Of a DNA stretch of 64,000 nucleotides, positions 1-64,000 are shown in pieces. A program made the position numbers and the translations under genes. How positions within the stretch are numbered: the stretch's first letter is position 1; every line of letters begins with the position of its first letter. Source of the stretch: Mixophyes australis (lineage: Eukaryota > Chordata > Amphibia > Anura > Limnodynastidae); assembly GCA_036250195.1 (NCBI GenBank), contig JAVHZZ010000002.1, positions 274,044,960-274,108,959 of the forward strand, read 5' to 3'. The notes under the pieces were generated by a model. It saw only the letters and a program-made list of their open reading frames with translations. It was not told the origin of the DNA and searched no databases.

Positions 1-173
1 ATTTCTGTGTTAGGAGGTGTGTGGGCATAGCCTGTGAAACCGTCCACAAATAGGCTCTGCTTGAAAGGAGAACAGTTAAAGAGGCCGGTAAAATCTCTAG
101 TAGGCTCTGTCTGAAAAGAGAACAGTTAAAGAGGCCCTGTTTGCGTAGCGTTGAGAAATAGTTTTTTTTCACA
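1..173 (+). other. ERV leader with a direct repeat
   Basis: This stretch lies between the expected 5' LTR/primer site (off the window) and the gag ATG. It holds an imperfect repeat of about 35 bp: taggctctg...gagaacagttaaagaggcc occurs at about 51-84 and again at about 101-134. A leader or packaging role is inferred only from position. Confidence 0.4.
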
Positions 174-575
174 ATGGGTGCGAAGCAAATGCTAGAGATG
201 ATTGATGTTGTATTGCCTAAGGAAGGTCCGATTGGTTCTGCGAGGTTCCGTATGTTTGAAAAGTATGGTGCATACGCAATGGTGAATTGCGACAAATGAG
301 TCAAGATGACCCGGGAGTGTGTGAAACCTTTCCCAAACATAGGTAATTTCGAGTCAGAGGTGTTAAATAATGTTAGAGATAAAGTGCGGTTGATTAAATC
401 AACAAAAACGAGAATTGAACATGATGACTGTTTGAAATTGTGGCAACAAGAAGGGTACACGTGGCAAGGCAGCGCATGCACAGCAAAAGTAGGCATGGCA
501 AAAAGTGCATGCATAGCGGAAGTAAGCGTTGCCAAGGGAAGAGAAGCGAGTGCAAAGCAGGAAGGTATAAAGCAC
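174..575 (+). pseudogene. ERV gag N-terminal remnant
   Basis: The frame opens with ATG-GGT (Met-Gly) at 174, the start expected of a myristoylated retroviral matrix protein. It reads about 41 codons to an in-frame TGA at 297-299, then continues in the same frame to the stop near 575. The last third (from about 465) turns into a repetitive run of Ala/Lys/Ser codons around gcatgca motifs, so real gag similarity probably ends near 460. Capsid and nucleocapsid parts are not recognisable. The assignment rests on the Met-Gly start, the leader upstream and the later pol/env traces; no database comparison was possible. Confidence 0.45.
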
Positions 576-2110
576 TGAATACAAAAAAAAAACTTTTAAA
601 AATAGCAAATGTAACTATCTGTGTAACTATTCAGGTTTAAAAGCTGAGTAACTTAAATGTATATTTTTTATTTTTTGTGTATGGTGGGTGTGATTGTATT
701 TAGGAAAATAACCCTGCAATAGAGAAAAAAAAAAGACCAGCTTTTTCAAACAGTCTGATGAAAAAAATTTTTTTATTCCATGCATAAAGTACAGCCAGGG
801 AAAAGAAGTGTAGCAAAAGAAATTTGTTGTGTCTATGCAAATGGCTTAGATTCAAGAATCCTAGAAAAAAAAAATCAGGTTTCACATGTAGGTGAAAGAT
901 ATCCAGTGTCTCCAGACAAATGGTCTTAGTTAATTGACCCTGACTGTAATGAGGCTATATAGCCTTAGAACAATACACAATAGACTGGAGATTGCGTTGC
1001 TAAGGAGTTTTTCTGTCACTGGTCGATGATAAGGATTGAAAGCAAAAATAAATATCATGTTTGTTTGTTTTTTTATTTGAAACTGACTTTATTTTGTTTC
1101 TCTTTTTGTAGGTAAGGACAAAGAAAGAAGTATATATACCTATTTATTATGGGGATTACGGAAGAAGTACAAAACTTTCCCTTGAAAGAAAAATTAACAA
1201 TAATTTATTTGGTTGAGATTCATTATTTAAAATGAAGTGTGCACATACTTCGCTCTAATGTGGTTTTATGTATTTCAGGAGGACACACACGAGAGATATA
1301 AAGTATGTGTCACAATAGGTAAACTTTGCACTTCTCCATTATAGTCATGAGATACTGAGTTCCATATGAGCTAACGATGGATGACACTGGACTGCTTGGT
1401 TGACGTAAGACCCCCTAGTTAAGTATGGGGAGGAGTCATAGTTTAGCGAATAGCTAAGGGGATTCGTGGAATAAAATAGAGCCATTTTACCATAGTGTCA
1501 AATCCAGCTGTCATGTTTACTGTAAAAATCTCCTTTTCTGCATTTCTGTTTGTTTTCAAATCCTTGTATTAAAATCTTTGTATTCTTATTATTCATTGCT
1601 TTCTTATTTATCATTCTTTACATCTATGCTAGTATCTCTCTCTCTTCTCTTGTATAGAGGTACAAAAAGATGTAGACATGGTCTCATTCATGGGGCTAAG
1701 ACATTTGTGACATAAGACGGACTCAGGGATATACACACTAGATTGACATAAGTCACAGAAACAGTTAGGGGTTTGGTGTTATGTGTATAGAAAATGTTGG
1801 TTTTTAAGCAGAAAGTTTTTGTTGTGGAAATATGATTCACATTTTATAGATTGCATATCTGCTTTGTTTTTGCTTTTTTTTGTTTTGTGCCTCCTGTACA
1901 AAAATGTGCCTTTAAATGTATGCACAAAGGGTGGAAACAAGAGATTGCTGGAGGTTAGACATACAGATATGCATCTCTGTGTAGAACATTGGAGTAGGAT
2001 TTTTGCCACAAGATACGATATAATGTGAAACCCTAGAAAATGGAAAATTTTCATGTTTTATATATTTTCACTGTTAGACAGACATGTACTGGATATTGTT
2101 ATATTTTGAA
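576..2110. other. Unassigned AT-rich stretch inside the ERV
   Basis: There is no convincing coding segment, transposon terminus or RNA gene here. By position it should correspond to the rest of gag, protease and most of RT, but it is too decayed or replaced to read. Short frames on both strands lack recognisable domains. Confidence 0.4.
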
Positions 2111-2139
2111 GAAAGTGTTATAGAGATAGACCCCTTTGC

Positions 2140-2300
2140 CCTTCTCACTTAGTCAAGTAGCTGAACATGGGGTACTGAAAATGGTATATGACTTGTCAGA
2201 GGGAAAATCAATTGATATACATTGGTCTTCACATTTTTCTAGTCTAGGGGGCGACGTTGAGGTGACTGAGAAATCCTTTATAGCAATACCAGCACTTGAG
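2140..2300 (+). pseudogene. ERV RNase H-like trace
   Basis: One plus frame reads LSEGKSIDIHWSSH, resembling the retroviral RNase H segment around the second catalytic acid (usual form roughly L..GK.V.IYTDSRYAF). The catalytic Asp is not conserved. The position just upstream of the integrase trace is right for RNase H. It is a weak, short match. Confidence 0.3.
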
Positions 2301-2501
2301 TAGGACACTACATAGAGGACTTGATACAGTGACACAGTTACCAACTGAAGTAGCTGCTAGTAAAGTCCACACTTACACACACGAGTATACATGGCTGTCA
2401 CACCAGGGCGAACATAGCTGCCAAATAGACAGCAGGATTTTATGTGACAGCTGACAAATGTATGTTTTGTTTTGCTTTTCGTTGTATTGTTTTATAATGT
2501 G

Positions 2502-2502
<1 letters not shown>

Positions 2503-2543
<41 letters not shown>
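2503..2543. repeat. (AC)n microsatellite
   Basis: An uninterrupted run of AC dinucleotides, about 20 units, lies between the RNase H and integrase traces of the ERV. Confidence 0.95.
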
Positions 2544-2545
<2 letters not shown>

Positions 2546-2639
2546 CACGCATACACATATTAGTTAATATATGAAGATTTGTGTTGCCTGAAGAATAAAC
2601 TGTCTGGAAGGTGAAGAGATGTGGTTAGGAGTCTGGCGG

Positions 2640-2800
2640 ACCCTGGAGAGATGGACAAGGTAAACCAGTAGCTCCCAGAGTGTATCTTCCAGACCTAGCG
2701 GAGGCAGCACATGGTCTGGCTCAGCTGGGTACAGAAGGTATGGGCAAGCTGGTAAAAGTATATTGGGGTGCACCAGACATTTCTTCTCAAGCTAATAGGA
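2640..2800 (+). pseudogene. ERV integrase N-terminal (HHCC) trace
   Basis: One plus frame reads AEAAHGLAQLGTEGMGKLV followed by VYWGAP. This matches the H-x3-H part of the retroviral integrase zinc-binding domain and the aromatic/Trp-Pro segment that follows it. A stop follows within about 20 codons and the Cys-Cys half is not clear. The distance to the RNase H trace is as expected for pol. Confidence 0.45.
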
Positions 2801-3041
2801 CGGCAACATCCTATCTTGATTAAGAGAATGTGAGGAAGATGATACAAATAGAGCCATCCCATATCCCTCCTGTTGATGTTTTTTTCTCCAGGTAAAACAA
2901 ATCCTTGTCATCCAATTACCACCTTGCAGGATTCTCAAGTATACGCTGGTGTACCGATGAAATATATCTGGGTAAAGGTTTACTGGAATGTCTTTAATGT
3001 AATACTGTGTCATACTCAAAGCTTTTGTTATTCAATGTGAT

Positions 3042-3255
3042 CAGGCTCGGTGCTCCCATTAGGCAAGGTTAGGCACTTGCCTAGGGCGCCGGGCTCTGGA
3101 GGGTGCCTGGAGGGCAGAGAGGCGGCGGTGGTGAGGTAAGGAAAGACGGGGTGAGGGGGGAGGAGGGAGGAGGGCACCGATTGTTGCGGGAGGGGAGGGG
3201 GGGCGCCGATTTTGTAAAAATGCCTAGAGCGCCATGGAGGCTAGCACCGGCCCTG
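3042..3255. mobile_element. hAT-type MITE with 8-bp TSD
   Basis: The 214-bp element starts CAGGCTCGGTGCT and ends AGCACCGGCCCTG; the reverse complement of the end is CAGGGCCGGTGCT, giving a 13-bp terminal inverted repeat with two mismatches. It is flanked by AATGTGAT at 3034-3041 and 3256-3263, an 8-bp duplication typical of hAT. The inside is GC- and purine-rich with no coding capacity. It is inserted in the ERV between integrase traces. Confidence 0.85.
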
Positions 3256-3263
3256 AATGTGAT

Positions 3264-3639
3264 AGCCCTTGAGTTATAATAGGTGATAGGGGTATTCGTG
3301 TTATTGATAATAAATGTATAATGTATGAGTAGTGGTAACAAATTACATACTTTTGAGTAGCCACAAACCAGTGTGAACATAAAGTAACGCTACTAGTTAG
3401 AACGAATTGAATAGAATGAGGGTTGAAACTTGATTGAAGGGGCTGATAGCTTTGGCCACTAATCCTTTCCCGCTATCAAGATCACTCCTGGGCTGCCTCA
3501 TAACCTGTTGACTTTTAAAATGTTTTTGACTTCTCCTGTGATGAGTTTATAACTGAGAGACTAGTTTAGACCTCGAGAGGAAAGGTAAACAATGAGACAG
3601 CAACCGAGAACGTACAAAACAATGTCTCCTAAAAAGTTA
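3264..3639. other. Unassigned ERV pol segment
   Basis: Lying between the MITE and the integrase C-terminal trace, this should be the integrase catalytic core. I could not recognise the DDE motifs in any frame. Confidence 0.3.
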
Positions 3640-3835
3640 CACTAACTGTCAGGATGTTGGACCGGGAGAGTAAGTTGTGGAACAGTAATTTCCTAGGCTC
3701 AGGTTATTTGACAGACAGGTACCAGGTGTAGGCTACCAGAATCACGACTTCAAGGGTAGCAGAGACACACTGGTGCCCATTTCATCCACTGCAGAGGAGT
3801 CAACACCAAGAGAAGGGTCCAAGTGCACTCATGAA
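3640..3835 (+). pseudogene. ERV integrase C-terminal trace
   Basis: Plus frames (with a shift) read a YQV-like start, then TRITTSRVAETHW and a FIHCRGV-like end. This resembles the C-terminal module of gammaretrovirus-type integrases, which ends in a W-[IV]-H-x2-H-[CV]-[RK] pattern just before env. It is broken by stops. Confidence is limited because the similarity is short. Confidence 0.35.
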
Positions 3836-3927
3836 TCTTTTCTGGGAGGCCTCAAATGCAGTTAGTTACACCTGAGCCAAAGGCTAAGACAGTTGTCCAG
3901 CATGAAGTTGTAGTTTTTCCTGTTTTG

Positions 3928-3957
3928 TGTTTCTTTCATCTCTTTCTCTTTTCAGGA
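3928..3957 (+). promoter_or_regulatory. Candidate env splice acceptor
   Basis: A pyrimidine-rich run (tttcatctctttctcttttcag) ends in CAG at about 3954-3956, between the pol end and the env fragment. That is where the acceptor for a spliced env mRNA is expected. No matching donor was identified. Confidence 0.4.
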
Positions 3958-3983
3958 CGGTCAATTCTTTTAATTATTGACAG

Positions 3984-4463
3984 GTGACAGAAGCTGGTTC
4001 TGGTAATGATATTGAGGAATTGGGGATGAAGGAGAAGTTGGTAGCACAATCAATCCAGCCAATTACTCTATTCAATTCAGGGGTAAAGGAGAATTTAGAA
4101 AACTTGGAGCTTGGAGAGAGTGCGAGAGGCTATTGTCTGAGTGGCATTACGTCCGTAAGTACGTAGACCCCATAGTTGAAGAGAGGTACATCCAGCGATG
4201 CCAGTCCAGTAATATTCGAACTTGAGCAGGCTTCCTTGAGAATGATTATCATTCTTGGGTGGGTAAGGTTTTAGACCAAACTAAGTGCTGGATGTGCTCT
4301 CACATGCCTCAGAGATTATATTAAGTAGGACTATTTCTGTTTCCACTAAATATTCCTGAGGTACCCGAATTATGGGTGGGAGGTCACTAGGGGAAAAGTA
4401 TGACACCTAGGTCCCTTAGTCTGGAGTCTCCCAACATTTGGCAAGCCGACCAGTTTCATGTAC
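3984..4463 (+). pseudogene. ERV env surface-subunit fragment
   Basis: The frame around 4140-4320 reads HYVRKYVDPIVEERYIQRC, then, after stops, KCWMCSHMP at about 4283-4309. CWMC is a CXXC-type motif of gamma/epsilon-like retroviral SU, which in active viruses pairs with the transmembrane subunit. The fragment has at least two stops and is cut at 4463 by the gypsy insertion. This is a dead, partial env. Confidence 0.55.
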
Positions 4464-4739
4464 TGTCACTCACCGGACTGTGAGTGCCATTTCTCCTGTG
4501 TTCAGGAACCGTGGCCGTCCGCCATCCTGAGGGTCTGCGCATGTGCAGCCCTTATGAAACCTTCAGTACCTGTTGCTTTAAATTGATTGGATGATCAGGC
4601 AACCCTCCCTATTTAAACCACCTGTGATCATTACCTGGTTGGCTGATCTTGGAGTCTCATTCCCCATGAGCCTCTGTAGGTGTTCCTGTGTTTCCTCGTG
4701 TATTCAGCTCCAGCTGATTCCTGTCTACCACGATTGTGG

Positions 4740-5130
4740 TTTCCAGACCACTTCAACTCTCCTGTGTTCCTCGTGTCAGCTCAGCTGATTCCTATCTGCT
4801 ACTGCTGCCGGATTCCAGTCCGCCTCAACTCTCCTGTGTTCAGCGTGTCTGCTCTCCGCTGCCTCCGTTACTACTGCCGATTTCCAGATCGTCTCAACTC
4901 TCCTGTGTTCATCGTGTCAGCTCTCCACTGATTCCTATCTGCTACTGCTGCCGGATTCCAGACCGTCTCTACTCTCCTGTGTTCAGCGTGTCTCCCCTCC
5001 GCTGTCCTCGCTACTACTGCCGGATTCCAGACTGCCTCTACTCTCCTGTGTTCAGCGTGCCTTCCCTCCACTGTCTCCGCTACTACTGTCGGATACCAGA
5101 CAGCCTCAACTCTCCCGTGTTCATCATGTT
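4740..5130 (+). repeat. Tandem repeats within the LTR
   Basis: Units of roughly 75 bp share aactctcctgtgttcagcgtg and gattccagaccg-type segments. LTR2 has about one unit fewer (10271-10520), which explains much of the length difference between LTRs. The solo LTR has its own diverged and expanded version (14030-14550). Confidence 0.8.
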
Positions 5131-5579
5131 TCCAGTTTCACTTACTACTGCTTCCTGAGTATTGCTCCGTTGATTACCGATTTCCTTCCGTGCGCTGCAC
5201 CCACCTGATTACCGCTTCCATCCTCCAGTGGTCTCTCCTCCTGCCGGCGTTCAGCCGTTCAGGTATCCCTGCACGTCTCCTTGACAGCCTGCTCTCCTGA
5301 ACCGCGGTATGCATACTTTCCATTGACTTTGCTATTGTATTGCATATCCGCCTGGACTGTGTTGTGTTCATTTCCGGAGTCTTCCATCTACTGAAGCTAT
5401 TGTTACTATTGACTTTGTTTCCTATTACCTGGATCTCTATAGTGACTTTGTATACTTCAAGCAGCGCTTGTCAGTTATTATTGTATTGTGGATATCATCG
5501 TGGGATCAAGTTCCGTGTGCCCCGTGTATCCTCTACATTACAATCATCTCCTCGTGCCCCTCCTCACATATATATATAG

Positions 5580-5849
5580 CAGTGGTACAACTTGCTGAAC
5601 GCAGACCACTGACTCCTGTTTCCCATTGGCACCAGTTTCAAGTATCCTCTCACATAAGCAGTGGTACAACTTGCTGTACGCAGACCACTGACTTCCCCGT
5701 TACCTACTTGCACCTGGAATCCATTCCTTCACTATAGACAGTGGTACAACTTGCTATACGCAGACCACTGACTCTCACTACCTCCTCTCTACTCCTGGAC
5801 ATTCCTCCTCACTATAGCAGTGGTACAACTTGCTGTACGCAGACCACTG
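5580..5849 (+). repeat. Four hairpin modules in LTR1
   Basis: Four 32-bp units each read CAGTGGTACAACTTGCT, then [GA or GT or AT]ACGCAG, then ACCACTG. The outer arms CAGTGGT/ACCACTG pair perfectly (7 bp), and most copies can also pair an inner GTAC. Spacing is about 80 bp. The same modules recur in LTR2 (four) and the solo LTR (three). Confidence 0.85.
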
Positions 5850-6073
5850 ACTCTCCTCACGTTTACTTGTCCATCTGGTTCCTCGTGTTCATATATCTAA
5901 GTCATTACCAGTTGCTGCTAGTCATAGACTTTCCTTGAGCATTCTCTCACCATCTGCTGATTCTCCTGTTCCGTTGTCACCCTGCTACCAGAGGACCATA
6001 GTACCAGCTATATTACTCTGGTAAGAACATCATCTGGTGATATCCTGGGCAAAGACTCCTAGTGCCCGTGACA

Positions 6074-6086
6074 GTAAGATCAGGCC
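6074..6086 (+). other. Gypsy leader, primer site not identified
   Basis: Only 13 bp separate the LTR end from the gag ATG. No TGG-starting tRNA primer site is evident immediately after the LTR, so the priming mechanism cannot be stated from the sequence. Confidence 0.4.
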
Positions 6087-7019
6087 ATGACAGACCCAGG
6101 AGCGGAACCTACAGCTAAAGAGATGCTGCAGTATCTGGTTACCCGTATTGAACAACAGGAAGCTCGCCAACAACAATTGCTGCAATGTTGCCAGGCGTTA
6201 GCCTCCCAAAGAACGTCTGCGCAAAATATCACAGCTACTGTTGAAGCTCCTGTGCCTTCCTCTGTTTCCCCAGTGCCATCCCAGGTGTCTACTGCTTCCA
6301 CGCTACACCTGCCTACTCCTTCAAAATATGATGGAGACCCCAAAACATGCAGGGGTTTTCTAAATCAATGCTCAGTTCATTTTGAGCTTCAACCTCACAA
6401 TTTCTCTACTCATCGTTCCAGAGTGGCCTATCTCATTTCCTTGTTTTCCGGACAAGCTCTCGCATGGGCTTCCCCTCTGTGGGAAAGAAATGATCCATTA
6501 TTACAAGATAGTGCCAAATTTATTTCCATGTTTCGAAGTGTATTTGATGAACCTGGTTGTGTTATTTCCGCTGCATCCAGCATCCTCCGTCTACGTCAGG
6601 GTTCTCGTACTGTAGCCCAGTACGTCATTCAATTTCGGATATTAGCCTCTGAACTTCAGTGGAACAATGAAGCTTTAATTGCTGCCTTCTGGCAGGGGCT
6701 TTCTGATAAAATTAAAGATGCACTGACTACTCAAGAATTACCTACTTCTCTAGAAGATTTGATTTCTCTTTGCCATCGTGTAGACATGAGATTTCGTGAA
6801 AGAGAGTCTGAAAAAACAACTTCATATAAAGCACCTCTTCGCTTAAGTCCTCAAGTTCGCCAAGTTTCATCTCCGGTAGTACCTATGGAGATAGGTTGCT
6901 CCAAATTAACTTCAGAGGAGAAGGACCGAAGAGTAAAAAATAGACTTTGTATCTATTGTGCTGATTCTACTCATATGCTCAATTCATGCCCTAAAAAATC
7001 GGGAAATGCCAGGCCCTAA
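6087..7019 (+). CDS. Gypsy Gag polyprotein
   Basis: This 310-residue frame is intact. Residues about 15-30 are Gln-rich (helical, EQQEARQQQLLQ), followed by a Pro/Ser/Thr linker. The central part (about 75-235) has the layout of a Ty3-type capsid. A single zinc knuckle of the form C-x2-C-x4-H-x4-C (CIYCADSTHMLNSC) lies near residue 290. Gag would form the virus-like particle and bind the RNA. The TAA stop is at 7017-7019. The downstream pol frame is -1 relative to gag, and an A6 run at about 6992-6997 is a possible slip site, though it is not a canonical heptamer. This is the only undamaged frame of the element. Confidence 0.9.
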   Translation: MTDPGAEPTAKEMLQYLVTRIEQQEARQQQLLQCCQALASQRTSAQNITATVEAPVPSSVSPVPSQVSTASTLHLPTPSKYDGDPKTCRGFLNQCSVHFELQPHNFSTHRSRVAYLISLFSGQALAWASPLWERNDPLLQDSAKFISMFRSVFDEPGCVISAASSILRLRQGSRTVAQYVIQFRILASELQWNNEALIAAFWQGLSDKIKDALTTQELPTSLEDLISLCHRVDMRFRERESEKTTSYKAPLRLSPQVRQVSSPVVPMEIGCSKLTSEEKDRRVKNRLCIYCADSTHMLNSCPKKSGNARP

Positions 7020-10000
7020 CCAGTTCTGGAGAGGTGAAGTTAGGGTCCCTGGAGTCCTCTCCATGTTCTACGAAATTAAAAGTTTGTGCTTTTGATGTTA
7101 CGGTTTCCTTTGCTACCAAGTCTTTCATGTCCCAAGCACTTATTGACTCTGGAGCTGCAGGAAACTTTATTTCTAAATCCCTCGTGAATTAATGGTCCCT
7201 ACCAGTGATTACTTTGAAAATACCTATTACTGTGACTGCTATCGATGGAGCACGCATTATTAATGGTCTCATCACCCAGAGTACGTCTCCAGTAACACTT
7301 CAAATTGGTGTATTACACCAGGAAGAAATTTCATTTTTAATTCTTCCTGTTACTACCAGTCCGATTGTATTAGGCCTTCCATGGCTTCAACGTCATTCTC
7401 CCCAGATTGACTGGCACACACCTCAAGTTACGTCTTGGGGGTCTGAGTGTCATCATCGTTGCCTCTCTCAAGTCCTTCCTCTCAAGATACAGCAATCCTC
7501 CATTTCACCTTGTTCACCGGGACTTCCTCCTCAGTATGCTTCTTTTGCCGATGTATTTGATAAAACTCAGTCTGAACGTCTTCCTCCTCATCGTTCGTGG
7601 GACTGTCCGATTGATCTTCAACCTGGCAAGACTCCTCCCAGGGGTCATGTGTATCCACTTTTGTTACCTGAAACTCAAGCTACATCTGAGTACATCAAAG
7701 AGAATCTCCAGCGAGGATTTATTCGACCTTCTACCTCTCCCGCTGGAGCAGGGTTTTTCTTCGTAAAAATGAAGGATGGGTCATAACGTCCTTGCATAGA
7801 TTTCCGTGGACTTAACGACATAACTATCAAAAATCGGTATCCCATTCCATTAATTACTGAGTTATTTGATCGTATCAAGGGAGCTCGGATCTTTACCAAG
7901 TTGGATCTTCGTGGTGCCTATAATTTAATTCGAATCAGGTCCGGTGACGAATGGAAGACAGCTTTCAACACCAGAGACGGGCATTATGAATATTTAGTAA
8001 TGCCCTTCGGGTTATGTAACGCCCCCGCTGTTTTCCAGGGTTTCGTTAATGAGATCTTCCGGGACTTGTTATATGTTTGTGTCGTCGTCTATCTGGACGG
8101 CATATTAATCTTTTCTCAGGACCTGCCTTCTCATCATCAACATGTGGCAGAGGTCCTTTCCAGACTCCGGAAAAATTCATTATTCTGCAAGTTAGAAAAA
8201 TGTTCATTCGAGTTGCCCCAGATTCCATTTCTGGGATATATTGTTTCCGGAGTTGGTCTTCAGATGGATCCAGAAAAGGTGAATGCTGTATTACATTGGC
8301 CTCAGCCAACTACTGTTCGTGCAATTCAGCGTTTTTTAGGTTTTGCCAATTACTATAGACGCTTTATTCAAGATTTTTCCTCGATTGCATCTCCTATTGT
8401 GGCCCTAACTCGTAAAGGGGCCAATACTAAACAATGGTCCTCTGAGGCCCTTCAAGCCTTCCAGTTTCTCAGAGTCCTTCTCCTCCGCTCCTGTTCTTCG
8501 ACAGCGCTTCCCTTCTTCCTAGAGGTAGATGCCTCTAATGTTGGTTTAGGAGCCATTCTCTCCCAAAGATCGGAGCAACAAAAATTCCATCCTTGTGCCT
8601 TTTACTGTCGGGGTCTTCTGCCTGCGGAGAAGAATTATATCATTGGTGACAAGGAGTTGCTGGCTATAAAAGTAGCATTAGAGGAATGGAGATATTTGTT
8701 GGAAGGAGCTCGTCATCCTGTGACAATTTTTACTGATCATAAAAATTTGTCATATTTACAGTCTGCTCAATGTTTGAAACCTCGTCAAGCAAGATGGTCT
8801 CTTTTCTTTTCTCGTTTTGAACTAATCATAACCTTCAAACCAGTTGTGAAAAATAAAAAAGCAGACGCCCTATCTCGAGCCTTTGTGACGTCCTCAGACG
8901 TTGAAGATGGTCCTAACCACTCTATATTAGACCCCAAATGTGTTTCTCTGGCTGCTTCTTCCACTAAGGTGCTACCATTTGGGAGAACCCTCGTGCCTTC
9001 TGCTCTTAGGAAGAAAATCCTTTTGTGGTTTCACTCTTCTCGTTTTTCTGGACATTCTGGTGAACGCAAGACTTTTGAAATTCTTTCTCGAAGTTACTGG
9101 TGGCCTTCTATGAGGAGAGATGTCAAAGATTTTGTGGCTGCTTGTGAATTGTGTTCCCAGTTCAAGACTCCCCGCAGAACTCCAGCGGGTTTGCTTCAAC
9201 CACTACCCATTCCTTCCAAGCCGTGGACCCATATTAATATGGACTTTGTTACTGATCTTCCTCCTAGTAAAAACTGCAATACTATTTGGGTAGTGGTGGA
9301 TAGATTTTCGAAGATGGCACATTTCGTTCCTTTGACCGGTTTACCTTCTTCATCTACTCTGGCTGATTATTTCATCAAAGAAATCTTCCGTATTCATGGA
9401 TGTCCTTCCGAGATTGTTTCAGATAGAGGAGTGCAATTCGTTTCCAGATTCTGGCGGGCCCTCTGTAAGACCTTGGGTATCCGATTATCACTCTCATCCT
9501 CCTACCATCCTCAATCAAACGGACAAACCGAAAGGGTCAATCAAGATCTTGAGACTTTTATAAGGATGTTCTCTTCAGCCAACCAAGACAACTGGGTAGA
9601 TTTGCTTCCATGGGCTGAATTCGCTCATAACAACATGTATCATGAATCATCTTCTAAAACTCCATTCTTTGTGGTTTACGGTCACCATCCGTCTTTTCCG
9701 GAATTTCCTGCCCTCCCTCCCACCCAAGTTCCTGCTGTAGAGACTGTTTGTCAGACCTTCAAAAATATTTGGTCTCAGGTCAAAACCTGTTTAAAGAAGA
9801 CATCTGCCAGATATATTGGATGCAAAAAATTTTTGCGAGTAGTGCTTTGTTTCCTCGTTCATTGGAAGGGCTTTGGTCCTGAAGAGCGTTCATGGATTAA
9901 AGCAGAAGATCTCAGCGCTCCAGCTCTTCTTAAGAAGTTTTATTCCAAGTTTCCGGACAAACCCGGTTCCAGGTGTTCTGTGACCACCTTTAAAAGGGGG

Positions 10001-10072
10001 GGTACTGTCACTCACCGGACTGTGAGTGCCATTTCTCCTGTGTTCAGGAACCGTGGCCGTCCGCCATCCTGA
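7020..10072 (+). pseudogene. Gypsy Pol: protease, RT, RNase H, integrase, chromodomain
   Basis: One frame carries protease LIDSGAAGNF (about 7140), RT (from about 7530, with FRGLN, DLRGAYNLIRI and MPFGLCNAPAVFQ), RNase H (FFLEVDASNVGLG), the integrase H-C zinc region (GHSGERKT, CELC), catalytic segments MDFVTDLP, IVSDRGVQF and HPQSNGQTERVN, and a C-terminal chromodomain (FLVHWKGFGPEERSW). Lesions: TAA at about 7189-7191 and at 7784-7786, both single-base changes in an otherwise continuous frame. The RT box reads YLDG instead of YLDD at about 8091-8102. Only about 40-60 residues separate the end of the integrase core from the chromodomain, so the GPY/F-like module appears deleted. The element is non-functional but recent. 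Confidence 0.9.
9990..10003 (+). promoter_or_regulatory. Gypsy polypurine tract
   Basis: The purine run aaaaggggggg lies 2-3 bp before the 3' LTR. It is the expected primer for plus-strand DNA synthesis. Confidence 0.8.
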
Positions 10073-11571
10073 GGGTCTGCGCATGTGCAGCCCTTATGAA
10101 ACCTTCAGTACCTGTTGCTTTTAATTGATTGGATGATCAGGCAACCCTCCCTATTTAAACAACCTGTGATCATTACCTGGTTACCTGATCTTGGAGTCTC
10201 ATTCCCCATGAGCCTCTGAAGGTGTTCCTTTGTTTCCTCGTGTATTCAGCTCCAGCTGACTACCAAGATTGTGGTTTCCAGACCACTTCAACTCTCCTGT
10301 GTTCATCGTGTCAGCTCTCCACTGATTCCTATCTGCTACTGCTGCCGGATTCCAGACCGTCCCTACTCTCCTGTGTTCAGCGTGTCTCCCCTCCGCTGTC
10401 TTCGCTACTACTGCCGGATTCCAGACCGCCTCTACTCTCCTGTGTTCAGCGTTCCTTCCCTCTGCTGCCTCTGCTACTACTGTCGGATACCAGACAGCCT
10501 CAACTCTCCCGTGTTCATCATGTTTCCAGTTTCACTTACTACTGCTTCCTGAGTATTGCTCCGTTGATTAACGGTTACCTTCCGTGCGCTGCACCCACCT
10601 GATTACCGCTTCCATCCTCCAGTGGTCTCTCCTCCTGCCGGCGTTCAGCCGTTCAGGTATCGCTGCACGTCTCCTTGACAGCCTGCTCTCCTGAACCGCG
10701 GTGCGCATACTTTCCATTGACTTTGCTATTGTATTGCATATCCGCCTGGACTGTTACATAGTTACATAGTTACATAGTTGATGAGGTTGAAAAAAGACAC
10801 CAGTCCATCAAGTTCAACCTATATTGGATCTCCTGTGATCCTGCACTTATATATCTGTGTTGTGTTCATTTCCGGAGTCTTCCATCTACTGAAGCTATTG
10901 TTACTATTGACTTTGTTTCCTATTACCTGGATCTCTATAGTGACTTTGTATACTTCAAGCAGCGCTTGTCAGTTATTATTGTATTGTGGATATCATCGTG
11001 GGATCAAGTTCCGTGTGCCCCGTGTATCCTCTGCATTACATTCATCTCCTCGTGACCCTCCTCACATATATATATAGCAGTGGTACAACTTGCTGAACGC
11101 AGACAACTGACTCCTGTTTCCCATTGGCACCAGTTTCAAGTATCCTCTCACATAAGCAGTGGTACAACTTGCTGTACGCAGACCACTGACTTCCCCGTTA
11201 CCTACTTGCACCTGGAATCCATTCCTTCACTATAGACTATGGTACAACTTGCTATACGCAGACCACTGACTCTCACTACCTCCTCTCTACTCCTGGACAT
11301 TCCTCCTCACTATAGCAGTGGTACAACTTGCTGTACGCAGACCACTGACTCTCCTCACGTTTACTTGTCCATCTGGTTCCTCGTGTTCATATATCTAAGT
11401 CATTACCAGTTGCTGCTAGTCATAGACTTTCCTTGAGCATTCTCTCACCATCTGCTGATTCTCCTGTTCCGTTGTCACAGTGCTACCAGAGGACCATAGT
11501 ACCAGCTATATTACTTTGGTAAGAACATCATCTGGTGATATCCTGGGCAAAGACTCCTCGTGCCCGTGACA
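10006..11571 (+). repeat. Gypsy 3' LTR
   Basis: Pairs with the LTR at 4464. It differs by the loss of about one tandem unit, a 100-bp insertion at 10755-10854 and scattered substitutions. Two of its four hairpins are damaged: ACAACTG at about 11103-11109, and CTATGGT at about 11237-11243. Confidence 0.95.
10755..10854 (+). mobile_element. Short interspersed insertion in LTR2
   Basis: These 100 bp (tacatagttacatagttaca...) are absent from LTR1 and split its ggactgtgttgtg sequence, with CTGT repeated at both edges (10751-10754 and 10855-10858). The tacatag repeats followed by gttgaaaaaagacaccagtcc and atcaagttcaacc resemble a repeat very common in amphibian genomes; that recognition is from memory. 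Confidence 0.7.
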
Positions 11572-11576
11572 TGTAC

Positions 11577-12123
11577 AAAGAAACATGAGTATTGGGAGAC
11601 TGGGAAGAACGAACAGACAATAGCCCGCCCCACAAGTGTTGATGAAAAGAACTGATGACATTATTAGAGTGTATATACTAACGCAAGCTGTAGGAGATTG
11701 TATATGACATTATTGATAGACATAAGATGATGTTATTGATAAACATGTACTATCTAAATGTTGCCTGAGCTAAAAGACATGCTTTGGACAATTAAACCTG
11801 TTAGACCTGAAGAACTGTAGTAGAGTATTCTGTATAACTGATACATGTTCTATTGTACTCTGTACCCTTCCAAATAATGTATTACTTTTTTTAATGTACC
11901 CTTGAAGGGCAGACAAAAAGGTTATCTCCGTGCACCAGAGGTATATGGTCTGTAGTAAAAGAAAAAAAAATGTTTTGAGGATTAAGACTCTCTATTGTGA
12001 TAACTTGTTTAGAGCTACAGACAGCGTGGTCATACACCATTACAGAGCAATGAAACGTGGTACTGAGATCCTGCATATAAAATCTTTAAGGTGATAGTTT
12101 ATTATACTATCAAAGGGTGGAAC
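11577..12123 (+). pseudogene. ERV env 3' part and polypurine tract
   Basis: This is the continuation of the ERV beyond the gypsy insertion (the sequence resumes after the TGTAC duplication). No continuous frame remains; it should correspond to the transmembrane subunit. It ends in a purine tract caaagggtggaac (about 12111-12123) directly before the LTR, as expected for a retroviral PPT. Confidence 0.5.
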
Positions 12124-13004
12124 TGTCGAAGTTGTATAATTGGATGAATAAAAGTATATTGGTTAATATTGTTTTATCGTGCGATTACACTCAGTATTCC
12201 ACGCTACATGGGGCATGGCGCTATCACGCGGTAAAATACACACGCACACACTCGCGCTACAACATTTAGTTATTTATATATTTCATATTTATTAAGGTTC
12301 TAATCCACATTCATTTATTTGTAAAATGTATTAGATTGTATATTTATTCATACATAATACTGTAGTAAAGGTTTTTATGGTTCAGGTGTTTTAAAAGATA
12401 AAGAGTTTGGTCTCATATTAAAACTTATTTCACCAGCATTAACCCGGTGTTGACGGATCGCAAGATACAAGCAATATGAGATTAATGCTAAAAAAAAGAC
12501 TTTTGTGTAGGTCAGTTTGAACTGGTCATTCAGAGTCAAATCATGGGAACAATAGGGTGGGGGATGTTCCCCTCACCCTTTGTAAGGATCAAATGAACTG
12601 ACCTATAACTGACCTATAACTTGCAAGGAACTGGAATACCATTATCGCTGGACCAATGAAGACCTCACTAAGAGTTGTAATCTGTACAGTATATACAAGC
12701 ATGTTGGCTTTTGTTAGCTCTCTCTCTGAACGTGGCTACATGTGAGCATGGCTGCGTTCCATGGACCTCGGTAAGCTCTATAAGGAAAATGTAATGTATT
12801 CGGTGTTTTCATACTTTCCTGCTTTAATGTAACATCTTTAATAGGTATCATGTATCGGCTATATTGTACTGTATTGTACTTTATTGAACTGCTAAACAAA
12901 TTGCTTTTGCTAAATAAATTGCTTGTGCTTCAGAAACACAATACAATCGCTTGGGCAATGCTTATTTGAAACCGAGAAAATTAATTTAATAGTATATCGG
13001 AGAC
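12124..13004 (+). repeat. ERV 3' LTR (putative)
   Basis: It starts TGTCGAAG right after the purine tract and can end at GAGACA (13004). It contains a TATA-like tatataca (about 12690) and AATAAA-type signals (about 12915), in the usual U3-R-U5 order. The partner LTR is outside the window, so the right edge is approximate. Confidence 0.55.
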
Positions 13005-13420
13005 ACCAATATAGCCAAGTATAGTCTCCAATTGCTTTGCCAGTTGCCATTGAGTATATGTGTCAATTGTTGATACATTTTATACATTTCAAAGTTTTGT
13101 TTTTATTTTCAATAAAAAGTTTTATTGTTCACATGCCCGTTTGATTAATTTACAATTTTTAGACTCAGTATTCCTATTTTTATCTTTTGTTTGTATCTGG
13201 TGGTACTCTATGTCCTGGTTGCTCTTTTTGTCTGTATTGATTGTTGTGGGTGCACCATTGCCTATTTCCAGCTGCAGTTTCCCCTAGCTTCATTCATTTT
13301 TGCAAATATTTAGTGCCTGATATATATATTTTTCTTGCTTTTCCTAATTAATTGGGAACTTAAATTTGGTGCCTTTCTGAAAATAAGTTGCGATTTATAT
13401 AGTAAAAAGGATTAAGGATC
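13005..13420. other. Unassigned AT-rich flank
   Basis: No gene or transposon terminus was recognised between the ERV LTR and the Penelope relic. Confidence 0.4.
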
Positions 13421-16400
13421 TTCATCCTTTTCTTATACGTGCCAATGTTTCTTTAGAATCCTTTGAAGTTGTTTGGCAGAATCTGAGTATTGGGTGATAA
13501 ACTTGACATTTTTCTTGTGCTTAGGCATCCCTTTTTCCTTATAATAATCTCTATTTATGTTCTTGGCTCTCTGAAATGCTTTATCAACTATCTCCGGATC
13601 ATAAAATTTGTCCAAAAATTGTTGTTCAGTGCATTTTCTTGTTCTACACAGTGATTTAATTCCGCACAGTTACTGAGTATTCTAGTGAACTGACCTATGG
13701 GTATGCGCCAGTTTGGGTGGTGGTGACTAGTGAATAAAATATAGTTGTTAACAACCACCGTGTCACTCACCGGACTGTGAGTGCTATTTCTCGTGTGTTT
13801 AGGAACCGTGGCCGTCCGCCATCCTGAGGGTCTGCGCATGTGCAGCCCTTTCAAGCCTTCAGTACCTGTTCCTTTTCATTAATTGGCTGCTCAGGCAACA
13901 CTCCCTATTTAAAGCACCTGAGGTCAATACCTCGTTGCCTGATCTTGAAGTCTCATTCCCATGAGCCTCTGAAAGTGTTCCTGTGTTTCCTCGTGTATTC
14001 AGCTCCTGCTGATTCCTGTTATTCGTTTGTGGTTTCCAGACCACTTCAACTCTCCTGTGTTCATCGTGTCTGCAGCAGCTGATTCCTATCCGCTGCCTCC
14101 GTTGTGTCTACAGAGTTTCCAGACTCACTTCAACTCTCCTGTGTTCATCGTGTCTGCAGCAGCTGATTCCTATCCGCTGCCTCCGTTGTGTCTACAGAGT
14201 TTCCAGACTCACTTCAACTCTCCTGTGTTCATCGTGTCTACAGCAGCTGATCCCTATCCGCTGCCTCTGTTGTCTCTACAGAGTTTCCAGACTCACTTCA
14301 ACTCTCCTGTGTTCATCGTGTCTGCACCAGCTGATTCCTATCCGCTGCCTCCGTTCTTTCTACAGAGTTCCTGCTCACCTCAACTCCCCGGTGTTCATCG
14401 TGTCTGCAGCCAGCTGATTCCTATCCGCTGCCTCCATTGCTTCTACAGAGTTCCAGCTCATCTCAACTCTCCTGTGTTCATCGGGTCAGCGCTCCGCTGC
14501 TACCATCTCTGCTACTGGAGTTCAGACCGCTTCAACTCTCCCGTGTTCTTCATGTTCCAGTTCCTTTTACTACTGCTTCCAGAGTATTGCCTCATTCATG
14601 CTGGTTTACTTGCCGTGCGCTGCACCAACTTGATTACCGCTCCCACCTTCCAGTGGTCTCTCCTCCTGCCGGCCTACAGCCGTTCAGGTATCCCTGCACA
14701 TCTCTCTGACAGCCTGCTCTCCTGACCCGCGGAATGCATACTTCTCATTGACTTTGCTTGTGATTGCATATCTAGCTGGACTGAGTTGTGTTCTCCTCCG
14801 GAGTCCTTTATCCACTGAGACTATCGCTACCATTGACTTTGTTTCCTATTTGCCTGGATTGTTATTGTGACTTTGTATACTTTAGCAGTGCTGCTCTGTT
14901 ATCATTTGTATTGTGATATCATCGTGGGATCAAGTCCTGTGTGCCCGTGTATACTCTGCATAGCATTCATCTCCTCGTGCTCTCCTCACATATATATTTC
15001 AGTGGTACAACTTGCTATCCGCAGACCACTGACTTCCCTGTTATCTAACTCCACCTGGATTCCATTCCTTCACCTAGACAGCGGTACAACTTGCTATACG
15101 CAGACCGCTGACTCTCACTGCCTCCTCGTTACCTCTGGACATTCCTCCTCACTATAGCAGTGGTACAACTTGCTATACGCAGACCACTGACTATCCTCAC
15201 GTTACCTTGTCCATTTGGTTCCTCGTGTACAGTTATATACTCATTACCAGTGCTGCTAGTCATAGACTTTTCCTGAGCATTCTCTCACCATCTGCTGTTC
15301 CTCCTGTTCCGTTGTCACCCTGCTACCAGAGTACCTATTACCACCTATATTACTCTGGTAAGCCACCATCTGGTGATTTCCTGGGTAAAGACTCCTAGTG
15401 CCCGTGACACACCGGTTTTGAGAAGGTCTTTGTCTAAATTTGACGGTTCTCTATGAAGATATCCAAATCTAAAAATTCTATCCTCTGTTGACTATACTTG
15501 GTGGTGAATGTTAAATTGTAGCTATTGGTATTCAACAAGGCTAGAAATTCTACAACTCAATTTGCATCCCCCTTCCAGACCATCATATGTTATCTTTATA
15601 ATGTTTGTAGAGAACCAGGCTTATCCCAAGAACACCAGCCCCCTCAACTGCCTCTACTTCCCACAAACTCATGAAGAGGTTGGCGTAACTTGGGGCGAAC
15701 CTGGTGCCCATAGCTTCACACTAACCAAAAGTTATCTTCCCATATGATTCTCTGTAGTTCCTTAAGGGTATGTGCTGTATCTCTCAAGTATGAGGACTGC
15801 TGTTTAACCTAAGGCTGCAAAAAGTTGTCCACATATCTAGAGAGATTCAATGTTACTGAGCTAATCCCCGATATGATGAAACGACCTGGAGGTTTAGTTT
15901 GATTTTTGTGCACTTTTGGCAGGAAATAGAACACAGGAATAATAGGATGTTTTATATTCAAAAATGTATATTCCTCATGGTTCAGTGTACCTTTTTCTAT
16001 ACCTATGATCAAATGGTTCATCAATAGTTGTCTGAATGCATTAGTAGGATCTTTCTTAAGTGATTGGTACGTGGACTGATCTCCTAAGATACACTTAGCT
16101 TCATTTTAATAATCCTTTATATTCATGACCACTAACACTCCTCTTTTGTTGGCTGGTTTAAATATTATTTCTGTTTTGTTTTGTAGTTGTGCCAATGTTT
16201 CTTGCTCTGAACACGTAAGTTTGTATTTGATATATTTGGACTGAGTGTTTATTTGTTTAATCTCATCTGTGACTAATCTATTGAATGTAATAATGAAGTT
16301 TCCCTTCAAATGTCCAGGGTAAAATTTCAATGTTGGTTTTAATGTTGTATGACGATATTCATTCTGTGTACATATGGTAGTTAATTCTGTTGTTGGAGCT

Positions 16401-16620
16401 TTGTTAAAAAAGTATTGCTTGAGAGATAATTTTCTAATAAAGCTCTGTAGGTCTAAATAAGTTTCAAATTTATTTACCTTATTGTTTGGGGCAAATTTAA
16501 TCCCTTTATTAAGTAATGATGTTTGTGCCTCTGTCAGGACATGGTCACTAAGGTTAAATATACCAATTGGTTGTATATCATTTGAAGTCTCTAAACCCAA
16601 CCCAAAGGGTAGGACTTTAT
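13421..16620 (-). pseudogene. Penelope-like element relic (RT and linker)
   Basis: Minus-strand fragments match the intact copy at 26672-33615 in the same order. RT N-terminus is at 16600-16106 (GIFNLSDHVL, GIKFAPNN, IIFKPANKRGVLVV). The RT core is at 16024-15809 (VFYFLPKVHKN, PPGRFIISGISS, NLSRYVDNFLQP). Further fragments of the region between RT and endonuclease lie at 15750-15415 and 13740-13433 (HHHPNWRIPIGQFTRI). The conserved Gly of PGRPI is present but Pro is replaced (GRFII). There are many stops and frameshifts. The GIY-YIG endonuclease and the terminal repeats are missing. A solo gypsy LTR is inserted at 13761-15409. Confidence 0.8.
13761..15409 (+). repeat. Solo LTR of the same gypsy family
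   Basis: It has the same TGTCACTCACCGG start and CCGTGACA end as the full element, with 5-bp TSD CACCG at 13756-13760 and 15410-15414. No internal region remains, so LTR-LTR recombination is the likely origin. It is more diverged than the two LTRs of the complete copy and carries three hairpin modules at 15000-15031, 15079-15110 and 15158-15189. It lies inside the Penelope relic. Confidence 0.95.
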
Positions 16621-16624
16621 ATTA

Positions 16625-17040
16625 AAAGAGACCCTCAGGGGTGGAAAATGCAGTTTTTGGCTTGGCTGAGGAGATGAGGGAAACTTAGCAATACACCTTG
16701 GTTAAGTTAAAAATAGTCAGATAGTTACTACTAGCTAGATTTTCTACTAGTTTGTCCACACGTGGCATCAAACTGGGATACGCTGTTTAGCTAACCAATT
16801 TCATTGCAGACCCAAATACTCCCATTGGGTTTTGAGAAAAGCACACTGGGGCTGTTTCACTATCTAGTGGATGCCTCAATCACGTCCACCTGGAGCAATT
16901 TCCTTCCTCATGTCAGCCCGTCTGGCTTCGGGAATGTGGTACGGTATCTGCTTTATGACAACTGCTGGCGGAGTGACAATGTCATGTTAAATTAAATTAG
17001 TTCACCCAGGAATGGGAGAAAAGATATCCCTGTTCTGGTG
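16625..17040 (-). pseudogene. Ty3/gypsy RT N-terminal fragment
   Basis: On the minus strand, the reading frames give a segment around 16990-16860 resembling the RT entry region (IPEARRADMRKEI), then MPRVDKLVENLASSNYL and TIFNLTKVY at about 16770-16670. This is the RT segment that contains the first catalytic Asp in active elements (T-x-DL-x-KGY); here Asp is replaced by Asn. The fragment is cut by the Penelope relic on one side and the hAT copy on the other. Confidence 0.6.
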
Positions 17041-17148
17041 TATCATTTCCGCAGTCTGTTATTTCTACACTGCCAAAATGTTGTCGTCATCATCTTCAGC
17101 ATCATCCTCACCCTCATCAGTGTGAACATCATCATCACAGACTATTAA

Positions 17149-20061
17149 TTAATCTCCGCTGGAATCCGCCATTACAGGAGTGTCAGTACTTGGATGTATT
17201 TGCCGGTAAAGGCCTACCTCGTGGAAGATGTAGTTCATTTTGATGAACATCATCTTTTCCATATTTTTAGGAAGTAACTTCCTACGTCGATCACTGACAA
17301 GGTTCCCGGCTGTGCTGAAAACTTTTTCTGAATACACACTGAGGGGTGGGCAGCTTAGGTATTGCAAAGCAAGTTTGTACATGGGTTTCCAAATTGCTTG
17401 TGTTTCCTCCCAGTATGGAAAGGGACTGTCTGACATTTCAATTTCAAAGAACTCTTGAAAATAATCCTTCACCATCCTTTGCATGTTTATAGTAAGATCG
17501 GATGGAGTTATGGCCGAGGTCACACTTTTTTTGCTAAAATCTTTCAAACCAGTCAGATGTCAAACTGTTGTAGTCTGCCACCTGCGTCATCCCTGCTTCT
17601 CTTTGGAAAGTGCAATTTCTTACAAGCAGCAGCTGCCTGAGAGACTGAAGGTGGAGACGTCATCAAGCCAAGGACCAGTTCAGCGGTCAACTTGTTCACC
17701 AGGAGCTCCTTGCATCTGTTCAGACCTCGGTCAATTGGAAGCAAAGAATCTATGTAGGTCTTAAACCTAGGATCAAGCACAGTTGCCAAAACATAATAAT
17801 CCGACTTCAATATTTTAATAACTCTTGGATCATTGCGAAGCGAATTAAGTGCTTGATCTACAAGGCCAACATACTATGCGGAATTGCTTTCTTTCATCGC
17901 TACTTCAGTTTGTCAAGCTGCTTTTTCAAAAGTCGAATTAAGGGAATGACTTGGCTCAAGCTAGTAGAGTCTGAAATCACTTAACACGTCACAACTTCAA
18001 ATGATTTCAGCACCTTGCACAGCACAGAAAGGATTCTCCACTGTGCAAGACTAAAATACATTTCCCCTCCTTTCCCTTTGTCATGGCTTGTGCAACACGC
18101 ATGAATGGCTTTGCGCTGTTCCTCCATTCTCTGAAGCATGTACAGGGTGGAATTCTACCTTGTTAACACCTCTTGCTTAAGTTGGTGGCAGTGCAAATTA
18201 AATTGTTCTTGTTGCTGCTGCAATCTCCTACATGCTGTGGCAGAATGCCAGAAATGTCCTGAAATTTTACAGGCCACGAAAGCATCTCCTGCACCTCACG
18301 GTTATTTTTCAAAAAGCTCTGCACCACCAAGTTTATTGTGTGAGCAAAAAATGGAATATGATGGAATTCACCCAACTGTAATTCTCGCACAATATTGTTG
18401 GCGTTATCAGAAATTACATATCCTGAGGAGAGTCCAAGTGGTATAAGCCATGTATCAATGACATTCCTTAGTTTTAGTAACAAATTGTCTGCTGTATGCC
18501 TGTTAGTGAAGCCGGTGATACAAAGAGTAGCCTGCCTGTGAGAAATGTTACGTAGTGGTGTACATGCTGCTGCTGTTCCTGCTTGTGATGGCGAATGACC
18601 AACCCAGTGGGCTGTCACAGTCATATAATGTTTTGTTTGCCCACTTCCACTTGTCCACATATCTGTGGTTAAGTGTACAGTGGGCAGAATGGCAATTTTG
18701 AGCTCAATTATTACATTTTTAGGAAAGTTCTGGTACAGTTGAGGAATAGCTTTTCTTGAAAAAGGGTGTTGCGATGGAATTTTGTAACGGGACACAAAAC
18801 CTCAATTAACTGTGGAAAACCAGCTGCATTAATAGTGGATATTGGATGCAGATCTAACACCAGCATAGTCATCATGGCGCCTGTGATCCGCTTTGCGACT
18901 GTGTGACTGCTGTCATAGTTGCTTTCTCTAGCAAAAAATTGTTTCACAGCTAATTGTTGTAAAGTACTAGTGGTCTTCTTCTTGGGCTGCTTATGGTAGG
19001 AAGATTTACCCCCAGCAGAAGCAACAGAAGCAGCAGTGGGAATAATGCTCAAGAATTCTTCAGGGGAATCAAGAATAGGGCAGGAGTCATCTAGCCTTAC
19101 CAACCTGGATTGAGGACTAACTCCGATCGCTACTGAAGATATTGATTAGGACGGTGTTGTGGGTGTAGATTGTAGACGTCGGGATGTAGGTTAGAGAAGG
19201 GTCCTAGCTGATGATGGACTGCTTGTTGTTATTTTTTTACCATAACTTTCCGATTTTCCCAACACCTTGCCTGTACTCGCGTCAAATGGCGTAACATGGA
19301 TGGGGTTCCTAGATGGTTAAGGTCCCTCCCTCGACTGACTGTGGCTTTACATACACTACAAATGGCTAGACAACTGTTGTCAGGATTTGGGTAGAAATAA
19401 TTCCACAATTAATAAGTGGCTTTTTTGGTCTTATGACAATGGCCTTCTTCTTATCACATGCCAGAACTGCTGCCACTGGTGCAGGACTTACACAAACAAC
19501 ACCACCCTCATCAACATCCTCATTAGCGCCCTCGTCGGCTACACAAATATCCCCCTCATCCTCTTCCAATTCCAAAGTGGCATCCACAATTGGTGTTTCA
19601 CTGGCTACACTTGGCTGTTCAGGCATAGATCAGTAGAAATGCTGAAAGGGGCCTTCTTTATGGCTACACTATCAGAATGGTCACGATTACACATACCACT
19701 CGTGGATGGACTCTCCTCAGGGATTGGTGTCATTTCTGAATCTGAGCATACATTTTCCTCTATTGCCTTACTGTTTGCTTCCAGCTCGACTTTTACACAT
19801 AACAGTATTTGTGCACCACTTTTGGACTTTCTTTGCCACTGTGTGTGTAGAATGGCATGTTGGCAATTTTTTTTTATCGGCAGTTAACTTTTCGTGGATT
19901 GCAGCTCTTTTTCTTTTCCCTGACTTCAAAAGACTATGTACTTTTACATAGGCTTTACCAGATGACGTACAGTGATAACAATCATCAGGACTGCTGGCAG
20001 CAGCTAGTTGCTGCTCTGGACTTCTGTGTACTGCTGTGAATCCATTTCGATAACACCACAC
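17149..20061 (-). pseudogene. hAT transposase, BED-finger type (copy 1)
   Basis: In minus-strand order: a Lys-rich N-terminus (about 20061-19768); an acidic linker (19626-19440); the start of a BED-type segment (KKPLINCGIIST, about 19430); a segment with QQLAVKQFFARES and RITGAMMTMLVLDLHP (19103-18800); the catalytic region with VHLTTDMWTSGSGQTKHYMTV (18680-18600) and FFAHTINLVVQ (18370); a region at 17810-17553; and the C-terminal dimerisation domain with the hallmark LALQYLSCPPLSVYSEKVFS (17430-17360) plus RRRKLLPKNMEKMMFIKMN. Known hAT enzymes are DDE transposases acting in the nucleus. Several frameshifts and stops make this copy dead. Confidence 0.85.
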
Positions 20062-21960
20062 ACTAATTAGTGCAAATTCAGAAAAAAAGCCTGCAAGGAC
20101 TGGTATTTTAGGATTTCAGCAAAGACCAAAGGACCAACGCAGCTCTTTTCTTTGGGTGTTTATTAGACCCTACACTTATTAGTACAAATTCAGAAAAAAA
20201 GACTGCAAGGACTGGTATATTAGGTTTTCAGCAATGACCAAATGACCAAAGCAGCTCTTATATAAGGGTGTATATTAGACCCTACACTTAGTAGTGCAAA
20301 TTCAGACAAAAAGCCTTCACGGACTTGTAAATTACTATTTCAGCAATGACCAAATGACCAAAGCAGCTTTTCTATAAGGGTGTATATTAGACCCTACACT
20401 TATTAGTGCAAATTCAGAAAAAAAGACTGCAAGGTCTGGTATATTAGGTTTTCAGCAATGACCAAATGACCAAAGCAGCTCTTATATAAGGGTGTATATT
20501 AGACCCTACACTTAGTAGTGCAAATTCAGACAAAAAGCCTTCACGGACTTGTAAATTACTATTTCAGCAATGACCAAATGACCAAAGCAGCTTTTCTATA
20601 AGGGTGTATATTAGACCCTACACTTATTAGTGCAAATTCAGAAAAAAAGACTGCAAGGTCTGGTATATTAGGTTTTCAGCAATGACCAAATGACCAAAGC
20701 AGCTCTTCTATAAGGGTGTGTATTAGACCTTACACTTAGACTACTAAGTGTAAGGCAAACTCAGAAAAAAATCCTGCACGGACTTGTAGATTACTATTTC
20801 AGCAATGACCAAATGACCAAAGCAACTCTTCAATTTGGGTATATATTAGACCCTACACTTATACCGCTTTCATACTGCCGCCCCAGCAATATCCCGGGTT
20901 TTTCAAGCCGGGTTTTTGCCGGGGCTCCTAGCGTCCCAGCTCAGAAACACTGCGCATCGGACCCGGGAATTTCCCGGGTTGACCCCATTCATACTGCACA
21001 AGTCTGTGCCCTGGCAATTTGTGGGAGTCATCACCAGAGCAGTTTTCATTGGCTGAAAAATGGTGATGTCATTGAAAGGTGACTGGTTTTTTTTCTTCCA
21101 CGGGCTCCCACCGATGACATCATCCTCCAGAGACAGGCAGACAGCCAATCAGCTTGTTTTCTGTGCAACCCAGGTTGAAAAACCCGGGTTGCACCATTCA
21201 TAGTGCAGGCAACCCGGGTCCAACCCGGGAATTACCCCTCGATAAATCCCGGGATTTTTGACTTGTACCATTCATACTGCACCAAGACCCGGGTAGTTTG
21301 AGCTCGCCCCGGCAAAAACCCGGGATTTTGGTGCAGTATGAATGGGGTATTAGTAGTGCAAATTGAGACAAAATGCCTGCAAGGACTTGTAGATTACAAT
21401 TTCAGCAATCACCAAATGACCAATGCAGCTCTTCTCTTTGGGTGTTTATTAGACCCTAAACTTATTAGTACAAATTCACAAAAAAAGACTGCAAGGACTG
21501 GTATATTAGGTTTTCAGCAATGACCAAATGACCAAAGCAGCTCTTCTATAAGGTTGTGTATTAGACCTTACACTTAGTAGTGCAAACTCAGAAAAAAAGC
21601 CTGCACGGACTTGTAGATTACTAGTTCAGCAATGACCAAATGACAAAAGCAGCTCTTCTATAAGGGTGTATATTAGACCCTTCACTTAGTAGTGCAAATT
21701 CAGACAAAAGGCCTGCAAGGACTTGTAAATTACTCTTTCAGCAATGACCAAATGACCAAAGCAGCTTTTCTATAATTGTGTATATTACACCCTACACTTA
21801 TTAGTGCAAATTCAGAAAAAAAGCCTGCAAGGACTGGTATATTAGGATTTCAGCAATGACCAAATGATCAAAGCAGCTCTTCAATTTTGGTGTATATTAG
21901 ACCCTACACTTAGTATTGCAAATTAAGAAAAAAGGCCTGTAAGTTCTTGTTTATTTATAT
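20062..21960. repeat. Subterminal tandem array, about 115-120 bp unit
   Basis: About a dozen units share tagtgcaaattcagaaaaaaa, cctgcaaggactggtatatta, cagcaatgaccaaatgacca and tattagaccctacactta. Alternating unit types are visible between 20160 and 20760, where two neighbouring variants repeat as a pair of about 232 bp. A MITE interrupts the array at 20862-21349. Confidence 0.9.
20862..21349. mobile_element. MITE with TTA duplication (Harbinger-like)
   Basis: The 488-bp element starts TACCGCTTTCATACTGC and ends GCAGTATGAATGGGGTA, inverted with three mismatches. It is flanked by TTA at 20859-20861 and 21350-21352; the uninterrupted array unit reads cacttagtagtg, which confirms the empty site. 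It is rich in cccgggtt motifs and non-coding. The TTA duplication suggests the PIF/Harbinger superfamily. Confidence 0.8.
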
Positions 21961-22547
21961 TTATATTTCAGCAATGACAAATTCAGCAATGGAGCTTTCT
22001 CTAACACTGCTACCATCCTCATCTTTCTCTTCTATCACTTTGCCTGCTCAACTGCTCTATATTCTGTCCTACCCCTTCTCTGTCCCTCTCTCAAATGGCG
22101 CTAGATCGCCGTGGAGGGCGGTATTTATAGATTCCAAATTTCGTGAGATCTGAGATCCGACAACATCAGGATGGCGTTTTGCCTCATTTTGGAATCCGAA
22201 ATAGCGAGAAATCCCTAAGTTCGGGTGGGTCTGGTTTACGGAAAACCGAGCTCGCCCATCTCTAATTTGTTACTTCCTTCTCCTCCCAATTGATGGACCC
22301 TGTAATTGACAGGAGCGACAGCATGTAGGACTTCATATGAACCTTGCCAGTGGGCGAAAAATTTGCTTTCCCGGTTTGGGATCAGGAATAGAAAGATTGA
22401 ACTACACCACTTTTATCAAGATCTATGCTGCCATTCTTTTACATGTTGTTGTACAATGGGGCCCTATCTTACCTAGCCTCTCATACATTTGGGACACAAA
22501 TTGTACCAGATTTGGCTCTTTGGGGCCTTGCTGTTCCCACCTTTCAT

Positions 22548-22900
22548 TTAACATATCCAAAATACCCCTGGGCTGTCTCCCAAACAGTAACTCAAAGGGC
22601 CTAAACCTGTTGAGGCTTGAGGTACCTCAAGGATGGCATCAAAAATGGGATAAAAGTGTCCAAATCTTTTTTTTCCCTGCACCAGAGTTTTCCTTAGCAT
22701 GTGCTTTAATATGCAGATAAAGCAATTCACCAAGCCGTCCATTTGTGGATGGTACACAGAGGTGTGAAGTGCCGTCACGCCTAACAACTGGCACATGTTC
22801 TTCATTCACTTATAAATAGGGTGCTCTGATCGGTTAGAATTTCCTTGAGATTTCCCAAGCATGTGAATATCAGTACAAGTTATTTAGATATGGTGCTGGA
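22548..22900 (-). pseudogene. Gypsy integrase core fragment
   Basis: The minus-strand frame at 22805-22548 reads LGVTALHTSVYHPQMDGLV. This is the integrase segment whose usual form is HPQ-[ST]-[ND]-G-x2-E-R; here the catalytic Glu is replaced (GLVNCF). It continues through a segment like FGPLSYCLGDSPG. Upstream, 22900-22810 should hold the second Asp but is unclear. Confidence 0.65.
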
Positions 22901-23233
22901 CTTTATGTGCTGTAGGGGAACTGTCATTGAATATCAGGTTGCATAGTCAAGCACCACTAGTACAGTATATATTGGTGCCCATGAGTGGATTTCTCCAATG
23001 GTCCCACAAGGTCCATAGCTATCCCTTCAAAGGGGACTTGTACTATCAGTATTGGGATAAGAGGTGTCCTGTACATGGGTTTGGGAAAGGTTCTCTGACA
23101 AATGGGACATGATCGGAAATATCTTTTCACTGCCATGTATACACTAGGCCAGTTTTATCGGCCCCATATGTCCCCCACAGACATGTGCTTGTGCTGCTTT
23201 TAACACTAGGAGTACATAAACCTGGGGAACAAT

Positions 23234-23690
23234 TCACAGTTCTTTTTTTTCTCCCTGCGCAATACCAATTATATACAAAAAGTTATTTTTAACAACAAAA
23301 TATGGTGTACCTTCTGCAGGCTGGGCGGCTTCTGCTACACTGTTCACCTCAGTTTCACTTGCATGTTCTAACGTTGCATGGCTTAGTTGGTCACATGCAA
23401 AGTCCTGGAAAGGAAACATCCAGTCAGTATCCTCACCAAAAGACGGGGAGGGCTCATCCACGATGTCACCAGCCAACGCTGCTTTGAAGTGTCCACGCTA
23501 CCCCACACGGGTATACTTTTGTGGAAGTCCTGCTGTCATCCCCAGGATAGCATTACGATTTGGTCGTTCCCAAAGATCGACTTCCAGGTGTTGTGGTTTC
23601 TTAGGCAGATCCTTTAAGGCTAGGATTCTGACCATTGTATCAGTTTCCAGCATGTCTGCCAGACTTGTTAACGAGAACCTCATTAAACTA
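23234..23690 (-). pseudogene. Gypsy protease end and pre-integrase region
   Basis: The frame at 23476-23234 ends in PYFVVKNNFLYIIGIAQGE, matching the F.V.NGLLYR....GE segment just before the integrase zinc domain in Ty3/gypsy elements. The frame at 23683-23498 is probably the end of protease and the linker. The join from protease to pre-integrase implies deletion of RT and RNase H. Confidence 0.5.
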
Positions 23691-23802
23691 TGGGATGTAT
23701 TGCTTCCAGGATGAGTGGATATGGCAGTTTTAGTGCTATGGCAACCACCACCATAACTGTTTGATTTTTAAGTGTGACTGGACCTTCACCTTGACTAAGT
23801 AG

Positions 23803-24036
23803 TTATGGTTTTGGGCAAGGCAGAGCTGTAAACCAATATAAGCTCACTCCCGAGTCAACAAATGTTAAGACAAAGTTTTGGTTAAACAAACAAGGACTTC
23901 TGGGACTCATGGTATAACAGCTTGGATTGGCAGGCCCAACATGTGCCATTAAACAGTTCATGGGTTCCGTTAGATTAGGACACTCGGCTCTGAAGTGGCC
24001 TGGCTCACCACAATCGAAGCACTTCAGAATAGACAC
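23803..24036 (-). pseudogene. Gypsy Gag zinc knuckle and protease start
   Basis: This 77-residue frame contains a perfect C-x2-C-x4-H-x4-C knuckle (CFDCGEPGHFRAEC). About 40 residues later comes LTFVDSGVS, resembling the aspartic protease active site (usual [LF]-[LIV]-D-[ST]-G). Gag and protease appear to be in one frame. Confidence 0.7.
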
Positions 24037-24637
24037 CTATGCAATAAGCCCTCGATCAGTTGCAGTTTTACCATTGGGCCCTATAGCAAGGATTGTCAAA
24101 CCTGGCTTTTGAAGAGGAATCTGCTTTGGCACGAACACATGTGCTTTGGTCATCTGCTGTAATGCACAAAACCTCTCTACCACTGTGCCAAGTTCTTCAT
24201 AAGATTGTGGGTCTTATTGCAGCACCCATTTTTGCAGACTGCGGGCCAGCCTCCGGATGCAATAATCTATCGCCACAACTTCAATAATCCAAGTAGATGA
24301 ATTCTCCTCAGGCTGCAGCCATTTCTTAATTTTTTTAAAAAATAAAGCGCAGCCAATAGTGGCTTTTTGTGGACGATTTGTCTTTGTCATTGTGCCCCTC
24401 GAGATGTTGGGCTCGGCCTGGCCCAAAGACCCCAAAGCGAGCCAATATGTTTAACTTTAAACACGGTTAATCAGAGGGCCAGTCCTCATCCAGATCCATA
24501 TAAGCTCTCTGAGCTTCATCAGTTAGATATGGTGCCAGTCTCTCTGCCCAAACTTCAGGAGGCCAATTTTCCCTTTTTGCAACTCTTTCAAAGGACATCA
24601 GTTACGCTTCTATTTCATCAGCCGATAACAATTTTTT

Positions 24638-25369
24638 ACTGGCCTCCCCCCTCTCCCACCACGCCCCCCTTCGTTCTGTTCTCAATGCGGCTGCCCGACT
24701 CATCTTTCTCTCACGCCGCTCCTCCACCTCCCCTCTCTGCCTTGCCTTACACTGGCTCCCCTTCCCCTACAGGATCCTTTTCAAACTCCTCTCTACCACT
24801 TACAAAGCTCTCTCCCAGTCTACTGCCCCCTATATCTCTAACCTTTCCTCCACTCTGATCACCTCTTCCCACTCCAGAATCCAAGACTTCTCCCGTGCTG
24901 CTCCCCTCCACTAGAACGACCTCCCCCGCTCCATCCGTCTCTCATCCAGTCTGTGCTCCTTCAAACGGGCACTTAAAAATCACCTGTTCCTCAAAGCCTA
25001 CCAACCATCCACTTAACCCTTACCTTGTTGCTCCTTCGCTAACCTCCTTCTCTCGATCTCCCCTCTCTCCACCAGCCCCGCCTTTCTCTCCCTTACTTTA
25101 ATGGCTCCCTTTTGTTCCTGTTTGTCCACCCTCCCTTAGGATGTGAGCTCGTACGAGCAGGGCCCCTCTCCCCTCCTGTCTCCATACCTGTTCTTCTGCT
25201 CCATCTTCGCTCATATGTCTGCCCGGAGTTCTGAATTATTGGTACTTTGTGTTTTTTGCTCTGTACTATGTCACCCTGTATGGTCTCCTGTTTGTATTAT
25301 GTATGGCTCTGTGGCAACCTTGTGGCGCCTAACAAATAAATGATAATAATAATAATAATAATAATAATA
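24638..25369 (+). mobile_element. L2-type LINE, 5'-truncated 3' end
   Basis: Plus-strand coding similarity to the C-terminal RT region of the L2 at 44906-48317 starts near 24638 (ctggcctcccccctctcccacc). It runs through the 3' UTR (gtggcgcctaacaaataaatg) to an (ATA)n tail at 25342-25369. Stops are frequent. It is inserted in the antisense gypsy gag. No target duplication was found. Confidence 0.8.
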
Positions 25370-25644
25370 GAGTCTGAACAGGTGGTACATTTTTGTCACG
25401 CCTCACCTGAGCGAACTCTTCCCTTAAGAGCATGGTATTTTCCTCCTGTGCCTCTGCCACCTGTAGCACCTAAGCTTGCTGCTCTTGGTGACCATCTGCT
25501 AGATTCATGAGGGCTCTCAAAACTTCTTCAATGTTAATGTCTATGCGGGATGGTAGCGGAATTTTTTTCCCTGAGCATCTCTCTTTTGTCACCACTTGGG
25601 ATATGGGCACACTTCAGGTGATACATACAAGAACACCTCCTTGT
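25370..25644 (-). pseudogene. Gypsy Gag N-terminal fragment
   Basis: The minus strand reads EEVLRALMNLADGHQEQQA and then a helical VAEAQEENTMLLREEF segment, typical of the coiled N-terminus of some vertebrate gypsy Gags. It belongs to the antisense gypsy fragment, separated from its C-terminal half by the L2 insertion. Confidence 0.5.
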
Positions 25645-26279
25645 CACTTTACTAGAGATGTTCACTGGCCCCTGTGTTTTGGATTTAGTCTTGGATCTGT
25701 ATTAAGTTTGTGTTTTGGTTTTGGTTTTGGTTTTGTATCTGTATTCTTTAGAAAAATTGCTACAATATGCTAAAATCAAATAATTTTGCTCATTTTTTGT
25801 TTCCACATTATTATTAACCTCAATAACTCTAATTTCCAGTCATTTTCAGTCAATTTTTACCACCTCACAGGTCACAATATTATTTTCATCCACTTTCAGC
25901 CAAAGACTGCAGCGAGCTGGCTGGATACTAAGCAACAGAGAAAAGTAAAGTGATGTTGATGAAGATGTAGTTGTCCTTGGGCCCCCACCCATCCTTATGT
26001 AAGATATTGAAAAGGACATGAACATTTTAGCAAACAAAGCACTCCAGCGACAAAGAATGCAACTTTTGTGACTGAAGTGCCTGGTTTGTTTGGGTCCACA
26101 CAATGGGCTTAAGGCACTTAAGCTAACAGTGCTGTTAATGAACTCTACAATGGCAAGATGTTGTTGTTATCATCATCCTCAGCCTCACCCTCATCAGTGT
26201 GTACATCATCCTCACACAATATTAATTAATCCCCACTGAAATCCACAATTAGAAGTCTCTGCACTTTAATGTAATTGCC

Positions 26280-26662
26280 GGTAAAGACCCTCCTCGTGGA
26301 ATTTGTAGTTCATTTTGATGAAAATCATCTTTTTCCACATTTTTAGGAAGTAGCTTCCTACGACGATCACTGAAAAGGTTCACGGCTGAGCTGAAAACTC
26401 TTTGCAAGTACATGCTAGAGGGTGGTCATCTTAGGTATTGCAAAGCGAGTTTATAAATGGGTCTCCAAATTGCCTTTTTTTTCTCCCTGTATGTAAAGGG
26501 ACTGTCTGATGTGTCTATTTGTATGCTGTCATTAAAATAACCCAAGATGTAGTGATCCGATTTCAAGATCTTGATAACTCTTGAATATTGATGAAGTGAA
26601 TAAAGCACTTGATCTATAAGTCCAACATACTTAGTGTAATTGCTTTGTTTTATCTCCTCTTT
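26280..26662 (-). pseudogene. hAT transposase C-terminal part (copy 2)
   Basis: The minus strand reads SPFTYREKKKAIWRPIYKL and LALQYLR, matching copy 1 (YWEETQAIWKPMYKLALQYL). After that comes the RRRKLLPKN-like segment and KMIFIKMN. An internal deletion at about 26530-26545 joins the dimerisation region directly to an upstream region corresponding to 17790 in copy 1. The Penelope element cuts it at 26671/33616. Confidence 0.75.
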
Positions 26663-27347
26663 CAGTTTCTCATTAATACAGTAATATTCTGCGCTAAACC
26701 TAGATAATGGAATAATATTGATCAGCCTAATGTGGTAAAAATGCCTTTATCAACTGGTATTACAGGTCATGAGAACCATATACAGGGGTGTAAATGAACA
26801 TCAAATATACATCATAGGTACATCATACATAAATTGAACATAGTCATATGATAAATAGGGTGCAATGCTCCACTGATGCTAAAAGGTAGTGGAACAGACG
26901 GTGAAACAATATTGAACAGAATAAAATCCTGCGGATGTAAGGTGTCCAGAAATGTAAAAAGATCCAAATAGGAGGGGGGGGGGGGGAGGAGAAAAAACAA
27001 CGACAGTTGCATATGAAAAACAGTCTCAAGTAGTCCAGCAAAATAAAATAAAATAAAATGTCCAGCGGAGGGGATAGAAAGAGGAAAGGGGTGATATTAC
27101 TTGCGCTTGAACCAATCCAGGATGTAGCGATGATCCTCAGGATATCTGGTATAATCCGTGTGGGGTCCAAACTTAAGATGGGTGATCCTCGCGAGGATTA
27201 TTCAGTGCATGATCCGGAGATCGGGAGAATGGAGAGCTTGGAGAGCAGAGTAGCGAGCGGGATGTCGGCGTGCGTGCCAACTGTGGAACGCACGCTTCCT
27301 GACTGTCACGACTGGATGTGCACAAACCGGAAGTGATGGGTGATAGT

Positions 27348-27383
27348 CCGACGCGTTTCGTTACCTAGGTGACTTTTTCAAGG
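27348..27383 (-). ncRNA. Degenerate hammerhead ribozyme motif in pLTR
   Basis: On the minus strand: GCC, then UUGAAAAA in place of CUGANGA(A), then a stem GUCACC-UA-GGUAAC, then GAAAC-GC-GUC, then GGA. GAAAC-GC-GUC is the hammerhead GAAA plus a two-base-pair stem III and the NUH cleavage site, the format known from Penelope-associated hammerheads. The first core strand has C3 to U and G8 to A; G8 is catalytic in known hammerheads, so activity is unlikely. Confidence 0.55.
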
Positions 27384-28179
27384 CAGTGATGTATGTGTAG
27401 GGGAGGGCGGGTCTTATATACGCTGTGCTGGAGTGTTCAGATCTTCTGAGTCACATGTTTTATGTGATTAGCGTTTCAACATAGTCTGTCCTTTGGCGTT
27501 GATAGGTGTAGATTGATCAAAAACGGAAATAAAACATTTCAAATGTACATATATCCAGAGGACTTGATTGTATGCAATACTTATATAAGCCAGAGTGCAG
27601 GACTAACCTATATATATAGCACACTTGAGTAAACTAACATTGTAGTAAAGCTATGGATTTATAAATGCGGGATACCGCATAATATATATACGGAGGAAGG
27701 GGGGGAAGGGGAGGGGGAAGCTGACTAGTCTTAATGTTTAGGGTGCAGTTTGGGTCATGTGTCTCACATATCCCCAAATGTGGACTTGTGTGTATATGTA
27801 CAGAGATATATCCATAATGATTGTGCATACGTATATGGATACATATATATATATATATATATAGATAAAGCAAAAATAGACATCTATGTCCATATATAGA
27901 TGGATGGCATACGAATGGTACATATGTCTGCGATTTGGAAAGTGAACAATGACTGCAATTAGAGAGATACAGTGTGAAAGAAGTGGTATACTTCTGCGTT
28001 AATCTAATGTATCGTTATTAGAACAGATGGGACCAAATATATATAGATGGTTGACAATAAATGGCTGGTATATTCACTATGATGATAGTGCATTACTAGC
28101 AATCATACGGGGGTGTTAGTTCCGTTATAAGTTAGCGTCTGTTCTCTGTCACTGGGTAGGGAGATCAACTCTACAGATT

Positions 28180-28305
28180 GCGCACCGTGCTGAACCTGAT
28201 ATTCTCCACCGTTCGCACAATGGGTACTTGTCAGGCCCACACAGTATCGCCTCCGAGTTCGGATGGGATCGGGCATGGACTGTGTGGTATGTCAGCACGG
28301 TGCGC
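28180..28305 (-). ncRNA. 5S-rRNA-like segment in pLTR (downstream copy)
   Basis: The minus-strand transcript of 126 nt can form all five 5S helices. Helix I: a 14-bp perfect arm pair GCGCACCGTGCTGA/TCAGCACGGTGCGC. Helix II: CCACACAGT/ACTGTGTGG, 9 bp. Helix III: CCGA/TCGG around a 12-nt loop. Helix IV: CCATTGT/ACGGTGG closed by GCGA. Helix V: CCTGA/TCAGG. Primary sequence also matches: GCCCGATC, CTCGGAGGC, GGGCCTG, AGTAC, GAATATCAGG correspond to eukaryotic 5S positions in order. The internal promoter boxes A and C are not conserved and no oligo-T terminator follows, so an independent Pol III gene is unlikely. Confidence 0.75.
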
Positions 28306-28392
28306 ATCTGACCTTGCCGTACGTGATGAGTTTCACAGACAGCTACAGATATCAAACTCAATATTAAGTCCTTTGGGAGTCTGGGTATCTAA

Positions 28393-30630
28393 TTAAAAAA
28401 TCCATCTATGTTCTTCTTTGTTGATATTTTTGGTGAGATTTCCACCTCGCCAATTCTTCTTGATTCTTGAAATTGCCATAAAGGTAAGCGAGGATGGATC
28501 ACTATTGTGTTTTAAATGAAAATGATGTGAAACGCTGTGAGTGTGTAGGCTCCGTTTGATGTTCCGTATGTGTTCCGCTAACCTTACTTTTAGCGGTCGG
28601 ATTGTTCGCCCTACATATTGTAGTTTACATGGACACTGGAGGAGGTATACTACCTCTTTGGTTTCACAAGTTATGAAGTCTTTAATCTTGTATGCTCGGT
28701 CAGTCGTAGTTGATTGGAAGGTGTGGATGGGTTTAGTGCTTCTCACACCGCATGTTCTGCATGCTATGCATTTTCCGCAACTGTAGAAGCCTAACTGTTG
28801 TTGTTGTGGGATCAGGGTGGTTTGTATGGGTAGTTTTGGGGGAAAGTGATTTTGTACTAACTTTTTCTTCAAATCAGGGGCTTTGCGGAAAATAATGCTT
28901 GGTTTCTGTGGGAGAATTGGACGCAATTCAGGATCTTGTTTGAGTATGTTCCAGTGTGAATTTATAATTCTCTGGATTTTAAAAGCTTGATTATTGTAGT
29001 GCATGATAAAAAGTATTTTTTCTTGTTGTGTGGATTTAGTTGGGGAATGTCTTGGATGGAGTAAGGATTCTCTTTCTCTGACTTCAGCTTGCTTGTATGC
29101 TGATTCAATGGTATCTATAGGGTAATTTTTCTCAAGAAATTGTTGTTTGAGCTGATGCCCTTGTTCTGCAAAATGATGTGGTTGTGAACAGTTCCTCTTA
29201 ATTCTCGTAAATTGACCATATGGGATATTGTTAAGCCATTGTGGGTGATGGTTGCTGGTGGCGAGAATATAGCTGTTGACGTCAACGGGTTTTTGAAATG
29301 TTTTGGTTTCTATGTGGTTATTCTGGATGAAGATCAGTAAATCTAGAAACTCTATTTCGTGGCGACTATACTTGGTGGAGAATTTGAGATTAAAAGGGTT
29401 GGTGTTCAGATCCTGCATGAAGGAGGTGAGTGATGTTTAATCACCTCTCCATATGGCAATTATGTCATCTATGTGCCTGTGCCAGAGGACCAGGTTTGCC
29501 CCATGTTGGTGGTTGGACCAAATGTGTTGTTCCTCCCACCTGCTCATGAACAGATTAGCGTAACTCGGGGCAAACCTGGTCCCCATGGCAGTGCCCCTAG
29601 TCTGCAGATAAAAGGTGTTTTGAAACCAAAAGTAGTTGTGGGTGAGTATGAACTGAATACTATCTAGGATGAATTGAACTTGAAGTGGTTGCATGGTAGG
29701 GTCGTTGGAGAGAAAATGCTCAATGCTTTGTATTCCCTGGTGGTGAGCAATGACAGTGTAGATGGAAGTGACGTCGCTGGTAATGAGCCAGAGATCATCA
29801 CCCCACTCCACTTTGGACAAGATGTTTATGATATGTGTCGTGTCTTTGATGTATGATTGTTGAACTTTAACATAGGGTTGTAAGAAATGATCAATGTATT
29901 GGGATAGGTTGGAGGTGATGGAATTGATACCGGAAATGATAGGTCTACCCGGTGGTTGTGTGACACTTTTATGTATTTTTGGCAAGTAATAAAATACTGG
30001 GATGGTTGGGTGTGTGATGGAGATGAAGTCGTGTTCTTTCTTTGTTAGAATTCCTGATTCTAAGCCTACATTGAGCAATTTTGCCAATGATTGTTGGAAT
30101 GAAGTAGTTGGATCTGTCCTTAGTTTGGTATATGTGATGGAATCATCTAATATGTCGTTCGCTACTTTGATGTAATCTTGCTTATTAAGCAGCACTATCC
30201 CGCCGCCTTTGTCAGCGGGCTTGATAACTATGTCGGTATTTTGTTGCAGTTCTTTTAGAGCATTTGTTTCAGGTATAGTGAGGTTTATGCGGTTGGATGC
30301 GGTGTTTGTATTCATTTTTTGAATATCATCCATGACCATATGTTCAAATGTTTGTATGAGAGGACCTTTAAGAAAAGTGGGGTTAAAATGTGATGATGGT
30401 TTTAGTGCGCTGTGTTTGTATGTTGATATAGTTGTCGCGTTCTTAGTCTGTAGTGGATGTCTGAGGAAGTATTTCTTGAGAGTAAGTTTACGAGTGAATT
30501 TATGTAAGTTGAGGTACATTTCGAATTTGTCTGGTTTATTGGCGGGGGCGAATTTCAGTCCCTTGTGTAAAAGAGATGCGTGTGGCGTTTTTAATTGAAA
30601 GTTGCTAAGATTAAAGATACCTTGAAGCAA
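28393..30630 (-). CDS. Penelope RT with GIY-YIG endonuclease (one stop)
   Basis: One continuous minus-strand frame is interrupted only by a TAA at 29437-29439. The 397-residue RT part contains IKPADKGGGIVLL, VFYYLPKIHKS, PPGRPIISGINS, the first catalytic box SDVTSIYT, GTAMGTRFAPSYANLFM, and HIDDIIAIW as the second catalytic box (usually YIDD or YVDD). After the stop, 341 residues hold the linker with a Cys cluster (SCGKCIACRTC) and the endonuclease: VVYLLQCPCKLQYVGRT, RPLKVRLAEHI and a C-terminal Asn/Glu region. In known Penelope elements RT copies the RNA at chromosome ends or nicks made by GIY-YIG. The reading frame begins further upstream, after a frameshift near 30650. Confidence 0.9.
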
Positions 30631-30650
30631 CTCCTCTTTAGAGGGTTTGA

Positions 30651-31578
30651 TTAGATTATTTTTACTTTTTTTGCCGCCTCTTCGGCCTCTATATCGTTTT
30701 GGTGGAGTTTCCTTTTTATCTGTGGAGTTAGTGTAGTCTGTTGGTATGTTGAGGTTAGTGGTGGATCTGGTGTTGGATTTTTTAGGCTGATGTCTAAAAA
30801 AGGTACCAGGGTTGGATTAGTATTGGTCGAATCTAAAAGGTCAGGTCCTTGGATTGAGAATAGGGGCTTCACTTTGTATGATGTCAGTCAGATTAAGGTC
30901 GAGCCAACCTTGTCCGAATGACTCTCTCGCTAGATTATCATAGTGGGGGTCATGATCGATTTCATAAATTGAAAATGATGTTGATGATTCATCTTCTGAT
31001 GAGGATGAGGATGTATTTACTGTAGGTTTAGTTTGTTTGTGTCTCTGGGGGATGTGTTTGGAATGTAGCTTGGTCATATATTGTTGGTAAGTTAGATTTA
31101 GCCGTTTGTATGTAGGAATACTTTTATGTGTTTTTAGGCTGTTGCGGCTATATACTTCCTTATGTACCTGATGCGCGTGACTGGGGGATTTTTTGGTACT
31201 TTTATCTCGTGACCTCGTTGTGATCTGCTGTGGACATTGTTTGGATTTTCTATGTGCAGGACCTTTGATTCCAAATTTGTCTCGTAGGAGTTTCCTCTTC
31301 TTAATTTGTATAAGTGTGTTTTCTTTGTTATTAAGCCTGGTTTTTATTAAGCCTTCTAGAGTGGCATATTCTTGTTGGGTTTTAAATGGGTGGAGTACAG
31401 TCTCTAGGTCAGTGATATCTGACTCTAGTTTAATGAGTTCGCTGTTCCTAACTTCTACAATTAATTCGATCAGGCTCCTAGAACATGTGTCTAGGATGTC
31501 TTGCCATTTTGCCAGAAATGATAGATCTTGTAGATGGTGAGTGGGGCTCTTTTTGATGTGTAGGCCTTTAGGGATCAA
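30651..31578 (-). pseudogene. Penelope N-terminal region, frameshifted
   Basis: 31578-30841 encodes 245 residues: a helical, coiled-coil-like stretch (about residues 30-95, IKLESDITDLETVLHPFK), then a Lys/Arg/His-rich part and an acidic Ser-rich part (SSSSEDESS). The frame ends at 30841 but continues in another frame at 30872-30651 (KPLFSIQGPDLLDS...), before RT resumes in the first frame at 30630. Two compensating frameshifts or one small indel pair would explain this. A nucleic-acid-binding role is inference from its basic composition. Confidence 0.65.
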
Positions 31579-31918
31579 TTTTTCCTGTTGGTACCACAGA
31601 AGTGTTTGTTTATCCCACCATATTTAATTTTCCTTTTCTAATAATTTTTCAAGTTGTAGAAAGTGCTGGCAGAATGTACCTCCATTATCGCCAAGATCTA
31701 TGGTATTATGTATATTAAAAAAGGATTCTGCGGCCCCAGCTGGTCTAGTGTTTCTGAATTCAGCAATACCCATGAGTGGTGTCATATATGTTTGAATCCG
31801 TGTGCAGCTAACCTAGGACTAATTAGTAACAGGTAATAGGCAGAACAGGGGGAAGTGCACTACGGATATGTATAGGTAGAAGCAGCAGAATATCAGGTTA
31901 GTCCAACCTGAGATAGAG
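31579..31918 (-). other. Penelope 5' untranslated stretch
   Basis: It lies between the upstream pLTR and the first long frame. Short frame continuations are possible (the region reads further similarity-like text up to about 31620) but no motif was identified. Confidence 0.4.
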
Positions 31919-32611
31919 CATTAATACAGTAATATTCTGCGCTAAACCTAGATAATGGAATAATATTGATCAGCCTAATGTGGTAAAAATGCCTTTATCA
32001 ACTGGTATTAATTATTCATTCAGTGGATTACAGGTCATGAGAACCATATACAGGGGTGTAAATGAACATCAAATATACATCATAGGTACATCATACATAA
32101 ATTGAACTTAGTCATATGATAAATAGGGTGCAATGCTCCACTGATGCTAAAAGGTAGTGGAACAGACGGTGAAACAATATTGAACAGAATAAAATCCTGC
32201 GGATGTAAGGTGTCCAGAAATGTAAAAAGATCCAAATAGGAGGGGGGGGGGGAGGAGAAAAAACAACGACAGTTGCATATGAAAAACAGTCTCAAGTAGT
32301 CCAGCAAAATAAAATAAAATAAAATGTCCAGCGGAGGGGATAGAAAGAGGAAAGGGGTGATTACTTGCGCTTGAACCAATCCAGGATGTAGCGATGATCC
32401 TCAGGATATCTGGTATAATCCGTGTGGGGTCCAAATTTAAGATGGGTGATCCTCGCGAGGATTATTCAGTGCATGATCCGGAGATTGGGAGAATGGAGAG
32501 CTTGGAGAGCAGAGTAGCGAGCGGGATGTCGGCGTGCGTGCCAACTGTGGAACGCACGCTTCCTGACTGTCACGACCGGATGTGCACAAACCGGAAGTGA
32601 TGGGTGATAGG

Positions 32612-32647
32612 CCGACGCGTTTCGTCACCTAGGTGACTTTTTCAAGG
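32612..32647 (-). ncRNA. Degenerate hammerhead ribozyme motif in pLTR (upstream copy)
   Basis: Same motif as 27348-27383, but stem II is a perfect palindrome GTCACCTAGGTGAC and the short stem I reads GCC/GGC. The core again reads UUGAAAAA, with G8 replaced by A. GAAACGCGUC is intact. The ACGCGT palindrome could pair between two molecules, as proposed for small Penelope hammerheads acting as dimers. Confidence 0.55.
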
Positions 32648-33437
32648 CAGTGATGTATGTGTAGGGGAGGGCGGGTCTTATATACGCTGTGCTGGAGTGT
32701 TCAGATCTTCTGAGTCACATGTTTTATGTGATTAGCGTTTCAACATAGTCTGTCCTTTGGCGTTGATAGGTGTAGATTGATCAAAAACGGAAATTAAACA
32801 TTTCAAATGTACATATATCCAGAGGACTTGATTGTATGCAATACTTATATAAGCCAGAGTGCAGGACTAACCTATATATATAGCACACTTGAGTAAACTA
32901 ACATTGTAGTAAAGCTATGGATTTATAAATGCGGGATACCGCATAATATATATACGGAGGAAGGGGGGGAAGGGGAGGGGGAAGCTGACTAGTCTTAATG
33001 TTTAGGGTGCAGTTTGGGTCATGTGTCTCACATATCCCCAAATGTGGACTTGTGTGTATATGTACAGAGATATATCCATAATGATTGTGCATACGTATAT
33101 GGATACATATATATATATATAGATAAAGCAAAAATAGACATCTATGTCCATATATAGATGGATGGCATACGAATGGTACATATGTCTGCGATTTGGAAAG
33201 TGAACAATGACTGCAATTAGAGAGATACAGTGTGAAAAAAGTGGTATACTTCTGCACTAATCTAATGTATCATTATTAGAACAGATGGGACCAAATATAT
33301 ATAGATGGTTGACAATAAATGGCTGGTATTTTCACTATGATGATAGTGCATTACTAGCAATCATACAGGGATGTTAGTTCCGTTATAAGTTAGCGTCTGT
33401 TCTCTGTCACTGGGTAGGGAGATCAACTCTACAGATT

Positions 33438-33563
33438 GCGCACCGTGCTGAACCTGATATTCTCCACCGTTCGCACAATGGGTACTTGTCAGGCCCACAC
33501 AGTATCGCCTCCGAGTTCGGATGGGATCGGGCATGGACTGTGTGGTATGTCAGCACGGTGCGC
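33438..33563 (-). ncRNA. 5S-rRNA-like segment in pLTR (upstream copy)
   Basis: The 126 nt are identical to 28180-28305, with the same five-helix potential and the conserved loop E bases (AGTA opposite GAA). Both pLTRs derive from one template at insertion, so the second copy is not independent evidence of selection. Confidence 0.75.
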
Positions 33564-33615
33564 ATCTGACCTTGCCGTACGTGATGAGTTTCACAGACAG
33601 CTACAGATACAGATA

Positions 33616-35344
33616 CAGTTTCTCAAGCTGCTTTACCAAAAGTCTAATTAAGAGAATCACTTGGTTCAAGCTAGCATTGTCTGAACTAACTTCACAGGTG
33701 ACTACTGCAAAAGGTTTCAGCACCTTGCACAACATGGAAAGTATTCTCCCCTGCACTGGACTAAAATACATTCCATCTCCTTTCCCAATGAATTGGCTTA
33801 AATGTGGAGTAAGCTGTTTCGCTGTTCCTCCATCCTCAGAAGCAAATAAAGTGTGGAATTCCATCTTGCAGTCATATAATCTTTAGTTTGCCAAGTTCCA
33901 CTTGTCCATATAACTGTGGTTAAGAGTACAGTGGGTAGAATGGCATTTTGTAGCCCAATAATTACATTTTCACGAACCTTCTGGTAGAGGTGAAGAATAG
34001 CTTTTCTAGTAATATGATGTTGTGAATTTGGTAACGGGGACATAAGACCTCACTTAACTGTCTAAAACCAGCTGCATTAATAGTGGATATTTTAGGCCGC
34101 AGATCTAATACTAGCATAGTCACAATGGTGTCTGTGATCCGCTTAGTGACTGGGTGACAGCTTTCATACTTGCTTCCTCTTGCATAGAATTGTTTTACAG
34201 TCAATTGTTGTAAACTACAAGTCGTCTTCTTCTTGGTCTGCTTCTGGGATCAAGATCCACCCACTGCAGCCGCAGCAGCAGCATGGGGACTAATCCTAAA
34301 GAATTCTTCTGAGGAATCCTGGAAAGTGGAGGAGTTATCTAGCCTTAGCAAATTGCATGCAGGACTGACTTCGAGCGCTAGAGAGGATATTGATGAGAAC
34401 TGTGTTGTGGGTGTAGATTGCATGTGCCTGGATCTAGGTGAGAGAAGGGAGCTAGCTGATGCTGGACTGCTTGTTGTTATTTTTTTAGCATTAGTTTCTG
34501 ATTTTTCCAAATGCTTCCCATGAGCTCTCTTCAAATTTCATAACATGGATGAGGATTCCAGATGATTAAGGTCCCTACCTCTACTGACTGTGGCTTTACA
34601 AATGCTACAAATGGGTAGACAACTGTTGTCAGGATGGGTAAAAATAATTCCACACATAAGAGGTGGATATTTTGGTTTTATGCCCAGGCATGACAATGGT
34701 CTTCTTATCATGTGTAAGAACTGCTTCCACTGGTGCAGGACTGACACAAACAACATCATTGTCATCAACATCCTCATTAGCGCAGTTGTCAGCTACACAA
34801 ATATCCCCCTCATCCTATTGCAATTCCAAAGTGGCATCATCAATTTTTGTATCGCTGGCTACACTTGGGCTGCTCATCCGCACATCTGCCGAAATGCTGA
34901 AAGGAGGCTTCTTTATGAGTTCAGTATCAGAAATGTCAGGCTTACAAATAGCACTCATGCTTAGACTCTCCTCAGGGATTTGTGTCATTTCTGAATCGGA
35001 TCATACAGTTTCTTCTGCCTTACTGTTTTTTTTTCAGCTCGGATTTTACACTTAAACGTCTTTGGGCAACACTTTTTGAGTCTGAATGACAAGGTCTTGC
35101 ATCGTCATGACTGACCTTACAAGAAGATGCCTCACTGACAGTTGCAGAACTAGCACTCATACAGAAAGGCGTAGTTCTGATTCTTTCCTTGCCACTGAAT
35201 GTGTAGAATGGCATGTTGGCAATTTTATGTTTTTCTGCTGTAAACTTTGCCTTGATTACATGTGTTTTTTTATTGACCAAGGTAAAAGATTTTTATTTAC
35301 ATTTTTGTTTCATTGACTTTAAAAACACTATGCACTTTAACATA
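33616..35344 (-). pseudogene. hAT transposase N-terminal and central parts (copy 2)
   Basis: In minus-strand order: N-terminus with KIANMPFYTFSGKERIR (35280-35020); an acidic linker; a BED finger CGIIFTHPD with CSICKATVSRGRDLNHL (34680-34560); a Ser-rich segment (34534-34250); MTVKQFYARGSKYESCHPVT and RITDTIVTMLVLDLRP (34204-34060); and the start of the catalytic region (34043-33800, TTVIWTSGTWQTKDYMT). Frameshifts are frequent, and copy 1 supplies the pieces missing here. The frame is cut by the Penelope insertion at 33615. Confidence 0.8.
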
Positions 35345-36887
35345 CAGTCATGCCCAAAAGTTTTGGCAATGACACAAGTATTGATTTTCTGCTTCAGTGT
35401 TTTTAGACCTTTTTGTCATATGTTGCTATAGTATTCTGAATTAAACTTACAAGCATTAAGTGTCAAAGGCTTTTATTGACAGTGACATTAAGTTTATGCA
35501 AAGAGTCAATATTTGCAGTGTTGACCCTTCTTTTTGAAGACCTCTGCATTTCACCCTGGCATGCTGTCAATCAACTTCTGGGCTACATACTGACTGATGG
35601 TCACCCATTCTTGCCTAATCAATGCTTGGAGCTTGTCAGAATTTGTGGGTATTTGTTTTTCCACCCGCCTCTTGTGGATTGACCACATGTTCTCAATGGG
35701 ATTAAGGTCTGGGGAGTTTCCTGGCCATGGAAACAAATTTTCGATGTTTTGATCCCCAAGCCACTTGCTTATCACTTTTGCCTTATGGCAAGGTGCTTCA
35801 TCATGCTGGAAAAGGCATTGTTATTCACCAAACTGTTCTTCAATGATTGGGAGAAGTTGCTCTTGGGGGATGTTTTGGTACCATTCTTTATTCATGGCTG
35901 TGTTCTTAGGCAAAATTGTGAGTGAGCCCACTCCCTTGGCTGAGAAACAACCCCACACATAAATGGTCTCAAAATGCTTTACTGTTGGCAGGACAGAGGA
36001 CTAATGGCAGCTCTCACTTTCTCTGACAAGCATTTGTCCAGATGCTCCAAACAATCTGAAAGGGGATTTATCAAAGAAAATTACTTTACCCCAGTCCTCA
36101 GCATTCCAATCCCTGTACCTTTTGCATAATATCAGTCTGTTCCTGATGTTTTCTCTTTTTCCCTGGAGAGAAGTTGCTTCTTTGCTGGCCTTTGACACCA
36201 GGCCACCCTTCAAAAGTCTTCGCCTCACTGTTTGTGTAGATGCACTCACACCTGCCTGCTGCCATTCCTGAGCACTGGTGGTGCCTGATCACATAGCTGA
36301 ATCAACTTTAGGAGACGGTCCCAGTGCTTGCTGGACATTCTTGGGCGCCCTGAAGCCTTCTTCACAACTATTGAACCTCTCTCCTTGAAGTTCTTGATGA
36401 TCTGATAAATGCTTGATTTAGGTGCAATCTTGCTAGCATCAATATCCTTGCCTGTGAAGCCTTTTTTGTGCAAGGCAATGATGACTGCACATGTTTCCTT
36501 GCAGTTAACCATGGTTAACAGAGAGAGAACAATGATTTTAAGCTCCACCCCCCTTTTAAAGCTTCCAGTCTGTTATTTTAACTCAATCAGCATGACAGAG
36601 TGATCCACAGCATTGTCCTGGTCAACACTCTCACCTGTGTTAATGAGAGAATCTCTGAACTGATGTCAGCTGGTCCTTTTGTGGAAGGGCTGAAATACAC
36701 TGGAAATGTTGTTTTTGGGATAAAGTTCATTGTCATGGCAAAGAGGTACTTTGATATTAATTGCAATTCATCTGATCACTCTTTATGACATTCTGGAGTA
36801 TATGCAAATAGCCATCATTAAAACTGAGGCAACAGACTTTGTGAAAACTAATTTTTGTGTCATTCTCAAAACTTTTGGCCATGACTG
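35345..36887 (-). mobile_element. Tc1/mariner transposon
   Basis: The 1543-bp element is flanked by TA at 35343-35344 and 36888-36889. The terminal 30 bp (CAGTCATGCCCAAAAGTTTT... and its inverted partner) match at 27 of 30. The uninterrupted site in hAT copy 1 (acttttacataggcttta, about 19940) confirms the insertion point. It encodes a broken transposase on the minus strand. Confidence 0.95.
35551..36548 (-). pseudogene. Tc1 transposase, DD34E type, broken
   Basis: 36548-36246 holds the N-terminal helix-turn-helix region (ALHKKGFTGKDIDASKIAP) and a GRPRM-like linker. 36249-36001 continues with TVRRRLLKGGLVSK and the first catalytic Asp in VIFFDKSPFRL. Around 35800-35830 FQHDEAPCHKA supplies the second Asp. 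35775-35551 gives SPDLNPIENMW with the catalytic Glu. All three acidic residues survive, but at least two frameshifts and a stop just before QCLFQHDEAP inactivate it. Confidence 0.9.
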
Positions 36888-37009
36888 TAGGCTTTAGCTG
36901 ATGATGTCGAGGGATTACTATTATTATGACTGGTAGTAGCAGCTGCTTGGTGCTCCAGGTCTTCTGTGGACTGATGTGAATCCATATTGATGGCAAAGAG
37001 CAATGTGAC

Positions 37010-37440
37010 TGAAGATTTTTCAGAGCACTGCCACTCCTACTGTTTCTGTTTCAGCAAAGACAATGACCAATGGCACTGACACTGTAGACTGGCAAGAACA
37101 CTGCTTCCCCTCCTGTTTCTGTGTGAGCTATGGCACAGAGCAATGTGACTGGAAACTTTTAAGAATACTGCCACCTCTACTGTTTCTGTTTCAGCAATGA
37201 CAATGAGCAATGGCACGGACACTGTAGACTGACTAGAACACTGCCACCTCTCCTGTTTCTATGTGAGCTAAGGCACAGAATAATGTGACTGGAGACTTTT
37301 AAGAATACTGCCATCCCTACTGTTTCTGTTTCAGCAATAACAATGAGCAATGACACTGACACTGTAGACTGGCAAAACACTGCAACCTCTCCTGTTTCTG
37401 TGTGAGCTATGGCACAGAGCAACAATGACGTTTTGCCTCT
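37010..37440. repeat. Subterminal tandem array of hAT copy 2
   Basis: About three and a half units of roughly 120-125 bp share ctactgtttctgtttcagcaa, gacactgtagactggc, cctcctgtttctgtgtgagc and tatggcacagagcaatgtgac. It occupies the same side of the transposase as the 20062-21960 array in copy 1 but has a different unit sequence. Confidence 0.85.
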
Positions 37441-37553
37441 TTTTCAGTTCCGAGGGAGTGTGAAAGTACCAAGCCGGCTCGGTTCGGCTCAGTACTCGGA
37501 TCTGCGATGTTCGGGTGGGCTCGGTTTTCAGAAAATTGAGCCGAGCATCTCTA

Positions 37554-38145
37554 CTTTTTACTTTGTTTTATTGTCAGGATGGTAATGTAAATTGACAGCA
37601 TAGAGTTCCATATTCTTTTTTGCTACCAAACTCTAGATTGACAGAGACCAACTTTCCAGCCACCGTCCACTATCTGGCATCGGACACAACTGAGCAATGA
37701 AACAGACAGGTTTAAATAGTTTAATCTCCTCCCACAGCCCAAATTGACGGACAGATGACACTCCAATCTTAGAAAGGGAGTTTGTTGCAGGTGCTCTGTG
37801 ATTGCAGACACACCCTATCAGGATATTGTTGTACTACAAGTACCAGCATGCCCAAACACTTAATGGCAACCTGGGCATACTGGGATATATAATGCATCAG
37901 GGACAAAATGGATTATTTAAACAATTATTATTACCCCACACCCACTACCACCCAAGGGTGTGGGAAGAGCTGACAGCACAGGCCTGGTTAAGCCTAAGGG
38001 GAGGATCTGCATTGCTTTTGGGGGACACACTCCCTAGGGAATCCAGTCCCATGCTGACTGGCTAGGGGCTGGTGTGGCATTATGGCAGTGGGACGCCACG
38101 CTGAGAGTTTCCCTGCTATAGTGCCACCAGCCCAAGTTGGCAAAC
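37554..38145. other. Unassigned stretch, possible antisense LTR
   Basis: There are no coding motifs. On the minus strand a TATA-like attaaactatttaaacctg (about 37720) and an AATAAA-type signal near 37565 suggest it could be the 5' LTR/leader of the antisense gypsy fragment that ends at 25644, since hAT copy 2 separates the two. A short segment gtactacaagtaccagcatgcc (37835) resembles a common vertebrate interspersed repeat. Confidence 0.3.
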
Positions 38146-38147
38146 TC

Positions 38148-38222
38148 TAGTGCTGATAATAGTTAAATAGGGGGGACCTTACGCATTTTGTCCCCCCTGA
38201 TTTTGCTAGTACCAGCACTAGG
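38148..38222. repeat. Inverted repeat
   Basis: Arms ctagtgctg (about 38148) and cagcactag (about 38213) enclose a second pair, ggggggac and gtcccccc. This gives a strong hairpin-forming palindrome just before a poly-G run at 38240-38257. Confidence 0.7.
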
Positions 38223-38329
38223 GTTGGTTAAGCTGTTTGGGGGGGGGGGGGGGGGGCATGCTGTTTATTTGAACCTTTCTGGCTGGGTTTGTTTTGTACA
38301 TGTATTGCCATTTTAATTTTTTTACATTT

Positions 38330-38423
38330 ATGTCAATATTTTCAATGTCAACTTTAGAACCCTGTCCACATTTTACATTTCGACAATTTAACTGTATCAA
38401 CATTATGAACATGTAGACATTTT
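38330..38423. repeat. GTCGACAT-type repeat array, part 1
   Basis: A degenerate array of tgtcnacattttga-like units. Related pieces at 39106-39240 and 40145-40215 contain clear gtcgacatt copies. The pieces are separated by a MITE and by a Penelope-derived repeat. Confidence 0.5.
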
Positions 38424-39105
38424 GGGCCTGATTCATCAAGGCATGTATTTTGAGAGCAATGTACATTTGTTCAAAAATCGGCTTTGCGTACTCATGAATT
38501 CAACATGGAATCGATTTGAAGATATGTGCACTGATGAATTCAGGTGCAGGTATGCTGTGCTCTATTATACAAGACACTGCAGGATATGTCCAATACCTAT
38601 GCGGATTATAAACTTGCAAAAGAGCACACAGAAGAAGAAAAATTTAAATGAGACTGTAAATAACATAAGCATTAGTGATAAACTGTTTTTAAATAATTTT
38701 TTCATCAAATAAATTTATTAGGATGTTCTTAATGTCTACTGAACATAAAATATATGTTTACAGTTGCTCCTGATTGCAAACACATATTATAGCATGCATA
38801 CAAGACTGTCATCACTAGTACTCAGGACTAAGACTAGTCCTGTAGCTGGAGCAAGATATACGGCAGAAGAAACAGTAACTTTCACATGATCTTGGTTTGG
38901 TTGTGGCTGCGTGCGCTAGTGTTTGGCACACCCTCACTATATATGACTACGGAAAAACACCCTTTCCCAGCACCTTTCACTCCCCGAATTCGTAGGCTGT
39001 AGTAAGTGTACTTTGCATTCAAAGACAGAGCAGTTCTGGGCATGCAAAGTCATTTTGCTTGAAATACGCTCAAAATCAACAGATACATGCTTGATAAATC
39101 AGGCC
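38424..39105. mobile_element. MITE, about 680 bp
   Basis: It begins GGGCCTGATTCATCAAGGCA and ends GCTTGATAAATCAGGCC; the arms stay complementary, with gaps, over roughly 30 bp (ATGTATTTTGAG against CTCAAAATC...ATACAT). It is non-coding. A related sequence, inverted, lies at 56640-56960. No clear target duplication was found. Confidence 0.7.
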
Positions 39106-39475
39106 ATATGACTGTCGCCATTTTAACAGTATTAACAATATGACTGTCGACATTTTGGTGTAGAAATATTCGTTGTCGACATTTTGACTGTCTACATTTC
39201 ATACCTAACCAAATTTAAATGTAGACATTATGAATTATAAACAAACAATTAGACATTTTGTTGGTTACCATTATAATATTGAAGACATTATCTCTGTTGA
39301 CATTATGGGGGAAATGCAGTTAGCTGGAATGTTCCTGAGAACATCGCAGCTGCGCATTTTTACTGTTAGCACAATAAATATATCCTCTCAAAATGAGTGG
39401 TTATTTCTGTAAAAATACCCACGTGAAGTGTCTCCAGAATGTTTGAAAGACACTTTGCACTGAATTGACTTCCCC
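39106..39475. repeat. GTCGACAT-type repeat array, part 2, then unassigned
   Basis: Clear units gactgtcgacattttg and gttgtcgacattttgactgt lie at about 39110-39200, decaying to tgtagacattatg and tgaagacattatc by 39300. From about 39310 to 39475 nothing was recognised. Confidence 0.55.
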
Positions 39476-40114
39476 CAATATATATATATATATATACTCC
39501 TCCTGACGAAGTCTATACGACGAAACGCGTTGAGGCTGTTCTACATACATTATTCCTGGTACACATAAGGCTGTACTGTCTACCTGATCCCTGAAAAGTT
39601 ACCCCATTGAGAACTTCTGTGCGGAGCCCATTGGTGTTTACTTCTTATACATCCCAGTGATCTACATCGTGTAGCAGTATCCTATGTCCACAGGATTAAC
39701 AGACCGTATGAGTGGAGTTTGTGAGCAGTGACTGTGCTGTGGCTGATGATCCAGTTACCATATACCTACATAGATATCTACACGTCTGTTCCTGACCTCT
39801 TGAAGCTGACTGGAGCTAATTTCCAAGAACCTCTGATACAGATAAGCTGTTTATTTATATCTTTTTGGTACGTTGCCACCTATCACTTGCTACTGATTGT
39901 CACGGATACATCTGAAACGTTGTTTTCTGCTTTCTTCTGTCTGTGTTTCGGCATATGATCAGGAATTATGAACATTGGTTTATACTGTTTATACCAGTCT
40001 GACATGATGAACACTTTGTATTTATATTTCTGTATACAGTAATACTGACTGTCTGGACGATCTGTACCAGTTAGCACTACTAGATTTGGCGCCATCATCC
40101 CTCTTTCTATATTT

Positions 40115-40145
<31 letters not shown>

Positions 40146-40150
40146 AACAT
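39476..40150 (+). mobile_element. Penelope-related non-autonomous repeat with hammerhead
   Basis: It is bounded by (TA)n tracts at 39476-39494 and 40118-40146. It carries a hammerhead at its start and ends in ctagatttggcgccatcatccc, a type of 3' end I recall from Penelope pLTR-like repeats. No coding capacity was seen. The family assignment is inference from the hammerhead and the general layout. Confidence 0.5.
39497..39533 (+). ncRNA. Hammerhead ribozyme, Penelope type
   Basis: Order: CCTC (39497-39500, stem I), CTGACGA (39501-39507, core with variable position 7 = C), A plus stem II GTC/GAC around TATAC, GAAA (39520-39523), C-GC-GT two-pair stem III, U17, and GAGG (39530-39533, stem I). 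Stem I pairs perfectly over 4 bp and G5, A6, G8, A9, G12, A13, A14 are all present. The cleavage site would be GUU, permitted by the NUH rule. The additional A after CTGACGA resembles the variant cores reported for Penelope-linked hammerheads. Confidence 0.7.
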
Positions 40151-40260
40151 TTTGAATGTCGACATTATGAATGTGACATTTCGACTACATTCTAAGTAGG
40201 CTACATTGCTAATATGTGGACATAGCACCATCTTTGTCTTTTTGGCATTAAGTGACTTTT
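40151..40260. repeat. GTCGACAT-type repeat array, part 3
   Basis: gaatgtcgacattatgaatgtgacatttcgac directly follows the (TA)n tract, continuing the array seen before 39300. Confidence 0.5.
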
Positions 40261-41130
40261 TTTATTAAGCAATTGATATTGAAGTACGTTGATATAAGCT
40301 TTCAAGCAACATAAGCAGTATATTATTGTTACTTCTGCATACAGACTAATTTTCACCTGAATGGCTGAAACTTTGTTGCTATAACTAGCAAATAGTAGTG
40401 GCCCCAGCCTGAATCCCTGTGGTATGCTTCATTTTAACAGATTTTAGGTGTATAATTCACCTTCGCCTCTGATCTTGGTGCCTGTAAGACAGGTAACTGC
40501 AAAACCAATGCAAGGTGAAAAAAATCTAGAACAATAGCTTTTAATGTAGAAAGGAGGAGACTGTGGTTAGTGTTAAAGTGTTAAAGGCCTTACTTAGGTC
40601 TATAAAAACAATGTAGAAATTCCTTGTTCTGTAGCTCATACGGACAGTCATTTGTCACCTTGACAATTGAGGGACAGTACTTTGTTCAGTACCAGAAGCC
40701 AGAATGCATTGGCTGCAAAAAGATAATGTCATCTATTAAAGATTTCAGCTGTGAATTCATGATTTGGTTAAACAATTTTGATTCAGAGGGTTGTGTAATA
40801 AGCTGGCAGTGTAGACTGTGTGCTTGTGAGTCATCAAAGCTAGTCCTTTAGTGGCAAAGTATTTATTGAAGTCTTGTTATATCGCTTCATTATTTTTAAT
40901 AATTAACTTGTCAGAGAGTTATCAAGAGGAGCGTTTGTCCAGTAATATCACCAAAAATATATATTTTTTGTATCCCAGAACTTTAGTGGTTAGTTTGAAT
41001 CACAGAGAATAAAGATGGACTTGGTTTCCCAGATTAGTTTCTTTACAATATTTTCTTTCTGTTCTAAAAAATGCAGTCTTGCATTGTATGATTGCGCGCT
41101 AGTTCCCAGAGCTTATATTATAATTGCCAA
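40261..41130 (-). pseudogene. LINE reverse transcriptase fragment
   Basis: On the minus strand a frame near 40610-40570 reads FIDLSKAFNT (RT motif A, usually FxDLSKAFDTV) and one near 40425-40375 reads PQGFRLGPLLFASYSN (RT motif B, usually [11 protein letters not shown]). Frames are broken. The endonuclease part of what may be the same element lies at 55990-55500, beyond the LTR element inserted at 41583-55036. It fits a CR1/L2/Rex-type LINE. Confidence 0.65.
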
Positions 41131-41467
41131 ATTTATGTTGGCCACATCCAGGAGTTCCTGGAGGGCAGGAGGGGTGTATGGGCGGAGGAGTTTATGGGTG
41201 AGTATTGCCATTTTTGGCCCTTCCCCCAGTGACGTAATGCTTGTTTTTTTTTTTTTTTACAGTGTTTAAAAGACCCAAAACAGACATTATCTCACTGGGA
41301 GCGAGGCCAAAATGATGCAGTTTCTGAAGCCCCACCCCCTCCGCCCATACATGCCGGCTCTAATCTAGATGCGGGAGAAATGTCAGCTCTCCCAGGGAGA
41401 TTCTGGGAGACCTACCCGGAATTTGGGAGTCTTCCGGACATTCCGGGAGAGTTGGCATGTATGGCTT
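41131..41467. repeat. Interspersed repeat, common amphibian type
   Basis: gggagaaatgtcagctctccc, gggagattctgggagacctaccc and the end ccgggagagttggcatgtatgg match a repeat family I recall as frequent in amphibian and fish genomes. It is non-coding, and its ends are approximate. Confidence 0.55.
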
Positions 41468-41582
41468 ATATGTTTATAAGTGCTGTGTCAAGGTCTGCTG
41501 TAAAGCAACTGCATTTCCAGTGTTGAGGGTGTGTGGATTTTGAGAATGCTGGTTGCAATTTCATGACAATGTCACAGCCTGA

Positions 41583-42541
41583 TGTGATGAAACGAGGTAT
41601 TAATATTACCTCAAACAAGGTCTGCACCTCGTTTCTCACAAACTGTGGACTATAAAAACATATACTTTTTCTAGCACTCTAGTTCCCAATATTTTTCAAT
41701 CATATTTAGAATTGTATATATATTCTATTTGTAAGTAGTTAAAATGTCTGAAAGCATTATTTTTCTTATCTTGCAGACTAGTGCATTATTTAAGCCTAGG
41801 CAAAAAAAATATTGTCAACCACTTATGTATCACACTAGGGGGTCTCCTATCATAAGATAGGGAAAAGGTTCCCAGATAGATCTCCATGTTTAATTACAGA
41901 CTTCATTGTGTATTTAAATGTAATGTGTCTGGATTGTGACCTCACTTGTTTAAACAACTTCTGCTGTACAGCCACAGAACAATACCTATCCTGAATTATA
42001 TAAAGAGTTTCTTATCTGCTATCCCTTTGTCTGCATGTTTACCTGTGAAAAGGTATCTACAGAAAATGACCAATCAGGTAGGTCCTGAAACTCGTAAGGA
42101 GTTTTGCTTTTAAAAACCAGCTCCAGAAAGAGCAAAGGGGCACTCACTACCTAGTGATAGCTGAAATCAGGCTGGCATTGAGGCCCCGGTCTGTGCCCTT
42201 ACAGGAAAGAGAGAATCGGTCCTTGGAGTACTGCCTTTGCCCTGATCTACCTCTCCAGGTCTTGGGGAGCTGTGTGACCGCCAAAAGCGGAGTGGCAGTG
42301 ACTGAGGACCATTGCCTTGCTGATAGCCTCAAAGGAGAGAGAGGGAGAAGTTTGAATGGATGGACACCAGTCCCTAAGAGTGGCTAGGATACTGGTGAGG
42401 TGTTTTCATTATACCCTGAATGTTGTCTGTGCCAGACTGTAGTGCCTATAGTATTTGCCTGGGTATTTTTGAACCTTGGATAGGTACTGGGTTGGCCAGC
42501 TGTGTGGCGCAAAATGTTACATTAATCCAGATATCATCACA
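41583..42541 (+). repeat. LTR, upstream copy
   Basis: It matches 54000-55036. Compared with that copy it lacks about 90 bp containing the AATAAA-type signal (after ccagactgta, near 42440). A TATA-like ctataaaaacatatac is at about 41650. Confidence 0.9.
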
Positions 42542-42562
42542 ATTGGCAGCAAGCAGTGGGAT
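42542..42562 (+). promoter_or_regulatory. Primer-binding site
   Basis: attggcagcaagcagtggg follows the LTR directly. TGG at 42544-42546 would pair with the CCA end of a tRNA. Which tRNA was not determined. Confidence 0.6.
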
Positions 42563-43400
42563 CACCCAGTCCCATTTAGGCAAGCTGGATAGAGCTGCAA
42601 GGGATCACACACGGGGTGTGGTCCAGGGCTCTGTGAATATCTGAAACTACAAACCCAGCACACTACAGTTTGTGGCATAGTTGCTTGGGTGCCAGTATCC
42701 AGTAGTTGAGAGCTGTAAAAGAATCCAAGGGTAACAAGGTACTGACTCGGGGTTGGTGCGTTTACCCTTCGGGCAGTACAGAATAGTGGGCCATATCCCA
42801 CAAGAGGGATCACAGAGAGGTGACCCCAGCTTAAGGCTAGGATTACAGTCCGCCTAGATGCAAGATTAGTTTGGCACTAGAGAAGGCCATTGTACCGGCT
42901 GGAGTAGGGTCCGCATGCCCTCTCAGAGATACTAAATGAAGTGAGAGCAGAACAGAACCCTGCTGCAGATATTGTTCAGGGCCCATAAGCCCTTGAACAG
43001 AGTGCATGGTAGTGGGTCCCAACCCTGGTCTGTATGAGAGTAGGTAGAAGCCCCACTGAGGGAGTGTGACGCCTGTAGTAGGTTGAAGCTACAGTCCACC
43101 TACAGACCAGTCTGGCAGTGGGTCCGTGCACCAAGCCTGTAGGGTGATATTTTGGGGTAAGGCCCTGACATTGGAGAATGAGTAGTGGGTTTCAGCTCCA
43201 CAGCTTACGCAGTGGTGGGTCTTAACCCCACAACAAGTTGAGTGGATCCCAGCCCCACAGAGTATGCTGCAGTGGGTCATAGCCCAACTATGAGCAGAGT
43301 GGGTCCCAGCCCCACAGAATATGCAGCAGTTGGTCATAGCCAAACTGTGAGCAGAGTGGGTCCCAGACCCACAGCAATTATAGTGGGTATCAGCCCCACA
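42563..43400 (+). other. Leader with short tandem repeats
   Basis: No frame is convincing in this leader. Between about 43190 and 43400, units of roughly 30-65 bp containing gtgggtc-[ct]-[ct]agcccca and atatgcagcag repeat four or five times. Confidence 0.6.
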
Positions 43401-43785
43401 ATAAAGATGGCCCTGAAGAAGGGAAGAAAGGGCCATTGCAATAACAGCACAAGGACCAACATAGCTGAGGACACCCCATTATACCTCCAGGACCCAGAGC
43501 TGCCACTGTCTCCCAGACATGAATGGGTCTGTTTGCCCTGGGTGTACCTCTACATGGTCTGAAATGAGGTCAGCAGCTGGAGAGGAGATGACAAGCAGGA
43601 AAAATTGGAAATTTTGATCTGTTTGTGCAATGTCAGGCAGAGGCCAGAGCCCGCACATGGTGAAATTGCCAGAGCGGAGGAAGGCGCTGGAGTGGACAGC
43701 CCATAAGATGTTACAAATGGGCCAAGAGATTTGAGCGCTTGGTTCAGAAGTTCCAAGTCAGCAGGGAAAGAAGGCTGAAAAAAGT

Positions 43786-44895
43786 GTGAAGATGGCAGGG
43801 GCCAATACCATGGAGCCTTGGGAAAACTATTCTTACACCTTTCCCTATACAGAATTGGCAGATGAGGAGCTGGTGAGAGAGTATCAAAACCGTCTGCCCA
43901 GAATGTTACACTGTGGGAGGCTGACCTCGATCAGGTGGATGATAGGAAGCACTGCCTGCAGCTCCTTCTCTCCTCAATGGGGGAAGGTCACAGCAAAATT
44001 TTCAGTGACCAGCCTGAGCTGTGTTACAACTGCCCATTTGCCTGCTTGGAGGATGAGGAATTGGTAAGTGAATTCCAACCAGAAGCTGTCATGTATGTTA
44101 CACTGGGGGAGGCAAGCATCGTACAGGTGAATGCCAGGATACACCGACTACAAACCCTTCTCCCGTCCAAGAGACTAGGACACAGAGTGGAAAGTATAGA
44201 ACCAGCAGGGAACACTTGCCCTGATCAGGTGGATATCAGAAGTTGTCGCTTGCAACCGCATCTTTCATTTGGGGAAGAAGCCCCATTGTCAGAGAGTGTG
44301 GAAGTATTCCAGGTGGAGGACAGTACATCCACGAGCGAAATATTGGAGCCTGTCCTTCCCCTGACATCTATGGCTACCCAGCATGTTCAACCGGTGGAGG
44401 TTACAAGTGAAGTTAGACTGGTGGGGAAAAGAACAGAGAAGGCTCAGCATGTTGTCACCACTGGGCCAGATAATGAGTTACATTGGCAGGTAGAGAGTTG
44501 GAGTGATCCTATGACCTCCCTGCTGCCTGCTGTAAACCTGGGTACCACAACCAAGATTCCAAAAGAGTTCCACCCAGGTTTTGGCACTGGTTTTCCCAGT
44601 CCAGTTAACCCCCACTCTGTGGAGGAAATGCTCCCTCCAGATGCGCCAGAGGGGAAGGAGGTGAGTACGGACAGTAAGAAGCCCCTATGTACCCCAACTC
44701 TTGTACCAGATAATTTTGAATGTTTTGGGAAGGAGAACTCAGGCCCAGATTTTTGGGATGGCATTCTGCTAGGACCGCTTGATGTTTTAACTTTAAACAG
44801 TGGAGACTTGGCTTTTGATGGGGGAAAGCTAACTACAACACCATTGGGTCTGTTTACTCCTCTGAATCTAGCCGTGACTTATTGGGTGGGAGCGG
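43786..44895 (+). pseudogene. Gag-like frame with duplicated module
   Basis: The frame starting at 43786 (PWENYSYTFPYTELADEELV) shifts near 43920 into the frame that runs 43935-45047. Two related modules are visible: ELADEELVREYQNRLPRML (about 43855-43910) and CLEDEELVSEFQPEAVMYV (about 44040-44100), each followed by a segment around VDDRKHCLQLLLSS or VNARIHRLQTLLPS. The rest (44200-44890) is Pro/Glu/Ser-rich without a zinc knuckle. The frame runs into the L2 tail at 44906, so residues after about 44900 are not native. I do not recognise the family with certainty; gag-like is inferred from the position after the primer site. Confidence 0.45.
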
Positions 44896-44905
44896 CCAGT
44901 AGACT

Positions 44906-47900
44906 ATTATTATTATTATTAATTTATAGGGCACCACTAGGTGTCTGTAGCGCCGTACAGGGACAAACGAAATTACAATACGAGGTGAGACAGCAAAGTA
45001 CAGTAATCAATAAGCACAGTAACTCAGTGAGCTCAAAGCACAGCTAGAGAGGGCGGGGGAGGGGAGAGGGGAAGGTCCGCCAACGAGGGAGTCCAAGAGG
45101 GAAGGCACGGATGACAGGGAGACCCCCAAAGGGGAGAGGAGGGAGCAAGAGGGGACGGGGGGAAGAGGGTCCTCAAGGAGGAGGGCTAAGTAGCTGGAGA
45201 GCAGAGTTAACAGTGGTGAAGACAGGAGGAGAGAATACCCTGCTCAAAGGAGCGTACAATCTAAGGGGTGGGGTAGACAGACAGAGAGACACGGGGGAGA
45301 GATGGAGGATGGAGGATAAGGATAAGGGAAAGGAAAAGAGGGGAAGAGGCAGAAGAAAAGGTAGGAAATTAAGTGGGAGACTGAAAGGCTTTAAGAAAAA
45401 GGTGGGTTTTTAAAGCCCGTTTGAAAATGGACAGATTAGGGGAAGTTCTGATGGAGGGAGGGAGCTTGTTCCAGTGGAGGGGGGCAGCGCGGGCAAAGTC
45501 TTGGATACGCGCATGGGAGGAGGTGATCAGGGGGAAGAGAGGCGACGGTCATTGGCAGAACGGAGAGGGCGGGATGGAGCATGAATAGAGAGGAGGGTGG
45601 AGATGTAGGGTGCAGTGGAGTTGGCGAGGGCCTTGTATGTAAGTGGGAGGAGCTTGAACAGGATTCTGTAGGGGAAGGGGAGCCAGTGAAGGGATTGGTA
45701 GAGGAGGGAAACAGAAGAGAAGCGGTGAGAAAGGAAGATGAGCCTAGCGGCTGCATTAAGTACAGATCGAAGGGGAGCGAGATGGGAGTGGGGGAGGCCA
45801 GTAAGGAGGAGGTTGCAGTAGTCCAAGCGGGAGATGATCAGAGAGTGAATAAGACATTTGGTGGCATCTTGTGAGAGGAAGGGCCGGATGCGAGCGATGT
45901 TACGTAGCTGAAAGCGGCAGGATTTAGCAAGAGAGAGAATGTGGGGGCCAAAGGAGAGAGAGGAGTCGAGGATGACCCCGAGGCAGCGAAGTTGGGGGAC
46001 AGGGGAGATAGAGGTGTTGTCGACAGTGATAGAGAGGTCAGAAGGGGGCGAGGTGTGAGAGGGAGAAAAGACTATGAGTTCAGTTTTGGCGAGGTTAAAT
46101 TTGAGGAATCGAGAGGACATCCAGGAGGAGATGGCAGAGAGGCAGGCGGCCATCCTAGAGAAGAGGGAGGGAGAGAGATCAGGAGAGGAGAGGTAAAGTT
46201 GAATGTCATCAGCGTAGAGGTGGTAATTGAGGCCGTAGGAGCTGATGAGTTCACCCAGGGAAGAGGTGTATAAAGAAAAGAGTAAGGGTCCTAAAACAGA
46301 GCCCTGAGGGACCCCGACTGGAAGGGTGGACGAGGGGGAGAGAGACCCAGAGGTGGTGACGGAGAAGGAACGGTAAGCAAGGTAAGAGGTGTACCAGGAC
46401 AGGACAGGGCCGGAGAGGCCAAAGGACTGTAGGGTGTGGAGAAGGAGGGGGTGGTCAACGGTGTCGAAGGCTGCTGAGAGATCAAGGAGGATGAGAAGGG
46501 AGAAGTGGCCCCTGGCTTAAGCAGAGAGGAGATTATTGGTGACTTTAGCCAGGGCAGTTTCAGTGGAGTGAAGGGGGCGGAAACCAGACTGGAGAGGATC
46601 AAAGAGGGAGTGTTCAGAAAGGTAGGAGGAGAGACGGCTGCAGACGAGCCTCTCGAGAATTTTGGAGGCAAAGGGGAGAAGAGATATGGGGTGATAGTTA
46701 GAGGGAGAAGTGGGGTCAAGATTAGGTTTCTTGAGAATGGGGGATACGAGAGCATGTTTGAAGGAGGAGGGGAAGATGCCGGTGGAGAGAGAAAGATTAA
46801 AGAGGTGAGCGAGGTGGGAGCAGGTGGTGGGGGAAAGTGAGTGAAGAAGGTGGGAGGGGATGGGATCCAGGGGACAGGTAGAGGGGGGGAGGATGAAATG
46901 AGAGAGTGGACTTCCTCCCCCATGGTGGGTCGGAAGGAGTGGAGGGGAAGGTGGCTAGGGGGGAGGATGGAAAAGTGGGGGGGGTGGATGAGAGAGTGGA
47001 GGAGATTTCAAGTCGGAGGGCCTCAATTTTAGAGGAGAAAAAGGAGGCGAAGTCAGAGACAGTCAGGGAGGAGGGGGTGGGAGAAGGGTGTGGGGCCAGG
47101 AGAGTGCTGAAGGTGGCGAAGAGACGGCGGGGGTTAGAGGATTGGGAAAGGATGAGGGACTTAAAGAAAGATTGTTTAGCGAGTGAGAGGGCAGAGCTGT
47201 AGGATGAAAGGATGAATTTAAAGTGGAGGAAGTTAGCCAGGGAGCGGGATTTTCTCCAGTGGTGTTCTGCGGTACGGGAGCATTTTTGGAGGAAGTGGGT
47301 AAATTTGGAGTACCAGGGTTGGGGTTTGGAGCAGCGAGGGTGGACGGAGTGGACAGGGGCGACCGCATCCAGAGCAGAGGTAAGGGTGAGATTGTAGAGG
47401 GTGACCGCCTGGTTGGGGCAGGCCAGGGAGGAAAGGGGAGAAAGGAGGGTATCGAGAGAGGAGGACAGAGAGGCCGGGTTAAGAGCGTCGAGGTTGCGTA
47501 TGGACAGAGTAGGTTTGGGCAGGGGGAGGGGAGCAGGAGAAATGGAGAGAGAGAAGGAGAGGAGATGGTGATCGGATAGAGGAAAGGGAGAGATGGAGAA
47601 GTCAGAGAGACTACAGAGGTAGGAGAAGACAAGATCAAGGGAGTGACCAAGGCAGTGGGTGGAGGAGGAGGTCCATTGGGTAAGACCAAGGAAGGAAGAA
47701 AGGGTGAGCAGTTTGCTGGAAGCATGGTCAGTGGGATTGTCCATGGGGAAGTTAAAGTCGTCAAGGATGATGGAGGGGAGGTCGGAGGAGAGGTGGTGAG
47801 GAAGCCAGGCAGCAAAGTTGTCAAGGAAGAGGGAGGTGGGGCCAGGGGGGCGGTAGATGACAGTGACACGGAGATGGATGGGGTAGAAGAGGCGGATGGA

Positions 47901-48400
47901 GTGGGCTTCAAAGGAGGAAAAGGACAGGGAGGGTTCAGGGGGAATGACACGAAAAGTACAGGTGGAGGATAGGAGGAAGCCCACTCCCCCGCCAGGACGG
48001 GCACCAGGTCTGGCGGAGTGGATGAAGGAGAGGCCACCATAGGAGAGGGCAGCGGGGGAGGTGGTGTCAGAATCGGAGAGCCAGGTTTCAGTAATGGCAA
48101 GAAGGTTAAGGGAGTTGGATAAAAAGAGGTCGTGGATAGCAGTCAGTTTGTTACGGACTGATCTAGCGTTCCAGAGGGCACATGAGAAAGGGCGAGCGGA
48201 GAGGGGGGAGATGGGGATGAGGTTAACAAGATGGGCAGTGCGCGAGGAAGGGCGGGGAGGAGCGGGAGAGGTAGGGCGGGGGGAGAGTATGGGTATGGAA
48301 AGAGAGCAGGGAGGCATAGTAGGGTGAGAGAAGGGAGGAGGGAGGGCGTATCAGCGAGTGGAGGGAGGAGGAAGGGAGAACAGGGGCGAAAGGGATGAGG
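44906..48400 (-). mobile_element. L2-type LINE, coding and 3' part
   Basis: The 3' end with the (ATA)n tail (seen as tat repeats) is at 44906-44922, followed by ttatagggcaccactaggtg. ORF2 occupies about 48317-45436. The 5' part continues beyond 48400 through GC-poor tandem units to the hAT insertion at 48860 and resumes at 52185. It is inserted antisense in the LTR retrotransposon. Confidence 0.85.
45436..48317 (-). pseudogene. L2 ORF2: endonuclease and reverse transcriptase
   Basis: 48317-46797 encodes the AP-type endonuclease: CALWNARSVRNKL, LLAITETWLS, GGGVGFLLSS, VIYRPPGP and a DDFN box, then the linker. The frame shifts near 46800 and RT continues to 45436: [15 protein letters not shown] (first catalytic Asp), [17 protein letters not shown] and [10 protein letters not shown] (catalytic YADD intact), then [18 protein letters not shown] and [12 protein letters not shown]. 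An in-frame TAA lies near 46515. Endonuclease nicking and target-primed reverse transcription are the known roles. With one frameshift and about one stop it is a fairly young but inactive copy. Confidence 0.9.
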
Positions 48401-48859
48401 TCGGTTAGAGAGGCCTAATATGACGGAGCTAAAGAAAAGGCAAGGAGGGCTAGGGAGACAAAAACAGAAAATAGGGCAAGGAAGGCAAGGAGTGACAGAA
48501 CAGTGAGATAAAGAGGACAGAGATTAACATGAAGAAAATTAACAGGGAGACAATAGCAATATGGAAGACAACAAGGAGACAAAAGCAATGTGGAAGACAA
48601 GAGCAATGTGGAATACAATAGCAATGTGGAATACAATAGCAATATGGAATACAATAGCAATGTGGAATAAAATCACAATGTGGAATACAATAGCAATGTG
48701 GAAGATAGTAACAAAGTTAGGGCGTGGAAGGTATGGAACAACAGGCCAGAGAGATAATAAGGACAATGAAACAGGTAAGAATAAAACAGGTAAAAATAGT
48801 AACAGGAAAGTGCACAATCAGGGCAAAAAACAAAACAAAATAATGGCAGGTAAAATAAT
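48401..48859 (-). repeat. L2 5' region with 20-bp and 15-bp tandem units
   Basis: 48553-48712 holds about eight copies of a 20-bp unit, (g)tggaatacaatagcaatat. After it, units like acaggtaaaaatagta occur at 48770-48850 and resume after the hAT at 52193-52280. No coding motif was found. Confidence 0.75.
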
Positions 48860-49099
48860 TAAGGATGAGCGGACTCAGATGTCTGGAATCCGAGACCACC
48901 CGAACAGTGTGATTCCGAGTCAGATCCAAGTGATGCCCGGGTATTCCCGCCGATTCCAAAACTTAAAACGAGGCTCTGACTCATAATCCTGCTGTCGGAT
49001 CTCGCGATACTCGGATCCTTTAAATTCCCCGCCTGCCGCCGCCATCTTCACTTGGGCATTGATCAGGGAAGAGGGAGGGTGTGTTAGGTGGTCCTCTGT

Positions 49100-49620
49100 C
49101 CAGTGATTTCTCATGCTGTGCTGTGCTGTGCTGTGCTGTGTTCTGCTCAGTCCAGTCCAGTGGTGCTGTGTCCTGTGCTCTGTCCTCCTGAGTCAAGTGG
49201 TGCTGTGTCCTGTGCTCTGTCCTGCTGAGTCCAGTGGTGCTTTGTGCAGTGCTGTGTCCTGTGCTCTGTTCTGCTAAGGGCATTGTTATTTCTAAATTAT
49301 TCCAAAGTTATAAAAAATTTATTAAAAAGTTATAAAAAAATAAATATAAAAAAAATAAAAAAATTATACGAAAAAAAAAAATTAGGTTGAAAAAAATAGG
49401 TAGTACTATTTTAATTCAAAGTCACACTACGTTCACTCTTGCAGCTGTCACAAAAAATAGGTAGTACTATTTCAATTCAAAGTCACATTACGTTCACTCT
49501 TCCAGCTGTCACAAAAATTAGGTAGTACTATTTCAATTCAAATTCACACTACGTTCACTACATTCACTACGTTCACTTTAGTGACTACTGTCACTAAAAA
49601 TAGGTACTGCTATATAACTA
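49100..49620. repeat. 5' repeats of hAT copy 3
   Basis: Gctgt pentamers at about 49116-49140 are followed by 50-bp units (gtggtgctgtgtcctgtgctctgtcctgctgagtc) to 49280. From 49390 to 49560 come three units of about 63 bp with taggtagtactatttcaattc and cacactacgttcactctt. Between them lies an A/T-only stretch (49290-49390). Confidence 0.8.
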
Positions 49621-49665
49621 CAGTCCAGTGGTACTCTCCTGTGCCGCAGATAATTTGTAAAGGCT

Positions 49666-50733
49666 TTGCCCAGTGTGTGTGGTTTAGGGGTACGCTCTCT
49701 TGTGCTGCATATAATAGAGTACAAAAATTTGGAGGATAAAGTAGGGAGAGATCAAGAACCACTTCCTCCTAATGCTGTAGCTGCTGCCACTAGTCATGAC
49801 ATAGACAATGAAATACCATCAACGTCGTCTGCCAAGGCCGATGCCCAATCTCCTAGTACAGGGCATGTAAAATCCAAAAACCCAAAGTTGACTAAAATTT
49901 CCAAAAAAAAAAAATTAAAAACATCTGAGGAGAAACGAAAACTTGCCAATATGCCATTTACGACACGGAGTGGCAAGGAACGGCTTAGGCCCTGGCCCCT
50001 GTTCAGGACTAGTGGTTCAGCTTCACGCAAGGATCTAAGCCCTCCTCCTCCCCCCCGCTCAAAAAAATTGAAGAGAGTTATGCTGTCAGCAACAACAAAA
50101 AAACAGCAAACAACTCTGTCTTCTAAACAGATGACATCACAAATCCCCAAGGCGAGTCCAAGGGTGTTGGTGGTTGCGAAGCCTGACCTTCCCATCACTG
50201 TAAGGGAAGAGGTGACTCCAGCCACCATTTGCAGCACACCCTCTGCATATGCTGGAAGGATGACCCACAGTGTAGATTCAGATTTGGATAATCAAGGTGT
50301 CAAGGAGGCTATTGATGTAGCTGGCGTTGGGGAGGAACTTGACGAGGAGGATGCTGATGTGGTTATCATAAATGAGCCACCAGGGGGGGAAACAGTTGTT
50401 GTCCATGGGATGAAAAAGCCCATCGTCATGCCTGGTCAGAAAACCCAAAAATCCACCTCTTCTGTCTGGAGTTATTTTTATCCAAATCCGGCCAACAAAT
50501 GTATGGCCATATGTAGCTTATGTAATGCTCAAATAAGCAGGGGTAAGGATCTTGGCCACCTAGGGACATCCTATCATTTCAGCCACAGTAGTTTGGTAGG
50601 CCCTGTCGCTGAAATGATTGGTTTGTTAAAGTGTGCATGTCCTATTTCAAAAACATCAGGGTGGGTGGGAGGGCCCAAGGACAATACCATCTTGCAACTC
50701 TTTATTTGGCATTATGTGCTCTTTGGGGCCTAG
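49666..50733 (+). CDS. BED-finger N-terminal part of a hAT transposase
   Basis: The 355-residue open frame has no internal stop. Residues about 60-110 contain KRKLANMPFTTRSGKERL, matching copy 2 (KIANMPFYTFSGKERI). A Lys/Pro/Ser-rich part and an acidic part (ELDEEDADVVIINEPP) follow. The BED zinc finger (about 260-305) reads VWSYFYPNP, CMAICSLCNAQISRGKDL, HLGTSYHFSH, with the Cys-Cys-His-His set complete. The frame ends shortly after; a trace of the next conserved piece (HVTGTAMLVLDVR) follows at about 50760-50810. The DDE and dimerisation domains are absent. A DNA-binding-only protein could result if transcribed, but that is speculation. The true start may be downstream of 49666. Confidence 0.75.
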   Translation: MPSVCGLGVRSLVLHIIEYKNLEDKVGRDQEPLPPNAVAAATSHDIDNEIPSTSSAKADAQSPSTGHVKSKNPKLTKISKKKKLKTSEEKRKLANMPFTTRSGKERLRPWPLFRTSGSASRKDLSPPPPPRSKKLKRVMLSATTKKQQTTLSSKQMTSQIPKASPRVLVVAKPDLPITVREEVTPATICSTPSAYAGRMTHSVDSDLDNQGVKEAIDVAGVGEELDEEDADVVIINEPPGGETVVVHGMKKPIVMPGQKTQKSTSSVWSYFYPNPANKCMAICSLCNAQISRGKDLGHLGTSYHFSHSSLVGPVAEMIGLLKCACPISKTSGWVGGPKDNTILQLFIWHYVLFGA

Positions 50734-50829
50734 TTCTATCTCCATCAGAGATATTCCTGCAGGCCATGTCACCGGCACAGCTATGTTGGTGTTAGACGTG
50801 CGCTGCATACTCTGTCTGATTTAGCAGAA

Positions 50830-51250
50830 GCTAGCCATTGGCCTTGATAATCAAATAGGCTTTCCGTGATATTGCATTGTCAGGGATTAGGCTAAACAGA
50901 GTGTCATGGTATTTCAGATCCTTACCTTACCTACACACAGCGTATACAGCGCTGCTATTTGTTCTATCACATTAATGTTTAGATAAGGTCTCTACATATT
51001 AACACACTCCGCTTGCTTACATCACCCAGTGAAGCAAGCGCTATATAAGTGCCAACTTTTATACACGTTAGGCAGCGTCTTTAACGAGAATACAGTATCT
51101 ATATAATTGTGAGTGCTTTAAGATCTTACATGACCTTTAATCAGGCCACTTTAATCGCTGCTCTATTACAGATCTCTGTACAGTGATCATCATGCATATT
51201 TTTGCAGAACCAATTTAAATATATAAACAGGGTCTCCTAGAATACGTACT
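50830..51250. other. Unassigned stretch in hAT copy 3
   Basis: No coding similarity was found. It is where the rest of the transposase would be expected, so a replacement or deletion is likely. Confidence 0.4.
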
Positions 51251-51890
51251 ATTTTATTTAAAGGAGTTTTAAGGGGCATTACACTCTAATAGAGAGACTC
51301 ATCATTTCTAAATAAAAAAAATGCTCTAATTCTTGTTAAGTTCCCAAAAAGAGGAACTGCCATTTCTATTACTACGTTCATTGTTTGTGTAGTTCAAAAA
51401 ACAAGGAACTGCCATTTCTATTAATATTTTCATTCTATATGTAGTTCCCAAAAAGAGGAACTGCCATTTCTATTTATATTTTCATTCTATATGTAGTTCC
51501 CAAAAAGAGGAACTGCCATTTCTATTGATATTTTCATTCTATATGTAGTTCCCAAAAAGAGAAACTGCCATTTCTATTGATATTTTCATTCTATATGTAG
51601 TTCCTAAAAAGAGGAACTGCCATTTCTATTTATATTTTCATTCTATATGTAGTTCCCAAAAAGAGGAACTGCCATTTCTATTGATATTTTCATTCTATAT
51701 GTAGTTCCCAAAAAGAGGAACTGCCATTTCTATTACTACTTTCTTTCTGTATTTAAAAAAAAGAGGAACTGCCATTTCTATTACTACTTTCTTTCTTTCT
51801 TTCTGTATTTCCAAAAAAGACGAACTGCCATTTCTATTGCTACGTGCCCACTCCACTCTGCAGTCCAGAAAGCTACCTCGGTCCAACATT
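51250..51890. repeat. Tandem array of hAT copy 3, about 60-bp unit
   Basis: About ten units of agttcccaaaaagaggaactgcc followed by atttctattgatattttcattctatatgt. agttcc...ggaact within each unit is a short inverted repeat. The last units degrade into tttctttctttct. Confidence 0.9.
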
Positions 51891-52192
51891 TTGGACTAAA
51901 AACAATATTGTGAGGTGTGAGGTGTTCCAAATACACTGGAAATTAGTGGAAATGATTGTTATTGAATGTTATTGAGGTTAATAATAGCGTAGGAGTGAAA
52001 AACAAACAAAAAACTAGATTTTAGCACTTTTTATACTTTTTTAAAAATAAATCAGAACCCAAAACCCTAAATCAGAACCAAAACCTTTCGTCAGGTGTTT
52101 TGGCAAAACAAATCAGAACCCAAAACCTCAAGCTAATCAGAACCCAAAACACAAAACACTAAAAGTGCCCGGTGCACACCCTTAAAAATAAT

Positions 52193-53600
52193 ATCAGGTA
52201 AAAATAATAGTATAAAAAATAATATGAGGTAAAAAATAATAACAGGTGAAGATAAAATCCGGTAAAATAGTAACAGGTACCAATCAAGTCTGAGGAATCT
52301 AGGTAGTTGCAGGAGCAGTCCAAAGGGGTCCAGCAATTAGAGGGTAGGCGCAGGAGACGGAATAGACAGAGGGGCCAATGGTAAGGAGGGAGCAGAGTTC
52401 CCGAGGGACGATACGGTTTAGTTCAGAGTTCAGTCTCGGAAGGCAAAAGAGCAGGTGGGTCCAGGGGTCAGGAGTTTGGGTGAGACCGGTGGTACAAAGT
52501 AGCGGTCCGAGGAGAGTCAGGGAAAGAGGGCCAGTGTGGACCAAGGAAACTATGGCCGGGGGCAAATGATTGAGGAGAATACATGTGGATGAGCCCCGTT
52601 GTAATGAAAGCGCATTGGTCAGGGCATAATAATTGGTCACTAGAAATTAGGTGACCCTAGTATCAGTGATGTTAACAACTGTTGGTATGAATGGTTAATG
52701 ATTATAGATCAGCATTTTCTAGGGCTGGGGGCACCTGAGGCAGCTCAGTATGGAGGTCAGCCCTGGGGTCCTGAGGCAGACTGAGATAGACGGCTGTGCA
52801 GAGGAGCCTGAGATGGAGGCCTTAGGGGGGTGCCAACGTGGAGAGGCAGCAGGCAGGAGTGGGACACACAAGGGACCCAAGGGCTAGCTAGAATACCCGC
52901 AGCAGGCAGGGGTCCGGTGGATAGGAGCAGGCCGAAACTGCGGCCTGTGGTGTGCAGGTGCAAAGGGTGCCGAGGACAGCGGGCTAACCTTAGTCAGAGT
53001 GGCGGGAGATCTCAGTGACCACCGGAGGGATTAGCAGGACCAGATGAGTGCAGTGTCTGTCCGGAGAAGCAGGAGCGCATCAGCCACGGGAACAGGAGGA
53101 AATAGCAGCCGGAAGACTGGTGGCGGAGCAGCGACGTGGGTCATCAGCGTGGAGGCAGAAAGCAGCAGTCGTGGAGGACCAGACGGACGGTGAAGCAACC
53201 AGGCAATCAGAGGCGGAAAGCAGCAGTAGTGGAGGACCAGACGGAGGGTGAAGCAACCAGACGATCAGCTGCACCTTCAGACCACAGGCGCCTTTCAATC
53301 CTGGCCGGTGGCGCGGAGGTAGTGTTCAGTGGTGCGAACGTGGAGGCGGGAGGCAGCAGTGATGGAGGTCAGACGGCGGAAAGCAGCAGCCATGGAGGTC
53401 AGGCGGCGGCCGATGCAACCAGGGGAGTCAGCAGCGTGAAGGTCCGGCATCAGGCATCAGGTAAGAGCGAAGAAGGTAACATACAGCACCCATCTCCGTG
53501 GTGTGCGGAGCCCAGAGGTCTTCAAGTTGGGCTTGAAAACCTTTTCAAGCAGGGCTCCAGCGGAGAGTCAGCAGGATACCTGAAGATTTCTCCAGAAAGA
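52193..53600 (-). other. L2 5' end and junction, boundary unresolved
   Basis: This continues the L2 5' region (aggtaaaaataata units to about 52280) and then GC-rich non-coding sequence. 53110-53410 contains three to four units of about 64 bp (gaaagcagcag, gtggaggaccagacgg, gtgaagcaaccag), which look like 5' UTR tandem repeats. The junction back to the host LTR retrotransposon lies somewhere between about 53420 and 53650 and could not be fixed. Confidence 0.45.
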
Positions 53601-53649
53601 CTATGCTATGCGCTAACCCTGTTTCCCCATATAGATTTACTGGGGGTTG

Positions 53650-53999
53650 TGAGTTGACAAGACAAATGGAGAAAGAAATGGGGCTTTTAAAGTTTGCCCC
53701 AGTGCTGCTCAGTGACTGCTCTGGCTGAGACTTGTGTAGTGCCACCGGACATGTTGACATGTACTGATTCCCTTGCAGCTCATCCAATCAAACAGGACCT
53801 TCCACCATGGGATTTGTTTGGCCCAATTCCCTGGGAACTCAAAAACTATGACTGCAGCCTTCAATCCCCCAGGACCTAGGTGACACCCCAGTGGGTCAAT
53901 TCAGTGGCTTAGGCAAGAGACTCTGGACTTGGGGGAGGAAGTTTGCTTGGGGTAAACCACATGCACCTGGAAACCAGGGCTAAAAAAGTGGGGGAGGAA
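53650..53999 (+). pseudogene. LTR retrotransposon 3' internal end with purine tract
   Basis: Short broken frames (for example SNRTFHHGICLAQFPGN and CTWKPGLKKWGRN) precede a purine run aaaaaagtgggggaggaa (about 53982-53999) immediately before LTR2, the expected polypurine tract. Confidence 0.5.
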
Positions 54000-55036
54000 T
54001 GTGATGAAACGAGGTATTAATATCACCTCAAACTGTTTGCACCTCATTTCTCACAACTTGTGGACTATAAAAACATATACTATTTCTAGCCCTCTGGTTG
54101 TCAGTCATATTTAAACTTGTATATATATTCTATTTGTAAGTAGTTAAAATGTCTGTCAGCATTGTTTTTCTTATCTTGCAGACTAGTCCATTGTTTCAGC
54201 CTAGGCAAAATGATTATTGTCCACTCCTCCTGTATGAATGTACATCACATCAGTGGGTCTCATGTGTTAAGATAGGGAAAAGGTCCACAGATAGATCTCC
54301 ATGTTTAATCACAGAAGATTGTGTATTTAAATGTAATGTGTCTGGATTGTGACCTCACTTGTTTAAACAACGTCTGCTGTATAGCCACAGAACAATACCT
54401 ATCTTTAATTATATCAAGAGTCACTCATCTGCTATCCCTTTGTCTGCATGTTTACCTGTGAAAAGGTAAATACAGAAAAGGACCAATCAGGCAGGTCCTG
54501 AAACTCCTAAGGAGGTCATTTTTGCCTTTAAAACCAGCTCCAGAAACAGCAAAGGGGCATTTACTACCCAGTGATAGCTGAACTCAGGCTGGCATTGAGG
54601 CCCCGGTCTCTGCCCTGACAGCACAGGGACAACCAGTCCCTGAAGTACTGCCTTTGCCCTGATCTAATTCTCCAGGTCTTGGGGAGCTGTGTGTCTGCCA
54701 AAAGCGGAGTGGCAGTGACTCAGGACCACTGCCTTGCTGGTAGCCTCAAAGGAGAGAGGGAGAGAAGCTTGAATGGATGGACAGAAATCCCTGAGAGTGG
54801 CTAGGATATTGGTGAGATGTTTTCATTATACTCTGTATGTTGTCTGTGCCAGACTGTATTGTTATTTTTGCAGGTTATTATTTAAAGATGTTATTTCTAT
54901 TTGGTGCTAATATTTTCTTAAATAAACTTATTTATGTTATTTCGGATATTTGCCTGGGTGATTTTGAACCATGGATTGGTATTAGGTAGGCCAGCTGTGT
55001 GGCGCAGAAGGTTACATTAAACCCGGTATCATCACA
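54000..55036 (+). repeat. LTR, downstream copy
   Basis: It pairs with 41583-42541 and retains the AATAAA-type region near 54920 that is missing there. It ends ATCATCACA followed by CCTGA. Confidence 0.9.
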
Positions 55037-55066
55037 CCTGATTATACTGATTTAGCCAAATATAAG

Positions 55067-55383
55067 GGGCCTGATTTATTAAGGAAAGTTAAGCAATCAG
55101 TTGAGTAAGTTTTCTTACTTAAGTGCTCTGGACAAAACCATGCTGCAATGCAAGGAGAGCAAATTAGTTTATTATTTTGTACGAAAGAAAAATGCTGGCT
55201 GTTTTTACATGTAGCACACAAATACTTGCTAGCTTATTTGTACACTGTAATTTAAATTTGATCTAGGACCCAACCCCAACTATAAATCTGCCATCACATT
55301 TTAAATTTACTTCTCCCTCCAATGCAACTTGGTTTTGCCTTACTTGCTTATGTTTACTGAACTTTACTTAATGAATTAGGCCC
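55067..55383. mobile_element. MITE
   Basis: It begins GGGGCCTGATTTATTAAGG and ends CTTTACTTAATGAATTAGGCCC, imperfectly inverted; AAG occurs at both edges. It shares the GGCCTGATT terminus with the MITE at 38424-39105 but not the interior. Confidence 0.65.
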
Positions 55384-55499
55384 AAGGTGTGCCAAAGCCG
55401 GGAGGCTTTCAGGTCATTGACATAAGTAAACTGGTCAAGATTTAATTTGGATCTTTAGATAGAGAACTTTGCTGATGCTGCTGGTATAGAGGCTGCTCT
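55384..55499. other. Unassigned short stretch
   Basis: Nothing recognisable; probably part of the antisense LINE. Confidence 0.3.
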
Positions 55500-55990
55500 T
55501 ATGGTACTTATTGATATGTGTAGGTTCATTGAGGAAAAGAGAGCTAATTCTTATTAATGTACCGAAGCATAATTGTTGCCATTGTACTCATAGTAAGTGT
55601 TACATGGGACAAAAGCTGCGACTCCGGTGTTAGGGGTCTTAACATCATGTGTGATGCAGGTATATAAATTTTTATGGACTGCTGTTAAAAGGCATTGGCA
55701 GTTGATGAAGTGTCAGGAGTAGTGACAGTGAACTTGTTCTCAACATAGATGGCTACACCCTGATCTCTGGTTAGTCCTTCAGCTCTGAATAACAGATAAT
55801 TAGGGATATTGACATCTTTGTATGACAAGTTAAATATTACCTGAGCATAGCAAGAGGGGGGTGCAAATTTCCTCAAATTAACTAGCAGCAATTTGTAGGA
55901 ATTAAACCTGCCCTGGCTAGTGGTAGGTAGGAATGCAATGATCTTATACTTTGTACTATTCAGTCATAGCAATACACATGCTCAGTTTGA
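55500..55990 (-). pseudogene. LINE endonuclease fragment
   Basis: The minus strand at 55891-55685 reads NLRKFAPPSCYAQVIFNLSY-like text and YLLFRAEGLTRDQGVAIYV, resembling the ...R-x-DR-x2-GGGVAIYV box of CR1/L2/Rex-type endonucleases. With the RT fragment at 41130-40261 it forms the expected endonuclease-then-RT order on the minus strand, interrupted by the LTR element. Confidence 0.6.
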
Positions 55991-56109
55991 CACCAGTAGA
56001 TGCATATACTGAGCTCAGTAGGTATTATTCCATGGATAGATAATGAGATGCTGGTGGCTGTCACATAGGGAAACCCAGTTGAGTGTATATTCAGCATCTT
56101 CATCTTGGC

Positions 56110-56640
56110 CCTTTACTTTTTTCACTCTAAACCTCTTCTCTTGGGGAACTAATTTGTTCATTTGGTCTCCAGTACCACCTCTACACTGACGACACCCAAA
56201 TCTATGAATCTTCCAATGACCTCTCCACTTCTGTATTATCTTGTGTAACCAATTGTCTTTCTGCTATCTTCACATGGATGCCCCAATGCCATCTAAAGCT
56301 CAACATGTCCAAAGCAGAACTTATCATCTTTCCTCCTTCCACAGTTACTTCCTTCTTTCAAATCTTCCTCACCGTCAATAACACCCCAATTTCCTCAGAC
56401 TCCCAAGGCTTCTGCTAGGGTGTCACACTTGACTCCACCCTCTGCTTTATTCCTCACATCCAGACTTTCTCCCAGTCCTGTCAACTCCACCTCAGAAACA
56501 TTTTCAGAAAACGTCCTTTTCTTCCCAACATTCTTCCAAAATTGTTATCCATTCTTTCATCGTGACTACTGCATCCTCCTGCTATCTGGCATTCCCCACA
56601 CCATGCATTTTTATCGCATTCCTTGCACCAGCTACAGGTC
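56110..56640 (+). pseudogene. L2/CR1 RT fragment, plus strand
   Basis: One frame reads [14 protein letters not shown] (RT box; YTDD instead of YADD), then [18 protein letters not shown] and, after a stop, GVTLDSTLCFIPHIQ, matching the L2 at 46200-45900 segment by segment. It is cut at 56640 by a MITE-derived sequence. Confidence 0.8.
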
Positions 56641-56960
56641 GAAGAAATTGCGAATTAGTACTGATGATGGTCACATATGCAAGCTAGAACATGTGTTTGC
56701 AATCAGGAGCAACTGTAAAGATGCATTTTATGTACAGTAGACATTTATAACATCCTAAAAAATGTATTTTATTGAAAAACATTTTTTTAAATGTTTTGTC
56801 ATTAATGACTATATTATTAACAGGTGACATTAATTGAATTTTATTTTCTGTGCGTTCTTTTGTGACTTTATTTACCACATACTGTATGTATTGGACGTAT
56901 CCTGCGATGTGGACCTAGATCTGTATTCATCAACAGATGTATGTTTACATCCAGTCCATT
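56640..56960. mobile_element. Fragment of the 38424 MITE family, inverted
   Basis: The reverse complement contains tgtacataaaatgcat, tttacagttgctcctgattg and caaacacatgttctagc, matching 38740-38800. It abuts the L2 fragment without an identifiable terminus. Confidence 0.6.
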
Positions 56961-56977
56961 TTGAATATAGATGTGCG

Positions 56978-57258
56978 CAGGGGCGGGCTAGGGCGGGAGG
57001 CAGGGGGGCAGATGTCCCCCGGGCCGGACCCAAAAACACTATTTTGGGCCGGCCCTAACTTCACTTACTCGGTGGCTATCCCCTTCTCCGGGACCAGCCA
57101 CCTTCTCATTGGTTGCTGCAGGCGCTGCTGCCGACAGCCCATCCTCCATCCCTATAGGCCGGCTTCCGTTGTCACATGGGACATGCACCACGTGATAGGT
57201 GCCGTCCCATGCCAGAAGACTGCAGAGCGCGCGGCGCGGATAAAATAAGGTAAGTGCG
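56978..57258. mobile_element. hAT-like end (CAGGGGCGG) fragment
   Basis: caggggcgggctagggcggg resembles the terminus of non-autonomous hAT elements (compare caggGCCGGactggg at 61500). GC-rich sequence follows, with cccgggccggaccc. A candidate partner end (ccaactctg at about 60390) has no matching duplication. It leads into poly-G at 57259-57280. Confidence 0.4.
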
Positions 57259-59345
57259 GGGGGGGGGGGGGGGGGGGGGGTGTCAGTAGCACCATGTATG
57301 TATTTATGTATGTATGTATGTATGAGTGTCAGTAGCACCATGTATGTATGTATGAGTGTCAGTAGCACCATGTATGTATGTATGTATGTATGTATGTATG
57401 AGTGTCAGTAGCACCATGTATGTATGTATGTATGAGTGTCAGTAGCACCATGTATGTCTGTATGTATGTATGTATGCATGAGTGTCAGTAGCACCATGTA
57501 TGTATGAGTGTTAGTAGCACCAGGTATGTATGTATGTATGTATGTATGTATGTATGCATGAGTGTCAGTAGCACCATGTATGTATGTATGAGTGTCAGTA
57601 GCACCATGTATGTATGTTTGTATGTATGTATGTATGAGTGTCAGAAGCACCATGTATGTATGTATGTATGTATGTATGTATGAGTGTCAGTAGCACCATG
57701 TATGTATGTATGTATGTATGTATGTATGTATGAGTGTCATTAGCACCATGTATGTATGTATGAGTGTCAGTAGCACCATGTATGTATGTATGTATGTATG
57801 TATGTATGTATGAGTGTCAGTAGCACCATGTATGTATGAGTGTCAGTAGCACCAGGTATGTATGTATGTATGTATGTATGTATGAGTGTCAGTAGCACCA
57901 TGTATGTATGTATGTATGTATGTATGAGTGTCATTAGCACCATGTATGTATGTATGTATGTATGTATGAGTGTCAGTAGCACCATGTATGTATGTATGTA
58001 TGTATGTATGAGTGTCATTAGCACCATGTATGTATGAGTGTCAGTAGCACCATGTATGTATGTATGTATGTATGTATGTATGAGTGTCAGTAGCACCATG
58101 TATGTATGAGTGTCAGTAGCACCAGGTATGTATGTATGTATGTATTTATGTATGTATGTATGTACGTATGTATGCATGAGTGTCAGTAGCACCATGTATG
58201 TATGTATGTATGTATGTATGTATGTATGTATGAGTGTCATTAGCACCATGCATGTATGTATGTATGTATGTATGTATGTATGTATGAGTGTCAGTAGCAC
58301 CATGTATGTATGTATGTATGTATGTATGTATGAGTGTCAGTAGCACCATGTATGTATGTATGTATGAGTGTCAGTAGCACCATGTATGTCTGTATGTATG
58401 TATGTATGTATGTATGCATGAGTGTCAGTAGCACCATGTATGTATGAGTGTTAGTAGCACCAGGTATGTATGTATGTATGTATGTATGTATGTATGTATG
58501 TATGTATGAGTGTCAGTAGCACCATGTATGTATGTATGTATGTATGTATGTATGCATGAGTGTCAGTAGCACCATGTATGTATGAGTGTCAGTAGCACCA
58601 TGTATGTATGTTTGTATGTATGAGTGTCAAAAGCACCATGTATGTATGTATGTATGTATGTATGTATGTATGTATGTATGAGTGTCAGTAGCACCATGTA
58701 TGTATGTATGTATGTATGAGTGTCATTAGCACCATGTATCTATGTATGAGTGTCAGTAGCACCATGTATGTATGTATGTATGTATGTATGTATGTATGTA
58801 TGAGTGTCAGTAGCACCATGTATGTATGAGTGTCAGTAGCACCAGGTATGTATGTATGTATGTATGTATGTATGAGTGTCAGTAGCACCATGTATGTATG
58901 TATGTATGTATGTATGTATGTATGTATGAGTGTCATTAGCACCATGTATGTATGTATGTATGTATGTATGTATGAGTGTCAGTAGCACCATGTATGTATG
59001 TATGTATGTATGTATGTATGAGTGTCATTAGCACCATGCATGTATGAGTGTCAGTAGCACCATGTATGTATGTATGTATGTATGTATGTATGAGTGTCAG
59101 TAGCACCATGTATGTATGAGTGTCAGTAGCACCAGGTATGTATGTATGTATGTATTTATGTATGTATGTATGTATGTATGTATGTATGTATGCATGAGTG
59201 TCAGTAGCACCATGTATGTATGTATGTATGTATGTATGTATGAGTGTCATTAGCACCATGCATGTATGTATGTATGTATGTATGTATGAGTGCCAGTAGC
59301 ACCATGTATGTATGTATGTATGTATGTATGAGTGTCAGCAGCATC
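57259..59345. repeat. Poly-G and TGTA/gagtgtcagtagcacca minisatellite
   Basis: After a run of about 22 G, about 50 copies of gagtgtcagtagcacca are separated by (tgta)n spacers of variable length. Variants gtgtcatt, gtgttag, caggtatg, catgcatg, gtatttatg recur in the same order at about 930-1010 bp distance (for example 57449 and 58381; 58121 and 59131), which shows a higher-order duplication. The long open frames here are artefacts of the repeat. Confidence 0.95.
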
Positions 59346-59354
59346 TTGTGTGTG

Positions 59355-59401
<47 letters not shown>

Positions 59402-60390
59402 TAGGGCCAGTATATTGTGTGAGTGAGGGACCAGTAAATGAATGCTGTGTGTGAGGGGCAGTAAATGATTCTAGTGTGTGTGTGTGGGGGGGGGGGGGCA
59501 GTGAATGAATGTAATGTGGAAGGGAGGGGGGGCTTAATATAATGTGGGGGGTAGGCTATTAATTAAATTGTGGAGTGCAGGTGGGGGCTAATTATTGGGT
59601 GCTATTTTATTTGTGGGGTGATGGTGGGGCAATTTCATTTAATAGTGGGGCCTATGAATTTATAATGGGGTAATTAGACCTTTAATTTAATGCTGGGGTG
59701 GTTTGGGAGCTGTTTATTTATTGTGGGCTGGTTGTGGAAAATGAGGTCTATTATGTTTTTTTAATGCCTGTGATTGTTGTGGGAAATGGTAATATTTGTT
59801 AAATGTAAATGCTATTTAAATTATTGTTGGGGCTGTTTGGAGGGAGGGAAATAGGTTTATATATTAAATGTGTTTTCTATCTAATGTCAGGGTTGGTTGG
59901 AGAGAAAAATATATATTTAGCAAATGTAAATATTTTAATGTTGTGGCTGGAGGGAGGCCTAATTATAAAACGTGAGTGCTATTGATTTAACATCGGGACT
60001 GGTTGGAGTTTTCTAAATTTCATGTACCCATTTTTTTTCCAAATAGGGCCTCCAACATTCCAGGATCCAGACAACAAGCAAATGAGCTAAAGTAACCAGC
60101 AGCCACAAGTGGTGACAGTGACAAGACAGGTAGGAGAGAGCAGGACAGTCTGCCAACTGTCCTGAATCTGGTGAGTCAGTCCCGAACTTGGGTGACTGTT
60201 TCACTTAGGACAGTCGGGAGGTATGTCCCACTTCACCGTGTACTGCTCTTGAAGGCAGAACTCTGTGCAACTAACAGTAGTGCACACAGTATTGCCTGTA
60301 TATTTCTCTAAAATGATAACCATGCTACATCATAGGGGGTTACCCAGTCTAAAGTGCCCAGGCCCCCCAGAGTCTTAATCCAACTCTGGG
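59346..60390. other. (TA)n and degenerate G-rich low-complexity sequence
   Basis: (TA)n at 59359-59400 is followed by loosely repeated ggggc-[ct]-aatttaat-type segments to about 60000. The remainder (60000-60390) has no recognisable feature except a possible hAT-type end near 60390. Confidence 0.5.
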
Positions 60391-60395
60391 CATAA

Positions 60396-60408
60396 AAATA
60401 TATATATA

Positions 60409-60446
<38 letters not shown>
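60396..60446. repeat. (TA)n microsatellite
   Basis: A TA run of about 45 bp with one ttta interruption. Confidence 0.9.
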
Positions 60447-60448
<2 letters not shown>

Positions 60449-60673
60449 GATTAAGCAACACTACAATAGCCTCTTTTTATATAGATAAATATGTATTGTA
60501 CCAAAGAACACCCTTTAAGGATGGGCCGCTGCTGTGTGCTTGCCCCCGAGCTGAAATCTGCCAGCCCTCCCCTGGATGTGCGTATGTCCAATTTAAATGT
60601 GTTTTTTTTTTCAAATGCACAAATTGCTTGTTTTTCGTGCCTTAATGAATCATCCCAAATTATTCAAGACCAT

Positions 60674-60849
60674 GGGCTAGATTTACTAAACTTCGGGTCT
60701 GAAAAAGTGGAGATGTTGCCTATAGCAACCAATCAGATTCTAGCTATCATTTATTTAGTACATTATACAAAATGATAGCTAGAATCTGATTGGCTGCTAT
60801 AGGCAACATCTCCACTTTTTCAAACCCACAGTTTAGTAAATATACCCCC
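60674..60849. mobile_element. Palindromic MITE
   Basis: It starts GGGCTAGATTTACTAAAC and ends GTTTAGTAAATATACCCCC. Inside, ttgcctatagcaaccaatcag and its inverse are present, so nearly the whole element folds into one hairpin. CAT occurs at both edges. It is a common vertebrate MITE type (tgatagctagaatctgattgg). Confidence 0.85.
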
Positions 60850-61269
60850 ATGTTTTTTTAAGGTGGATTCCCCATTGACTTCTCATCTGAGGGTTGCTCT
60901 GTTACATCTGGCAGGACTTGTCTTCGCATTGCATCTGTTGATTGAAACATGGAGCAATAACAATATTAACTTATGAAGATTGCTGTCTATGTTTATCTGG
61001 TGAAGTTAAAGCATATCATATATGGCTTATGTTTGTAAGCCTGCATTGTTTTGTACACTATTTTTATTTACAGAAACCAAAAACACAGTAAATACATTTA
61101 TGAGTAAAATCATTGCTATACTCACCAGCCTGCTGTACTGCAGGAGGCCTGTCACTGCCGTGTATATTCACACCATCTATCAGCAGGATGCACTATAGCT
61201 CCTATTCACATAATCTATACTCAATAACCACGGGAAGAACACCAACTGTGGCTACTGCAGCTCTTTCTC
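60850..61269. other. Unassigned stretch
   Basis: I see no gene, repeat terminus or structured RNA here. Confidence 0.4.
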
Positions 61270-61499
61270 TCTTTCTTTTTTATCATGTTTTTATTAGACC
61301 TTTACCAATTAACAGAGTTATGATAACAAGATAGGAAAACAACAATAAGAGGGTGTAATTATTCTTCCATTAGAGTGAGGAACAAGTGAATTGGTGGGGG
61401 GGAGCTGCCTATTCTTAGGTTTATGTAGGTAGGGGGTTCAGCCTCAAAATGGTCGGTTCAGGGTGCCCAATTGGTTGCAAAACTATTGGGAGTGTTATG
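61270..61499 (-). pseudogene. L1-type LINE 3' end, part 2
   Basis: This is the continuation, in minus sense, of the L1 fragment at 63623-64000: reading across the hAT insertion gives a C-terminal tail (SFATNWAP) and then 3' UTR. The 3' boundary near 61270 is approximate. Confidence 0.5.
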
Positions 61500-63614
61500 C
61501 AGGGCCGGACTGGGCATCTGGCAGTCCTGACAAATGGGCCGCTGGCTTAATGGGCCGGCGGCTGGCTCCACCCCAGGAGCCAGCCACTTGACTACCACAT
61601 TCCGACCTCAACCCACCCGCTGCCCCCAACATGCATCCGTGGCAGGATCTTCATTGGTGAGGGGAGCAGGGTACTAAAAAAAAAAATACTTACCTCATCG
61701 TAGCGCCCCTCCTCACTCCTCCATGCTCCATTCGCACTGAATGTTGGGCGTGACATCATCATGTCATGCCCGACATTCAGTGAGGAGAGGAGCAGAGAAG
61801 AGCAAGCAAGCAAGAAGACAGAAGAGAAGAGAAGAGAAGAAGAGAATAAAAGATATTAAAGAAGATAATAGGAAGGTAAGTAAAGGAACAGAGTCAAAGA
61901 AGGAAAGCAGCATGAGACAGAGTGATGAATGAAAGGGGGGGGAGAAGCATGAATGAAAGGGGGGGAGAAGCATGGCACAGTGTGATGAATGAAAAGTGGG
62001 GGAGAAGCATGGCACAGTGTGATGAATGAAGGGGGAGGAGCAGCAGCATGGCACAGTGTGATGAATGAGGGCGTTGGAAGCAGCATGGCACAGTGCGATG
62101 AATAAAAGGGGGGAAGAAGCAGTATGGCACAGTGTGATGAACGAAAGGGGGGAAGCAACATGGCACAGTGTGATGAATGAAAGGGGGCGGAAGCAGCATG
62201 GCACAGTGTGATAATGATGGGGGTGGAAGCAGCATGACACAGTGTGATGAATGAAAGGGGGGGGAAGCAGTATTACACAGTGTGATGAATGAAAGGGGGG
62301 GAGCAGCATGGCACAGTGTGATGAAGGGGGGATCAGCATGGCACAGTGTGATAAAGGAGTGGAAGCAACATGGCTCAGTGTGATAAAGAGGGGGGAAGCA
62401 GCATGGCACACTGTGATAAAGGGGAGGGGGAAGCAGCATGGCACAGTGTGATAAAGGGTGGAAGCAGCATGGCACAGTGTGATAAAGGGGGAAGCAGCAT
62501 GGCACAATGTGATAAACAAGGGGGGAAGCAGCATGGCACAGTGTGATGAATGAAATGGGAGGGAGCAGCATGGCACAGTGTGATGGAGGGGGGCCAGGTG
62601 AAGGAGGGAAATGCAGCATGGAGGGTGCAGTGTAATCGTAAAGGAGGACGGCATAGTTATGATGAAAGGGAGACATAGCGTGGTGAAGAAGAAGGGGCAC
62701 AGTAATGTGTGTCATGGCACAGGGGGCTCATGGTAATGTGTGTGATGGCACGGGGGGCTTGTGGAAATGTAATGTGTGTTTGTGATGATACAAGGGACTT
62801 GTGGCACAATATTATTTTGTTATCATTTAGATATTTCCTGTAATTCTTTATAATGTTCCCAGGAGATTAGGACAGATGACTTCTGTTTGTTGAGATCATC
62901 TCTCAAGACTGCCTGCCTGCTTTTGTAAGAGGACAGCTGCAGCTTCCTCCCCGCCTGGCGCAGAAATCAGGAGAATCAGGCAAGCTAATACAGTTTATCA
63001 TGTACAATGTACTTTTGATATTTTTTCTTGAACATGGGGCACTACTGGATGGCATAATATGATTTGGGGGCACTACTGCGTGGCATAGTATGGTTTGGGG
63101 AACTACACTGTGGTATATTGTGATTTGGGGGAAATACTCTGTGATATATTGTGATTATGTGGAACTACTGTGTGGTATATTGTGATTTTAGTTCACTACT
63201 CCGTGATATAATTTGTTTTGGGGGCTCTATAGTAGCTTAATATCAACTGGGGGCCCACACTCAGGTGTGAGGGATGTGTGGTTGCGCCCTTTTCGACGTC
63301 ACGCTGTGCGGCGACACACAATTTTTTTCCTTCTCCTCTATGGAGTAGGGCCCCAAAAGTTCACTGTACCCGGACCCCAAATTTGTTTGGCAGTTCTCTA
63401 CATACCACTGCCTGATACTGGTGTGCCTATGCTGCAAATAGAGAGTTAAGCTGCGAGTAATACATTTGTATCTCACCGGACACTATATAACAATGAGCTT
63501 TGCAAAAAGTACTGTTATTATTATTATTATTATTATTAATAATAATATCTGGGACAGAGGAGGGCCTGTGTGCGTTAAATACCAGGGCTGATTTTTAGTC
63601 CCATTCTGGCCCTG
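61500..63614. mobile_element. Non-autonomous hAT element, 2.1 kb
   Basis: It begins CAGGGCCGGACTGGGCATC and ends ATTCTGGCCCTG, with 8-bp duplication GTGTTATG at 61492-61499 and 63615-63622. There is no transposase; the interior is a tandem array (61905-62600), G-rich unique parts and an (ATT)n run at 63510-63546. Confidence 0.95.
61905..62600. repeat. Tandem array in non-autonomous hAT
   Basis: About eighteen units of 30-45 bp with the core gcagcatggcacagtgtgat are followed by variable aatgaaagggggg. The 296-codon open frame on the minus strand is produced by the repeat. Confidence 0.9.
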
Positions 63615-63622
63615 GTGTTATG

Positions 63623-64000
63623 TAAGATAGCTGTGATGTGTTCCATGAAATAAGTAAAGCCAGATGCTATTGATTGTGGCAGACACTGAGGGTGGTTCAG
63701 ACTTTTTCTAGTTGTAACTAATTTGACATTTGACTGCATTTAGGATGTGTCTTATGAGTTTTTGGGTATGTCAATGGGTGTTTGAGGTAAGTCTTAGTAA
63801 GAGGGAGCAGACAGGGGCTTAGGTAGTTGGAATTTAGTTAAGGTTTTGACAAGATTGGGGATCTTTACCCAATAGCTTTTAATTTTAGGACATGTGGACC
63901 ATATGTGCAACAGGGTGTCCCTCTGTCCACATGAATTCTAGCCTAAACCTGAGGTTGGAGAGGTAGAGTGGAGATGGATTGAGACTAAACACCACCTGTA
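63623..64000 (-). pseudogene. L1-type LINE ORF2 C-terminal fragment
   Basis: The minus strand at about 63925-63860 reads TLLHIWSTCPKIKSYW, matching the conserved L1 ORF2 C-terminal segment (usual form GTL-x-H-x-[FWL]-W-x-CPKI). An in-frame stop follows at about 63790. The fragment runs off the window edge; its 3' continuation is at 61499-61270. Confidence 0.75.

Follow-up and report, generated by a model that had tools for sequence, protein, structure and literature searches.

The 64,000 nucleotides of Mixophyes australis DNA analysed here (the whole stretch, hereafter the window) contain a Penelope-like element on the minus strand, enclosed by a target site duplication. Its single reading frame is surrounded by direct pLTR repeats, as in Penelope-like elements, and the following features delimit it:

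33616 to 33625, no strand: target site duplication CAGTTTCTCA, high end (10 bp)
31919 to 33609, minus strand: upstream pLTR, pairing with 26671-28351
32612 to 32647, minus strand: second hammerhead-like relic, in the upstream pLTR copy
28393 to 31785, minus strand: single reading frame with an N-terminal part, a reverse transcriptase (RT) and a putative GIY-YIG-like C-terminus, judged from homologues
26671 to 28351, minus strand: downstream pLTR, 97.4% identical to 31919-33609 over 1701 columns
27348 to 27383, minus strand: hammerhead-ribozyme-like relic with GAAACGCGTC kept and the CUGANGA core absent (pattern scan)
26663 to 26672, no strand: target site duplication CAGTTTCTCA, low end (10 bp), overlapping the element boundary by two bases

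The two pLTRs differ by 14 mismatches among 1671 aligned bases, with 30 gap columns. The end of the downstream pLTR at 26671 corresponds to position 31919, and cDNA synthesis therefore presumably began there. The RT is of the Penelope type, with 2263 homologues at E ≤ 0.001; among the 120 listed, the best nine are proteins of Leptobrachium leishanense and Xenopus tropicalis (44-51% identity), and fish, newt and many unnamed proteins also occur there. Copies of this family from the host itself are probably absent from that protein set. Pfam RVT_1 reaches 23.1 bits on the element protein, below its cut-off of 29.6 bits. The C-terminal part displays 35% identity over 348 columns to a protein (P0042) carrying a precomputed PF01541 assignment, and no Pfam match to the GIY-YIG domain was obtained in the protein of this copy. 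The reading frame opens with an ATG (31785), closes with a stop (28393) and is interrupted by four in-frame stops before the final one; as it stands, this copy cannot yield the full protein. Hammerhead ribozymes have been reported for several Penelope-like elements and are not known to be universal among them. The relics noted in the two pLTRs were called with what we take to be the hammerhead motif (CUGANGA core, GAAACGCGTC), and no Rfam hammerhead match was found in 26400-34400, even at E ≤ 10.

Other parts of the window also contain traces of mobile elements. A second Penelope-like relic was located by tblastn with the RT homologues at 13301-13785 and 15359-16618 (minus strand), without a gathering-level Rfam match to 5S, and long open frames at 6087-10072 (plus strand) resemble the gag and pol of a retrotransposon, presumably an LTR retrotransposon of the Gypsy type. 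A pattern scan also revealed a hammerhead-like core at 39502-39535 (plus strand), with CUGACGA, a short stem II and GAAACGCGTT, for which there is no gathering-level Rfam match.

Each pLTR of the element carries, 46 nt from its start, a domain resembling 5S rRNA, the downstream copy being located about 87 nt past the RT reading frame. Its copies and main parts are:

28180 to 28305, minus strand: 5S rRNA-like domain, downstream pLTR copy (RF00001, 71.2 bits; fold z -6.7)
33438 to 33563, minus strand: 5S rRNA-like domain, upstream pLTR copy, identical to the former (RF00001; pLTR alignment)
28174 to 28310, minus strand: whole stem-bounded 5S-like domain, with helix I of 14 bp and 5 bp past a bulged A
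28253 to 28273, minus strand: CCCGATCCCATCCGAACTCGG, the stretch of helix III and loop C, with 17 of 20 letters shared with Xenopus 5S (Rfam alignment)
28225 to 28228, minus strand: 5' side of loop E, AGTA (sequence; Rfam alignment)
28202 to 28204, minus strand: 3' side of loop E, GAA (sequence; Rfam alignment)

A search of the 64 kb window with Rfam release 15 gave RF00001 matches at 28184-28300 and 33442-33558, both on the minus strand, each with 71.2 bits, an E-value of 5e-13 and coverage of the full model (1-120). These two sites, 5.3 kb apart, are the only gathering-level Rfam matches in the window. Scores of this size are far from anything expected by chance, and the match has the sense orientation of the element, in agreement with an earlier note on this DNA, which had placed a 5S-like RNA domain in both pLTRs in this orientation. 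The same note had named the lack of an RF00001 match above threshold as an outcome that would speak against it; this outcome did not occur, the gathering score of the family being 38 bits.

The 126-nt sense strand of the domain has a predicted folding energy of -65.3 kcal/mol (z -6.7), which none of 200 dinucleotide shuffles equalled; its predicted fold includes 52 pairs, 5 of them G-U. When folded with its flanks, helix I gains five extra pairs (CAGAT/ATCTG) beyond one bulged A, bringing the domain including this outer stem to 137 nt. Among 39 sliding windows folded along the upstream pLTR, none fell below z -4, the lowest (-3.1, at 33403-33528) overlapping the domain; these scores say little because no window framed the domain exactly. 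The helix I of 14 bp, the helix II of 9 bp, the AGTA opposite GAA and the GCGA loop that had been pointed out from the letters are all seen in the sequence. The accompanying claim of all five helices holds only for a possible fold and is weakened at helix III, whose mean pair probability in the free domain RNA is only 0.03; forcing the Rfam-aligned pairs on the domain costs about 4.5 kcal/mol. The pair probability of this helix is similarly 0.01 in the Rfam consensus, versus at least 0.93 in provisional 5S sequences of Xenopus, human and Arabidopsis. The Rfam consensus has the same universal loop C letters as the domain and likewise does not form helix III in silico, so that the low value for the domain does not decide the matter.

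Seven 5S sequences, whose letters are provisional, served as comparison and as putative ancestors. The domain shares 63-64% identity with those of Xenopus, human and fish and 47-52% with those of fly, worm, plant and yeast, and a vertebrate-type 5S is therefore the simplest source, a non-vertebrate origin being less likely on the same values. Together with the full-length RF00001 match, these identities to vertebrate 5S bear out the proposed 5S origin of the segment. Considering the pairs aligned by Rfam, 32 of 34 are standard and 11 are changed on both sides relative to the Rfam consensus, while neutral decay from this consensus, simulated with the same number of changes placed at random, left a mean of 17.9 standard pairs and never reached 32 in 20000 runs. 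The Rfam consensus is no ancestor, and the pairing test was therefore repeated from these seven 5S. With the Xenopus 5S as reference, standard pairing holds at 31 of 33 pairs, and six pairs are changed on both sides; neutral decay from it left a mean of 18.9 pairs, none of 5000 runs reaching 31 and two of 5000 reaching six two-sided changes. From each of the seven starts, the observed pairing was reached in 0 of 5000 runs. Transitions spare G-U pairs: with 67% of them in the neutral model, the observed pairing was reached once in 10000 runs from Xenopus and once in 10000 from the consensus, and with transitions only in 6 of 10000 and 65 of 10000, respectively, the observed share in the domain being 6/20 (versus Xenopus) and 8/26 (versus the consensus).

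By these alignments, the pairing is preserved while over a third of the letters (about 37%) diverged from vertebrate 5S. The previously suggested retention of the fold is thus sustained above neutral expectation, and the compensatory change claimed for helix V, from CCTGG/CCAGG to CCTGA/TCAGG, holds against the Xenopus 5S used here. The two-sided changes may have arisen inside the Penelope element and been selected there; the counts come from a single insertion. The identity of the two pLTR copies of the domain was rejected as evidence of constraint because about one mismatch per 126 nt is expected from the 14 mismatches in 1671 bases. In loop C, the domain has shifted away from the vertebrate letters and closer to those of the universal consensus.

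Conservation is unevenly distributed along the domain. Against the Xenopus 5S, 17 of 20 positions are kept in helix III-loop C, 5/6 on each side of loop E and 3/4 in loop A. With promoter box limits taken from PMC3342222, the corresponding values are 7/14 for box A, 4/6 for the intermediate element and 8/17 for box C. Loops A, C with helix III, and E together keep 30 of 36 positions versus 42 of 79 elsewhere (Fisher p 0.0019, the regions having been chosen after alignment), whereas boxes A and C keep 15/31 versus 57/84 in the rest (p 0.08), so that calling these boxes lost rests on modest numbers. The earlier statement of their loss is hence to be softened: both are poorly kept, and the intermediate element largely is kept. 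It was right that no oligo-T follows the domain, the next TTTT on the sense strand lying 429 nt after the domain start, and the domain does not present the Pol III promoter and T-run terminator of a functional 5S rRNA gene. Preserved pairing and recognition loops, combined with weak boxes A and C, point to selection that would have acted on the RNA rather than on a Pol III promoter.

The domain and eukaryotic 5S patterns, exact and degenerate, were searched in viral contigs and gave no copy of the domain; an RT homology search of the same contigs gave no second copy of the element. The start of an IMG/VR contig (L004, 1-80) resembles a cut-off eukaryotic-type 5S rRNA. In genome contigs, the RT search retrieved three distant loci (L001-L003) with 24-29% identity, where no 5S match was found at E ≤ 0.1. 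Two of them, L001 (61-1188, 29%) and L002 (1639-2907, 26%), are Penelope-like RTs on MAG contigs labelled bacterial and are probably eukaryotic contamination; L002 also shows a sub-threshold match to the hammerhead family HH9 (27.1 bits versus a gathering score of 52). Two reading frames across the domain gave no match as protein queries, which is a weak test. The earlier note knew of no 5S domain described in Penelope elements, and none was found in the titles and abstract openings of the matching papers listed, which come mainly from open-access full text. Penelope and 5S terms occur together in PMC8869645, PMC12031113 and PMC10085705, on other matters in the passages concerned.

Several known systems share part of this arrangement. 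Cassandra and Ajax TRIM elements and SINE3 are likewise retroelements with 5S-derived sequence in a terminal repeat or at the head (PMC10886601). A 5S-like structure has been ascribed to Cassandra transcripts (PMC10853983), while the account of Ajax in PMC10886601 reports no 5S-like fold in the parts concerned. These three are non-autonomous and their Pol III motifs are described as kept (PMC10886601); unlike them, the present element has an RT and a putative GIY-YIG-like domain, and its boxes A and C are poor while the pairing is kept. Cassandra and Ajax (TRIMp3) are short LTR elements lacking coding capacity, unlike the present element with its RT frame between the repeats, though this frame is broken by stops in this copy, and the promoter boxes (box A 7/14, box C 8/17) do not identify it as Cassandra/Ajax or SINE3 either. 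Elements of the Poseidon type from Anolis and others share the pLTR-ORF-pLTR arrangement, an RT with GIY-YIG, which is putative here, and a structured RNA close to where pLTR and ORF meet (PMC11167929), but they bear a hammerhead, whereas here the structured RNA is the 5S-like fold and the hammerhead is a relic. In frog genomes, PcP190 is likewise a repeat derived from 5S (PMC11675491); it is, however, a tandem satellite of about 190 bp whose two primer sites are absent from the domain. An origin from this satellite is set aside on primer mismatch alone (6/19 and 8/21), and only two 5S-like sites, 5.3 kb apart, are found in the 64 kb instead of a tandem array.

Two further systems present a likeness at the RNA level. 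In plants, L5 binds a 5S mimic within the TFIIIA pre-mRNA (PMC5972288); as here, a 5S-shaped domain lies in a longer transcript (PMC5972288, PMC6164485). The plant mimic is a host splicing switch, whereas the present one lies in the repeat of an animal retroelement and its L5 binding is putative. Potato spindle tuber viroid is a parasitic RNA that engages RPL5 (PMC6164485), as the present element putatively does, but it has a loop E motif and not the whole 5S fold, and is not a retroelement. RPL5 is described in the viroid case as a negative factor that acts through splicing (PMC6164485), and the viroid is consequently a precedent for binding only.

Our preferred reading, to which we give a probability of roughly 0.4, is that a captured vertebrate 5S, kept by selection on its fold, would bind host 5S proteins, most likely RPL5 (uL18). 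A vertebrate 5S sequence would have been captured long ago by a Penelope-like element, its fold being maintained since then by selection while promoter boxes A and C decayed; since the fold has outlasted the promoter, a role at the level of the RNA is favoured. Helix III-loop C is the major L5 recognition site in Xenopus according to the title of a work that PMC6164485 cites, and the text of this review places L5 recognition on helix II and loop C. As helix III-loop C is among the best-kept parts of the domain and is named as an L5 site, RPL5 is the likeliest partner and would bind the domain in the element transcript through this region; TFIIIA could perhaps bind through loop E and helix V. 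The roles put forward in the earlier note (L5 or TFIIIA binding, trafficking, ribosome recruitment) are likewise putative. Oocytes store TFIIIA-5S particles (PMC12953832), and a title cited in the same paper relates TFIIIA versus L5 in Xenopus oocytes to storage versus mobilisation. The element RNA might thus be held in storage particles of the oocyte 5S type and then be brought back for reverse transcription in the nucleus or nucleolus. Oocytes have large stocks of 5S RNA, and an element of the germline would benefit there. Counting against a 5S mimic are the helix III probability of 0.03, the four in-frame stops in this copy, and the shift of loop C to the universal form, which is unexpected from a simple capture of frog 5S.

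Selection on the fold may also be dispensed with altogether, if a diverged frog 5S or 5S-derived repeat was captured and its stems were kept or perfected by template switching across the palindrome, reverse transcription copying one arm onto the other. This would fit a mismatch-free helix I of 14 bp, prolonged by 5, and a perfect helix II of 9 bp, more regular than in ordinary 5S, as well as the G-U count (5/52) of the predicted fold, and frog genomes do contain several 5S types and the 5S-derived satellite PcP190 (PMC11675491). Arm copying would however not preserve loops, and loops A, C and E are kept better than the rest; moreover, the known candidates for a diverged source are closer to 5S than the 63-64% of the domain, the two 5S types of Rhinella marina being 88.74% alike (PMC11675491) and PcP190 sharing 70% with 5S (PMC4201667), and the PcP190 primers match the domain with 6/19 and 8/21 mismatches at best. 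We regard such an origin as unlikely. Slightly less credit is given to the domain as the remnant of a 5S gene or 5S-derived SINE that was captured, once provided a Pol III promoter, in the manner of Cassandra, Ajax and SINE3, and is now decaying. LTRs with 5S-derived sequence are known (PMC10886601), the intermediate element is kept at 4/6, and an 8-nt direct repeat, ATCTGTAG, at 28343-28350 and 28171-28178, flanks the pLTR head and the domain and is possibly an old insertion scar, or chance. Nevertheless, the known 5S-carrying elements are described as keeping their promoter motifs, while here boxes A and C are poor and it is the pairing that is kept, and no near terminator follows the domain.

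The recognising partner could alternatively belong to the element itself, its own RT/endonuclease rather than a host 5S protein recognising the domain together with a hairpin at the presumed start of reverse transcription and so linking the pLTR ends. For Anolis Penelope, reverse transcription begins internally, close to where the pLTR joins the ORF, and a protein-binding motif near this internal start has been hypothesised (PMC11167929). The leader of the present element contains two features relevant to this possibility:

31893 to 31911, minus strand: leader hairpin preceding the ORF, 7 nt beyond the end of the pLTR (fold prediction)
31887 to 31899, minus strand: 13 nt exactly complementary to positions 28193-28205 of the domain, in helix V/loop E (complementarity search)

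The 96-nt fold holding the hairpin has a z of -2.0, with 8 of 200 shuffles as good. None of 2000 Markov-sampled domains reached a 13-nt complement in the 71-nt leader stretch, and 18 of 2000 had a 13-nt match anywhere in the 5090 nt of element searched, the second pLTR being left out; the duplex CCTGA/TCAGG is in addition common to helix V and the leader hairpin. This complementarity was nonetheless noticed after the fact, in the predicted fold some of the 13 nt are instead engaged in local pairs with the end of the pLTR, and a stable domain-leader pairing is not supported, cofolding giving no gain over separate folds (-75.7 both ways). Recognition by the element's own machinery would furthermore leave the 5S letters of loops A and C unexplained, and we hold it to be about as improbable as template switching.

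When a retroelement has captured a small-RNA gene, the usual interpretation is that of a promoter. In the present case most of the promoter letters have disappeared and the pairing persists, which separates promoter use from RNA use. More doubtful than the mimicry itself, and rather unlikely in our view, is the full proposal that this would be the first retrotransposon to imitate 5S rRNA as RNA, with a handle bound by RPL5/TFIIIA that provides a route of oocyte storage and nuclear return, the 5S promoter and the hammerhead having been given up. If proteins of the 5S pathway do bind the domain, there would be an animal parallel to the 5S mimic of plants and to the binding of viroid RNA to RPL5. 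If true, this would bear on how Penelope element RNAs are chosen and brought back into the nucleus.
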